Below, in pieces: positions 1 to 64,000 of a stretch of DNA of 64,000 nt. The position numbers and the translations under genes are program-made. The notes beneath the pieces were generated by a model. That model searched no databases, was not told where the DNA came from, and saw only the letters and a program-made list of their open reading frames with translations. Source of the DNA: Nitrosospira sp. 56-18 (GTDB lineage Bacteria > Pseudomonadota > Gammaproteobacteria > Burkholderiales > Nitrosomonadaceae); NCBI GenBank assembly GCA_001899235.1, contig MKVR01000014.1, positions 29,750 to 93,749 of the forward strand. Direction: 5' to 3'. Each line of letters opens with the position of its first letter. The first letter of the stretch is position 1.

Positions 1-2440
<2,440 letters not shown>

Positions 2441-2656
2441 TTAAGGGCTCAAAATCTGTTATCGGGAGTAAATCACTCGAAAGCTATTTCTGCCCGATCA
2501 CGGCTTCCAAACCAATGGCTATAGTTGTCTGCTACGCATTGCATCCGACTAAAAATGCCATGCGTCGATACAATCTAACCCATTATTCCGTATCCGGGAT
2601 ACAGGACCTTGAACAAGGCCATGCTCCCTGACATGGAACGTTTTACTTCTTCCAAA

Positions 2657-2670
2657 TTTTTAAAGAACAC
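2657..2670 (-). promoter_or_regulatory. boxA-like antitermination site in the 16S-23S spacer
   Basis: The minus strand reads GTGTTCTTTAAAAA, close to the rRNA antitermination boxA (TGCTCTTTAA-type). It sits in the 2441-2820 spacer between tRNA-Ala and 23S, where Nus-factor boxA sites are usual. A second copy lies in the 16S leader. I see nothing else recognisable in this roughly 380-nt spacer. Confidence 0.6.
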
Positions 2671-2820
2671 CGGAACAGGCAAGACCGGATGATATAAATA
2701 TGACCCGCTTCTCCACAACTTGTTCCTGACTACAGCCGCTGGTAAAAAAACCAGAGGTAAACGCGCATCGTTTACCTCTGGTCTCTAACTGGAATAATGA
2801 GGCGATTCCGGCCTGGGATT

Positions 2821-2896
2821 TGGTGGAGGTGAACGGGATCGAACCGATGACCCCCTGCTTGCAAAGCAGGTGCTCTCCCAGCTGAGCTACACCCCC
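2821..2896 (-). tRNA. tRNA-Ala (anticodon TGC)
   Basis: A 76-nt cloverleaf on the minus strand begins GGGGGTGTAGCTCAGCTGGG and has the anticodon loop TTTGCAA, a TTCGATCC T-arm and an encoded 3' ACCA. It lies in the rRNA spacer, the standard place for tRNA-Ala in proteobacterial rRNA operons. Confidence 0.97.
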
Positions 2897-2902
2897 GTTA
2901 GT

Positions 2903-2979
<77 letters not shown>

Positions 2980-3108
2980 CGGTCAGACCTAGAAACAAAG
3001 GGCCGGCCTTTTAATTTTCCGGCCTTCCACTTCCGGCGGCTCCTCGGCGCCTAGCCCTGCTTTTTTTAACAACCGATAGGTTGTGGACGCTTGAAAAAGG
3101 CTTTCTCT

Positions 3109-4645
<1,537 letters not shown>

Positions 4646-4824
4646 AATACTGGTAAAACTCTCGCTTGACGTATTATGCGGCTCCGATTCCCATCCGGGA
4701 TTCCCAGAATGGTAACCAGAACCTTTCCATCGTGCGAGCACTTCAACTTTGCTTTTCCCGTCACTGCGCCGGATGGCGAAATGACGGGCGGCCTAGTCAA
4801 GCGCCCACACCTATCGGCTGTATA

Positions 4825-4838
4825 TTTTTAAAGAACAA
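4825..4838 (-). promoter_or_regulatory. boxA in the 16S leader
   Basis: The minus strand reads TTGTTCTTTAAAAA, a boxA-like rRNA antitermination signal about 40 nt downstream of the predicted rRNA start and about 180 nt upstream of mature 16S. It nearly matches the site in the 16S-23S spacer. Confidence 0.65.
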
Positions 4839-4875
4839 TCCGTTTAACCTTTCGGTCCTCACGGGGAAAGGCGGC

Positions 4876-4903
4876 ATTATACAGGCATCAGCCAGCGGGT
4901 CAA
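4876..4903 (-). promoter_or_regulatory. rRNA operon sigma-70 promoter
   Basis: On the minus strand TTGACC (4903-4898) is followed after 16 nt by a perfect TATAAT (4881-4876) and then a GC-rich GCCGCC discriminator, the pattern expected of a strong, stringently controlled rRNA promoter. Transcription should begin near 4868, upstream of the boxA. It lies just beyond the tyrS stop codon, so tyrS readthrough could also enter the rRNA operon. Confidence 0.8.
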
Positions 4904-4921
4904 GAGATTTTGCCGAATTTG

Positions 4922-6127
4922 TCAGGAGAGAACGACCCTGGCGAATTTCCGCTTGCCCACCTGCACAACTGCAATTTCGCCCCGGCATAGCCTGATGCCT
5001 TTATCGCTGATTTTTTCGCCATTCAATTTTACACCACCTTGCTCTATCATGCGCAGGGCTTCAGTGGTGCTTGCGGTGAGCCCGGCCTGCTTGAGCAATT
5101 GGGCGATGGGCAAACCCTCCTGGCCGGCATGCAGCGCCTTCTCGCAAATATCGCTGGGGATGGCCCCCCGCCTGAATCTTGCTTCGAAATCCGCCAGGGC
5201 GAATTCAGCATCTTTCCTGCTGTGAAAACGGGCGACGATTTCCTGTGCCAACAGGACTTTGATATCACGAGGATTTTTCCCCTGTTCCACCTCCTGCCGC
5301 CACTGCCGTACGACGCTCAAGGGCTCGAATGATAGCAAATCGGCATATCGCCACATCAATTCATCTGAAATCGACATCAGCTTGCCAAATATCTCCGCGG
5401 GATGCTCCGCAATGCCGATATAGTTGCCCGCTGACTTGGACATTTTATTGATGCCATCCAATCCCTCGAGGAGGGGCATGGTAAGAACGCACTGTGCCGC
5501 CTGTCCAAAATGCTTTTGCAGCTCTCGCCCCATGAGCAGGTTGAATTTCTGATCAGTACCTCCAAGTTCGATATCCGCTTGCAGCGCGACGGAATCATAT
5601 CCCTGGATCAATGGATACAGGAATTCATGGAGCGCGATGGGTTTATTGGCCTGGTAGCGTTTGCCGAAATCATCGCGCTCCAGCATGCGGGCTACCGTAT
5701 GAGTGGCTGCCAGCCTGATGAGCCCCGCCGCATCGACCTTATCCATCCAGGTGGAATTGAACACCACCTCGGTCTGCTCGGGCTTGAGGATCTTGAAAAC
5801 CTGGTCTGTATAGGAATGCGCGTTTTCCACCACCTGGTCGCGGGTAAGGGCGGGACGCGTCGTATTCTTGCCGCTGGGATCACCGATCATGCCGGTAAAA
5901 TCACCTATCAGGAACAGGGCATGATGGCCGAGATCCTGCAGATGGCGCATCTTGTTGAGCAGAACCGTATGTCCCAGGTGCAAGTCGGGTGCTGTCGGAT
6001 CGAATCCCGCTTTTACCCTGAGCGGACGCCCGGCTGCGAGCTTGTGCGCGAGCTCCTCTTCGAGCAGGAGCTCGTCGCATCCGCGCCGGATGATTTCCAG
6101 TTCCTCGAAAATTTCGCTGGTCGCCAC
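4922..6127 (-). CDS. tyrS: Tyrosyl-tRNA synthetase
   Basis: Class I aminoacyl-tRNA synthetase that activates tyrosine and loads it on tRNA-Tyr in the cytoplasm. The 401-residue protein has the HIGH-type signature HLGH at residues 50-53, the KMSKS loop at 228-232, and a C-terminal S4-like RNA-binding domain from about residue 335 ([13 protein letters not shown] region). Length fits the bacterial TyrZ-like subclass. The start is GTG (complement of 6127-6125) with only a weak ribosome-binding site. The stop is 19 nt upstream of the rRNA -35 box. Confidence 0.96.
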
Positions 6128-6158
6128 TGAAGCAAGACCTGTTTGCGGTTACTTGCAG

Positions 6159-6776
6159 TTATTTGCAATTACGCAGAGCGAAATCCCAGTTGATCAGCTT
6201 GTCGAGCACAGCATTGACATAATCCGGACGGCGGTTCTGGTAGTCGAGGTAATATGCATGCTCCCACACGTCGATCGTCAACAGTGGCTTCATTCCCTTG
6301 GTCAGCGGCGAGTCGGCATTCCCGGTCTTGACGACCTTGAGCTTGTCTCCGTCCTGCACCAGCCATGCCCATCCGCTGCCGAATTGAGTCGTTGCCGCGG
6401 TTGCCAATTCTTTTTTGCAAGCATCCAGCGACCCGAAAGATGAGTCTATTTTCCCTCCCAGATCGGATGGCGGTTTCCCTCCCCCGCGCGGCGAAAGGCT
6501 ATTCCAGTAAAATGTATGGTTCCAGACTTGTGCTGCGTTGTTGAATATTCCCGCCTTTTCCGCATTGCCGGCAGTTGCCGCGATAATCTCCTCCAGGGAT
6601 GAATCCGCAAGTTCGGTACCGCTTATCAATTTATTGAGGTTGTCGACATAGGCCTTGTGATGCTTTCCATAATGGAAGCTCAAGGTGTTGGCCGAAATAA
6701 CAGGATCCAGCGCATTTTCCGCATAAGGGAGAGGTGGCAGACTATGAGGCGCACTTCCAGTCGTTTGATTGCTCAT
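6159..6776 (-). CDS. sodB: Superoxide dismutase (Fe type)
   Basis: Converts superoxide to oxygen and hydrogen peroxide. The 205-residue protein has both SOD domains; the four metal ligands are visible as His35 (FHYGKHH), His87 (WNHTFYW), Asp169 and His173 (DVWEHAYY). [11 protein letters not shown] and the overall length favour the iron-dependent, cytoplasmic type; no signal peptide is seen. The ATG is preceded by AAAGGAG at good spacing, and a TATAAG candidate -10 lies about 60 nt upstream. It follows tyrS in the same direction but has its own long upstream region, so it is probably transcribed alone. Confidence 0.96.
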
Positions 6777-6901
6777 CGTTTCGCTCCTTTGTGTTTAAAA
6801 AATCTCTGCTCTTTCTTATATCGAGGGCATGCAGGCAGGCACTACTGCTGGCGGAACCCGAACCGGGGATCTCTTTGCCATTATACCAACATACTCCCGT
6901 T

Positions 6902-7143
6902 AACCTAAATCCGGCAGTTGGACAGAATGGAGTGTGCGGCTTTTGGAGTGCAGGGCAAGTGCTGCAACGAGGAATGGCTATTCCATTCCAAGGAGTTGCA
7001 ACGCAGCCATGTGCCGCGGAAATCCCACGATCTGCCCCCCCTGTAGTGACCCCACTCTACAGATGAACGTCGAGTACCGCGGAAAGTCTTTGTGAATCAT
7101 AGCTCTAAACTAGAAATGAGCGATCAACCTCCGGATTTAGGTT
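6902..7143. repeat. Inverted-repeat-bounded 242-bp stretch, possible MITE remnant
   Basis: AACCTAAATCCGG at 6902-6914 is exactly repeated in inverted orientation, CCGGATTTAGGTT, at 7131-7143. The interior is non-coding. Part of the left end, AAATCCGGCAGTTG, recurs near 31464 in the carA-carB gap, followed there by ACGCAGCCAT, which is also inside this stretch (about 7001). This suggests a dispersed non-autonomous element, but only one bounded copy is in the window. Confidence 0.4.
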
Positions 7144-7290
7144 CAAGTGTTGTTAACAGATCCGGGGAGAGCTGGAGGAAACTCAGGCAAGATCAGCGAC
7201 GTGAAAATGGAAAGTGATCGCTTACGATCTTTTCAAGGCTGGCGAACAAAAATTGAAATGGTATTGCGCATCCACCGCAGAGATCGGTGG

Positions 7291-7326
7291 AAACAAAACA
7301 GCCGGGCGCGCCTTTTCGCGCTCGGC
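7291..7326 (-). terminator. Rho-independent terminator of the truncated haemoglobin gene
   Basis: Read on the minus strand, GCCGAGCGCG and CGCGCCCGGC form a 10-bp stem (one G-U pair) around AAAAGG, followed by TGTTTTGTTT. It is 25 nt past the haemoglobin stop codon. Confidence 0.7.
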
Positions 7327-7351
7327 TCGCCAGGAATAAAAAAGGGGAGAG

Positions 7352-7783
7352 CTACGGCTCGCGCAACCCGACAAGCTCTCTATCCGGGAACCGCTCCATT
7401 TGATACCTCTGCCACAAACGGCTCCCGATGTGGAAAGCCAGTGTATCGGCATTGAATTGCAGCCGTGGATTTTCCATTTCGCTGGTGGTCAGCCGAAACA
7501 ATTCCAACCACCGCTCGAACAATGCCGGGTTGAGCCCGGGTAGCGCAACATGTTTCGGCATGGGCATACCACGGAATCGGCTGGTCCCGCGCAATTTCAT
7601 TGACCAGAAATTGATCATTTGTACAAAATGAGCGTCCCAATCATCAACGTGCGCCTCGAAGATGGGCCCCAGTCCCGGGTCTTGCCGGGCTCTTGCGTAA
7701 AAAGTGTGAACCAGCCGTGCAATTTCTTCTTCGGTGCAGAGAGCGGGATCAGGTGCCGTAAACTCTGGTTGTGACATATCCAT
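7352..7783 (-). CDS. Group III truncated haemoglobin
   Basis: A 143-residue globin of the truncated 2/2 group III (Ctb-like) family, which bind haem and handle oxygen or NO in the cytoplasm. Family hallmarks seen are FYAR near residue 28, GPIFEAHV near 38-45, DWDAHF near 47-52, NFWS near 57-60, FRGMPMPKH near 69-77 and ERWLELF near 89-95; the His of PMPKH is the expected proximal haem ligand. It lies between sodB and rpoS, a setting that fits oxidative or nitrosative stress, though this is inference. It has its own terminator and is probably monocistronic. Confidence 0.9.
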   Translation of the reverse strand: MDMSQPEFTAPDPALCTEEEIARLVHTFYARARQDPGLGPIFEAHVDDWDAHFVQMINFWSMKLRGTSRFRGMPMPKHVALPGLNPALFERWLELFRLTTSEMENPRLQFNADTLAFHIGSRLWQRYQMERFPDRELVGLREP

Positions 7784-7981
7784 AAATAACGCCTCGATTC
7801 AAATAATTTCAATACGACAGCAACGCTGACGGGTCGCGATTATACTTCAAACTCCCCACTTTGATGGAACAGGCTTTAGACATATAATACTGATAAAAGT
7901 GGCCGGAGTAAAGACTATTGAGCGCACTGCATTTGGGGCGGCGCGCTATCGAAGCGGCCAGACAGGCCGGTTGCTGCAAGG

Positions 7982-8950
7982 CTAAAATATTCCTTCCTTC
8001 GAAACTCCATCGCATTTCAATATGCCGCGCAGCGTTTCCAGTGCTTCCAGCTGAATCTGGCGCACCCGTTCGCGAGTAAGCCCAAGGCTTGACGCCAGCT
8101 GCTCCAGGGTTTGAATTTCACAGGCATTCAGCCCATAGCGATGCTCGATGATATGGCGCTGCTTGTCGTTCAAACGGCTGAGCCATTCCTTTACCCGGTC
8201 CTTGATCTCGGATTGCTCCAGCATCGCATCGGGGCCGGCTGATTTTTCGTCGGCCATGACATCGCCGACGGACAGGAGAGGATCGACATCGAGCGGAGCG
8301 TCCAGCGACATCATGCTCATGTTCAGGGATAGCATGCGCTCCACATGCTCGACGGGGCGGCCCAGCAGACGGGCCACATCTTCCGGTTTAGGTTCCTTGC
8401 CAGTATGAGCTTCAAGGTGACGGGCCGCCTGCAGGACAACATTCAGATCCTTGATGACATGAACAGGCAGGCGGATCGTGCGCGACTGATTCATGATGCA
8501 GCGTTCGATATTCTGCCGTATCCACCAGGTGGCGTAAGTGGAGAAACGAAAACCGCGCTCGGGATCGAATTTGTCCAGCGCGTGCATCATCCCCATGTTG
8601 CCTTCCTCGATGAGATCCAGCAGCGCGACGCCGTGGTTGGCATAGTGCTTGGCGATATTCACCACCAACCGCAAATTGCACTCGATCATTCTTTGCCGGG
8701 CATTGAAGTCATTCTGCCTGACGAGGCGCGTGAGCTCCACTTCCTCTTTCGGAGTCAGCAATGCGTTGTGGCCGATTTCGTTGAAATATATTTGCGTTAC
8801 GTCAGTCAGAAGAAAATCACTGGAGTCACTGCCAGCAACCGTGACGCCGCTTTCAGAAATGGCCGCCGACTCATCGTCCGTTTCGGGCGAATCCACGGAA
8901 TCCAGCGCTTCCTCATCCTCGTCATCACCGTTATCGTCTGAATAGCTCAT
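7982..8950 (-). CDS. rpoS: RNA polymerase sigma factor RpoS (stationary phase / general stress)
   Basis: Sigma-70 family factor directing RNA polymerase to stress and stationary-phase promoters. The 322-residue protein has an acidic N-terminus (1-45), region 1.2 (YFNEIGHNALLTPKEE), region 2 with the core-binding and -10 recognition segment (NLRLVVNIAKHY through RFSTYATWWIRQ), region 3, and region 4.2 (LGLTRERVRQIQLEALETLR) that reads the -35 box. Its ATG overlaps the nlpD stop as ATGA, so the two are translationally coupled; nlpD-rpoS is the classic arrangement. No strong hairpin was found downstream. Confidence 0.95.
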   Translation of the reverse strand: MSYSDDNGDDEDEEALDSVDSPETDDESAAISESGVTVAGSDSSDFLLTDVTQIYFNEIGHNALLTPKEEVELTRLVRQNDFNARQRMIECNLRLVVNIAKHYANHGVALLDLIEEGNMGMMHALDKFDPERGFRFSTYATWWIRQNIERCIMNQSRTIRLPVHVIKDLNVVLQAARHLEAHTGKEPKPEDVARLLGRPVEHVERMLSLNMSMMSLDAPLDVDPLLSVGDVMADEKSAGPDAMLEQSEIKDRVKEWLSRLNDKQRHIIEHRYGLNACEIQTLEQLASSLGLTRERVRQIQLEALETLRGILKCDGVSKEGIF

Positions 8951-10146
8951 CCGGAAGTGGGGGGGAGGTATTTTAGGGGATCCACAGGTTTTCCGTTTTT
9001 GCGGATTTCGAAGTGAAGTTTTACCAGACCGCTGTCGGTACTGCCCATCTCAGCGATTTTCTGCCCTTTTCTGACTGTTTGTCCTTCTTTTACCAAAAGT
9101 TTGTCATTGTGCGCATAAGCGCTGAGGTAGATGTTGTTATGCTTGATGATGATAAGCTTGCCATAGCCCCGCAATCCGCCACCGCTATACACTACCTTGC
9201 CTGCCGCCGAGGCGTTGATCGCCTGGCCGGATGTACCCGAGATATCAATGCCTTTCGTACCTTCGGAAAACCCCTCGAGTAGTTTGCCTTTGGTAGGCCA
9301 GGTCCACTCGACTTGATCGCGCGCGAGAACAGTTTCCGCTGCGTCCGGCACTGGCGGCACGGCGGGTAGCGGGACCACGGCTACGGGCGGGGCAGGCGGC
9401 ACGGCGGGCAGCGGGACCACGGCTGCGGCTGCGGAAGGCACGGCGCCTGCTACCAGCGGAAGCTCTCTTTCGGCGGGCGCCTCACTCCTTGCGACGGCTG
9501 TCTGGGCTGGAATGATGTCTGCTTTCAGCTGCGCCACTGCCTGCTCCGAGTATGGCAGCTTCAAGGCCTTTGGTTCTGTTTTCAGCTTGTCGCTGCTCGC
9601 CACCGGCCTGGCTTCGGCTGGAACTGCTGCGCCGCGAAGCTCCACAGGGCCCGGGGAAGAAAGCCGCGGCTCGGGAAGCGCATAGAGCGACGGCTGGGCC
9701 ATTTGCCCAGGGGGCGAAGGGGGCGAAGGGGGCAAAGGAGGCAAAAGCAGCAATTGCTGGCCGACCTGAATCGCAGCCGGATCCTGGATATTATTCCATT
9801 CGGCAAGATCCTTCTGGCTAATGCCATTGCTTTGAGCAATGCTGTACAGCGTGTCCCCCTTACGGACGACATAGGTATTGGATGACTGGCCTTGCGTTTG
9901 GCGGGCGTTACCCGTGGTGGATCCCGCTCCGGCCCGATCGACGACCGGGGCAGGCCGCGGGGTGGATTCGCAACCGGCGAGCAACAGGCCGAAAAACAAG
10001 CCGAAAATGAGAAGCAGACCACGTATTGAAGGAAAAAAAATGACAGGGAGAACTTGCCGCCCTGCCCCCATCTCAACCATGCAAGACCGTGCAAAGCGGC
10101 ATGCTAACCATTTCGAACCTTCGCATTTCATTCCACTGACCGTCAT
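8947..10146 (-). CDS. nlpD: NlpD-like lipoprotein, LysM + degenerate M23 (LytM) domain
   Basis: Envelope lipoprotein expected to activate cell-wall amidases at division. After the signal peptide with lipobox LLAGC come a LysM peptidoglycan-binding domain (about residues 93-138), a Pro/Ala-rich linker (140-285) and a C-terminal M23/LytM domain (about 290-395). The domain lacks two zinc ligands: KGIDI and KLHFEI replace the HxxxD and HxH motifs of active peptidases, as in E. coli NlpD. The start is uncertain: ATG codons at 10080 or 10071 give shorter signal peptides. It overlaps rpoS by 4 nt and follows pcm by 21 nt. Confidence 0.9.
   Translation of the reverse strand: MTVSGMKCEGSKWLACRFARSCMVEMGAGRQVLPVIFFPSIRGLLLIFGLFFGLLLAGCESTPRPAPVVDRAGAGSTTGNARQTQGQSSNTYVVRKGDTLYSIAQSNGISQKDLAEWNNIQDPAAIQVGQQLLLLPPLPPSPPSPPGQMAQPSLYALPEPRLSSPGPVELRGAAVPAEARPVASSDKLKTEPKALKLPYSEQAVAQLKADIIPAQTAVARSEAPAERELPLVAGAVPSAAAAVVPLPAVPPAPPVAVVPLPAVPPVPDAAETVLARDQVEWTWPTKGKLLEGFSEGTKGIDISGTSGQAINASAAGKVVYSGGGLRGYGKLIIIKHNNIYLSAYAHNDKLLVKEGQTVRKGQKIAEMGSTDSGLVKLHFEIRKNGKPVDPLKYLPPTSG
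9353..9424. repeat. Tandem 42-bp-period repeat inside nlpD
   Basis: Two 30-bp copies (9353-9382 and 9395-9424) of GGCGGCACGGCGGGYAGCGG plus downstream bases differ at one position. They encode the duplicated VVPLPAVPP segments of the NlpD linker. Immediately toward the N-terminus, 9711-9745 is a second short G-rich tandem repeat encoding a PPLPPSPPSPP run. Such in-frame repeats can change copy number without disrupting the protein. Confidence 0.75.
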
Positions 10147-10167
10147 CTGATATTCGTATTACATTGT

Positions 10168-10830
10168 TCAGCCTTTCTGAACGCCAGGCACCATGGGCAC
10201 GAACCTCACTTCACCCAGCGTAGTTTCAGTATACCCCTGGGAGCTCTTTTCGAGCATGCACAGATGTTGCTCCTGACTGCCCTTGGGAAAAACCAGCCTG
10301 CCGCCAATCGCCAACTGCTCCAGCAGGGAAGAAGGGATATGGGTCGTGGCTGCTGTCAGCATGATAGCATCAAACGGCGCAGCCTCGGAAAGACCCAGCA
10401 GTCCATCGGCGTGCTTCAGATAAATATTGGGGAGCCGAAGCCCCCGCAACCGGGCTCGGGCACGGGTAACCAATGGTCCAATCCGCTCGACAGAATACAC
10501 CTCGCGTGCCAGCCGTGCCAGAATGGCGGTTTGGTAGCCGCAACCGGAGCCGATTTCGAGCACCTTGCCCAGATCTGAACCGGCTCTCAGCAATTCAGTC
10601 ATACGGGCCACGATAAACGGACTCGAGATGGTCTGGCCGAAATTGATGGGAAGGGAAACGTCGTCGTAAGCACGGCTCGCCAGGACCTCTTCAACGAAGA
10701 TGTGGCGCGGAATGAAATTCATGGCAGCCAGGACGGCCTCATCCGCAATACCCATATCGCGCAGGCGCTCCACCATGCGCGTGCGGGTACGCTGCGAAGT
10801 CATGCCGATACCGGAATGATGAGTGCTCAA
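10168..10830 (-). CDS. pcm: Protein-L-isoaspartate O-methyltransferase
   Basis: SAM-dependent cytoplasmic repair enzyme that methylates L-isoaspartyl residues in aged proteins. The 220-residue protein carries the Rossmann motif VLEIGSGCGYQTA near residue 88 and the family motif FGQTISSPFIVA near 64. The stated start is TTG with an AGGAT ribosome-binding site; an ATG at 10803 would give 211 residues and is a fair alternative. It sits in the order surE-pcm-nlpD-rpoS, a cluster conserved in many proteobacteria. Confidence 0.95.
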   Translation of the reverse strand: MSTHHSGIGMTSQRTRTRMVERLRDMGIADEAVLAAMNFIPRHIFVEEVLASRAYDDVSLPINFGQTISSPFIVARMTELLRAGSDLGKVLEIGSGCGYQTAILARLAREVYSVERIGPLVTRARARLRGLRLPNIYLKHADGLLGLSEAAPFDAIMLTAATTHIPSSLLEQLAIGGRLVFPKGSQEQHLCMLEKSSQGYTETTLGEVRFVPMVPGVQKG

Positions 10831-10886
10831 TGCCTATCCTGACAAGAGCTCATGACCAAGCCCCGTAAGACCATAAAAAGCTTTAT

Positions 10887-11627
10887 CTATTTCAGCCACA
10901 TTTTTACGGAATCCATCTGTCCATACCGGGTCAGGTCGATCTGTAATGGAGTCACCGATACTCGATTACGCTGAATTGCAAAAAAATCGGTTCCCTCTCC
11001 GGCATCCTGAACGGGCCCCGCGGCCCCTACCCAATAAACCGTCTCGCCACGCGGGCTCTGGGATTTGACCACTGGCTCGGCCTTATGGCGGCGCCCCAGC
11101 CGGGTGACCTCCATGCCTTGCAACTCCTCATAGGGCACATCAGGCACGTTGACGTTGAGCAGCACCGTTCCGTGGAGCTTGTCGCGCTGGTATCGCTGCA
11201 CCAGTTCCGCCGCGATACGCGCAGCGGTGGAAAAATTTCCTTCGGAAAAGCGCGCAAGGGAAATGGCTATCGCGGGAATGCCGAGCAGGAAGCCTTCGGT
11301 TGCGGCTGCCACGGTACCGGAGTAAATGGTATCGTCCCCCATGTTCGCGCCGTCGTTTATGCCGGACACTACCATGTCGGGCAATGTGTCGAGCATGCCG
11401 GTAACCGCAAGATGCACACAGTCGGTAGGCGTGCCGTTGACATAAAAAAACCCCCGGTGGGATCTGTGCAGGCTGAGGGGCCGGTCGAGCGTAAGAGAAT
11501 TGCTGGCGCCGCTTCGGTCGCGCTCCGGCGCGACCACGACGATATCCGCGATCGCGGAAAGAGCAGTAGCAAGAGATTCAAGGCCTGGCGCAAAATACCC
11601 ATCGTCATTGCTGAGCAAAATGCGCAT
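10887..11627 (-). CDS. surE: 5'/3'-nucleotidase SurE
   Basis: Metal-dependent nucleoside-monophosphate phosphatase of the stationary-phase survival cluster. The 246-residue protein opens with [15 protein letters not shown], containing the metal-binding DD pair (residues 8-9), then SGASNSLT near 39 and [13 protein letters not shown] near 88 with the conserved Asn. The start is ATG. It heads the surE-pcm-nlpD-rpoS run, separated from pcm by 56 nt. Confidence 0.95.
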
Positions 11628-11741
11628 AGTACGGTACCTGAAACGATGAACCCGATCGAGAACAGAATAATAATAAGGCTGCTAACAGACGTTGGCACAT
11701 GCCGGTACATGCCCGAACGTCTGATTGTCTGATTTTATTCA

Positions 11742-11819
<78 letters not shown>

Positions 11820-12033
11820 AGAGGTGGATTATAACAACAAGGCGGGTTCAAAGTCGCTATTGCTTTATAAGGAGAGTAGCCGCAGAGGCAGATAGAGGGA
11901 CAATGCGGGGGAGGAGCATATACCGGCGTGCACGCAAGAAGAAAACAAAAATCTCCGGCTCCTCACCGGTTTCACTGAAAAGACGATACAGCGTCCGCTC
12001 CCGACTTCCTGGTTCATGTGAACTCTTGCAGGA

Positions 12034-12411
12034 TCAGGATCGGAGGAGCGCTACCACGTCCCTGATTTCCTTCCGCCACAAGGATATGTCGAGCGGCGGC
12101 CCGGCTTCAACCGACGCTGCGATCGCAGGCATCATTTCCGCCGCCGCAGACCCCAGACGACTGCGTGCTCCATGTATTGTAAATCCTTCTTCATAGAGAA
12201 GCTCCCGTATCCGGCGCACCAGGAGGACTTCATGATGCTGATAATACCTGCGATTTCCCCGGCGCTTGAGAGGCTTCAGTTGCGTGAACTCCTGCTCCCA
12301 ATAGCGCAATACGTGCGGCTTGACCCCGCATAACTCGCTCACCTCGCCGATCGTGAAGTAACGCTTTGCGGGAATGGGGCCAAGCTGGGCGTTAGGCGTT
12401 GCGTTTCCCAT
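12034..12411 (-). CDS. MerR-family transcriptional regulator
   Basis: A 125-residue protein with an N-terminal MerR winged-helix domain (about residues 16-85: [25 protein letters not shown], then [16 protein letters not shown]). The C-terminus is short and lacks the cysteine pattern of metal-sensing MerR proteins, so the ligand is unknown. Its start overlaps the end of ihfA by 20 nt; an ihfA-merR-like pair downstream of pheT is common in gamma- and betaproteobacteria. The product may be a CueR/YcgE-like regulator in fold only. Confidence 0.85.
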
Positions 12412-12697
12412 GCTGGTTTTTTTCCACCATCGCCTTCAGTTTCTGACTTGCGTGAAAGGTCACGACCCGCCTGGCGGTAATCGGAATCTCTTCACCGGTC
12501 TTGGGATTGCGGCCCGGACGCTGGGGTTTGTCGCGCAACTGAAAATTGCCAAATCCCGAAAGCTTCACGCCATCCCCATTCTGTAGCGCAATGCGGACTT
12601 CCTCGTAAAATGATTCAACCATGTCTTTAGCTTCGCGTTTATTGAACCCCACTTTCTCAAACAGCAAATCGGCCAACTCAGCCTTCGTTAAGGTCAT
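12392..12697 (-). CDS. ihfA: Integration host factor subunit alpha
   Basis: Half of the IHF heterodimer, which bends DNA at specific sites in recombination, replication and transcription. The 101-residue protein is a full HU/IHF domain with the DNA-intercalating arm segment [22 protein letters not shown] (about residues 59-81) holding the key Pro. It follows pheT by about 120 nt, as in E. coli. The mini-repeat hairpin at 12767-12817 lies between the two. Confidence 0.95.
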
Positions 12698-12766
12698 ACT
12701 CTCCTCGCCTGTTTATATACCTGTCCGGATACAGCCAGCCTTCGGTATTTTCACCTGCCGGGTGTC

Positions 12767-12817
12767 AGGAAGCTCTGAACAAATCCTCTTGTCATCCAGA
12801 TTTGTTCAGAGCTTCCT
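12767..12817. repeat. Minimal copy of the AGGAAGCGCTGAACAAATC repeat family (hairpin)
   Basis: A perfect 19-bp inverted repeat: AGGAAGCTCTGAACAAATC at 12767-12785 and its complement at 12799-12817, around a 13-nt loop. It contains only the two arms of the longer family members at 17.2, 23.2, 34.6 and 37.9 kb. The right arm ends on the first base position of the pheT stop codon (TGA, complement of 12819-12817), so this hairpin may also act as the pheT transcription terminator. Confidence 0.85.
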
Positions 12818-15198
12818 CAATTGCGAAGTCTCGCACCAAACTCGGCTTCCAGAATTCTGGTCAGCCGGGCAACGGCCAGATCCGCTTCCGCATCGGTTAA
12901 TGTCTTTTGAGTATCTTTTAATAACACACGGAATGCAAGACTTTTTTTGCCGTCTTCCATCCCTTCTCCCTGGTACACATCGAATAGATGAATTTCGGAA
13001 ATGACGGATAACTGTTCCGATGTCATACGATCGAGTATCGCCTGTGCCCGGATTTTTTCCGGTACGACCAATGCGATATCCCGCCTGATCGTAGGGTATT
13101 TGGAAATTTCCGCGACCGTGGGCAAGGAATGCGATACAAGCGCATGGAGATCGAGCTCGAACAACACCGGGGACCGGGATAGGCCGAGTTTTTTCTGGAT
13201 GCGTGGGTGAAGCTCTCCGATACAACCGGCCACGCCGCTGCCCGCGTGGATACGCGCTGCCTTGCCCGGATGCAGGGCGGGATACGGCTGGGGCTCGAAA
13301 TGGACCCTGGCTGGCCAAAAAAGCGCTTCGATGTCCGCCTTCACATCATAAAAATCGGCAATCCGGGCAGGCATCCCCCATTGTTCCGGATAAGCGTCGC
13401 CGTAGCAAAGTCCGGCAAATTTTTCCGGCTGAGCATAGCTGTCACCCTCCCTCAGGAAGCAGCGCCCTATTTCGAACAAACGCACCCGGCTTTGCTTGCG
13501 GTTGAGATTGAATTGCAGGTTGGACAACAGGCCGCCAAGCAGGGTGCTGCGCATTGCGTTCATCTGGCTGGATAGCGGATTCTTCAATGCTATCGGCATT
13601 TCATTGCCAAATATCTCCCGCTCCCACGACGCGTCTACAAAAGCATAATTGATAACTTCCTGGTAATCCCGCGAAGCCAGGATTTCTCTTAGCTGCGACG
13701 GGGAGAGCATGGTTTCGGAATCGGGCAGCATTTCCGATGCCGCATGTGGCAAACTGCCCGGAATCTGATTATAGCCGTGAATCCGCACCAGTTCCTCGAT
13801 CAGGTCTTCCTCTATGCCGAGATCGAAGCGGTAGGTTGGCGGTGTTATCAGGAAGGTCCCATTGCCCCTGGGAAGGAAATCAAATTGCAGTCGCCGCAGT
13901 AATTCGGCAACCCTGACTTCATCGAAGTCTATGCCGAGAACCTGGCGCACCCTTTGTAAACGCAGGTTTATGGGGTGGCGTTGCGGCAAACCACCCCGGA
14001 CTTCGTTGACGGCGCCGGCGCTGCCGCCGCATATTTCCAGCACCAGTCTCGTAGCGCGTTCCAGAGCCATGCGGGTAGCAGCAAAATCCACACCCCGTTC
14101 AAAACGATGCGCGGAATCCGAGCTGAAGCCCAGGCGGAATGATTTTCCTGAAATACTCTCCGGGCTGAAGAAGGCGCTTTCCAGGAATAAATCGGTCGTC
14201 TCGTGCCGTACACCGCTTTCGTTTCCACCCATTATCCCTGCAAGCGCCAGCGGCTTTTCCACATCGGCGATGATCAGCATGTCGGGCTCCAGGGCGAGCT
14301 CTTCGCCATTGAGCAATTCGAACTTCTCCCCCGCCTGAGCGAAGCGCACCTGGATCACACCTGCTCGTTCACCCGAAATTTTCGCCAGGTCGAAGGCATG
14401 CAGCGGCTGGCCAGTCTCCAGCATGACATAGTTGGTCACATCCACCACGGGGTTAATGGTTCGTATGCCGCTACGCTCCAGGCGGCGCACAATCCAGTGA
14501 GGCGTAGCCCTATCCAGCGATACACCCTGTATTACCCTACCGCAATAAAGCGGGCATGCTTCGGGCGCGCCCACCTCGACCCGCAACATGCCACCCACCG
14601 CCGGAACCACCGGCTCGATCTCAAGAGGCCGAAGACTCGCCGAAGTTACAGCGGCTGCTTCCCGCGCTATGCCAACGAGGCCCAGGCAATCACCGCGATT
14701 AGGTGTGAGCTTGAGGGTAAGGAGCGTGTCGTCGAGTTCATAATAATCGCGAAAATCGATACCGGGAAGCGCATCCTCGGGAAGCGCGAGCAGGCCTTCC
14801 GTGGCATCGCTTAGACCCAGTTCAGTGGCAGAACATAACATGCCATGAGATTCAACCCCTCTTATGCTGGTCGGCTTTATAGTGACTGCAGGAAGTTTGG
14901 CACCGCTCAGCGCGCACGGAACCTTCATTCCGGCCCGAACATTGGGAGCGCCGCAAACTATCTGCAATTGCCCGCCCCCGGGGATGGGGCCGGCATTTAC
15001 CTGACAGACACGGAGACGGTCTCCTCCTGGATGCTTCTCGACCGACAGCACCTCAGCTACCACAACGCCGGTAAAAGCGAGGGCAAGCGGCTCGATCGTT
15101 TCCACTTCCAGGCCTGCCATGGTCAGCGCATGGGCAAGCTCATCCGTGGATAATGGCGGGTCGACGAAGGTCCGGAGCCAGTTCTCGGAAAATTTCAT
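12817..15198 (-). CDS. pheT: Phenylalanyl-tRNA synthetase beta subunit
   Basis: Beta chain of the alpha2-beta2 enzyme that charges tRNA-Phe. The 793-residue protein shows, in order, a tRNA-binding (EMAP-like) domain (about 39-150), the B3/4 editing domain (about 210-380), B5 DNA-binding-fold domain (about 405-475), the catalytic-like core and the C-terminal anticodon-binding (FDX-ACB) domain (about 700-793, SKYPTIRRDIALVV). Length is typical. The gene follows pheS after 149 nt. Its stop codon abuts the repeat hairpin at 12767-12817. Confidence 0.96.
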   Translation of the reverse strand: MKFSENWLRTFVDPPLSTDELAHALTMAGLEVETIEPLALAFTGVVVAEVLSVEKHPGGDRLRVCQVNAGPIPGGGQLQIVCGAPNVRAGMKVPCALSGAKLPAVTIKPTSIRGVESHGMLCSATELGLSDATEGLLALPEDALPGIDFRDYYELDDTLLTLKLTPNRGDCLGLVGIAREAAAVTSASLRPLEIEPVVPAVGGMLRVEVGAPEACPLYCGRVIQGVSLDRATPHWIVRRLERSGIRTINPVVDVTNYVMLETGQPLHAFDLAKISGERAGVIQVRFAQAGEKFELLNGEELALEPDMLIIADVEKPLALAGIMGGNESGVRHETTDLFLESAFFSPESISGKSFRLGFSSDSAHRFERGVDFAATRMALERATRLVLEICGGSAGAVNEVRGGLPQRHPINLRLQRVRQVLGIDFDEVRVAELLRRLQFDFLPRGNGTFLITPPTYRFDLGIEEDLIEELVRIHGYNQIPGSLPHAASEMLPDSETMLSPSQLREILASRDYQEVINYAFVDASWEREIFGNEMPIALKNPLSSQMNAMRSTLLGGLLSNLQFNLNRKQSRVRLFEIGRCFLREGDSYAQPEKFAGLCYGDAYPEQWGMPARIADFYDVKADIEALFWPARVHFEPQPYPALHPGKAARIHAGSGVAGCIGELHPRIQKKLGLSRSPVLFELDLHALVSHSLPTVAEISKYPTIRRDIALVVPEKIRAQAILDRMTSEQLSVISEIHLFDVYQGEGMEDGKKSLAFRVLLKDTQKTLTDAEADLAVARLTRILEAEFGARLRN

Positions 15199-15347
15199 GT
15201 TTCTTCTCGCCCTCTTGTTCTAAAAACGAATGCAGCTATTTTTTACGGCACCTATCGCGTTCGCTGCTTGATTGCGCGGAATTCGCAGTCTTTGCATTTC
15301 CATCGTACGGGCCGGACTTTCAGAAATGACACCTGGAAAAACCGCGC

Positions 15348-16382
<1,035 letters not shown>

Positions 16383-16414
16383 TCAGGATGAGGTGATATC
16401 AATTCCATAAACAA

Positions 16415-16451
16415 GAAAAAAGGAGGCCAGGCGCAGTGCCTCCAGCCTCCT
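16415..16451 (-). terminator. Terminator after rplT
   Basis: On the minus strand AGGAGGC and GCCTCCT bracket a partly paired GC-rich centre and are followed directly by TTTTTTC. It lies 24 nt beyond the rplT stop and 39 nt before pheS. I see no Phe-rich leader peptide, so a plain terminator is more likely than a pheST attenuator. Confidence 0.7.
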
Positions 16452-16474
16452 CGTCATACTTCTCTGCTTATCTG

Positions 16475-16834
16475 CTATATCGCCAGACTGGCCTTGGCCT
16501 GTTCGGCCAGCTTCATGAAAGCAGGCTTATCGAAGATCGCAATATCAGATAACACCTTGCGATCCACCTCGATCGCCGCTTTTTTCAAGCCGTTCATGAA
16601 TACGCTGTAAGACAAGCCACATTCACGCGCGGCCGCATTGATGCGCGTAATCCACAGCGCCCTGAACTGGCGTTTTTTCTGGCGGCGATCGCGGTAGGCA
16701 TACTGCCCCGCTTTCATCACCGCCTCCTTCGCGATACGATAGACATTCTTGCGGCGTCCGCGATAACCTTTCGCCAGATCCAGTACTTTTTTATGACGGG
16801 CGTGAGCCGTCACCCCACGTTTCACTCTTGGCAT
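16475..16834 (-). CDS. rplT: 50S ribosomal protein L20
   Basis: Primary 23S-binding ribosomal assembly protein, 119 residues, starting [15 protein letters not shown] and with the characteristic [14 protein letters not shown] and [16 protein letters not shown] segments. It follows rpmI after 12 nt. In enterobacteria L20 represses its own operon by binding the leader mRNA; no such site was identified here. Confidence 0.98.
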
Positions 16835-16846
16835 GGTCGTCTCTCC

Positions 16847-17044
16847 TTACGCGTAGGGCATCATGGCGCGAACGGACGCCACGTCGCTTGCATGAACACC
16901 GACGGTTCCGCGCAACTGGCGTTTGCTTTTCGTCGTCTTTTTGGTAAGGATATGGCGCTTGAATGCTTGTGAACGCTTGACGCTGCCACCAGCTCTGACC
17001 TTGAAGCGCTTCGCTGCACCACTCTTCGTTTTCATTTTCGGCAT
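16847..17044 (-). CDS. rpmI: 50S ribosomal protein L35
   Basis: A 65-residue, lysine-rich large-subunit protein ([16 protein letters not shown] start, [13 protein letters not shown] near the C-terminus). It is normally cotranscribed as infC-rpmI-rplT. Here 418 nt, largely repeat sequence, separate it from infC. Confidence 0.97.
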
Positions 17045-17199
17045 TACACTGCTCCTGCTCTAGCATGACGCCAGGTGTTTCCGCACCGGAACGCTTTCAA
17101 ACCTGGTCACCACTTGTTATGAATGGCTTTCTATCCGATCGCCTGCTACCACCGTTCGCACCGAACCCGCCCGGCCCGGCGCAAAAACACTTCCACACT

Positions 17200-17465
17200 T
17201 TCCAATTTTACCGCAACCCTTATGGGGCGGGGCTTTTCGGGCAGTCCGCCTTGTCAGGCCCCTGGCGAAGGAGCGCCCCGGAGCGTCGCCAGAAGGGCCC
17301 TGCGGAGCGGGAATCGGGCAACGGAGGGGATGCTTCGACCGCACCTCAATATTGTTGGGGCGCAGGCATCCCGCTACGTGGTCGCACCATTCGCATCGCG
17401 CGCCTTATGATCATCCCGATTTTACCAGCAATGCGTTCAGCAAGGATTTATTCAGCGCTTCCCTA
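17200..17465. repeat. Intergenic repeat copy between infC and rpmI
   Basis: The right arm GGATTTATTCAGCGCTTCCC ends at the infC stop (TAG, 17465-17463). The interior from about 17206 (TTTTACCGCAACCCTTATGG) matches, in inverted orientation, the interior of the ilvH-ilvC copy near 38037-37965. The TTATGATCAT...TTTTACCAGCAA segment at 17405-17430 is also shared with the 34.6- and 37.9-kb copies. No left arm was found, so this copy looks truncated at its rpmI side. It fills the otherwise gene-free 17045-17462 gap. Confidence 0.8.
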
Positions 17466-18062
17466 GGATTGGACCGCACCTTTATTTGTTCCGGCAGCCG
17501 CATCATTGGGCGCAGCCTTGGGTTTGGTCGATTTCACCTCTTTCTTGCGCGGAGATAGCACCATGACCATCTGCCGCCCCTCCATCCGGGGAAATTGCTC
17601 AACTATCGCATGCGCCTCCAGGTCGTCTCTAACTCGCTCCAGCAGGCGAACGCCAAATTCCTGATGAGCCATCTCACGCCCGCGAAAGCGCAAGGTAATT
17701 TTTGCTTTATCCCCTTCCTCAAGAAAGCTGATCAGATTGCGCAGCTTGATGTTGTAATCGCCCTCATCGGTATTCGGACGAAATTTGACTTCCTTGATCT
17801 GAATCTGCTTTTGCTTGAGTTTCGCCTCGTGTTTTTTCTTGCTTTCCTGATAACGGAACTTACCATAATCCATCAAGCGGCAGACCGGTGGCCTGGCCGT
17901 AGGCGCGATCTCGACGAGATCCACCTCCGCCTCTTCCGCCAACGAATTGGCCGCCGCCAGGGAAACAATGCCTATCTGCTCTCCCCCGACACCAATCAAG
18001 CGCACTTCCGGTGAATTTATCTCTTGGTTGATGCGTGCTGCTTTCTCTTGAACTATAGTAAT
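17463..18062 (-). CDS. infC: Translation initiation factor IF-3
   Basis: IF-3 binds the 30S subunit, blocks premature 50S joining and rejects non-canonical start codons. The N-domain (from [16 protein letters not shown]) and C-domain ([30 protein letters not shown]) are complete, with an Ala/Lys-rich tail. The usual N-terminus lies upstream of the first GTG (18005), so the gene must start at a rare codon. ATT at 18062 is in frame and conventional for infC; ATA at 18056 is 6 nt from the TGGGGA ribosome-binding site and fits spacing better. Such codons support IF-3 autoregulation. It starts 20 nt after thrS. Confidence 0.93.
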
Positions 18063-18082
18063 TCCCCAGGTATATGATTGAG

Positions 18083-19999
18083 TCAGTTCGCGCCGACCCC
18101 TATGGATGCCTCTGTTTTGAGAAGATCGATCAGCGCGGTCAAGTTAAACTGGCCGAGATCGGCGCCCGTCCGGGTTCTCACGGAAACCGTTTGCGACGCC
18201 ACTTCCTTATCGCCCACAATGATTTGGTATGGCAACTTTTGCAAACTATGCTCCCGTATTTTATAAGTTATTTTCTCATTTCTCAAGTCCGCGAACGCTC
18301 GAATGCCATTGTGCTTGAGCTCCACGGCTATTTTGCTGGCATAATCCGCCTGTCCTTGGGAGATGTTCAACACTACCGCCTGATCGGGAGCAAGCCATAG
18401 CGGAAGGGCGCCTGCGTGGTTTTCGATGAGAATGCCGATGAAACGTTCCAGAGATCCCAATATCGCCCTGTGGAGCATTACCGGCACCTTGCGGGTATTA
18501 TCCTCTGCCACGTATTCCGCACCCAGCCGTTCTGGCATGGAAAAATCCAGCTGCAAAGTGCCGCATTGCCAGACCCGGCCGATGCTGTCCTTGAGCGAAA
18601 ATTCGATTTTCGGACCATAAAAAGCGCCTTCCCCAGGCTGCAGCTCCCAGATGAGCTTTTTATGGCCCAGGGCCGATTGTAACGCCTGTTCGGCTTTATC
18701 CCACTGCTCTTCCGAACCGACGCGTTTTGCCGGCCGCGTCGAAAGCTTTACCAGGATCTCCTTGAAACCAAAATCTGCATACACTTGCTGCAACAAGTCG
18801 ATAAAACACACCGCCTCATCCTGAACCTGGGACTCCGTGCAAAAAATATGAGCGTCATCCTGGGTAAAAGCACGAACCCGCATAATGCCATGCAGGGCAC
18901 CGGAAGGCTCGTTACGATGACATGAACCGAACTCTGCCAGCCGCAATGGCAGATCCCGGTAACTCTTCAGTCCCTGCCTGAATACCTGCACATGGCCAGG
19001 GCAGTTCATCGGCTTGACAGCAAACTCTCGTTCTTCCGACTGGGTAACGAACATGTTCTCTCGGAAATTCTCCCAATGTCCGGACCGCTCCCATAGGCCT
19101 TTATCCAATATGGACGGTGTACGGATTTCCAGATAGCCGTTATCGCGGAGCACTTCCCGCATGTATTGCTCCACCTGCTGCCAGATAATCCAGCCTTTGG
19201 GATGCCAAAACACCATTCCTGGCGCTTCTTCCTGAAGGTGGAACAGGTTCATCTGCTTTCCAAGCCTGCGGTGGTCGCGCTTCTCCGCTTCCTCGAGACG
19301 ACGCAAATAAGCTTCCTGGTCTTCTTTCTTTGTCCAGGCGGTACCGTAAATCCGCTGCAGCATTTCATTGTGCGAATCGCCACGCCAATAGGCGCCTGCC
19401 AGCTTCATCAGCTTGAAAACCTTCAGCCGCGAAGTAGCCGGGACGTGGGGACCGCGGCAGAGGTCGGTAAAATTCCCCTGGGAATACAAGGAAACATCTT
19501 CGTCTCCCGGTATCGCTTCGATGATTTGCGCTTTGTAGTGTTCGCCCTGATTCTTGAAAAAATTAATCGCTTCGGACCGGTCCCAAATCTTGCGTTCCAC
19601 CTTCAAATCGCGCGAACTGATCTCGGCCATGCGCTTTTCTATCGCGGCGAGATCCTCCGGGGTGAAAGGTCTTTTGTATGAAAAATCGTAATAAAAACCA
19701 TCTTCGATGACCGGCCCGATAGTAACCTGCGCATCAGGGAAAAGCTCTTTTACCGCGTGCGCCAGCAAATGGGCGCTCGAATGCCGGATGATTTCAAGTC
19801 CCTCCGGATCCTTCTCCGTAATTATCGCCAGGTCGCCGCTGGTCTTGATGGGACTCGACAGATCCACCAGCTTACCATTGATTTTTGCCGCCAGAGCGGC
19901 ACGACCGAGGCGCGGACCAATGGATTCCGCGACCTCGCGAGCCGTTACCGGCTGCTCATAGCACCGCTCAGAACCATCCGGGAGACGAATGACAGTCAC
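18083..19999 (-). CDS. thrS: Threonyl-tRNA synthetase
   Basis: Class II synthetase that charges and edits tRNA-Thr. TGS domain (about residues 1-62), SAD editing domain ([16 protein letters not shown] near 75, then CRGPHVP), catalytic core ([42 protein letters not shown]) and C-terminal anticodon-binding domain are in order. I chose GTG at 19999, which follows AAAGGA by 7 nt and gives 638 residues, matching the family; the frame stays open to a start at 20047. It heads thrS-infC-rpmI-rplT. Confidence 0.95.
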
Positions 20000-20174
20000 A
20001 ACCTGTTCCTTTACAAAGTTAAACCCTGCCAGCGCGCAGGCCCGCAAAATGACCTACTTGTTCCATGTCTGTTTTACAAAGCGGATGGCGGAGCCTACCC
20101 ATTCCGACTGACCAGCCTAAAAAACCGGCCTGATGCAGGACTCAAACTATAACAGCCAATCGAACGATAGGCTA

Positions 20175-20335
20175 GCAGCCTGTCGGACTTGAAGAATCGA
20201 AGCGAAAATGTGGCTGGGTGAGGGGGATTTTGACGATTTTGAAGACCAGTAGTTGTTCTATTGGTCGAAAAAGTGGCGGAATATAGACCAGTCAGACGCT
20301 TTTGCAGCCGATTTCCTTTAAGTCCGGCAGGCTGC
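20175..20335. repeat. MITE-like element with GCAGCCTGTCGGACTT ends
   Basis: Left arm GCAGCCTGTCGGACTT (20175-20190) and right arm AAGTCCGGCAGGCTGC (20320-20335) pair at 15 of 16 positions. The 161-bp element has a non-coding interior. It lies in the gene-free stretch between pstS and thrS (20000-20522), where I see no other feature. The ends resemble those of IS elements common in betaproteobacteria, which suggests a non-autonomous derivative; this is inference. Confidence 0.65.
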
Positions 20336-20522
20336 CACGGAAGGACACGGCGACTGGGCTCTATACAACTTACAACTAAGCTGGCAAAAAAAACTGGCCC
20401 CGAAACAATAGACGAAAGGAGCGCCGATCTGAAATGAAGAACGACAGATGCAAAACCGATTTGCAAACCTTTCTTGCCGCTGCCGTTGCTCCAATTTTCA
20501 GATCAGGATGACTGATGTGGAA

Positions 20523-21524
20523 TCATTGACTGGTTTCGCGCTTCAACACTTCTTCGATCTGGAGTCCGACCTCGGGCTGGCCATTGAAAACCGTTCCTGT
20601 TTTCTTTTGGCTAAGATGTTCGAGATTTGTGGTGTAAACCTGTGGGGGCAGCGAAAAGAATTTGACTTCTTTTACCAGCGAAATCGCATTTTTCATATAG
20701 AACTCGATAAATTCCCTGACTTCCGGCTTATCCGCCGACTTTATATTGACGTAAATGAAAATGGGCCGGGATAACGGTTGATAACTGCCGTCCTCCACCG
20801 TTTTCATGGAAGGAAGAACGGGCCCCTTTCCTCCGTCGACGCCGACAGCCTTAAGCTTCTTCTGATTCTCTATGTAATAGGCAAAACCAAAGAACCCCAG
20901 TCCGTTCTTGTCGCTCGCGACTCCCTGGACCAATACGTTGTCATCCTCAGAGGCTGTAAAATCGCCGCGGCTTGATTTAGCCTTGCCGACGACAGCTTCG
21001 GTAAAATAATCGAAAGTGCCTGAGTCGGAGCCTGGTCCGTAAAGCTTGAACGCCTCATCCGGCCATGAGGCATTCACCTGATTCCACCTGGTTATCTTCC
21101 CCTGAGCAGCAGGTTCCCATATTTTCTTCAGCTCTTCGACAGTGATATTTTTGCTCCAGTCGTTCCTCGGATTGATTACCACGGTCAAGGCATCGAACGC
21201 GACGGGCATTTCCACGTATTGCACCCCTGAAGCCTTGCATTCGTCCATTTCCTTTTTAAGAATAGGACGTGAGGCATTAGCGATATCGATTTGCCCCCGG
21301 CAGAATTTCTTGAAGCCGCCACCGGTGCCCGAAATACCTACCGTGACGTTGACAGCTCCGCGCTTTGCCTTTTGAAAATCTTCTGCAACGGCTTCGGTAA
21401 TGGGAAAAACAGTGCTTGAGCCATCGATTTTTACTAGCGCAGCGGCCTGTGCAACACCAATGGCGCCGCTCGATATCCATGATATGGCCAAAATTCCAAG
21501 TGCGCGGGTATTCGATAATTTCAC
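20523..21524 (-). CDS. pstS: Phosphate ABC transporter substrate-binding protein
   Basis: Periplasmic phosphate-binding protein feeding the PstCAB transporter. After a signal peptide ending near GVAQAA, the mature part begins [20 protein letters not shown]. Phosphate-loop residues are seen in GSSTVFP, SGTGGGF, NASRP and [12 protein letters not shown]. The start GTG at 21524 is 7 nt after AGGGG and is preferred to the TTG at 21539. Upstream lies a Pho box with a -10 element. The gene is alone: no pstC, pstA, pstB or phoU is in the window. Confidence 0.93.
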
Positions 21525-21574
21525 TATTTCACCCCTCAATGTCTTGATATACCAATTCTTCCTCGCGTTCGTCC

Positions 21575-21608
21575 ATGCTAGGTCATCAATATTACAGTAT
21601 TGTGACAG
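21575..21608 (-). promoter_or_regulatory. Pho box and -10 element of pstS
   Basis: On the minus strand CTGTCAC-AATA-CTGTAAT (21608-21591) matches the two 7-bp PhoB repeats (CTGTCAT) at 6 of 7 positions each, with the right 4-nt AT-rich spacer. TAGCAT follows 10 nt later (21580-21575), the normal distance for a PhoB-activated promoter lacking a -35 box. This predicts induction of pstS by phosphate starvation. Confidence 0.8.
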
Positions 21609-21619
21609 CGCGTTATCGT

Positions 21620-21674
21620 CAGGAAGCCTTTGAACAAATCCCCGCTCCGGCGCGACGGCGGCTTTGCGGCATGA
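21620..21674. repeat. Fragment of the AGGAAGCGCTGAACAAATC repeat family
   Basis: AGGAAGCCTTTGAACAAATC at 21621-21640 is followed by CCCGCTCCGGCGCGACGGCGGCTTTGCGG-like sequence, matching the arm and adjoining interior of the 23.2- and 37.9-kb copies. No second arm is seen. It lies just upstream of the pstS Pho box. Confidence 0.65.
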
Positions 21675-21730
21675 AATACATATGTCCGGACAACCCTGGA
21701 CCCGAGTTCACGACGGATGCTTCATCTGCC

Positions 21731-23113
21731 TCATTGAACAGGGGAGGCACTCTCATCCAGTGCGTCTGCCCGCACCGCATCCGCTATTCGTTCGGCCCAG
21801 TGTGTAACCTTCTGCAAGGATTTACCCTCCACCATCACCCGTATCAGCGGTTCCGTCCCGGATGCCCGCAACAGTACCCGGCCATCATTGGCAAGATCGC
21901 GTTCAGCCTCCATCTGCACGGCCTTAACCAAGGCACTCGCGCTTAAATCAAACCCTTTGCGGACCTTGACGTTGACGAGCTTCTGCGGATGAAGCGTTAT
22001 ATCGCGCGCAAGCTCGGCCAGGGTGTTGCCGCTATCGCGCATGGCGTGCAGTACCTGCAGTGCAGAAACAATTCCATCGCCCGTTGTATGCTTGTCCAGG
22101 CAGATGATATGGCCCGAGCCTTCCCCTCCCAGTTGCCAGCCTTCCTTCTGCAGAAGTTCCAATACATAGCGGTCGCCCACCTTCGCCCGGGCAAATGGGA
22201 TATCGAGTTTTTTCAGGCCGTTTTCGACCGCAAGATTGGTCATCAGGGTTCCCGCCACGCCGCCCTTGAGTAACTCCCTTTGCTTACGGTGCTTGGCGAT
22301 AATATATATCAGCTGGTCTCCATCGTATAGCTCGCCTTCGCTGCCGGCCATGATCACCCGGTCGCCATCACCGTCGAGGGCGATACCGAGATCAACCCCG
22401 TATTTTCTTACGGCCTCCTGAAGGGCGGTACCATGCGTGGCCCCGCATTCATGATTGATATTGAGACCATCCGGTTGCACCCCCACGGCCACCACGTCGG
22501 CGCCCAACTCATGCAGCACTGGTCCGGCGATTTGATAAGTAGCGCCGTGAGCACAATCAACCACGATGCGTAACCCGCGTAGATCGAGATAATTCGGAAA
22601 AGTGCTCTTGCAAAATTCAATATAGCGGCCTCTGGCATCGTTCACGCGCCGGGCCTTGCCTAGCTGTGCAGAATCCATCGACCTGATCGGAGCAGTCAAG
22701 CCCGCCTCTATCTCGTGCTCGGTCGCGTCTGGAAGCTTGCTGCCGGCAGAGGAAAAAAACTTGATGCCATTGTCTTCGAATGGATTGTGGGAGGCGGAGA
22801 TCACGATGCCCGCTTGCAGCCGCAACGCCCGCGTAAGGTAGGCGACGGCTGGCGTCGGCATGGGACCGGACAGCAGCACGTCGACACCGGCCGCCGACAG
22901 GCCTGCTTGCAAGGCCGATTCCAGCATATAACCCGATATCCGGGTATCCTTTCCGATAAGCACCGCAGGGCGTTCTCCTTTGGATAAATGCCAATCCGAC
23001 GACGCCAGGACCTTGCCCGCGGAATACCCTAAATGCATGACGAACTCGGGTGTGATGGGTGGTTCTCCGACGCGACCGCGAATACCGTCGGTACCAAAAT
23101 ATTTTTTTGTCAT
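21731..23113 (-). CDS. glmM: Phosphoglucosamine mutase
   Basis: Interconverts glucosamine-6-phosphate and glucosamine-1-phosphate for UDP-GlcNAc, hence peptidoglycan and LPS. The 460-residue protein shows [13 protein letters not shown] at the N-terminus, the phosphoserine loop ISASHNP (about 105-111), the metal loop DGDGDR near 245 and the phosphate-binding [14 protein letters not shown] near 425. It follows folP and ftsH in the conserved order ftsH-folP-glmM, but a 352-bp repeat lies between folP and glmM. Confidence 0.96.
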
Positions 23114-23154
23114 TTAAAGTCTCGGGGAAGAAGAAGGCGGCGATGGGGTTATTG

Positions 23155-23506
23155 CTTAAGGAAGCGCTGAACAAATCCTCGCTGGGCGCGTTGCTGGTAA
23201 AATCAGGAGATCATAAGGCGCGCGACAAAGGTCGTAGCCGGAACTACGATGCCAGAAAGCGCCGCGCCATGGCTCCCCAGATCGGTGGCCCAAGGAACCT
23301 GAGAAGCGGGGGTCTGGCAGCGCCGGGGAGCCAGACCGCACCATAGTACTGTTGGGGCGCCAGCAGCCCGCTACGGGGTCGCATCTTCCTCTGGAAGACA
23401 CTGCTCCGCCCTGCGCGGTCGCACCATTCGCGTCGTTGCCTTTCGTGCATCCCATCCCGCAAAGCCGCCGCCGCGCCAGCGGAGATTTGTTCAGCGCTTC
23501 CTTAAG
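23155..23506. repeat. Full-length copy of the AGGAAGCGCTGAACAAATC repeat family
   Basis: The best copy: arms CTTAAG + GAAGCGCTGAACAAATC (23155-23177) and the exact complement (23484-23506) form a perfect 23-bp inverted repeat around a 306-bp non-coding interior. The interior holds further palindromic stretches (for example around GGTGGCCCAAGG and TTGGGGCGCC). It lies between folP and glmM and accounts for most of this 500-nt gap. No transposase is present, so it is a non-autonomous, MITE-like element. Confidence 0.88.
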
Positions 23507-23615
23507 ACATTCCGCACAATAACTCGCGTTCGCAACCTGAAAAAAAGATCAGCCGGACGATCAGGCAAAAAAACGCTCGGAATACTGGATGACGAGCATG
23601 GATTACGCCGTAATT

Positions 23616-24449
23616 TTATCGCATTGGCTGACCGTTTACCGCATTATAAACAGCTATTGCATCGCTGGTTGCCTTTACATCATGCACCCTGACGATTTTC
23701 GCTCCTTTCATGATCGCCAGCAAGGCAGCCGCAACGCTTGCCTGGACCCTGTCTCCCACTTCGCCGCCGGTAATTTTCCCCAGCATCGATTTCCGCGACA
23801 GACCCACCATCAAAGGAACTCCCATGTCCAGAAAGGAGCCGAGATGACGCAACAGCGCAATATTATGCTCCAGCGTCTTCCCGAAACCAAAACCAGGGTC
23901 TATCACCAAATGTTCCAGCGGAATACCAGCGGCACGAGCCGAATGCACCCGATCCCGCAAAAAATCCTTCACCTCTGTAACCACATTCCCATAATACGGA
24001 TTGGCCTGCATGCTTCCCGGTTCTCCCTGCATGTGCATGAGGCAGGCGACCACGCCGCCTTCCGCAACTGCCTGTAGCGCATCCGGCGCTTGCAGCGCTT
24101 TTATGTCATTGATCATCGCAACACCCGCTTCTATCGACGCGCGCATCACTTCCGGCTTGGAAGTATCCACGGAAACGCAGATGTTCCTACCTACCAATGC
24201 CTCTATCACGGGCATGATACGATCGATCTCTTCGGCAGCATCTACCGGCTTGCTGCCGGGGCGCGTGGATTCCCCGCCGATATCCACTATATCCGCGCCC
24301 TGTTCCACCATGTGTTCGGCATGGCGGATGGCATTTTCCGCCGAGACCCATAAGCCGCCATCGGAAAAGGAATCGGGGGTGATATTGAGCACTCCCATTA
24401 TCAGGGGACGGGAGGAAAAAGATGAGATTGATTGCCCGCGTGAACGCAA
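23616..24449 (-). CDS. folP: Dihydropteroate synthase
   Basis: Joins p-aminobenzoate and the pterin pyrophosphate in folate synthesis; the sulfonamide target. The 277-residue protein has the pterin-binding signature IMGVLNITPDSFSDGG near residue 17, DIGGESTRPGS near 57, GFGFGKTLEHN near 186 and SRKSMLG near 220. The start shown is TTG and is uncertain: no ATG lies nearby and no clear ribosome-binding site was found. It sits between ftsH and glmM, the usual place. Confidence 0.93.
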   Translation of the reverse strand: MRSRGQSISSFSSRPLIMGVLNITPDSFSDGGLWVSAENAIRHAEHMVEQGADIVDIGGESTRPGSKPVDAAEEIDRIMPVIEALVGRNICVSVDTSKPEVMRASIEAGVAMINDIKALQAPDALQAVAEGGVVACLMHMQGEPGSMQANPYYGNVVTEVKDFLRDRVHSARAAGIPLEHLVIDPGFGFGKTLEHNIALLRHLGSFLDMGVPLMVGLSRKSMLGKITGGEVGDRVQASVAAALLAIMKGAKIVRVHDVKATSDAIAVYNAVNGQPMR

Positions 24450-24480
24450 GGTAGACAGGAGACCGCAATGAAGGAACCTG

Positions 24481-24511
24481 ATAAATAAGGCGGAATTTCC
24501 GCCTTATTTAT
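24481..24511. terminator. Palindromic terminator between ftsH and folP
   Basis: A perfect 14-bp inverted repeat, ATAAATAAGGCGGA and its complement, around a 3-nt loop; the A/T-rich outer arms give a U-rich 3' side on either strand. It is 43 nt beyond the ftsH stop and 32 nt before the folP start, so folP may need its own promoter or readthrough. Confidence 0.65.
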
Positions 24512-24553
24512 CACGCTTCGTGCAATTAATTGGGTGGAACCAAATATCGCGGC

Positions 24554-26449
24554 TTACGCTTCCTGCGCCGGAGTAGCAGAGGCCGCAGGCGCCGGAGGAG
24601 GCGTGTTGTCCTTGGGCGGCGTTGCGGTAGTCTTGGAAGGTTTGGGCGGGCGCGGCGTACGGCCTTCCATGATATCGCCGATCTGTTCCGAGTCTATGGT
24701 CTCCCATTCCAGCAAGGCTTTGGCCATGACTTCGATCTTGTCGCGATTCTCTTCTATCAACCTCCGGGATAATCCATATTGAGCATCGATGATGCGCCGG
24801 ATCTCTATATCCACTTTTTGCATGGTGGCTTCACTCACGTTTTTATGCGTGGTCACGGAGCGGCCGAGAAAAACCTCACCCTCGTTTTCACCGTAGACCA
24901 TAGGCCCCAGCGAATCCGACATTCCCCATTGGGTCACCATGCGTCGCGCCATCTCGGTAGCACGCTCAAAGTCGTTTGAGGCGCCCGTGGTCATCTGCCC
25001 CATGAAAATCTCTTCGGCAATGCGTCCGCCGAATAGCACTGCGATATTCTGCAGAATTTCTTCGCGATCCATGCTGAACCGATCCTCGGTAGGCAGCTGC
25101 ATGGTCACGCCTAGCGCACGTCCCCGCGGGATTATCGAAACCTTATGCACAGGATCGGTTTTCGGCAGCAGTTGAGCCACCACGGCATGCCCAGACTCAT
25201 GATAAGCCGTATTGCGCCGCTCGTGCTCGGGCATAAGGACGGAACGCCGCTCGGCGCCCATGAATATCTTGTCCTTCGCACGCTCGAAATCTTCCATGTC
25301 CACAAGCCGCTTGTTGCTGCGTGCCGCGAAGAGCGCTGCTTCGTTCACCAGATTCGCCAGATCGGCGCCCGACATTCCGGGCGTGCCACGGGCAAGTATC
25401 TCGGCATGCACGTCGGGCGCAATGGGTACCTTGCGCATGTGGACATGCAGGATCTGCTCACGCCCCCGGATATCGGGCAGCGGAACCGTAACCTGCCTGT
25501 CAAAACGTCCGGGACGAAGCAGCGCCGGGTCGAGCACGTCCGGACGGTTCGTCGCCGCGATGACAATGACCCCTGCAGTCCCCTCGAAGCCATCCATTTC
25601 CACCAGCAACTGGTTCAGCGTCTGTTCGCGCTCGTCATTTCCGCCACCCAGCCCTGCTCCGCGCTGGCGCCCCACGGCATCGATTTCATCAATGAAAATA
25701 ATGCAGGGAGCATGCTTTTTGGCCTGCTCGAACATATCGCGCACCCGGGCGGCACCCACGCCGACAAACATTTCAACGAAATCGGAACCTGATATGCTGA
25801 AAAAGGGTACCTTGGCCTCGCCCGCAATCGCACGCGCGAGCAACGTCTTGCCAGTGCCGGGATTGCCAACCATCAGCACGCCGCGCGGAATGCGCCCGCC
25901 CAGCTTCTGGAATTTGCTCGGATCACGCAGAAATTCCACCAGTTCGGAGACTTCCTCCTTGGCTTCCTCGCAACCCGCCACATCCGCAAAAGTTACCTGA
26001 TTGGTGGATTCATCCAGCATCCGCGCTTTGCTTTTCCCGAACGAGAACGCGCCGCCACCTCTGCCTCCCCCCTGCATCTGGCGCATAAAGAAAATCCATA
26101 CGGCTATCAGAAGCAGCATCGGGAACCATGAAACGAAAATATTCATCAGCAGAGACGGTTCCTCTTCAGGCTTGGCGTCAATGACGACGCCCGCTTTGAG
26201 AAGATCGCTCACCATCCATGGATCGGAAGGCGTATAGGTAGTGAAACGCCTGCCATCGGACTTGGTGCCTTTGATGGTGCGGCCTTCTATAGTTACTTTC
26301 GCGATCCTGCCCTGCTTCACCTCATCGATGAATTGCGAATACTCCATCGGTGCCTGGGCCGATTGCCGCGTGCTGAACTGATTGAACACCGTCATCAGCA
26401 CCAAAGCAATCACCAGCCAGATGGCCATGTTTTTAATGAGATTGTTCAA
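24554..26449 (-). CDS. ftsH: ATP-dependent zinc metalloprotease FtsH
   Basis: Inner-membrane AAA+ protease that degrades unassembled membrane proteins and short-lived regulators. Two membrane segments (about 7-23 and 101-122) flank a periplasmic domain; Walker A GNPGTGKT is at 195-202, Walker [10 protein letters not shown] near 258, and the zinc site HESGH near 420 with a downstream Asp. The C-terminal tail (from about 600) is Pro/Thr/Ala-rich. Order rlmE-ftsH-folP-glmM is conserved in proteobacteria. Length (631) is typical. Confidence 0.97.
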
Positions 26450-26603
26450 GATAACTCCTTGGCTCGCGCCGTCAATGCCCTTGAATATTTCATTCTAAAC
26501 CCATTTTGAGATTTATAACAGCGTGGAATACCGCTGCAGCAGGCGTTCGCCCCACCGCCAAAGACCCAGCCTCATGCTCGTCAGACGGTTTTGATCATTG
26601 CAT

Positions 26604-27224
26604 CTAATAGCGTTTTCCAATCCCCAGTAAATAAAGTTCGCTGCTTCTATCACGGGATGCTTCCGGCTTGCGCGTTACCACCTTGTTGAAATCCAGCCGC
26701 ATCGACCGCAAAAACTCCTGGAAGCCCGCTCCTTGAAATACTTTGACGAGAAACGCGCCGCCGGAGTTCAATTGCTCCCTGCTGAATTCGAGCGCCAACT
26801 CCGCCAAATACATGCTGCGGGCCTGATCACTTGCCGCTATACCCGTTATATTAGGGGACATATCCGAAATTACAAGGTCAACAGGAGATTTTCCGAGTGC
26901 ATTTTTGAGTTCTGCCAGAACCCCGGATTCCGTGAAGTCTCCCTGTATGAAGGTCACTCCCGGCAATGGTTCCATCTCGTTCAGATCCAGCGCCACGATC
27001 CTGCCTCTTTCACCCAGCTTGGGCGCAGCCACCTGGGACCACCCACCGGGAGCGGCGCCGAGATCGACTATCGTCATGCCGGAGCGAAAAAGGCGATCAT
27101 GTTTCGCAATTTCAATCAGCTTATAGGCTGCGCGGGAACGGTAACCTTCTTTTTTTGCCTGCTTCACGAAGAAATCGTTCACATGCTCGTTCATCCAGGC
27201 CTTGCTGGTCTTGGCACGCTTCAT
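26604..27224 (-). CDS. rlmE: 23S rRNA 2'-O-ribose U2552 methyltransferase RlmE
   Basis: SAM-dependent methylation of U2552 in 23S rRNA, a late step of 50S maturation. The 206-residue protein has the SAM motif [12 protein letters not shown] near residue 54 and the catalytic K-D-K-E residues: Lys near RSRAAYKL, Asp in ISDMSP, Lys in AFLVKVFQ and Glu in [11 protein letters not shown] at 27224 is preferred to the adjacent GTG at 27227. It is divergent from yhbY with only 30 nt between the starts. Confidence 0.95.
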
Positions 27225-27254
27225 CACTTAAAATGAGGTTTTTTCGGAAAATCC

Positions 27255-27629
27255 ATGTTGACACTTACACCTGCACTCCGGCGGGCACTCGCCGCAACGG
27301 CTCATGGCATGCGGCCGATAGTGATGATTGGCGAGGCGGGACTCTCCGAAAATGTCCTGCATGAACTGGATCTGGGCCTTAAAAGCCATCAGCTGATCAA
27401 AGTCAAGGTTTCCATTGGAGAGAGGAAAATTCGAAATGGTTTGCTGGACGAGATATGCCGGCGCCTTGCGGCCGCGCCCGTTCAGCATATCGGAAAAATC
27501 CTGGTTATCTATCGACCGGAACCGGAACGCGCGGCACCCGAGCCGAAGGCGCGATTCGAAAGGAAGAAATCGGATGGAAGAAATACCGAGAAACCCGGCA
27601 TCAGTTCTACGCTTCCTAAACGTATTTGA
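27255..27629 (+). CDS. yhbY: YhbY-family CRM-domain RNA-binding protein
   Basis: Small ribosome-associated RNA-binding protein, thought to act in 50S assembly. The CRM domain covers about residues 1-95, with the GxxG-like loop region [14 protein letters not shown] near 27 and [10 protein letters not shown] near 50. A 30-residue basic tail follows. It is divergent from rlmE and convergent with greA, overlapping the greA 3' end by 14 nt (27616-27629). Confidence 0.92.
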
Positions 27630-28092
27630 CGTCCAGGATCTCATACTCCCTTATACCACCGGGCGCCATGACTTCCGCCACATCCCCGGGATATTTGCCT
27701 ATGAGTGCGCGTGAGATCGGAGAACTGATGGAAATCTTTCCCTCTTTGATATCGGCTTCATCGTCGCCGACGATCTGGTAGGTTACCATGGTGGAACTGC
27801 TCATATCTTCGAGGTCGATCGTAGCACCAAATACGCATGCTCCACCAGCATCGAGCAACGCCGGATCGATGATCTGCGCGTTGGAAAGCTTGGCTTCCAG
27901 TTCTGCTATCCGGCCCTCGATGAAACCCTGCCGTTCCTTGGCGGCCTCGTATTCGGCATTTTCAGAAAGATCGCCATGGGAGCGCGCTTCCGCCAGAGCC
28001 GCGATCACTGCGGGCCTCTGGACGGTTTTCATCTCGTGCAATTCAGCGCGCAGCTTCCCTGCGCCTACCACTGTCAAGGGGATTGTGCTCAT
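27616..28092 (-). CDS. greA: Transcription elongation factor GreA
   Basis: Rescues backtracked RNA polymerase by stimulating transcript cleavage. The 158-residue protein has the N-terminal coiled coil (about 9-75), with acidic tip residues in [16 protein letters not shown] near 40-55, and the C-terminal FKBP-like domain (about 80-158, [14 protein letters not shown]). It follows carB after 18 nt, so it is probably the last gene of carA-carB-greA. Confidence 0.96.
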
Positions 28093-28110
28093 TATCTATG
28101 CTACCTTCCT

Positions 28111-31449
<3,339 letters not shown>

Positions 31450-31495
31450 TGCTGCAATGATCCCAAATCCGGCAGTTGTCTCTACGCAGCCATAC

Positions 31496-32671
31496 TCATG
31501 GTTTGCGTCCTGTTTCCATCAGGCCCGTGAATTTCTCGAACAAATAATCCATATCGTGCGGACCAGGACTGACTTCAGGATGTCCCTGAAAGCAGAACGC
31601 GCGGGCGCCAGCCAGCTCGAACCCCTGGAGGCTGCCGTCAAACAATGACACATGCGTAATACGAGCATGCTGTGGCAGGCTATCGATATCGACCGCAAAG
31701 CCGTGGTTCTGGCTGGTAATCATGACTCTTCCGCTATCGAGATCCTGCACCGGATGATTGGCTCCATGATGTCCGAATTTCATTTTCATGGTCCTGGCGC
31801 CGCTGGCCAGACCCAGCAATTGATGCCCCATGCATACTCCGAAAATAGGGACGTCATTATCCAGCAGTTTTTTGGTGGCGGCGATAGCGTAATCGCAAGG
31901 CTCGGGATCGCCCGGGCCGTTGGAAAGAAACACGCCATTGGGGTGCAATGCCAGAATCTCTTCGGCGGACGTGCTGGCTGGCAAGACGGTGACTCTGCAA
32001 TTGTGCTGAGCCAATTTTCGAAGCAGATTGCGCTTGATTCCAAAATCCAGCGCGGCAACGTGAAAGCGCGGGTTTTGCCGAAGAACAGGACTCCTTCCCC
32101 GCTCCCATTCTCCTTCGATCCACTCATAGCGTTTATCGCAGCTCACCTCCCTCGCGAGATCCATTCCCACCAGCCCTGGAAACGATCTCGCCCGTTCCAG
32201 CGCTTCCGCTTCATCGACGAAGCCAGCCATGAGGCATCCCGATTGCGCACCTTTCTCGCGCAGTATGCGCGTGAGCTTGCGGGTATCGATATCGGCAATC
32301 GCGACCACCTCCCGCTGCCTGAGATATTCAGGCAAGGTCTGCGTTTGCCGCCAATTGCTGGAAAGTATCGGCAAATCTCGGATAATGAGTCCTGCCGCAA
32401 ATACCCGATCGTCGCTGCCGGATTCGATATCTTCGAAATTGGCTCCTGTATTGCCGATATGAGGATAAGTCAGCGTGATGATCTGCCTGCAGTAGGAGGG
32501 GTCGGTAAGAATTTCCTGATAACCCGTCATGGACGTGTTGAACACCACCTCGCCGACACTGGCTCCATCCGCTCCGATGGAGATGCCACGAAAAATTGTG
32601 CCGTCGGCAAGCGCGAGAACGGCAAACGGGCGTTGTAACAACGGAAAACTCCTGGAATGAGGACAAGGCAT
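31496..32671 (-). CDS. carA: Carbamoyl-phosphate synthase small subunit
   Basis: Glutaminase subunit that hydrolyses glutamine and channels ammonia to CarB. The N-terminal CarA domain (about 15-150) precedes a class I glutamine amidotransferase domain with the nucleophile in [10 protein letters not shown] (near 273) and the catalytic His/Glu pair in GHPEVSPGP (near 366). The 391-residue length is typical. It lies 128 nt downstream of dapB and directly upstream of carB. Confidence 0.96.
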
Positions 32672-32799
32672 GGAAACAGGGCAGGCAGTGTCGACCCTGT
32701 CGATGAAGGCGAATTATACGTTGAAAAGGATGCTTGCTCAACGAAGCCGCCACGTGCCCGGCTGGGGAGAGAATAGCGAGCGCCAGCGCAGAAGATGGC

Positions 32800-33606
32800 C
32801 TAACGCAGCGCCAGCACGTCCTGCATATCGAACAGGCCGCTTTGCTTGTGCGCCAGAAAGCGGGCAGCCCGCATGGCCCCTGCGGCAAAGGTGGCGCGAC
32901 TCCCGGCCTTGTGCGAAATTTCCATGCGCTCGCCCGGCCCGGCAAACAACACCGTGTGGTCGCCAATGATATCGCCTCCGCGCACGGTGGAAAAACCGAT
33001 CGCTCCAGGGACTCGCTCACCGGTAATACCCTCCCGTCCGTATATCGCAACTTCGGAGAGATTTTTTCCACGTGCCTCCGCCGCCACTTCACCCATGCGC
33101 AAGGCGGTGCCGGAAGGAGCATCGACCTTGTGGCGATGATGCGCCTCCATGATCTCGATATCGTAATCCTCTTGGAGCACCCTGGCCGCCAATTCCACCA
33201 GCTTGAGCGTAACGTTTACTCCAACGCTCATATTGGGAGCCAGCACAATCGGAATATGTTGCGAGGCAGCGCGGATTTCTTCTTTTTGCTTCACGGAAAA
33301 ACCGGTGGTGCCGACAACCATTTTTACTCGTTCTGTCCGGCATACATCGAGATGCATGAGCGTGCCTTCAGGGCGGGTAAAATCGATCAGCACATCGCAG
33401 CCTGGAAGAGCAAGGGCGGCATCGTCCGTAATATGGACGCCGCAAGCCGTGCCGATCAACTCACCCGCATCCCTTCCCAGATAAGGGCTGCCGGTCTGAT
33501 CGAGGGCAGCGCATAATCGCATGCCCTCACCCTGCATTACGGCTTCCAGCAACACGCGTCCCATTCGGCCTGAACTTCCGGCGATTGCGATATTCAATGT
33601 CGTCAT
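32800..33606 (-). CDS. dapB: 4-hydroxy-tetrahydrodipicolinate reductase
   Basis: NAD(P)H-dependent reductase of the lysine/diaminopimelate pathway. ATG at 33606 gives 268 residues and follows GAGAGTGGAA; the open frame extends further upstream, but that would add unrelated residues. The nucleotide-binding motif [12 protein letters not shown] is at 5-16, the catalytic region [15 protein letters not shown] near 155-169. It lies between bamE and carA, the same order as in several betaproteobacteria. Confidence 0.96.
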
Positions 33607-33659
33607 TTCCACTCTCTCGCCGTTATCAGCGGTTGATTGCCTACCCATTGCTGCTGCCG

Positions 33660-34367
33660 TCACTCCTTGGGCTGATCCGCCTCTCCCTCTCCGGTATCCA
33701 GGGCTTGCGACGGCGCCTGCCGGGTGCTCCGGGCGATTGCGTGGGCCGACTGAGCACCTGTCAAGGCGGCGCCTCCGTCCTCTTTGATAACCGGCCGGGC
33801 GGCTTCCGCCGGTTGAGGCAAGACCGCGGCCTGCATCGGCATTTGTCCGGAACCAGGCGGGACCGGCGAACCCGCGGCTGGAACCTGGGGTAGAACCGCT
33901 GCTTGTGGGGTCGTCGGGACGAATGCTGAAGCAGCGCGTTCCGGTTCGGATACAATCGCAGACGCAGCGCCTGCTTGCGTGGCTGCGCTGCGAAGCTCCT
34001 CGGCCGGGCTGGCCGGTTCAGCGGGGGGTGCTGGAGCGAAAGCAATCGAAGGCGAAAACGTGCCATCGATACGCACCAGCTTATCGCCCTCGAAAAACAC
34101 GGTCAGCTTCCGCTGCTCCACCAGCTGCCCCCTTTGCTCAAGCCGATAAATATAATCCCAGCGGTTTTCATGAAACGGGTCGCTGATCAAAGGCGAACCA
34201 AGCACAAAGCGCACCTGCGAGCGGGACATGCCGGGCTTTAGCTTATCCACCATATCCTGGGTAATGACGTTACCCTGCTGAATCTCGATTTTGTATAGTA
34301 CGGATGGAACAGACGAACATCCGGCAAGCGATAGCAATACAAGCAGCGGAAGTATTCTTGCGCGCAT
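33660..34367 (-). CDS. bamE: Outer-membrane assembly lipoprotein BamE with long Pro/Ala tail
   Basis: Lipoprotein of the BAM complex that inserts beta-barrel proteins. ATG at 34367 gives a clean lipoprotein signal (LLSLAGC, Cys17); an upstream TTG at 34388 is less likely. The SmpA/OmlA core spans about 25-104 ([29 protein letters not shown]). Residues 105-235 are an Ala/Pro/Gln-rich extension of about 130 residues, more than doubling the usual size of about 110-160. A copy of the repeat family lies upstream, toward fur. Confidence 0.9.
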
Positions 34368-34433
34368 CGAGGCAGCGTATGTCTTCAAAACAAACCAGTG
34401 TAGTGAATCGTAAATTCATTGCATAAAAACCCC

Positions 34434-34510
34434 CGTCATTCCGGACGCCGCGCCAGCGGCGAGCCGGAATCCAGAGCTTTTTCAAGCTACCGGATTCAAG
34501 CCTTCGCGGA
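34434..34510. repeat. REP-like palindrome pair upstream of bamE
   Basis: TTCCGGACGCCGC and GCGGCGAGCCGGAA (34439-34469) form an imperfect stem within GTCATTCCGG...CCGGAATCC, a common proteobacterial REP pattern. A second, weaker half-copy (CCGGATTC...GCGGAAATGACC) follows to about 34515. It lies in the bamE-fur gap next to the larger repeat at 34555. Confidence 0.6.
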
Positions 34511-34554
34511 AATGACCCAAGTATTTATTCAACGTATTTCCGGTTCAGGATACC

Positions 34555-34849
34555 AGGGAAGCGCTGAACAAATTCTCGCTGCGCGCGTTGCTGGTAAAAT
34601 CGGGATGATCATAAGGTGCAACGAGGTCCGCAGCTGGGCAACGATGCAGAAGAGCACCTAAACTCCCCCTGGGGCGCCGCTCGAGGAGTCTCTGCAAGGT
34701 GGAGGTTGGAGCGGCAAGGATGCCCGGACCGCCGGCAAGGTTGGCGCAGCCGCAATCCGCCATGCGGTCCAATTGCGCCGCCTTTCAGCATACCATCCCA
34801 CCCAGCGACGCTGCCGTCGCACCCGCGAAAACTTGTTCAGGGATTCCCT
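34555..34849. repeat. Repeat family copy between bamE and fur
   Basis: Left arm AGGGAAGCGCTGAACAAATT (34555-34574) and right arm ACTTGTTCAGGGATTCCCT (34831-34849) pair imperfectly. Next to the left arm, GCGCGTTGCTGGTAAAATCG and GATGATCATAAGG match the other copies. The 295-bp element ends only 33 nt before the fur ATG at 34883 (42 nt before the preferred start), so the fur promoter must lie in or at the edge of it. Confidence 0.8.
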
Positions 34850-34862
34850 AACGTTATATGAT
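34833..34862 (+). promoter_or_regulatory. Candidate fur promoter, -35 within the repeat arm
   Basis: TTGTTC (34833-34838), part of the repeat's right arm, is separated by 18 nt from TATGAT (34857-34862), a good -10 hexamer. The predicted start would be near 34870, just upstream of the fur ribosome-binding region. No clear Fur operator was recognised. Confidence 0.5.
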
Positions 34863-34891
34863 ACAGCAAAACAACCCGATGGATGGACGCC

Positions 34892-35347
34892 ATGAGTAAA
34901 TCGAACGACCTCAAAACCATGGGCCTGAAGGCGACCCTGCCGAGGTTGCGCATCCTGAGCCTATTTGAAAGCAGTCCCGTGCGCCATCTGTCCGCGGAAG
35001 ATGTCTACAAGACACTCATCAGTGAGGGAGAAGACATCGGTCTCGCAACCGTATATCGCGTGCTCACCCAGTTCGAGCAAGCTGGCCTGCTGGAGCGCCA
35101 CCATTTTGAAGGGGGAAAAGCTGTTTTTGAACTTGCCAGCACCACCCACCACGACCATCTGGTATGCCTGCAATGTGGAAGGGTTGAAGAATTTTACGAT
35201 GCCGAAATCGAAAAACGGCAAGCCAGGATTGCCAAAGATCGTGGTTTCATCATCCATGAACACTCGCTATCGCTTTATGCGGATTGTACCAAGCCCGCGT
35301 GCCCGCATCGAAAAACCGAGGACCGGGGAATCGCCGAAAGAAGCTGA
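34892..35347 (+). CDS. fur: Ferric uptake regulator Fur
   Basis: Iron-responsive repressor of uptake genes. The chosen ATG (34892) gives 151 residues; an in-frame ATG at 34883 adds three. The winged-helix DNA-binding domain covers about 1-85 ([15 protein letters not shown], then [16 protein letters not shown]), followed by the metal-binding dimerisation domain with [16 protein letters not shown] and a terminal Cys pair in CTKPACPH. It is divergent from bamE. Confidence 0.95.
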
Positions 35348-35680
35348 GCCTGCTTTTCCCTTTTTTGATTCCGATGGAAGCCCGGCTGGCGGCAGCAAGA
35401 ACACTTCTCTTGCATAATCCTGAATGAAGCTTCGGACACCGGCGCAACTCCTCCGTTCTCCGGGTCGCCGAGGCGCGAGGTCGGTTAAGGAAGCGCTGAA
35501 CAAATCCCCGCTGGCGCAGCGTCCCCTCCTACTTCGGAAGAATACCCCGGAAATCGCTGTTATCCCTGAGTCTCTTCGCGCCGCCAGCCGTTGGATAGGG
35601 GTTGACCAGCGGCTCGCTAACCGTTACTGTTCAGTATTTTTTCATTATTTCTGGCAGCACCTATTTGGATTCAGGAAAGC
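35348..35680. other. Intergenic region fur-ilvB
   Basis: No gene in 333 nt. It contains one arm of the repeat family at about 35485-35519. I did not find a branched-chain leader peptide or attenuator ahead of ilvB. Confidence 0.5.
35485..35519. repeat. Solo arm of the AGGAAGCGCTGAACAAATC repeat family
   Basis: TTAAGGAAGCGCTGAACAAA starts at 35485 and is followed by TCCCCGCTGGCGCA, matching the left arm of the full-length copy at 23155. No complementary arm is seen before ilvB, so this is a fragment. Confidence 0.75.
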
Positions 35681-37384
35681 ATGGAAACGGAATTGACGGG
35701 CGCTGAGATTACAGTGCGTTGTTTGCAGAAAGAAGGGGTCGATTATATTTTTGGCTACCCCGGCGGCGCCGTGCTATTCATTTACGATGAACTGTTCAAG
35801 CAGGACAAAGTCAGGCATGTCCTGGTACGGCATGAGCAGGCAGCCGTACATGCCGCCGACGGCTACGCGCGCTCCAGCAACAAGGTAGGGGTGGCACTGG
35901 TCACGTCCGGACCTGGCGTAACCAATGCGGTAACAGGCATCGCCACCGCCTACATGGATTCGATTCCGCTGGTGGTCATCAGCGGGCAGGTTCCTACCCA
36001 CGCCATAGGGCTGGATGCGTTTCAGGAAGTCGATACCGTAGGCATCACGCGTCCCTGCGTCAAACATAACTTTCTGGTCAAGGAGATCGGGGAACTGGCG
36101 GCAACCATTAAAAAAGCCTTCTATATCGCATCCACCGGTCGCCCAGGCCCCGTGCTGGTTGACATTCCAAAGGACGTGAGCCAGCAGACGACAGTATTCA
36201 GGTACCCCGAAAGTGTCGCCATGCGATCCTACAATCCCGTCACGAAAGGGCATTCCGGACAGATAAAAAAAGCGGTCCAGCTGATACTCGGCGCGAAGCG
36301 CCCCATGATATACGCGGGGGGAGGCGTCATCCTGAGCGATGCCGCCCCGCAGTTGACGGAGCTCGTGCAAATGCTGGGGTTTCCGTGCACGAACACCTTG
36401 ATGGGGCTGGGAGGCTACCCCGCGACCGATCCGCGGTTCGTGGGTATGCTGGGCATGCACGGAACATACGAAGCCAACATGGCAATGCAGCATTGTGATG
36501 TACTGGTAGCAATAGGCGCCCGCTTCGATGATCGCGTCATCGGCAATCCCAAGCATTTCTTCAATGAGGAACGCAGGATCATACACATCGATATCGATCC
36601 CTCGTCCATCTCCAAGCGTGTAAAGGTGGATGTTCCCATTGTTGGCAGCGTCTCCGATGTACTGGTCGAGTTGATAAAACAGCTCAAATCCCGCAAAGAG
36701 ACGGTGGACCAGGCCGCACTCGATGCATGGTGGGCACAAATCGAGTCGTGGCGCTCCCGCGACTGCCTCAAATATGATCGCGAGGCTCCGGTCATCAAGC
36801 CGCAAATGGTCATTGAGAAACTCTACAAGGTCACTGGTGGAAATGCTTTCATCACCTCGGATGTAGGCCAGCACCAGATGTGGGCGGCGCAGTTTTACAA
36901 GTTCGACAAGCCACGCCGCTGGATCAATTCCGGGGGTCTGGGGACCATGGGCTTCGGCCTTCCCGCAGCGATGGGCGTGCAATTCGCCAATCCCGGAAGT
37001 CCCGTGGCCTGCGTTACCGGGGAAGCCAGTATTCAAATGTGCATCCAGGAATTATCCACCTGCAAGCAATACAATCTCCCGATCAAAATCATCAACCTGA
37101 ACAATCGCTACATGGGCATGGTGCGGCAATGGCAGGAATTTTTTCATGGCAATCGTTATGCCGAATCGTATATGGATGCGCTTCCTGACTTCGTCAGGCT
37201 GGCCGAGAGCTACGGCCATGTCGGCATGAAAATCCAGCAGCCGGGCGATGTCGAGGACGCATTGCGAGAGGCTTTCGGGCTTAAAGACAAACTCGTATTC
37301 ATGGATTTTGTCACCGACCAGACGGAAAACGTCTTCCCCATGGTGCCAGGGGGCAAAGGCCTCTCCGAAATGATTCTGGTATAG
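35681..37384 (+). CDS. ilvB: Acetolactate synthase large (catalytic) subunit
   Basis: ThDP-dependent enzyme making acetolactate or acetohydroxybutyrate, the first committed step to valine, leucine and isoleucine. The 567-residue protein has the ThDP activating Glu in VRHEQAAVHAADGYARSS (near 47-64), a central FAD/DHS-like domain, and the ThDP-Mg motif starting GEASIQMCIQELS (near 447) and ending LNNRYMGMV; GEA replaces the classical GDG. It is followed 2 nt later by ilvH. Confidence 0.95.
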   Translation: METELTGAEITVRCLQKEGVDYIFGYPGGAVLFIYDELFKQDKVRHVLVRHEQAAVHAADGYARSSNKVGVALVTSGPGVTNAVTGIATAYMDSIPLVVISGQVPTHAIGLDAFQEVDTVGITRPCVKHNFLVKEIGELAATIKKAFYIASTGRPGPVLVDIPKDVSQQTTVFRYPESVAMRSYNPVTKGHSGQIKKAVQLILGAKRPMIYAGGGVILSDAAPQLTELVQMLGFPCTNTLMGLGGYPATDPRFVGMLGMHGTYEANMAMQHCDVLVAIGARFDDRVIGNPKHFFNEERRIIHIDIDPSSISKRVKVDVPIVGSVSDVLVELIKQLKSRKETVDQAALDAWWAQIESWRSRDCLKYDREAPVIKPQMVIEKLYKVTGGNAFITSDVGQHQMWAAQFYKFDKPRRWINSGGLGTMGFGLPAAMGVQFANPGSPVACVTGEASIQMCIQELSTCKQYNLPIKIINLNNRYMGMVRQWQEFFHGNRYAESYMDALPDFVRLAESYGHVGMKIQQPGDVEDALREAFGLKDKLVFMDFVTDQTENVFPMVPGGKGLSEMILV

Positions 37385-37386
37385 AC

Positions 37387-37878
37387 ATGCGCCACATCAT
37401 CTCACTGCTCATGGAAAACGAGGCGGGCGCCCTATCCCGCGTCGCCGGCCTGTTTTCCTCTCGAGCCTATAACATCGAATCGCTTACGGTGGCGCCAACG
37501 GAAGACCCGACCTTGTCACGCATGACCGTGGTTACCACGGGGTCAGACGACGTGGTCGAGCAGATCACGAAGCAATTGAACAAGCTGATCGAAGTAGTCA
37601 AAGTTGTGGATTTAAGCGAAGGCGATCATATCGAGCGCGAGATGATGCTGATAAAGCTGCGGGCGGTAGGCGAAGATCGCCAGGAAATAAAACGCATGGC
37701 CGATATCTTTCGCGGCCGCATCATTGACGTTACGGATAAGTCCTACACTATCGAGCTGACGGGTACGGGGTCAAAGCTCGATGCGTTTCTCGATGGGGTC
37801 AACCGCAGCGCCATCCTGGAGACGGTGCGTACCGGTGCGTCGGGTATCGGCCGGGGCGAGCGGATACTTAAGGTTTAA
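37387..37878 (+). CDS. ilvH: Acetolactate synthase small (regulatory) subunit
   Basis: Regulatory subunit giving valine feedback control. The 163-residue protein has the N-terminal ACT domain (RHIISLLMENEAGALSRVAGLFSSRAYNIESLTV) and the C-terminal AHAS-small domain (about 85-160). It starts 2 nt after ilvB. Its TAA stop overlaps the TTAAGG edge of the following repeat element. Confidence 0.95.
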   Translation: MRHIISLLMENEAGALSRVAGLFSSRAYNIESLTVAPTEDPTLSRMTVVTTGSDDVVEQITKQLNKLIEVVKVVDLSEGDHIEREMMLIKLRAVGEDRQEIKRMADIFRGRIIDVTDKSYTIELTGTGSKLDAFLDGVNRSAILETVRTGASGIGRGERILKV

Positions 37879-38157
37879 GGGAGCGCTGAATAAATCTCTG
37901 GTGGCGCGGCGGTGGCTTTGCGGGATGGGATGCGCCGAAAAGCGACGACGCGAATGGTTGATCCCCTTCGTCAGGAGCCTGACAAGGCAGACCGCTCGCA
38001 AAGCCCCGCCCCATAAGGGTTGTGGTAAAATCGCATGCTCATGGCGTTGCACTCCCTGGCATCGTAGGCCCAGCTACGACCTGTGTCGCGCGCCTTATGA
38101 TCATCCGGATTTTACCGGCAACGCGCTCAGCGAGGATTTATTCAGCGTTTCCTCAAG
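37875..38157. repeat. Repeat family copy between ilvH and ilvC
   Basis: Left arm TTTAAGGGAGCGCTGAATAA (from 37875) and right arm GATTTATTCAGCGTTTCCTC (ending about 38155) pair with few mismatches. The 283-bp interior shares GGCTTTGCGGGATGGGATGC with the 23.2-kb copy and the CCCCATAAGGGTTGTGGTAA stretch with the infC-rpmI copy. The left arm includes the ilvH stop codon. The element splits ilvBH from ilvC within a likely operon. Confidence 0.85.
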
Positions 38158-38238
38158 ATCATTCTGCCATAGGCTGGCCCATGCCCTGGTGTTGTCTCTC
38201 GTCAACCCTTTGACGCTTTTCCATTTTACAGAAGGTGA

Positions 38239-39258
<1,020 letters not shown>

Positions 39259-39441
39259 CATCGCGCAGGTGGATGGGAGGCGGCGGGCAACGCCATTTTT
39301 CATATGTGATGCGCAGCCTTCCAGATGTCATCCCATCCCTTCTGCACCTCTTTTTCTGACGCTGATGCTATTTATCCGCTATCCATATAAACGGGCTATC
39401 ACTCGTTTTACCATCCTCCGCCCTTCCAGCGGCTTGCGCAG

Positions 39442-40209
39442 ATGACGCATGAACCACAGTCCCGCCTCGTTCTCAGATCCAAGCTGCGGCGGCGCGGAAT
39501 CTATCTCCTTCCGAACCTGTTCACCACTGCTGCACTATTCGCCGGATTTTATGCGATCGTGCAAGCGATGAATGGGCGGTTCGAACACTCGGCAGTTTCC
39601 ATTTTCATTGCCATGGTGCTGGACGGGCTGGATGGCCGCGTGGCACGCCTTACTCATACCCAGAGCGAATTCGGCGCGGAATACGACAGCCTGGCGGACA
39701 TGGTTTCGTTTGGCGCTGCCCCAGCACTGGTCATATATGAGTGGGCGCTGAAAGGCATGGGTAAACTCGGATGGATCGCAGCATTCATCTATTGCGTATC
39801 CGCGGCGCTGCGCCTTGCACGTTTCAACACCAATGCAGAAGTGATCGACAAGCGTTTTTTTCAGGGATTGCCCACCCCCGCGGCTGCCGCGCTGATAGCG
39901 GGGCTGGTCTGGGTGATGCTGGACTTCGATATCGCAGGGTCCGATGTCAGATGGCTTGCATGGTGCATCACACTGTTCGCTGGGCTGACCATGGTCAGCA
40001 ATCTCCCCTATTACAGTGGAAAAGAGATCAATCTGCGCAAAAGCGTGCCATTCATCACCGTGTTGCTGCTGGCGCTGTTCTTTTTTGTGCTGATACCCAG
40101 CCATCCGCCGGTCGTTCTCTTCTGTCTTTTCCTTCTCTACGCGTTGTCCGGCTATGGTCTTCGGCTTTGGCGGCTGATGAAGAGAAAAAGGATGAGTGCT
40201 CCGCAATAG
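39442..40209 (+). CDS. pssA: CDP-diacylglycerol-serine O-phosphatidyltransferase
   Basis: Integral membrane enzyme making phosphatidylserine, precursor of phosphatidylethanolamine. The 255-residue protein carries the CDP-alcohol phosphatidyltransferase motif with its Asp residues in LDGLDGRVARLTHTQSEFGAEYDSLAD (near 56-82) and several hydrophobic helices, including two near the C-terminus. It follows ilvC, as in other betaproteobacteria where leuA usually comes next; here leuA is about 20 kb away. Confidence 0.94.
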   Translation: MTHEPQSRLVLRSKLRRRGIYLLPNLFTTAALFAGFYAIVQAMNGRFEHSAVSIFIAMVLDGLDGRVARLTHTQSEFGAEYDSLADMVSFGAAPALVIYEWALKGMGKLGWIAAFIYCVSAALRLARFNTNAEVIDKRFFQGLPTPAAAALIAGLVWVMLDFDIAGSDVRWLAWCITLFAGLTMVSNLPYYSGKEINLRKSVPFITVLLLALFFFVLIPSHPPVVLFCLFLLYALSGYGLRLWRLMKRKRMSAPQ

Positions 40210-40569
40210 ATTGTCCATGCCCGCAAAGGCTTTTCGCGGTACTCGGCGTTCACCCTATATTCTCCTGTATGGTGCGTTCGCTACAACTGCCGGATTCAGG
40301 TTGAACACCGCCTTAACATTTTCTTGATGCCTGCTGTGCTAGATTTCTGAACGCTGGGCTTGCTACACTTCATGGATCGGCCGCGTCCGGAGATAAATGC
40401 CTGGGGCGAGCCGGTTTTGATACCAAGCACCGAATGCCCGACGTGGGGCAGGCGAATGAAACCACATGAAGCCCTGCTCTGCCGTGTGTAACCTATCAAA
40501 CGGACTGCTGGATACTGGCAGATCCTGCCGAACGGGAGCGATCATGAATACACAACGCGTGAGGCTGAC
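40210..40569. other. Intergenic region pssA-pgi
   Basis: No gene, repeat family member or clear terminator was recognised in these 360 nt. The last 40 nt hold the pgi ribosome-binding region. Confidence 0.4.
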
Positions 40570-42246
40570 ATGAGTGTCGAACCTCCGGTCTCGATTCAAC
40601 CCGGCACCCCATCCCTGACGGAGTTTCCCGCGTGGAAAGCACTCTCATCTCATTTCAAAGCAATCCGTGACAAGCATCTCCGCGAATTTTTTGCGGATGA
40701 CGCCCGGAGGGGCGAGCGCTTCACGGCTGAAGCTGCTGGCCTTTACCTTGACTACTCGAAAAATCGCATTACCGCCGAAACGCTTCGGTTGCTGGTTCAG
40801 CTCGCGGAAGAATGCGGATTGCAAAAGCGCATTGCCGCCATGTTCGAAGGCAAGCCGATCAACTCGACGGAGCGGCGCGCCGTCCTGCATACCGCCTTGC
40901 GCGCACCCAGGGATGCGCAAATCATGGCGGATGGAATCAATGTGGTGCCGGAAGTACACGCAGTGCTTGATCGAATGACGACCTTCGCCAATGAATTATG
41001 CAGCGGCGGATGGCGCGGCCATACCGGCAAACGAATCCGGAACATCGTCAATATCGGCATAGGCGGATCCGACCTGGGGCCGGTAATGGCCTATGAGGCC
41101 TTGCGTGCATACAGCCAGCGAGACATGGTCTTCCGCTTCGTCTCGAATGTGGATGGCACCGATTTCAGGGAAGCCACCAGGGATATCAGCCCCGAGGAAA
41201 CATTATTCATCGTTTGCTCGAAAACATTCACGACCACGGAAACGCTTGCCAACGCCCACGCCGCTCGCCAATGGATGCTGGATGCGTTCGATGATGCGCG
41301 CGCCGTGAGCAAGCACTTCGTTGCCGTCTCCACCAACACCGTGGAAGTCTCGGATTTCGGAATCGACCCGGCAAATATGTTCGGTTTCTGGGATTGGGTG
41401 GGGGGCCGCTATTCGATGGACTCGGCAATAGGTCTTTCAACCATGATTGCCATAGGTCCCCAGAATTTTCGCTCCATGCTGGCAGGCTTTCATGCGATGG
41501 ACGAGCACTTTCGCACTACGCCATTTGACAGGAATCTGCCTGTCATCATGGGGCTGCTGGCAATCTGGTACAACAATTTTTTCGGCAGCGAGACGCTTGC
41601 CGTGCTGCCTTATGACCAATATCTCAAACGCTTTCCGGCTTATCTGCAGCAACTGGCAATGGAAAGCAATGGCAAGCAGGCGAGGCTGGATGGCTTTCCT
41701 GTCAATTACCAGACGTCCCAGATAGTTTGGGGCGAGCCAGGCACCAATGGACAGCACTCGTTCTATCAGTTGATACACCAGGGAACTCGCCTGATCCCAT
41801 GCGACTTCATCGGATTTTGCCAGACGCTTAATCCCCTTGGAAATCATCATGATCTGCTTATGGCCAACCTTTTTGCCCAGACGGAAGCCCTGGCTTTCGG
41901 TAAAACCAGCGAAGAGGTCAAGTCAGAAGGAACGCCCGACTGGCTTTGTCCACATCGGACATTTCCAGGCAATCGCCCGACCAACACGATTCTCGCCGAA
42001 CGCCTCACTCCTTATACGCTCGGAACACTGGTTGCCCTCTATGAGCACGCCGTCTTTACGCAAGGAGCTATCTGGAATATCGATTCCTTCGACCAATGGG
42101 GCGTTGAGCTCGGCAAGGAACTCGCCAAACGCATCGTCAAGGAGATGGCACCCATGGGCGACCCGAATCTGAAGCATGACAGTTCGACCAATGCGCTCAT
42201 CAGGCGTTATGTCGGATGCAGAGACGGGGGCGGGATAACAGGCTGA
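40570..42246 (+). CDS. pgi: Glucose-6-phosphate isomerase
   Basis: Interconverts glucose-6-phosphate and fructose-6-phosphate. The 558-residue protein has [19 protein letters not shown] near 159, the catalytic segment ESNGKQ near 363 and the C-terminal signature [14 protein letters not shown] near 506, with the active-site Lys downstream. It starts a same-strand block pgi-pgm-gnd-zwf serving sugar-phosphate interconversion and the oxidative pentose phosphate pathway. Confidence 0.96.
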
Positions 42247-42419
42247 TCGCGTCTTGAAATAACGGCATCGGGAACCGGGAATGCCGGCACGCCGGCTCCT
42301 CCTGTTATGGTAGCCCGGCTATCTTCGAACCTTGCCAGCGGGCCCGCCAGTTTCTTCTCGTATCAGTTTGATATGTTGTGCTGCAGTTTCTTACCGCCAC
42401 TATTCGAAGCGAGACTATT

Positions 42420-44099
42420 ATGGCCACCGAAAAGGCTGCTCCAAAAATCAACCCATTCGCCGGCAAAGCGGTCCCAGCGGATATGCTCACGAATGTACCC
42501 CGGCTTGTTACCGCCTACTATGCGAAAATCCCTGACTGGTCCGTACCGGCCCAAAGAGTTGCCTTTGGAACCTCGGGGCACCGCGGTTCCTCTCTGGAAA
42601 CCAGCTTCAACGAATGGCACGTACTCGCCGTTACCCAAGCCATCTGCCAATACCGAAGGCAAACGAACATAGATGGGCCGCTGTTTCTCGGCATCGACAC
42701 CCATGCGCTTTCCGAACCTGCCTTTGCCAGCGCGCTGGAAGTGCTTGCCGCTAACGGCGTGGACGTAATGCTGGCAAGCGGGGGGGAATATACCCCCACC
42801 CCCGCAGTTTCACATGCCATACTGACATACAACCAGGGACGAAGCGCAAAACTTGCGGATGGCATCGTGATCACGCCATCGCACAACCCGCCGGACAGCG
42901 GCGGATTCAAATACAACCCGTATCATGGCGGGCCGGCCGGCGTCGAAGCCACCGCCATAATCGAATCCCTTTCCAATGAGTTTCTAAAAAATAATCTTTC
43001 GGGGGTTCGAAGGACAGGCTTTGAAAAGGCATTGGCTGCTCCCACCACGCATGTTCACAGTTTTCTCGATAGCTATGTCGGTGATCTCGGGGCTGTGATC
43101 GATATGTCCTCGATTCGCGAATCGGGCATCCGCATGGGGGTGGATCCGCTAGGTGGCGCAGGAGTCCATTATTGGGAAGCCATTGCTGCGCGCTACGGCA
43201 TCGACCTTGAAGTTGTAAACAAGACAGTAGATCCCACTTTCCGCTTTATGACTCTGGATTGGGATGGGAAGGTTCGCATGGATCCGTCCTCATCCTACGC
43301 CATGCAGGGGCTGATCGGCTTGAAAGACAGTTTCGATATTGCCTTTGCCTGCGATACCGATCACGACCGGCATGGTATCGTCACCCGAAGCTCGGGCCTG
43401 CTGCCCGCCGATCATTACCTCTCGGCTGCCATTCACTATCTTTTTGCCAACAGGCCGAAATGGAACGCCAATGTGGCGATCGGGAAAACGGTAGTAAGCA
43501 GCCACATGATCGATCGGGTTGCGGGCGGAGCCGGCAGAAAACTATATGAGACGCCAGTTGGATTCAAATGGTTTGTAGATGGCCTGCTCGATAGCTCCCT
43601 GGGTTTTTGTGGGGAGGAAAGTGCAGGGGCTTCCTTTCTTCGCATCGATGGCACCGCCTGGACAACAGATAAGGACGGGATCACGGCGGCACTGCTGTCA
43701 GCGGAAATAACGGGGAGAATGGGAAAGGACCCCGGAGAAATATACCGCGGGCTGGAACAGGATTTTGGCAAATTCTTCTTCGAACGCGTCGATGCTCCGG
43801 CAACACCCGACCAGAAGAAAATCCTGGCCGGACTCTCGCCGCAACAGGTGCTCTCCAAGGAGCTCGCCGGGGAGAAAATAGAGACGATCCTTACTCGTGC
43901 GCCGGGCAACGACGCTTCCATAGGCGGCATCAAAGTCATGGCAAAAAATGGATGGTTTGCCGCGCGCCCATCCGGCACGGAAAATATCTATAAGATCTAC
44001 GCGGAAAGTTTTAACGGCACGGATCATCTGCAGCACATTGTCGATGAGGCCCAATCCATCGTTAGCGCCGCCCTGGCTGGGGCCAAGCCAGCGGCATAG
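42420..44099 (+). CDS. pgm: Phosphoglucomutase (alpha-D-glucose phosphate-specific)
   Basis: Interconverts glucose-1-phosphate and glucose-6-phosphate, linking glycogen or nucleotide-sugar synthesis to central metabolism. From the ATG at 42420 the protein is 559 residues. The phosphoserine loop ITPSHNPPDSGGFKYNP is near 144-160, the metal loop CDTDHDRHG near 318, and the phosphate-binding ARPSGTENIYKIYAE near 518. The open frame extends 14 codons upstream but without family similarity. Confidence 0.95.
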   Translation: MATEKAAPKINPFAGKAVPADMLTNVPRLVTAYYAKIPDWSVPAQRVAFGTSGHRGSSLETSFNEWHVLAVTQAICQYRRQTNIDGPLFLGIDTHALSEPAFASALEVLAANGVDVMLASGGEYTPTPAVSHAILTYNQGRSAKLADGIVITPSHNPPDSGGFKYNPYHGGPAGVEATAIIESLSNEFLKNNLSGVRRTGFEKALAAPTTHVHSFLDSYVGDLGAVIDMSSIRESGIRMGVDPLGGAGVHYWEAIAARYGIDLEVVNKTVDPTFRFMTLDWDGKVRMDPSSSYAMQGLIGLKDSFDIAFACDTDHDRHGIVTRSSGLLPADHYLSAAIHYLFANRPKWNANVAIGKTVVSSHMIDRVAGGAGRKLYETPVGFKWFVDGLLDSSLGFCGEESAGASFLRIDGTAWTTDKDGITAALLSAEITGRMGKDPGEIYRGLEQDFGKFFFERVDAPATPDQKKILAGLSPQQVLSKELAGEKIETILTRAPGNDASIGGIKVMAKNGWFAARPSGTENIYKIYAESFNGTDHLQHIVDEAQSIVSAALAGAKPAA

Positions 44100-44238
44100 C
44101 GGCTCGGACCACGCCCGGCGCCAGGGGGATGCTCCACCCGGCACGACCCGATTTGCCGCAAACAGTCCTGATTTGCAAGGTTCGCCGGCTATATGGCGTG
44201 GCGGATTACCTGATACGCTTGATTGATGGAGGTGCAAA

Positions 44239-45255
44239 ATGCAACTGGGAATGATCGGATTGGGACGGATGGGAATCAACATGGTCGGCCGCCTGCTCAA
44301 AGCAGGTCACGAATGCGTGGTCTACGATGAACGGGCGGAGGCGGTGAACGAACTTCAACAGCAGGGTGCCATCGGAACGGGTACATTGGAGGAATTCGTT
44401 GACGGATTGGCCAAGCCCCGCGCAATGTGGCTAATGGTCCCCGCGGCCGTAGTTGACGGACTTATTGCAAAGCTGATGGCCCTTGCCGATCCCGGCGACA
44501 TCATCATCGACGGCGGCAACTCCTACTATCACGACGATATCAGGCGCGGCGCGGATCTCCTGTCCAAAGGCATACATTATGTCGACGTGGGAACAAGCGG
44601 CGGCGTAGCGGGACGGGAACGCGGGTACTGTCTGATGATAGGAGGGGACGAGAAAGTCGTTCAGCGCCTGGATCCCATCTTTGCCGCACTCGCGCCCGGC
44701 ATTGGAGCGGCCCCGCGCACACCGGGACGCAAGCAAAAGGGAACAGCCGAGCAGGGGTACCTCCACTGCGGTCCGTACGGAGCCGGCCATTTCGTGAAGA
44801 TGGTGCATAACGGGATTGAGTATGGCCTGATGGCCGCCTATGCGGAAGGACTGAATATCCTGCACAGCGCGAATGCAGGCAAGCGTGTGCTGGAAGCGGA
44901 CGCGGAAACGACACCGATGCGCAACCCTGAATTCTACCAGTACGAACTGGATCTGCCCGAAATCGCCGAGGTCTGGAGGCGGGGCAGCATCGTTGCTTCC
45001 TGGTTGCTCGACCTGACTGCGGAAGCCTTGCTGGAAGATGCCACTCTGGCTGGGTTTTCCGGCAGGGTGTCCGATTCGGGCGAGGGAAGATGGACCACGC
45101 TGGCCGCGGTGGATGAGGGTGTGCCGGTCCCGGTGATTAGCGCGGCACTCTTCAGCCGCTTTGAGTCGCGCGGCAATGCCGAATTCGCTGACCGGTTGCT
45201 CTCGGCGATGAGAAAACGATTCGGGGGACATCACGAAAAGAAGGAGGAAGGCTAA
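44239..45255 (+). CDS. gnd: 6-phosphogluconate dehydrogenase (decarboxylating), short NAD-type
   Basis: Oxidative decarboxylation of 6-phosphogluconate to ribulose-5-phosphate. The 338-residue protein is the shorter subtype (the classical enzyme is about 470), with the Rossmann motif [12 protein letters not shown] (4-15), [10 protein letters not shown] near 94, [18 protein letters not shown] near 116-133 and the catalytic Lys in [13 protein letters not shown] near 180. Asp31-Glu32 (YDERAEA) at the end of the second strand suggest NAD rather than NADP preference. Good SD GGAGGTG; TAATG overlap with zwf. Confidence 0.93.
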
Positions 45256-46661
45256 TGAGCGGGATAACGGATACATCCACAAATTCTCCCGCCTCAGGCG
45301 CCCTGGTACTGTTCGGCGTCACCGGAGATCTCGCCTACAAAAAAATTTTTCCGGCGCTTTATGCCCTGATCAGGCAGAAAGCGCTCGATGTGCCTGTCAT
45401 CGGCGTCGCATCGAGCCGCTGGAATCTTGACCAACTCCGCGAACGCGTGATCGAATCACTGAAAAAATGGGGAAAGATCGACGACCAGGATGCGCTCGAT
45501 CGCCTTCTCAAGCTGTTTCGCTATGTGCCGGGAGACTACAACAATCCGGATACTTTCCAGGCGCTCAAGCGCGCGCTGAAGGACATCGGGCGGCCCACCT
45601 ATTATCTCGCCATTCCCCCCTCGCTTTTCGAAACCGTCATCACCGCGCTGGGTTCCGTCGGGTTGGCGAAGGATGCGAGCGTGATCGTCGAAAAACCCTT
45701 CGGGCGGGATCTCGCCTCTGCTCAGGAACTCAATCGGGTTGCCCGCTCCGTGTTCCCGGATGAATCGATCTTCCGCATCGATCATTTTCTCGGAAAGGAG
45801 GCGATCATGAATATCCTCTATTTCCGCTTCGCCAATTCCTTCCTCGAGCCGATATGGAACCGTAATTATATAGCCAGCGTCCAGATCACCCTTGCCGAGA
45901 ATTTTGGCGTGGAAGGACGCGGGGCGTTTTACGAATCGGCGGGTTGTCTGCGCGACGTGATCCAGAATCACCTGTTTCAGATCGTCGCTCTGCTTGCAAT
46001 GGAACCGCCCTCTTACAAGGGCTTCCGAGCCGTCCAGGAGGAAAAGGCCGGCGTCTTCAAAGCCATGCGGCCAATCGATCCGGACGAAGTCGTGCGCGGC
46101 CAGTATGCAGGCTACCGCGAGGAGAAGGGTGTAAACCCGGACTCGGATGTGGAAACATTCTGCGCCTTGCGTCTTCATATCGACTCGTGGCGCTGGGAGG
46201 GAGTGCCGTGGTACTTGCGTTCCGGCAAGTTTCTCGCGGATACCGCCACTGAAGTTGTCGTTCAGTTGAAATCACCGCCGCAAAAGTTGTTTGCCGATTC
46301 GGCACGCGCGGCGTGCGACGCCAACTATTTTCGCTTTCGCCTTTCTCCTGTTTCCACTATCGCGCTGGCCGCTCGAGTCAAGCGCGGCGGGAAGGAATTC
46401 ATTGGCGACCAGGAGGAACTCTGTCTGGTGGAGGAACACTTTGGTCAGGAATTGCCCTACGAAAGGCTGTTGCATGATGCGATGATCGGCGAGGGCGCAT
46501 TGTTTGCCCGGGAAGAAGCAGTCGAAGCCGCCTGGGTGGCGGTGGATGACGTGCTAACCAGACACCATTCCGCGCTTCCCTATGAGCGCGGCAGTTGGGG
46601 GCCGGGAGCCGCCGACGCTCTGATCGAACCTGATGGCTGCTGGCATAATCCACAAACATAA
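45255..46661 (+). CDS. zwf: Glucose-6-phosphate 1-dehydrogenase
   Basis: First step of the oxidative pentose phosphate pathway. The 468-residue protein has the nucleotide-binding [19 protein letters not shown] near 18, EKPFGRDL near 145 and the active-site signature [13 protein letters not shown] near 173-185. Its ATG shares one base with the gnd stop (TAATG), so the two are coupled. The coding end lies in a perfect 13-bp tandem duplication, CATAATCCACAAA (46644-46656 and 46657-46669). Confidence 0.96.
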
Positions 46662-46693
46662 TCCACAAACGTGATGCGAAGCGGTCGGAAACA

Positions 46694-46713
46694 GTGTCTC
46701 CCGTTGGAGACAC
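46694..46713 (+). terminator. Hairpin downstream of zwf
   Basis: GTGTCTCC and GGAGACAC form a perfect 8-bp stem around CGTT, 32 nt after the zwf stop. It is not followed by a T-run, so a terminator role is tentative. The rest of the gap to the carbonic anhydrase gene is AT-rich and shows no gene. Confidence 0.4.
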
Positions 46714-46947
46714 CGAGTGGCTCCCGGGGGAGCGCGGAAGATGGAAAACCGAAACAACCCAATGAAATTAATGATAAAAATAATAGGGAAAATAGCAACA
46801 AGCCATTCGGCTCCATTCCTCCGGCTTGACGAATTCTTTATATTTAAGACACTTTTTTTTCACATAGGCCATGCTAGATTTAAGCTGCATAATGCGATTT
46901 CCACCTTTCATACTTTTTCGTCATAAATTTTTATAAGGGACGTCACT

Positions 46948-47826
46948 ATGGACAGATCACTGTTTCGACTGCTGCCTCTTGCAACGCTCGGCTCCGCTCT
47001 TTTCCTGGTCTCGCTGCCTGCGGCACACGCGGGTACTTTGGCGGAAAATCTGGCCACGATGGAGCAACAAAGCCCGATAGACATCACTTCGCAAGATACG
47101 AAGTTCCAGGCGCTGCCGCCGCTGCAGTTCAACCTGAGCTCGGATACCACGCTCAGCGTGATCAATAACGGCTCGCCTGATGTGTATGCAACCGCCGCCA
47201 GGGCAATCGTTCCCGCGGGTGCAGGATCGGTAACGCTGAACGGAGACACGTATAATCTGGCGCAGTTCCATTTTCACACGCCGGCCGAGAACCTGGAAAA
47301 CGGCCATACCTATCCCATGGAAATGCACCTTGTATTCAGCGATGCCAGCAATAATCTACTCGTGGTAGGCCGATGGGTGGACGCATCCGATGCGCATAAC
47401 CCCCCGCAGACGTCGCTGGACCCCATTTTTTCGGATCTGCCCAAAACCACGACAGAGACGCACGTCTTCAACCACTTCGATCTGAATACGCTCCTGCCAA
47501 GCAACCTGGAATCCTTCCGCTACGACGGCTCGCTGACAACCCCGCCGTTTTCGGAAGGGGTAAAATGGGTTGACCTGGCACAGCCGCTGTATATCTCCCA
47601 GGCCGACATCAATGCATATAGCTCCCTCTTTCCGAATGGCGATGCGCGGGAGATCCAAGATCTCAACGGGCGTATCGTGCTGACGGATGTGCCGGGATTT
47701 GCTTCCGCGGTTCCGGAGCCCGAAACCTATGCCATGCTGCTCGCCGGATTGGCCCTGATAGGCTTTGTAGCCGCCCGGAGAAGCAGGTCCAGGAGTTCGT
47801 TTGGATCGATGGGCTCCATTGCCTAG
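46948..47826 (+). CDS. Alpha-type carbonic anhydrase with PEP-CTERM sorting signal
   Basis: Secreted zinc enzyme hydrating CO2. A signal peptide ends near AAHAG (28); QSPIDI is at 41-46. Zinc ligands are His108 and His110 (QFHFH) and His127 (EMHLVF), with the SLTTPPFSEGVKW active-site strand near 191. The usual proton-shuttle NNGH is NNGS here (Ser76). Residues 256-285 (VPEPETYAM..., hydrophobic helix, RRSRSR) are a classic PEP-CTERM tail, implying recognition by an EpsH/XrtA-type exosortase. In an autotroph it could supply CO2 or bicarbonate at the envelope; that role is inferred. Confidence 0.93.
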   Translation: MDRSLFRLLPLATLGSALFLVSLPAAHAGTLAENLATMEQQSPIDITSQDTKFQALPPLQFNLSSDTTLSVINNGSPDVYATAARAIVPAGAGSVTLNGDTYNLAQFHFHTPAENLENGHTYPMEMHLVFSDASNNLLVVGRWVDASDAHNPPQTSLDPIFSDLPKTTTETHVFNHFDLNTLLPSNLESFRYDGSLTTPPFSEGVKWVDLAQPLYISQADINAYSSLFPNGDAREIQDLNGRIVLTDVPGFASAVPEPETYAMLLAGLALIGFVAARRSRSRSSFGSMGSIA

Positions 47827-48242
47827 CTTGGCTAGCTGGTCATAGAAATTATATTTATATAGTATATAGATAAGGCCGCTCGTGTACGCCCTATATGCGA
47901 AAGCTTCCTTCTTCCTGCATTCCGCCATCTCGACCTCACAGCTGAAGGCAGGAAGAAGTTTCCAGAGGTTGTTGCTGCGATCTTGACCTCAGCCGGTTCC
48001 GCGGGCCCTGCCCCGCCCGCGGAACCGGCTTTTTATTCCTGCTGTTCTTGTCGCCTGAAAAAGGCTTTCCGGGCGCTTCCCTATATTCCCTCCATGCTCC
48101 CGCAACGAAAACCAACGGCGGCCGCTCTCTGCCAAGGAAGTGCGGGACAAAAAGGTTTTTTGGGTCTCTCTGTCGGAATGGATAAAAAAATGGAGTAGTA
48201 TCATTTCCTTCATTCACCTTTTCCAACAGGAAACGTACCACG
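47827..48242. other. Intergenic region with inverted repeat and strong terminator
   Basis: No gene in 416 nt. CTTCTTCCTGC (47908-47918) and its exact complement (47948-47958) form an 11-bp stem around 29 nt. The strong terminator at 47991-48036 follows. The two together could be the 3' end of the carbonic anhydrase mRNA or a small RNA. Confidence 0.5.
47991..48036 (+). terminator. Strong Rho-independent terminator
   Basis: AGCCGGTTCCGCGGGC (47991-48006) and its exact complement (48015-48030) give a 16-bp stem with an 8-nt loop, followed by TTTTATT. It is 165 nt beyond the carbonic anhydrase stop and separates that gene from the small secreted protein pair. Confidence 0.85.
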
Positions 48243-48629
48243 ATGAAATTCACATTCAATAGCTTGACATCAATTGGCGCATTTTTTATCGCCCTGTTTT
48301 TTCTGGGGAACGGCATTGCGCACGCCCAGTCGAACTCAGGGCAGCACTCCGCTCCATGGGGAGATGCTGCAAAAAAACAAGGGGCGAGCCAGGGGAGCAA
48401 TCAGACAAATACAGCGCCCAATGCGGAAAACCCGCCGCCACCGGCGCAGACTGCCAGCTTCGAGCCCAGCGCGACCTCTGAGAGAGATCCCGGGTCATGC
48501 GCCTACTCCACCCCGGAGGACGAGACTTTTCTTTGCAAGATGATCCGGATCTTTTACGGCCCCGATACGCCACGCGGACCCAACCGCGATGTGGAGGAAA
48601 ATCTCTCCGCCGGAGGAGCCGGGGGCTGA
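48243..48629 (+). CDS. Small secreted protein with C-terminal FYGPDxPxGPxxDV...SAGGAGG motif (paralogue 1)
   Basis: Not a family I recognise. The 128-residue protein has a signal peptide (about 1-28, cleavage after AHA), a low-complexity Gln/Asn/Pro-rich middle (30-75), two cysteines (GSCAY and FLCKM) and the tail IRIFYGPDTPRGPNRDVEEN followed by LSAGGAGG. The same tail is found in the next gene, 15 nt downstream, which argues strongly that both are real. Conservation of the tail rather than the middle points to it as the functional or sorting element. Likely periplasmic, extracellular or surface-exposed. Confidence 0.8.
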   Translation: MKFTFNSLTSIGAFFIALFFLGNGIAHAQSNSGQHSAPWGDAAKKQGASQGSNQTNTAPNAENPPPPAQTASFEPSATSERDPGSCAYSTPEDETFLCKMIRIFYGPDTPRGPNRDVEENLSAGGAGG

Positions 48630-48644
48630 TATCGCGGCTTTGAT

Positions 48645-49043
48645 ATGAAAAAACCGCATGAAAGATTTGGCCTCAGGCAGATCCCTGTCAGCGCGGCGAG
48701 ATACGGTAGCATGCTCGCCGCCTTGGGCTGCCTGAGCCATGCAGGCATTGCAATGGCGGAAAAGGAGCCTGCCAAACCGATAACCGTGGAAACGGCGTCC
48801 CCGTTCAAGGGAGAAGACAAGGGGGAAAAAGCGGACAAGCCGGACCAGAATACTTTCCCGCCGCCAAACCCGGCATCTTCCGAAGCATACGATGTGCAAC
48901 CGGGCAACTCGTGGTGGGAGCATGCGGAGGGAGACAGCGTGCTTCGCAGATTCATAAAGCTTTTTTACGGACCAGACCGGCCGCCCGGACCGGATCCGGA
49001 TGTGGATACCAATATATCCGCAGGCGGCGCCGGAGGCGGATAG
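48645..49043 (+). CDS. Small secreted protein with C-terminal FYGPDxPxGPxxDV...SAGGAGG motif (paralogue 2)
   Basis: A 132-residue paralogue of the preceding gene. The N-terminus is basic with a hydrophobic segment (about 20-37) and probable cleavage after AMA. A Lys/Glu/Pro-rich middle leads to KLFYGPDRPPGPDPDVDTN and ISAGGAGGG at the end. It lacks the two cysteines of its neighbour. Spacing of 15 nt indicates a bicistronic transcript. Function unknown; the Gly-rich end recalls but does not match known sorting or precursor-peptide signals. Confidence 0.8.
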   Translation: MKKPHERFGLRQIPVSAARYGSMLAALGCLSHAGIAMAEKEPAKPITVETASPFKGEDKGEKADKPDQNTFPPPNPASSEAYDVQPGNSWWEHAEGDSVLRRFIKLFYGPDRPPGPDPDVDTNISAGGAGGG

Positions 49044-49587
49044 GCTCCCCGGCAGCCAGAATCCGGTGCGGTAATGATGAATGGCTGAAATCTGTTCATT
49101 GATGAACACTGCCGTTCTAACCCACCCGGCCCATTCCGGAATCAGGTATGGAAAAGTGGGCGCCATCTCTTCAAATTCTCAAAAAAGTTCCACGCGATCT
49201 CCTGCATGCACCATTTCAAACGTGTTTTCGGCGGCCTCCATTCCCGCGGGTTTTGTATCGCCATAACGCCCATTGCTGCCTTCGCGCAAATTCCTTGCCC
49301 CGGAAATAAATTCGCTGTCATAATTAGCTTCCTGGCCACCACTTTCAGGAGATCAAAAACCATTCTTTTATCATGGTTTGGGATAGACCCTGCGATTCCT
49401 GGGCAGCACCGCCAGATTAACCAAATCTTCACTTTCACTTGACATTTAGTTGACGTCTGTTGTGCTAACTTCAGTTACAATCAGAAAATGAAAAAATAAC
49501 GGAAACAGCATTGGGCAAAAGATTTCCGATATTCAAATAGAATAATCTTGACTTAATTTCAATCTTCAACGTGGGGGGAATCATTTA
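49044..49587. other. Intergenic region before the porin gene
   Basis: No intact gene in 544 nt. On the minus strand 49352-49182 there is a stop-to-stop frame of about 57 codons with protein-like composition but no plausible start. Promoter-like hexamers TTGACA (49439-49444), TTGACG (49450-49455) and TACAAT (49476-49481) precede the porin but are not ideally spaced. GGGGGGA just upstream of 49588 is the porin ribosome-binding site. Confidence 0.45.
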
Positions 49588-51225
49588 ATGAAACCTAGTC
49601 TTTCATTAATAGCTGCTGCTTGTTGCCTTGTTTCGACTTCCTTATATGCGCAGGACAAGCAAACCGCGGGAGGCGCGGATGCTTCATCGTCAAAGGGCTA
49701 TACCATAGACCTCTATGTCGATACCAAGACCAAGCAGATCTATGCAGAACCTGGAGAGGGGCGGGTACGCATGGGGTCTTTTGAAAAAGTATCGGATATG
49801 CCGAAAGCTCCCGCAAGCGCCGCTGGGGCTGTCCCGCCCGCTCCCACGAGCAGGGAGGGCGCGGTCGCCGCCACCGCAGCGGCAATTCCCGCGGGCACTG
49901 CCCCTGGTGCGCCAAAACCCGGTGGATTTGGATACTCGGATTGGGTGAAAGCAGACCCGTTCAAGCTGAACCTGAACGGCGATGGCAGCCAGTACATCAA
50001 ACTCGGCATGCTTAACCAGGTTCAGTTGGCATACGAGCAGAACAACCCAGGATCGATGATTCAGAACCAGCCAGTGACCGACACAACCGAAGTCAGCTTG
50101 CGCCGGACCCGTCTGGTATTGCAGGGGCAGCTTACCGATAGAGTGTACTTTTACACGCAATACGGGATCAATAATTTCAACTTCATTGCTCAGCAGAATG
50201 ACAACCGCCATATCGCGGCCATGCCCTACTTTCACGATGCCTTCACCGAGTTGCGCCTGACGCAGGGGCATCAGATGATTGCAGGCGGCGGCCTCTCGAT
50301 GGCTAATGGACTATCGCGCTTCACTTCTCCCAGCGTCAGCACCATCATGACCCTGGATGTTCCTGTCGGGGCGCAGTACGCCACGGAAAGAACCCAACTC
50401 TTCAATAGAAACCTGGGAATCTGGCTTCGCGGCCAGATCAGCAAGTTCCGCTACCGGATAGCCGCGCAGGATTCGTTCCCCGTTACAACCGACGGACTAG
50501 CACAACCCGCTATTTCTCCAACAGTTTCGGATTTTGCCCAGGTTGGCCATAAGAAACAATATGGCGGCATGTTCTACTGGAACTTCTGGGATACGGAACC
50601 CATAACCAATGACTACATGCAAGGAACCTACCTGGGCAAGAAGGACATACTGAATCTCGAAGCCGGCTTCATCACCGAGAAAAATGCGATGTGGACCGGC
50701 ACCAGTCCATCAACCGCCCAATATCACGACATGACCCACTGGTCGGTTGCCATGTTTCTGGACGCGGCGGTGGATAAGGTGAAGGAAACGGCGGTCTCCG
50801 CCTATATCGGTTACTTCGTTTATGATTATGGCCCGAATTATCTCCGGATGAACGGCAATGGCGCGAACACGGCCAATGGCCTTGGCGCAGGGGGAAGTTT
50901 CAATGGAGCAGGCAACACCTTCCCGATGTTCGGCACGGGGGAAGTGTGGTATGCCCAGTTCGGCTATCTGCTGCCCAAGGACCTGATCCCCGGGAATAAC
51001 GGCCAGCTACAGATCTACACCTCCCTGTTGAGCGCAAACTACAAGCGGCTTCACGACCAGATGAATGTCTTCAACGGCGGCGTGAACTGGTTGCTGAAGG
51101 GCCACAACAGCAAGATCACCTTCGACTACCAGAACAGGCCTATTTTCAACTTCGACCCGATGGGCGACATCGTCAAAACCTCCAGCAGGGGACGTTTCGT
51201 ACTCCAGTACCAAGTCGCCTTCTAG
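49588..51225 (+). CDS. Outer-membrane porin (OprP/O-like beta-barrel)
   Basis: Predicted channel protein of 545 residues. A signal peptide ends near LYAQ (22). An N-terminal region with VDTKTKQIYAEPGEGRVRMG (about 43-62) and an Ala/Pro-rich linker (75-112) precede the barrel, which starts near KLNLNGDGSQYIKLGMLNQVQ and shows alternating aromatic/polar strands up to the terminal Phe (FVLQYQVAF), the usual BAM recognition signal. Substrate specificity cannot be read from sequence. A strong terminator follows. Confidence 0.88.
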   Translation: MKPSLSLIAAACCLVSTSLYAQDKQTAGGADASSSKGYTIDLYVDTKTKQIYAEPGEGRVRMGSFEKVSDMPKAPASAAGAVPPAPTSREGAVAATAAAIPAGTAPGAPKPGGFGYSDWVKADPFKLNLNGDGSQYIKLGMLNQVQLAYEQNNPGSMIQNQPVTDTTEVSLRRTRLVLQGQLTDRVYFYTQYGINNFNFIAQQNDNRHIAAMPYFHDAFTELRLTQGHQMIAGGGLSMANGLSRFTSPSVSTIMTLDVPVGAQYATERTQLFNRNLGIWLRGQISKFRYRIAAQDSFPVTTDGLAQPAISPTVSDFAQVGHKKQYGGMFYWNFWDTEPITNDYMQGTYLGKKDILNLEAGFITEKNAMWTGTSPSTAQYHDMTHWSVAMFLDAAVDKVKETAVSAYIGYFVYDYGPNYLRMNGNGANTANGLGAGGSFNGAGNTFPMFGTGEVWYAQFGYLLPKDLIPGNNGQLQIYTSLLSANYKRLHDQMNVFNGGVNWLLKGHNSKITFDYQNRPIFNFDPMGDIVKTSSRGRFVLQYQVAF

Positions 51226-51249
51226 AAAGCTGACAGCAATCCCCTTCCA

Positions 51250-51298
51250 CTGACCCCGAGCATGGCCTGACCTGGCCGTGCCGGGGTCAGGTTCTTTT
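51250..51298 (+). terminator. Terminator of the porin gene
   Basis: CTGACCCCGAGCATGGCC and GGCCGTGCCGGGGTCAG pair over about 17 bp with one mismatch around TGACCT, followed by GTTCTTTTTA. It starts 24 nt after the porin stop. Confidence 0.85.
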
Positions 51299-51718
51299 TA
51301 GGCCTCCTTCCGCTTGAATTCGCAACAAACCTTGTTTCCTCTCTCCCGTATCTCCTCTTTACTTCCTTTGCGTTCGCGTCGCTATTCCTCCCTTCCAACC
51401 TATCTTTGCATGATTTTCGCACACTAAAGACTGACATGCGAACATGACCGATGGCCATAATCTTTGCCTCGCCGACCGAAAAGGAAAGTGACACTACTTA
51501 TGGCGCCAAGCTTATCACACGAGACTGTTACTCAAACCTCCACACATATCTCACAGTTATTTCACCGATATCTTCCTTGCGTGAAAAAAATGTGAGTGCT
51601 CTTGCGAACAGAAACGGCTGAAGCAAAGCGTAGCATAAGCACAACGATTTTTTGCGCCAGCGGCGGACGAGATACGTGGAGTAAGCCGGCGATTGCCCCT
51701 CCGGCAGGAGATCACGCG
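51299..51718. other. Non-coding region upstream of the ThDP enzyme gene
   Basis: I see no convincing gene or repeat here. The frame of the following enzyme is open from about 51596, but the upstream codons lack family similarity and the ATG at 51719 has the ribosome-binding site. Confidence 0.4.
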
Positions 51719-53485
51719 ATGAGCCAGAATGTCAGCGATTTTTTATTGCGGCGCCTGATGGAATGGGGAGTCCGGCGGATATTTGGTTATCCGGGGGATG
51801 GCATCAACGGCATCATGGGCGCGCTTAACCGCAAATCGCAAGAACTGGATTTCGTGCAGGTACGCCATGAGGAAATGGCCGCATTCATGGCCTGCGCGCA
51901 CGCCAAGTTCACCGGGGAAGTAGGAGTTTGCCTCGCAACTTCGGGACCCGGCGCCATTCATTTGCTCAATGGCTTGTACGACGCAAAGCTCGACCACCAG
52001 CCAGTCGTTGCCATTGTAGGCCAGCAAAAACGTGCAGCGCTCGGCGGCAACTATCAACAGGAAATCGATCTCATTTCACTGTTCAGGGATGTAGCCCATG
52101 AATATGTGCATATGGTGACGACGCCCATGCAGATGCGCCACATCGTCGATCGCGCCATGCGCATTGCCCAGGCGGAGCGAAGCGTGTGCTGCATTATCAT
52201 CCCGAACGATATTCAGGAGATGGAAGCGGAAAAACCTGGCCGCGAACACGGCACGGCGCATTCCGGCACCGGCTACGAGGCTCCCCGGATCGTGCCGAAA
52301 GCGGAGGATTTGCGCCATGCTGCCGATATATTGAATGCGGGCTCCAAGGTGGCGATGCTGGTCGGGGCAGGCGCGCTCAACGCCACCCGGCAGGTGCTCG
52401 AGGTTGCCGACCTTCTCGGCGCCGGCATTGCCAAGGCATTGCTGGGCAAAGCTGCCGTTCCCGACGAGCTGCCGTACGTGACTGGTTCCATTGGTCTGCT
52501 GGGTACCGAGCCCAGCTATGACATGATGATGGAATGCGATACGTTGTTGATGGTCGGTTCGAGCTTCCCGTATTCCGAATTCCTGCCGGAAGAAGGTCAA
52601 GCGCGCGGAGTTCAGATCGACATCAACGGACGCATGATGAGTATCCGCTATCCGATGGAAGTCAATCTCGTCGGAGATGCCGCGGAAACCCTGAACCAGC
52701 TTATCCCGCTATTGAAAAGAAAAGAAAATCGCCGTTGGCGCAGCGACATCGAAGAATATGTCCGCCACTGGTGGAAAACGATGGAGGCGCGCGCCATGGA
52801 GCCAGCTAATCCAATCAACCCGCAAAGGGTTTTCTGGGAACTGTCCCAGCGGTTGCCGGATAACTGTATTCTCACCTGCGACTCAGGCTCGTCAGCCAAC
52901 TGGTATGCGCGCGACCTCAAGACCCGCCAGGGCATGATGGCTTCGCTCTCGGGAGGACTTGCGACCATGGGGCCCGGCGTCCCCTATGCCATCGCGGCAA
53001 AATTTGCCCATCCCGATCGCACGGCGATCGCGATGGTGGGTGACGGCGCCATGCAGATGAACGGGATGAACGAACTGATCACCATCGGCAAATACTGGCA
53101 GCGCTGGAGCAATCCCAATCTCGTCGTCATGGTTCTCAATAATCGGGATTTGAACCAGGTGACGTGGGAACAGCGGGCAATGGAAGGCGATCCGAAATTC
53201 CCGGCTTCGCAGGATGTGCCTAATTTCCCCTATGCCTCGTATGCGGAACTGATCGGCCTTCGCGGGCTTCGCGTCGATGAGCCGGAAAAAATTGGCGCTG
53301 CCTGGGACTACGCGATCCATGCTGACCGACCGGTAGTGCTTGAGGTCATTTCCGACCCCGATGTTCCACCGCTTCCGCCGCACATCACCTTCAAACAGGC
53401 GCGAGCCTATGCTTCGGCGATGCTCCATGGCGACCCCGACTCGGCAGGAATCATAAGGCAATCGATCAAACAGATTTTTGCGTGA
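51719..53485 (+). CDS. Thiamine-diphosphate-dependent enzyme (pyruvate oxidase/acetolactate synthase-like)
   Basis: The 588-residue protein, from ATG 51719 (AGGAG 8 nt upstream), has the three-domain PoxB/AHAS architecture. ThDP-binding Glu is in VRHEEMAAFMACAHAKFTG (near 49-67), the ThDP-Mg motif runs from VGDGAMQMNGMNELIT (near 439) to LNNRDLNQVTWEQR. WEQR and SGGLATMGPGVPYA suggest the pyruvate-dehydrogenase (quinone)-like branch, but substrate is not certain. Its stop is 35 nt from the oxidase subunit II start, so it is likely cotranscribed with the cytochrome oxidase genes. Confidence 0.88.
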   Translation: MSQNVSDFLLRRLMEWGVRRIFGYPGDGINGIMGALNRKSQELDFVQVRHEEMAAFMACAHAKFTGEVGVCLATSGPGAIHLLNGLYDAKLDHQPVVAIVGQQKRAALGGNYQQEIDLISLFRDVAHEYVHMVTTPMQMRHIVDRAMRIAQAERSVCCIIIPNDIQEMEAEKPGREHGTAHSGTGYEAPRIVPKAEDLRHAADILNAGSKVAMLVGAGALNATRQVLEVADLLGAGIAKALLGKAAVPDELPYVTGSIGLLGTEPSYDMMMECDTLLMVGSSFPYSEFLPEEGQARGVQIDINGRMMSIRYPMEVNLVGDAAETLNQLIPLLKRKENRRWRSDIEEYVRHWWKTMEARAMEPANPINPQRVFWELSQRLPDNCILTCDSGSSANWYARDLKTRQGMMASLSGGLATMGPGVPYAIAAKFAHPDRTAIAMVGDGAMQMNGMNELITIGKYWQRWSNPNLVVMVLNNRDLNQVTWEQRAMEGDPKFPASQDVPNFPYASYAELIGLRGLRVDEPEKIGAAWDYAIHADRPVVLEVISDPDVPPLPPHITFKQARAYASAMLHGDPDSAGIIRQSIKQIFA

Positions 53486-53519
53486 TCCCGCTAAACGGCA
53501 AACCGAATTCATCCTGCTT

Positions 53520-54593
53520 ATGGAACAACGATTTCATCCTCGCATAGCCCCGGAAAACATGGGCCAAAGCCTTTCCGTCCTCCGGCCAGCTGCGGCACTG
53601 GCACTGGCATTGCCAAGCCCGGTGAATGCAGCGCAAGCAGCGGAAGCGCCCCTGAATTATTTCATGCGCAGCTATGGTCCAGCGTCCGAACCAACCATGT
53701 ATCTTGGGTGGGTGCTCGCTGGCCTGTCAGTGATCATTATGCTGATTATCTCATTGCTCCTGATAGTGGCCTTGCTGCGCAATCGCCCTTCCATGGATAT
53801 GCGAATGATCGGGCCCGAAAGTGGAGGATTAAGATGGATTTATATTGGTACCGGTATTTCAACGTTCATCCTCTTTGGGCTCGTCATCTATTCTCTGCTC
53901 GTACTCGATGCGGTCGCGAAACCTCCTTCGACCCCAGCCATCACCGTGACGGTAACCGGGTACGACTGGTGGTGGAGAATCGAGTATGAGCATGATGATC
54001 CCGAGCAGACTGTCACGACTGCCAACGAACTGCATATTCCCGTGGGCGAGCCTGTCCTCATCAGGCTCAAAAGCGCCGATGTCATCCACGCTTTTTGGGT
54101 GCCGACTCTCGCGGGGAAAACACAGATGATCCCAGGGCTGATAAACCAGCAATGGATTCAAGCCGACTCCCCTGGCATATATGCCGGCCAATGCGCGCAG
54201 TTTTGCGGTGCCGGCCATGCCCGCATGAGCCTCGAAGTGGTGGCAGAAAGTGCCGAGGATTTCGAAAGATGGCGAAACGCCCAGCGCCGCCCGGTTTCAT
54301 CCCCTTTCAGGCCAGGCTCAACCGGCGAATTCGGACAGAGGCTGTTCATGGATCGCTGTGGGGGTTGCCATGCCGTCCGTGGTACCGATGCTGCGGGCCG
54401 GCATGCCCCGGATCTGACCCACCTCAATTCGCGCCGCTGGCTTGCAGCAGGACTGCTTCTCAATACGCCGGAAGATTTGATGAACTGGATCGTCAATGCG
54501 CAGCGGCTCAAGCCCGGATCGCGCATGCCGAGCATTGCATTATCGGAGACCGAGAAATCGGCTCTTTCCACTTATCTTTCAACCCTTGACTGA
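53520..54593 (+). CDS. coxM: Cytochrome c oxidase subunit II fused to cytochrome c
   Basis: Electron-entry subunit of a haem-copper oxidase. After a signal-like segment (about 18-43) come two membrane helices (61-87, 106-131), then the CuA cupredoxin domain with ligands His190, Cys225, Cys229, His233 and Met236, and a C-terminal cytochrome c domain with CGGCH at 280-284 and a likely axial Met in SRMPS near 341. The start is uncertain: ATG at 53559 is an alternative. The symbol follows the coxMNOP layout I recall from Bradyrhizobium and is tentative. Confidence 0.92.
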   Translation: MEQRFHPRIAPENMGQSLSVLRPAAALALALPSPVNAAQAAEAPLNYFMRSYGPASEPTMYLGWVLAGLSVIIMLIISLLLIVALLRNRPSMDMRMIGPESGGLRWIYIGTGISTFILFGLVIYSLLVLDAVAKPPSTPAITVTVTGYDWWWRIEYEHDDPEQTVTTANELHIPVGEPVLIRLKSADVIHAFWVPTLAGKTQMIPGLINQQWIQADSPGIYAGQCAQFCGAGHARMSLEVVAESAEDFERWRNAQRRPVSSPFRPGSTGEFGQRLFMDRCGGCHAVRGTDAAGRHAPDLTHLNSRRWLAAGLLLNTPEDLMNWIVNAQRLKPGSRMPSIALSETEKSALSTYLSTLD

Positions 54594-54603
54594 AAACACG
54601 CCC

Positions 54604-56598
54604 ATGTCTGCCATAACACGTCCCCCCAGTGATAGCCGGCTGCGGCGTTCCCCGGACATCGGGCAAGCTCCTGTCGGCTCGGATGCGGAGATACGGCTTG
54701 CCGAAATATGGGAATCGCTCCCCGGATGGAAGGGTTGGCTTTCGACGGTGGATCATAAGGTCATCGGCCTGCGATATATCGTCACTGCTTTCGTTTTCCT
54801 GCTGATCGGCGGAATGGAAGCATTGATCATGCGTCTGCAACTGGCCGGCCCCAACCTGACGCTGTTGACTCCAGAGCAATACAATCAGCTCTTCACGATG
54901 CACGGCGTGACCATGATCTTTCTGTATGCGCTGCCCATATTATCCGGATTTTCGAATTATCTCTGGCCGCTGATGCTGGGCTCGCGCGATATGACTTTCC
55001 CGCGCCTCAATGCGCTCTCCTACTGGATTTTCTTGTTTGCCGGCATTTTCATGTATGCGAGCTTTCCGTTGGGACAGGCGCCGAATGCGGGATGGTTCAA
55101 TTATGTACCTTATTCGGGCCCGATCTATAACACGGGCCCGAATATCGACGTTTTTGCGCTCGGCATGGTATTGCTTGGAGTATCCACGACGGTCGGATCG
55201 GTGAATTTCGTAGTGACCCTGTTCAAGATGCGGGCACCCGGAATGACCATCAACCGCGTGCCGATCCTGGTCTGGGGCACCCTGACCGCATCCGTAGCCA
55301 ACCTGCTGGTCATTCCCTCGGTCAGCCTCGCATTCTTCCTGCTGTGGCTGGACCGCCAGGTCGGGACCCACTTTTTTGATGTGGCGAACGGCGGCAAGCC
55401 ATTGTTGTGGCAACACCTGTTCTGGATTTTCGGCCACCCCTGGGTTTATGCCATCGTTCTCCCCGCGATGGGAATCGTGTCCGACGCATTGCCGACTTTC
55501 TGCCGCCGTCCGCTGGTAGGCTATGCATGGGTAGCGCTCGCCACCATGGCAACCATGCTGGTCGGTTTCGAAGTCTGGATCCACCACATGTTCGCCACCG
55601 GCCTGCCGGCGGTTGCCCTGTCGATCTTCGGCGCCGCCAGTTTCGTGATCTCCATCCCGAGCGCCGTGGCAGTGTTCGCCTGGATCGCGACGATCTGGCT
55701 CGGAACGCCCGTCTTCAAGACACCTTTTCTGTTTTTTGCGGGATTTGTCATCCTGTTTGTCATCGGGGGGCTGTCGGGAGTAATGACCGCCGCCGTACCG
55801 CTCGACTGGCAACTTAACGAAACCTATTTCATCGTCGCCCACCTGCACTACGTTTTGCTTGGAATCAATGTATTTCCAGTCGTAGGGGGCATCTATTACT
55901 GGTTCCCCAAATTCACCGGGCGCATGATGGATGAAAAAATAGGCAAGTGGAGCTTCTGGGTCATGTTCATCGGCTTCAATGCCGGATTTTTTCCCATGCA
56001 TCTGGCGGGCCTGCTGGGCATGCCGCGAAGGATCTACACCTATTCATCCCGGATGGGGTGGGATACGGTAAATCTGATCACATCAATCGGCTCCTTCGTG
56101 TTCGCCATCGGCGTACTGATCTTCCTGGTCAATGTCGCGGTCAGTCTCCGGCGCGGTACCCGCGCGGGAAGCAATCCCTGGGATGCAGCTACCTTGGAGT
56201 GGTCCGTACCTTCCCCACCTCCAGCCTACAATTTTGCCGTGATTCCCCATATCGCCAGCAGGCATCCTCTTTGGGAGGATCGACTGAATGAGGGTGAAGG
56301 AACGGGTCAGTCCAGTCTGGAAAAAGGATACTTACTGATGGAAGGACGCGAAACGATCGGCACCTCCCCCATAGATGCCACTCCGGAGATCATCCTGAAA
56401 ATGCCCGGCGATTCCGCCACTCCGTTCTTCGTCGGGCTATTTCTCTCACTCGCGTTCGCAGGCATGTTGCTCCACTGGTGGAGTTTTACGGGGCTGATGA
56501 TACTTTCATGCATCATAGCGCTGATGGTATGGATGTGGCCGGAAAAAGCGCTGGCGCAACGAAGCCCGACGGATTCATCGCGAGAGGCCCATGTCTGA
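54604..56598 (+). CDS. coxN: Cytochrome c oxidase subunit I with HPWVY active-site variant
   Basis: Catalytic subunit of 664 residues with 12 core helices plus extra C-terminal helices near 600-650. Ligands: His100 and His415 (haem a), His413 (haem a3), His278, His327 and His328 (CuB), and the cross-linked Tyr282. The helix VI motif is GHPWVY: the proton-channel Glu of canonical HPEVY is Trp280. The D-channel entry Asp129 (GSRDMTFPRLN) is retained. Start ATG 54604 follows subunit II by 10 nt. The 8-nt overlap with subunit III indicates an operon. Confidence 0.95.
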   Translation: MSAITRPPSDSRLRRSPDIGQAPVGSDAEIRLAEIWESLPGWKGWLSTVDHKVIGLRYIVTAFVFLLIGGMEALIMRLQLAGPNLTLLTPEQYNQLFTMHGVTMIFLYALPILSGFSNYLWPLMLGSRDMTFPRLNALSYWIFLFAGIFMYASFPLGQAPNAGWFNYVPYSGPIYNTGPNIDVFALGMVLLGVSTTVGSVNFVVTLFKMRAPGMTINRVPILVWGTLTASVANLLVIPSVSLAFFLLWLDRQVGTHFFDVANGGKPLLWQHLFWIFGHPWVYAIVLPAMGIVSDALPTFCRRPLVGYAWVALATMATMLVGFEVWIHHMFATGLPAVALSIFGAASFVISIPSAVAVFAWIATIWLGTPVFKTPFLFFAGFVILFVIGGLSGVMTAAVPLDWQLNETYFIVAHLHYVLLGINVFPVVGGIYYWFPKFTGRMMDEKIGKWSFWVMFIGFNAGFFPMHLAGLLGMPRRIYTYSSRMGWDTVNLITSIGSFVFAIGVLIFLVNVAVSLRRGTRAGSNPWDAATLEWSVPSPPPAYNFAVIPHIASRHPLWEDRLNEGEGTGQSSLEKGYLLMEGRETIGTSPIDATPEIILKMPGDSATPFFVGLFLSLAFAGMLLHWWSFTGLMILSCIIALMVWMWPEKALAQRSPTDSSREAHV

Positions 56599-57190
56599 AG
56601 CAAGGCAATTGCTGGATCAGCCGCTGCCGGTAGGCAGCGAAGGTAAGCTTGCCGGCGGATGGTGGGGCATAGTGGCGCTGATCGTGACCGAAGGATCGCT
56701 TTTCGGATATCTCCTGTTCAGCTATTTTTACCTGTCCTCGCAAGCCGAGCGCCATTGGCCACCGGAAGGCCTGCCCAGCCTGCTTCTCCCCAGCATAAAT
56801 ACGGCGATTTTAATAGCAAGCAGTGTTTTTGTCTGGGCAAGCGAGTACTGCCTGGCACGCAAAAGAAAACGAGGAAGCGTGGTGATGATGTTAGTAGCAA
56901 TCGTGCTGGGCGCCCTTTTTGTAGGAATTCAGCTTAAGGAATGGAGCAGCAAGACCTACGGCATGACTTCCGATCTCTACGGCTCGCTTTATTTCACAAT
57001 CACGGGATTTCATATGCTCCATGTCGTGATCGGCCTCGTCATTCTTTTGCTCCTGCTTGCCTGGATTTCGTTCAGGTACTTTGACGAGAAACGCCATGCG
57101 GCCATCACTATAGGCGGAATTTACTGGCACTTTGTCGACGTGGTCTGGCTGTTCGTTTTTACAACCCTATACCTGTTCCCCTATATGTAG
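56591..57190 (+). CDS. coxO: Cytochrome c oxidase subunit III
   Basis: A 199-residue, five-helix subunit III of the short type. Family marks include EGSLFGYLLFSYFYL near 34, the conserved Glu of helix III-like WASEYCLAR near 82-90, and GFHMLHVVIGL with YWHFVDVVWLFVFTTLY at the C-terminus. It overlaps the subunit I gene by 8 nt. Confidence 0.94.
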   Translation: MSEARQLLDQPLPVGSEGKLAGGWWGIVALIVTEGSLFGYLLFSYFYLSSQAERHWPPEGLPSLLLPSINTAILIASSVFVWASEYCLARKRKRGSVVMMLVAIVLGALFVGIQLKEWSSKTYGMTSDLYGSLYFTITGFHMLHVVIGLVILLLLLAWISFRYFDEKRHAAITIGGIYWHFVDVVWLFVFTTLYLFPYM

Positions 57191-57260
57191 ACACGGATCG
57201 GCATGGACAGGATTCATGAAATGAATGCTCGAAACACTTCCCCTATAACCGGGGAAAATC

Positions 57261-57644
57261 ATGCTTAGAACCATTGTGAGCCTGTTTGGCGCGGCAGCGG
57301 CCTGGGTTGCTCAAATGTCCCTGAGCGAGCCCCTCGCAGCCTACGGATGCTATCCGCACGAAGCTCCGCTTCCCACTCCTCTCTGGGCCAGTCTTCCGGC
57401 TATCCTGATTACAATCAGCCTTGCCTGTCTGGCTGCCGGCCTGGTTTCCGGATATATCGCTCGGGGTTTATGGAAACAGGCCGGCACCGGGCATGCGATC
57501 GCTGCGGGGAGCGGTTCCTTCGATGGCGGCCAGGGACGATTCCTTGGGATACTGGGGCTGCTATCGAGTTTCGTCTTCATTATTGCAATCCTGTTTACCA
57601 GTTGCGCGGTTATCCTGGTATCGCCTTGCAGCCCCTGGGTTTAG
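57261..57644 (+). CDS. Small membrane protein of the oxidase cluster
   Basis: The 127-residue protein has three hydrophobic segments (about 5-20, 43-68, 93-117) and no domain I can name. It starts with a good ribosome-binding site (GGGGAAAA). Position between subunit III and the cytochrome c gene suggests an oxidase-associated subunit comparable to CoxP, but this rests on context only. Confidence 0.75.
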   Translation: MLRTIVSLFGAAAAWVAQMSLSEPLAAYGCYPHEAPLPTPLWASLPAILITISLACLAAGLVSGYIARGLWKQAGTGHAIAAGSGSFDGGQGRFLGILGLLSSFVFIIAILFTSCAVILVSPCSPWV

Positions 57645-57647
57645 CTT

Positions 57648-58955
57648 ATGACAGTATGCAGCCCGCCAATGAATTCGTTTTACCGGGCCTTTGTCTGCCC
57701 GCTCGTCGCTACGCTGGCGCTCGCCTCAGCCTTTGCACAAGCTCAGGCAGCAGACCCGGAGACGATAGCGCGCGGCGCCTACCTGGCCAAGGCTGCAGAC
57801 TGCGCGGGCTGCCATACAGCGGGACCAGGCCACCCGCCTTTCGCCGGCGGCCTGCCGATCAATTCCCCTTTTGGGGTCATCTATTCCACCAATATTACAC
57901 CCGACCCGGTCACTGGCATCGGCCAATATAGTTATGCTGATTTCAGTCGCGCGGTACGCCAGGGCATCGCCAGGGATGGAAGGCGCCTTTACCCTGCCAT
58001 GCCATTTGCATCGTTTGCAGCGGTGCTGGAAAGCGATATCGAGGCCCTATACGCATATTTCATGAGTGAGGTAAAACCTGTAAGGCACGCTCCACCGCAA
58101 ACGAAACTGCCGTTTCCTTTCAACCAGCGCTGGACACTCTGGTTCTGGACGGCAGCGTTTGCGACGCAGGAACCATTCAAAGCCCGGCCCGACCGCAACA
58201 ATCGATGGAATCGCGGTGCTTACCTGGTGCAAACTCTGGGCCACTGCGGAGCCTGCCACACTCCGCGCGGCCTGGCTTATCAGGAAAAAGCATACTCGGA
58301 AACCTCTCTGGATTACCTGAGCGGCGCGGTCGTTGATAACTGGTTCGCCGGGAACCTGACTGGCAACCAGGCATCCGGCCTGGGAAGATGGACCGAGAAC
58401 GAAATCTCGGCCTTTCTCCAAACGGGCCACAATGAGCATACAGTGGCATTTGGCAGCATGGTTTTAGTGATCGGAAACAGTACTCAGCATCTCAGCGAGG
58501 AGGATTTGAATGCTATCGCGCACTATCTTAAATCGCTTCCGGCTAAAAAAGGACAAGCATCCTACAAGCCCCAGGCTCGGAAAACCGATATAGTTCTGGC
58601 GGGAACCGTGTCGGGTCCGTTTGAACCACCGGGCGCCGGACTTTATTCCGGTTTTTGCGCCAAATGCCATGAAAAGAGCGGTTTGGGCAAGGCTCCCAGG
58701 ATTCCACGACTGGCTGGCAGCCCGATGGTGCTATCCGAAAATGGCACCTCTCTCATCCGTCTGGTATTGGAAGGGGGAAAAGGACCGGCAACCAGGCTAG
58801 GGCCGAAACCAAAAAAAATGCCGGGGTATGCAGCAGAATTGACTGATCGGGAGATTGCCGACGTACTGACGTTCATTCGCAACAACTGGGGTAACAATGC
58901 GTCGGCAATCACGGCTCGCGATGTATCCCTGCTCAGGGAAGAACTACGGCAATAA
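57648..58955 (+). CDS. Tri-haem cytochrome c (alcohol/gluconate dehydrogenase cytochrome subunit-like)
   Basis: A 435-residue secreted cytochrome with a signal peptide ending near AQAAD and three CxxCH sites: CAGCH (52-56), CGACH (200-204) and CAKCH (337-341), each in its own cytochrome c domain. The layout matches the cytochrome subunits of membrane dehydrogenases that pass electrons to quinone or an oxidase, but no dehydrogenase partner gene of that type is adjacent. ATG at 57669 is a likely alternative start. It starts 3 nt after the small membrane protein stop, so it is probably in the oxidase operon. Confidence 0.92.
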   Translation: MTVCSPPMNSFYRAFVCPLVATLALASAFAQAQAADPETIARGAYLAKAADCAGCHTAGPGHPPFAGGLPINSPFGVIYSTNITPDPVTGIGQYSYADFSRAVRQGIARDGRRLYPAMPFASFAAVLESDIEALYAYFMSEVKPVRHAPPQTKLPFPFNQRWTLWFWTAAFATQEPFKARPDRNNRWNRGAYLVQTLGHCGACHTPRGLAYQEKAYSETSLDYLSGAVVDNWFAGNLTGNQASGLGRWTENEISAFLQTGHNEHTVAFGSMVLVIGNSTQHLSEEDLNAIAHYLKSLPAKKGQASYKPQARKTDIVLAGTVSGPFEPPGAGLYSGFCAKCHEKSGLGKAPRIPRLAGSPMVLSENGTSLIRLVLEGGKGPATRLGPKPKKMPGYAAELTDREIADVLTFIRNNWGNNASAITARDVSLLREELRQ

Positions 58956-59019
58956 GTCATCGGCAATACGGCGCCCTAATATTTCCAGGGGATTTCCTCC
59001 TATATCTGCAACAAGGGAT

Positions 59020-59841
59020 TCAGCCGTGCGATCGCGTCGCAAGCAGCCTTTCAGATACCAGTTCCTTGCGCACCACGATCAAAATTCCCATCATGCTCAT
59101 CATCGCGCCATGAATCCAGAGGATTATTCCGCCGATTTGCTGATCCCCAACCGCGCTCAGCCCGTCTATTGCCCGGCCGCAAACCGTATAGACGGTATAG
59201 AGTTCCTGCGAGGCGAAAAAGATGATGGCCCCCAGTACAATCTGGGGTGGAACAACCGCCAGCATCATTGCAATCCGAGTCCACGGCGATAAATTCGGGG
59301 AAAACGGGGAGCGCCGGTTCAACACGAGACCCCAGAAAACCAAGCCGCTTACTATTACGCTCCAGTTCATGAAGCGATATAACCGCCAGTCGATCATCGC
59401 GGTGAAGTGAACTGGCGGCAGGAGCCAGAAGCCGATAACGCCGATGAAGAGCACGACTGCGACAAACGGATTGCATAAAACCCCTGCAGCAAAGGTAACC
59501 GGTTTCCACCGGGATGCCGCCACGAAAAACTTCCTCCCCTTTTCGGGCATGCCACTCGCAAGCAGAGGCAGGGGATGGCTCAATGCGATCAAAAAAGGCC
59601 CCAGATGATGCAATACGACATGCTGAAACCGATGAATGAAGAACTGATGCTCTGCATAATAATCGAGCTGGGTATGAGAAGCCAGATAGATCGCGGCAAG
59701 CCCGGCCCAGAAGGCGGCTTTTCGTCGAAATTCCGGTTCGTTTCTGGCACAACCTCTTGAAAATAGCACCGCCACGGCGCTGATCAGCACCACGAGGGCG
59801 GGCGATTCTTCCCAGGGAATGAACCAGTGCAGCAAGTCCAT
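59020..59841 (-). CDS. CtaG-like cytochrome oxidase assembly protein (caa3_CtaG family)
   Basis: A 273-residue protein with about seven membrane helices and conserved histidines (HTQLDYYAEHQFFIHRFQHVVLHHLGP near 56-82; HGAMMSMMGIL near the C-terminus), typical of the caa3_CtaG family linked to copper or haem-site assembly in oxidases. It is convergent with the tri-haem cytochrome gene (64 nt between stops) and downstream of the SCO1-like gene on the same strand. Confidence 0.88.
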   Translation of the reverse strand: MDLLHWFIPWEESPALVVLISAVAVLFSRGCARNEPEFRRKAAFWAGLAAIYLASHTQLDYYAEHQFFIHRFQHVVLHHLGPFLIALSHPLPLLASGMPEKGRKFFVAASRWKPVTFAAGVLCNPFVAVVLFIGVIGFWLLPPVHFTAMIDWRLYRFMNWSVIVSGLVFWGLVLNRRSPFSPNLSPWTRIAMMLAVVPPQIVLGAIIFFASQELYTVYTVCGRAIDGLSAVGDQQIGGIILWIHGAMMSMMGILIVVRKELVSERLLATRSHG

Positions 59842-59905
59842 CGGTATGCCTTATAAGGATTTGCCTCTCCTGAAACTGCACAGGAAGCCCACGGCAACAC
59901 TTCGG

Positions 59906-60529
59906 CTAATGCCCGGCCTTCAACAGGCGCCGGATATCTTCGGCCACGTCCTCGTCGGGATGAGATGATGTGGCGAGCAGACGTGCACGCCCTTGCGAAT
60001 CGAAGATGTAGATAGCGTCTCCATGAGTAATGCCACCTCCGTTACCCGCTTTCGAGCGGGGGCGATAGGCAACCCGGTACCGCTTGGTAAGGCTCTGGAT
60101 ATCGGCCGGCGAACCCGTCAGTCCGACGGTCCGTTCCGCATCAAATTGCGTTATGTAACGACGTAATACCGGCGGACCATCATGCTCAGGATCAAGGGTG
60201 ACAAACAGGATGCGGACACGATCGGCATTTTTTCCCAAAAGCTGCATTACATGCGCAAGGCGCGCCATCGAGACCGGGCATTCAGTCTTGCAACTCGTGA
60301 ATCCGAAATACATGAGCAATGTGTAGCCGCCATAAGTTTTCGCCGTGGCGGCGCCCCCGTCATCAGCGGTCAACGTAAATTCCAGATCCGGCAGGTGCCC
60401 CGCGACCTCTTCCACGCGCCAATCTCCATGCGAAAAGCAACCGCTTATCAGGAATGCGGCCATCATCCCACAAATGCAGCGGCGAAGATGGAAGGCCTGT
60501 ACACTGATCATCTGCTCGCGCTTGAACAT
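59906..60529 (-). CDS. SCO1/SenC-like copper chaperone lipoprotein
   Basis: Delivers copper to the CuA site of subunit II. From ATG 60529 the protein is 207 residues with a lipobox LISGC (Cys31), the copper-binding Cys pair in TSCKTEC (Cys80 and Cys84) and the distal His in ITHGDAIYIF. The frame is open to about 60625, but the upstream part would precede the signal peptide; ATG 60511 is another option. Together with the CtaG-like gene it forms an assembly pair facing the oxidase operon. Confidence 0.92.
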   Translation of the reverse strand: MFKREQMISVQAFHLRRCICGMMAAFLISGCFSHGDWRVEEVAGHLPDLEFTLTADDGGAATAKTYGGYTLLMYFGFTSCKTECPVSMARLAHVMQLLGKNADRVRILFVTLDPEHDGPPVLRRYITQFDAERTVGLTGSPADIQSLTKRYRVAYRPRSKAGNGGGITHGDAIYIFDSQGRARLLATSSHPDEDVAEDIRRLLKAGH

Positions 60530-60862
60530 AGTCCGTTTGCTTTGCAATCCGTTTTTTAGACATCTCGATTGCACCCGGGTTGCGAAAAGCCGCAGCGAGA
60601 AGAAAAATGAGCCGGGCGAACGCAATACCGGGGCTATTGCACAAATGGGGGAAACGCATTATATTTCTTTCATGAAGCAGACCAGCTGCATTTTCCCCTC
60701 GCGAGTTTCACGCAATCACATGCTTTCGGCACGTCCGCTGCTGCGCTTCGCGCGCTAACGACCTCATTTTTCCTTCTCCTCCGCTTGTTATTCCGCAGAA
60801 TCTGCGTAGGTTCTGTATTTCAGTCTCACAGTTCGAGTATTCTTTCTCAAACGGAGAAACCA
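60530..60862. other. Divergent upstream region of the SCO1-like gene and leuA
   Basis: No gene in 333 nt. It must carry the promoters of both flanking genes. A perfect 13-bp palindrome, CGCAGAATCTGCG, lies at 60794-60806. No leucine leader peptide was seen ahead of leuA. Confidence 0.4.
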
Positions 60863-62395
60863 GTGAAAGACCATCTCATTATTTTCGATACGACCCTGCG
60901 CGATGGCGAGCAGAGTCCGGGCGCATCCATGACCAGGGAGGAAAAAGTCCGTATTGCGCGACAGCTGGAGCGCATGCACGTCGATGTCATCGAAGCCGGT
61001 TTTCCCGCCGCTTCCAATGGCGATTTCGAAGCGGTGAAAGCGGTGGCCGACGTAATCAAGGACAGCACGGTATGCGGCCTCGCGCGGGCGACAGAAGCGG
61101 ATATCAGGCGCGCGGGCGAGGCGCTGCTGGGCGCGTCTTCATCCAGGATCCATACTTTTATCGCGACCTCGCCCATACACATGGAAAAAAAGCTGCGCAT
61201 GACACCCGGCCAGGTAATAGAACAAGCGGTAAAGGCGGTAAACTGGGCTCGTGAGTACACGGATGATGTGGAATTTTCACCGGAAGATGCCGGCCGCTCG
61301 GACATCGCCTTCCTATGCCAGGTACTGGAAGCAGTCATTAATGCCGGCGCAACCACCCTGAATATACCCGACACCGTTGGCTACACCATGCCGGAGCAAT
61401 TCGGCAGGCTTATCCATACCTTGCGCGAGCGCATCCCGAATGCCGACAAAGTGGTATTCTCGGTGCACTGCCACAATGATCTGGGACTGGCGGTCGCCAA
61501 TTCTCTGTCCGCGGTGATGAATGGCGCACGGCAGGTGGAATGCACGATAAATGGTCTTGGGGAGCGGGCAGGCAATGCTGCGCTGGAAGAAATCGTGATG
61601 GCCGTCCGGACGCGCCAGGATTATTTCCATTGCGACAGCAAGGTCGATACTGTCCATATCGTTCCCGCCAGCAAACTCGTATCGGGCATTACCGGGTTTC
61701 CCGTGCAGCCGAACAAAGCCATCGTCGGCGCAAATGCCTTTGCCCATGAGTCCGGCATACACCAGGACGGCGTGCTGAAGCATCGCGAGACCTATGAAAT
61801 CATGCGTGCAGAAGATGTCGGCTGGGGAGCGAACAAACTATTGCTCGGAAAACATTCCGGGCGCAACGCGTTTCGCACCCGCCTGGCGGAGCTTGGCGTC
61901 GAGCTGGACTCGGAAGAAATGCTGAATGTCACCTTCGCACGGTTCAAGGAACTGGCCGATAAGAAGCACGATATTTTCGATGAAGATCTGCACGCCCTGG
62001 TTTCCGATGATGCGGTAACGCTGCATGAACACTACAAGCTGGTTTCGCTGACGGCGCATAGCGAAACAGGCGAGACACCTGAGGCAATAATAGTCATCTC
62101 CGAGGAAGGCAGGGAGTCCAGAGCGGAATCCGAGGGAAGCGGCCCGGTAGATGCCGCGTTCCGGGCCATTGAAAAAATCGTGGTCAGCGGGGCCGAGTTG
62201 CAGTTGTTTTCGGTCAACGCCATTACCAGCGGTACCGATTCTCAAGGAGAAGTCACGGTCCGATTACAGAAATCCGGGCGGATCGTGAATGGCAGTGGCG
62301 CAGATACCGATATCGTGGTGGCTTCCGCCAAAGCTTATCTCAGCGCGCTCAACAAACTGCACAGCAAGCTGGAGCGAGCGCATCCTCAGGTATAG
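60863..62395 (+). CDS. leuA: 2-isopropylmalate synthase
   Basis: First committed step of leucine synthesis. GTG at 60863, 6 nt after GGAG, gives 510 residues starting [20 protein letters not shown]; an upstream TTG at 60785 lacks similarity. Catalytic and metal motifs include [10 protein letters not shown] near 7, [13 protein letters not shown] near 201 and [14 protein letters not shown] near 231. The C-terminal regulatory LeuA dimer domain covers about 385-510. In many betaproteobacteria leuA directly follows pssA; here a 20-kb block intervenes. Confidence 0.95.
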
Positions 62396-62562
62396 GAAAC
62401 CTCGAAATCAATCCCCTGGGAACGGGAATCCTGGGGGTGCACGAAAGACGACGACGCGAATGTTGCGGGGAGGGGGGCCTCTTCCGAAGGAAGATGCAAT
62501 TTGACGCGATCTGGTTTGCCCGGCGCCGCTCGATCCCGTGCCGACTGACAATGTAGCGACTC

Positions 62563-63867
62563 ATGAAATCGTCCCAACCTCTTGATTTCCTGCGTTATCT
62601 TCTCGCACGCTTCCTTCAACACAACTGCGCGGAGGTCGCGGCCAGTCTTACCTTTACCACCCTGCTTTCGCTGGTGCCATTGATCGCCATCGGGCTATCC
62701 TTCGTAGCCGCGTTTCCCGCGTTCGCGGATTATTCCACCCAGATCAAAAACTTCATTCTCGACACCATGGTGCCCGAAGCGGCTAATAAGGTGATCGCGG
62801 TCTACGTGCAGCAGTTCGCCGACAACGCGATTCGCCTCACCGCCATCGGGACCGCCTTTCTGGGAGTGACTGCCCTGGCTTTGATGCTGACCATCGACAA
62901 GTCCCTCAATGCCATCTGGAGAGTAACGCGGCTGCGTCCGTTGCTGCATCGTTTGCTCATTTACTGGGCTACGCTCACGATAGGACCGCTGCTGATTGGC
63001 GCGAGCCTGTCTCTCACTTCATGGGTGATGAGAATGTCCATGGGGCTGACCCAGAACATTCCGGGGATAAATGGCGCGCTTCTGCAACTGGCTCCTCTGG
63101 TCCTGACAAGCATCGCATTCTCGATTCCCTATCTTATCGTACCCAACAGGCGGGTTTCCTGGCGCCACGCGCTAGCCGGAGGCGTTACCGCGGCAGTGGG
63201 ATTCGAAGCAATGAAACGTGGATTCGCATTTTATATTACCCATTTTCCCACCTACCAGGCAGTGTACGGGGCATTCGCCACCATTCCGATCTTCCTGCTA
63301 TGGATCTATCTCTCCTGGCTCATGGTTCTGCTGGGGGCGGTAATCGCTGCCTCGCTATCGAGCTGGCGATTTCAAAAATGGCAGCCGGACCCGACAGGCC
63401 CGGGCAGGCAGTTTATCGACGCCCTGCGACTGCTGGAAGTCCTCGGGGAAGCCTTCCGGAATGGCGCCGTGGAAACCTATGGCAGTTTGCATAAGCGCCT
63501 CTCTCTGACTTTCGAAGACATGGAGCAGATGCTGGATCTGATGAGTCGCGCCAATCTGGTCAGGCAGGTGAAGAGCGGAGGGTGGGTCCTGATACTTGAT
63601 CCAGCAAGGATCACGGTGGCCGACATATTCCATCTGTTCACCTTCCGGTCGGCTGCGGCGCGCACGGCAGCCGAAGATAATGCGAAGCTCGAATTGCTGC
63701 TCGATGATATTGCGGCTGGAATCGATGAAAAAATGAACTTGCCACTGTCGCAGCTTTTCAGCGAAAACAATACTCCGGAATCGCCATTGCCGCCTCCGCC
63801 ACCCGATGGGATAGAATTGAATCCACCCGCCAAGACTCCAGAAGTTGCTGAGACCGCCCATAGATAA
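62563..63867 (+). CDS. YihY/BrkB-family inner-membrane protein
   Basis: A 434-residue membrane protein with six helices within about 1-275 and the family motifs AASLTFTTLLSLVPL (near 26-40), WRVTRLRP and QAVYGAFATIPIFLLWIYLSW (near 228-248). Once called ribonuclease BN by mistake; the actual function is not established. The C-terminal 160 residues are soluble, resemble a winged-helix region (about 285-350), and end in a Pro-rich tail. Confidence 0.9.
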   Translation: MKSSQPLDFLRYLLARFLQHNCAEVAASLTFTTLLSLVPLIAIGLSFVAAFPAFADYSTQIKNFILDTMVPEAANKVIAVYVQQFADNAIRLTAIGTAFLGVTALALMLTIDKSLNAIWRVTRLRPLLHRLLIYWATLTIGPLLIGASLSLTSWVMRMSMGLTQNIPGINGALLQLAPLVLTSIAFSIPYLIVPNRRVSWRHALAGGVTAAVGFEAMKRGFAFYITHFPTYQAVYGAFATIPIFLLWIYLSWLMVLLGAVIAASLSSWRFQKWQPDPTGPGRQFIDALRLLEVLGEAFRNGAVETYGSLHKRLSLTFEDMEQMLDLMSRANLVRQVKSGGWVLILDPARITVADIFHLFTFRSAAARTAAEDNAKLELLLDDIAAGIDEKMNLPLSQLFSENNTPESPLPPPPPDGIELNPPAKTPEVAETAHR

Positions 63868-63872
63868 AGCAA

Positions 63873-64000
63873 ATGCTACGCCTGTTCGCTGTATCATCCT
63901 TGTTGCTATTGCTGTCTTTTGGTGCACAGGCACAGGGATTCACTTTCACCGATACTTCCGGCAAAAAACTCACCCTTTCCGCCTACAAGGGGAAATGGGT
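63873..64000 (+). CDS. TlpA/ResA-like thioredoxin-fold protein, partial
   Basis: Begins 5 nt after the YihY-family gene and runs off the window after 42 codons. It has a signal peptide (LRLFAVSSLLLLLSFGAQA) and then GFTFTDTSGKKLTLSAYKGKW, the typical opening of periplasmic TlpA/ResA thioredoxins. The CxxC active site would be just beyond the end. Confidence 0.75.
   Translation, partial: MLRLFAVSSLLLLLSFGAQAQGFTFTDTSGKKLTLSAYKGKW

Follow-up and report, generated by a model that had tools for sequence, protein, structure and literature searches.

In several bacterial sorting tags, i.e., PEP-CTERM, GlyGly-CTERM and LPXTG, a motif precedes a transmembrane helix and basic residues. In Corynebacterium, the small envelope proteins PorA and PorH are encoded by paired genes and themselves form a channel in the mycomembrane. 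To our knowledge, small proteins that control porins outside the enterobacteria are poorly known. According to PMC9907809, RcsF and the translocation domains of colicins thread porins, a disordered part of each being lodged inside an outer-membrane barrel or passing through its lumen; RcsF itself is an exported lipoprotein with a proline-rich disordered part, disulphides and a folded C-terminal core, and it signals to IgaA. Here we describe a tandem gene pair of Nitrosospira sp. 56-18 that resembles each of these systems in part and shares its fate with one neighbouring porin.

The pair lies in a stretch of 64,000 nucleotides of contig MKVR01000014.1 (hereafter the window). Both proteins end in a conserved C-terminal region, which we refer to as the tail. 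The features discussed below are:

46948..47826, + strand: gene for an alpha-carbonic anhydrase with a PEP-CTERM, upstream of the tail pair; a common neighbour
47991..48030, + strand: terminator-like hairpin with a stem of 16 pairs, which follows the carbonic anhydrase gene and sets it apart from the tail genes
48243..48629, + strand: tail protein 1 gene, 128 aa
48492..48626, + strand: last 45 codons of gene 1, encoding an amphipathic helix and then a YGPDxPxGPNxDhDxNISAGGAGG-type tail (alignment A1, codon test, AlphaFold)
48645..49043, + strand: tail protein 2 gene, 132 aa; the tail is one residue longer, ...DVDTNISAGGAGGG
48906..49040, + strand: last 45 codons of gene 2, encoding the gene-2 version of the motif (alignment A1, codon test)
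49429..49454, + strand: three tandem T(G/C)AC half-sites spaced at exactly 11 bases, located before the porin gene
49588..51225, + strand: gene for a porin-like outer-membrane protein, 545 aa, a distant OprO/OprP (Porin_O_P) relative

In line with the first-pass annotation, the two reading frames are adjacent (15 bases from the stop codon of gene 1 to the start of gene 2), their products look secreted, and they are flanked by a PEP-CTERM carbonic anhydrase upstream and a porin downstream. Tail protein 1 consists of a signal-peptide-like N-terminus, a variable low-complexity middle and a C-terminal helix followed by the tail, and tail protein 2 is built in the same way. By inspection, the signal-peptide-like starts end in ...GIAHAQ (gene 1) and ...GIAMAE (gene 2), and no lipobox cysteine was seen by eye at the end of either. 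The two tails read FYGPDTPRGPNRDVEENLSAGGAGG and FYGPDRPPGPDPDVDTNISAGGAGGG. When protein 2 was searched against its own genome it recovered protein 1 with an E-value of 3.0e-12; the likeness is therefore not due to chance, and the proposal of a shared C-terminal motif behind variable low-complexity middles was borne out. A pair of cysteines in tail protein 1 (GSC...FLCK) is kept in 18 of 18 gene-1 rows of alignment A1, and the cysteines of gene 2 vary among the aligned sequences.

The family had not been recognised at first sight, and no described family emerged from the searches either. Pfam and NCBIfam gave no match above cut-off for either protein; NCBIfam gave none at all up to E 10, and the sole Pfam match up to that value, of protein 1 to Trypan_PARP, is a low-complexity match scoring 17 bits against a cut-off of 100. 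PorA and PorH resemble the tail proteins in being small envelope proteins encoded as pairs, yet they are themselves the channel, whereas the tail pair adjoins a full-size porin. Like RcsF, the tail proteins would be exported and have a disordered part; unlike RcsF, they show no lipobox by eye, their conserved part is the extreme C-terminus, and no folded core is predicted (protein 1). Among open-licence PMC texts, no paper naming the family came up, and the letters of the tail end occur in two unrelated papers. PMC5960693 mentions Q2Y9X6 and Q2Y9X8 among highly expressed uncharacterised proteins of N. multiformis; these could not be matched to the tail genes and are given no weight here.

To characterize the tail, we built an alignment (A1) of the C-terminal 45 residues of 38 proteins, which came from 20 genomes. 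Conservation begins about 12 residues N-terminal to FYGPD, within a segment predicted to form an amphipathic helix, and FYGPD itself belongs to the less conserved half of the tail (for example, gene 2 of the N. multiformis group has FFVAP-APSRPNPDVDTNISAGGAGGG). The end of the tail is near-invariant Gly/Ala, and its acidic residues are conserved in both of two distinct orthologous versions: gene 1 ends in ...NISAGGAGG and gene 2, one residue longer, in ...DVDTNISAGGA(G/A)GG. Counted from the conserved Asn, the C-terminus is 9 residues away in gene 1, 10 away in gene 2 and 9 away in the single gene of genome G017. The basic amphipathic segment that precedes the tail has a mean Eisenberg moment of 0.73 over the 38 sequences; this exceeds the moment of segments shuffled from the same residues by 1.0 to 2.6 standard deviations, a value inflated by picking the best 11-mer in a short range. 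AlphaFold, run on protein 1 (A4, 24 rows), places a helix at residues 96-105, where the blocks average a pLDDT of 76 and 71; every other block has a pLDDT of at most 61, and no folded core is predicted.

We next consider selection on the last 15 codons, the protein middles not being alignable. Uncorrected Nei-Gojobori counts (excluding the single gene of G017) gave a pS of 0.71 and a pN of 0.10 for gene 1 (18 sequences), and a pS of 0.69 and a pN of 0.05 for gene 2 (19 sequences), i.e., these codons are under strong purifying selection. The C-terminus had been singled out as the conserved part of the proteins, which the alignment and the codon counts support, with the onset of conservation lying upstream of FYGPD. 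Within 18 genomes, the two paralogues differ by 0.58-1.15 per synonymous site (uncorrected), and synonymous sites of these codons are near saturation both among orthologues and between paralogues; thus, the likeness of the tails does not stem from recent gene conversion or a DNA repeat. An RNA element was likewise ruled out, Rfam being empty for positions 47600-49700 at the gathering score.

An initial search with protein 2 in 61 genomes (the window's own and 60 relatives) matched 20, all of the same genus. With a profile of the 38 tails in A1, the tail was found in 21 of the 23 genomes searched for the genus (Nitrosospira/Nitrosovibrio), broken in one of them (G001), and was absent from G016 and G018; the tail is hence not specific to this strain, there being matches in 20 other genomes of the genus, which have the tail in common and vary in their middles. 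Eighteen genomes carry two complete tandem genes, G002 has a whole gene 2 and a gene 1 end matched at a contig edge, and G017 has a single gene with the gene-2 motif and the length of gene 1. No genome of the 23 has more than two tail carriers, the surplus A1 matches in G009, G015 and G022 being short frames (that of G022 was judged so by its length and its match, both equal to those of G015).

A search of the family at E <= 0.1 gave matches in 41 of 125 genomes, comprising the 21 of the genus and 20 weak ones outside it (E 5.8e-4 to 0.08); none of the 10 weak matches inspected ends in the tail, these being either short frames or segments from inside proteins of ~500 aa. In samples of the order (399 genomes), class (369) and phylum (398), the tail was found at E <= 0.001 only in the window's own genome each time; these are even samples holding hardly any other genome of the genus, in which rare relatives could escape and the first-look candidates of larger genomes were scored in part only. 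One short peptide pattern, applied to 84,980 genomes, gave 94 stretches, and the 13 relatives among the matches listed all bear the name Nitrosospira or Nitrosovibrio. As far as sampled, therefore, the tail is confined to one genus, with no credible match outside it.

The porin that follows the pair is only distantly OprO/OprP-like. The window member has no Pfam match up to E 1, and among 20 porin orthologues three match Porin_O_P (PF07396), the best with an E of 6.6e-5. Residues 135-545 of the window porin match the ExtI porin model NF040900 with 65.9 bits, below its cut-off of 150, and an additional conserved segment at its N-terminus, IDLYVDTKTKQIY...GSFEKV, sets the protein apart from both models. 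An AlphaFold model of the porin (A2, 20 rows) had a mean pLDDT of 38.6, too low for a fold search, and PDB searches with its sequence and profile gave nothing useful. We also observed that a segment of ~60 residues (about 34-95, IDLYVDTKTKQIYAEPGEGRVRMGSFEKV and beyond) occurs in other proteins, mostly of 490-630 aa, across all four genera of the family.

The porin proved to be the recurring neighbour of the tails. It lies downstream on the same strand in 19 of the 20 loci with apparently intact tails (tblastn), its match starting 322-1186 bases after the last tail gene, and in the remaining genome (G014) it is found ~10 kb downstream. Clustering of neighbouring genes similarly placed it in 19 of 21 loci, including the fragment in G001; in L049 it is masked by an antisense frame, and in L047 (G014) none is nearby. 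In genomes G015 and G022, the tail-porin unit sits in a different neighbourhood, with the porin still adjacent. Close and near full-length porins occur in 20 of the 23 genomes of the genus (best match at least 62% identical in each): in all 20 with apparently intact tails, and intact in none of the other three. Among the 399 sampled genomes of the order, this porin was found at E <= 1e-30 in the window's own genome only. The tail pair and the porin thus form a unit, its genes usually adjacent, that at these thresholds was seen in no other genus.

The genomes without an intact porin are the very three without intact tails, i.e., G001, G016 and G018. At E <= 1e-10, G016 and G018 have no porin. 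G001 has suffered a deletion that joins the start of gene 2 to the final fifth of the porin; this remnant carries a frameshift as well, so that only a broken 3' porin fragment with a stop is left, and gene 1 has an in-frame stop of its own. A relative of the carbonic anhydrase is kept in all three genomes: in G018 it remains in order with pgm, gnd and zwf (named by eye), tails and porin being gone, and in G016 there is one match, 53% identical, among other genes. In a zwf tree, G018 groups with G005 and G009, and in a carbonic anhydrase tree with G000 (support 0.63), all of which have tails and porin. G001 stands apart from G018 in both trees, which indicates at least two independent losses; the tree of carbonic anhydrases unites it with G016 (0.95), and the losses in these two may be one shared event. 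Hitting the same three of 23 genomes by chance has a probability of 1 in 1771, a figure that assumes independence and ignores linkage and descent; since adjacent genes can be deleted in one event, the joint loss is weaker than it appears. The shared fate of the tail pair with one porin is nonetheless the strongest new fact to come out of this analysis, and the surface or envelope role suggested earlier is plausible because the porin recurs beside the tail genes and is lost with them.

With respect to the upstream neighbour, the hairpin that follows the carbonic anhydrase gene has by far the longest stem of the four terminator-like sites found in the window (2.9 expected). A second carbonic anhydrase lies just downstream of the porin in five loci (L036, L039, L040, L041 and L045), flanking the unit on both sides, and genomes G019 and G020 have two carbonic anhydrase genes upstream. 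In L043, L044, L047 and L052, a secreted-looking TPR-repeat protein of ~410 aa (Pfam on the L047 copy) is encoded between carbonic anhydrase and tails.

On these grounds, we propose that the tail pair are envelope proteins which, once exported, assist the OprO/OprP-like porin encoded beside them, a reading to which we assign a probability of roughly 40%; the linkage is observed, and the mechanism set out below is conjectural. A less likely alternative is that they are independent secreted or surface proteins that travel with the porin merely as neighbours, their tail being a self-assembly or metal-binding element. Adjacency alone could yield a joint deletion such as that in G018. However, gene 1 of G001 is interrupted by a separate stop, over and above the deletion that hit gene 2 and porin, in G015 and G022 the genes have stayed together although their surroundings differ, and in G014 tails and porin were both retained after separation. 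As for metal binding, acidic residues are conserved in both tail versions, and the pattern [DN]-x-D-x-[DE]-x-N-[IV] may resemble the start of an EF-hand-like loop, but the likeness to a calcium site is partial, there being no acidic residue at position 12 of the loop consensus.

Porins that have no tails can also be counted toward independence. Close paralogues of the porin, 58-63% identical (tblastn), occur in five genomes (loci L139-L143, at G000:C18, G007:C9, G011:C1, G014:C85 and G017:C19), with no credible tail gene near them. The second copy in L141 adjoins genes for an NMT1-type binding protein, a permease and an ATPase (Pfam), and similar genes were seen by eye in the other four; this suggests an anion or a sulfonate-like compound as the putative substrate of the porin. 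A HEAT-repeat protein and an FAD protein are also encoded alongside the second copies (Pfam on L141 only).

The same can be said of the array of half-sites upstream of the porin, which resembles a putative site for an OmpR/PhoB-type regulator. Runs of at least three half-sites with the 11-base period precede the porin in 16 of 20 loci, compared with 2 of 4000 shuffles that kept base composition only, and range from three half-sites in the window to eight in L037. No run of two or more was found in 17 upstream regions of gene 1 (L036 excluded) or upstream of the five second-copy porins. In the window's own genome, the three-site pattern has 3 matches compared with 2 for a backward control and is as such no rarer than chance would have it; the one array beyond the porin, at about 6769-6805 of L149 (- strand), precedes the gene for a membrane protein of 147 aa, and pst or pho genes were not seen beside it. 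What lends the array weight is that locus after locus has it in front of the porin, many of these loci being related, and control of the porin by PhoB remains a mere lead, given the near-equal control count and the lack of pst/pho genes at the other array. As the array lies upstream of the porin and is absent from the gene-1 upstream regions examined, tails and porin may not be co-regulated, and the porin may be controlled separately. L149 also encodes (7213-7629, - strand) another small protein that looks secreted; its middle is of low complexity, its C-terminus is rich in Gly and Ser, and by eye it lacks the tail motif.

The conserved C-terminus had originally been viewed as something that a partner recognises, such as a sorting, processing or export system, or as the active part. 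The resemblance to PEP-CTERM/exosortase tags lies in a short conserved C-terminal region on otherwise dissimilar exported proteins. In the tail, though, the stop codon directly follows (N)ISAGGAGG(G), leaving no transmembrane stretch or basic end, and no curated sorting-tag profile in NCBIfam or Pfam matched the tail proteins; moreover, sorting tags mark many proteins, whereas the tail is carried by at most two per genome in 23 genomes, which makes a general sorting, processing or export tag unlikely. Of the earlier interpretation, recognition of the tail by a partner is the best reading. A dedicated version of the idea, in which the C-terminus is a signal for a periplasmic tail-specific protease, transpeptidase or ligase and the mature product is cut or covalently attached, strikes us as improbable: the fixed distance from the Asn to the C-terminus and the near-invariant Gly/Ala end would fit an enzyme that reads a free C-terminus, but the paucity of carriers and a motif lacking a following transmembrane or basic segment speak against it, and none of the recurring neighbours, most clusters of which were named by eye, was conspicuous as a gene for a protease, transpeptidase or ligase.

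Least probable of all is that the two proteins are secreted peptides acting together as an antimicrobial or a signal by way of the cationic amphipathic helix and the Gly-rich tail, as might be read from tandem paralogues, a basic amphipathic helix and a GxxxG-like Gly-rich end, given that bacteriocins are patchy and diversifying whereas this pair is present in nearly the whole genus under strong purifying selection, that class IIb two-peptide bacteriocins have a double-glycine leader whereas these proteins have a signal-peptide-like start (by inspection) and no such leader, and that no exporter or immunity gene stood out by eye among the neighbours.

Returning to the reading of an accessory pair that serves the porin, we envisage that both tail proteins would be exported by Sec to the periplasm, where the proline/serine/glutamine-rich middle (an estimated 40-90 residues, roughly) would act as a flexible tether. 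The short basic amphipathic helix may rest against the porin itself or against the periplasmic side of the outer membrane, and the acidic, glycine-rich C-terminal tail may enter a binding site of the porin, at its periplasmic mouth or in its lumen. Once bound, the tail could gate the porin, fix it in place or aid its assembly. The two tail versions may occupy two non-equivalent sites of the porin, which would account for both paralogues having been kept. A more specific form of the proposal, that two small intrinsically disordered proteins, each with an invariant C-terminal plug, jointly occupy and gate an OprO/OprP-type anion porin and so represent a new kind of porin ligand, is in our estimation rather unlikely.

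The locus offers a minimal case provided by evolution, i.e., two short proteins, one channel and one genus, with a conserved stretch of about 25-30 residues that is small enough for synthesis. If the link to the porin holds, an orphan gene pair kept in 20 of the 23 genomes of the genus would gain a function, and soil ammonia oxidisers would have in it a means of regulating the entry of nutrients.
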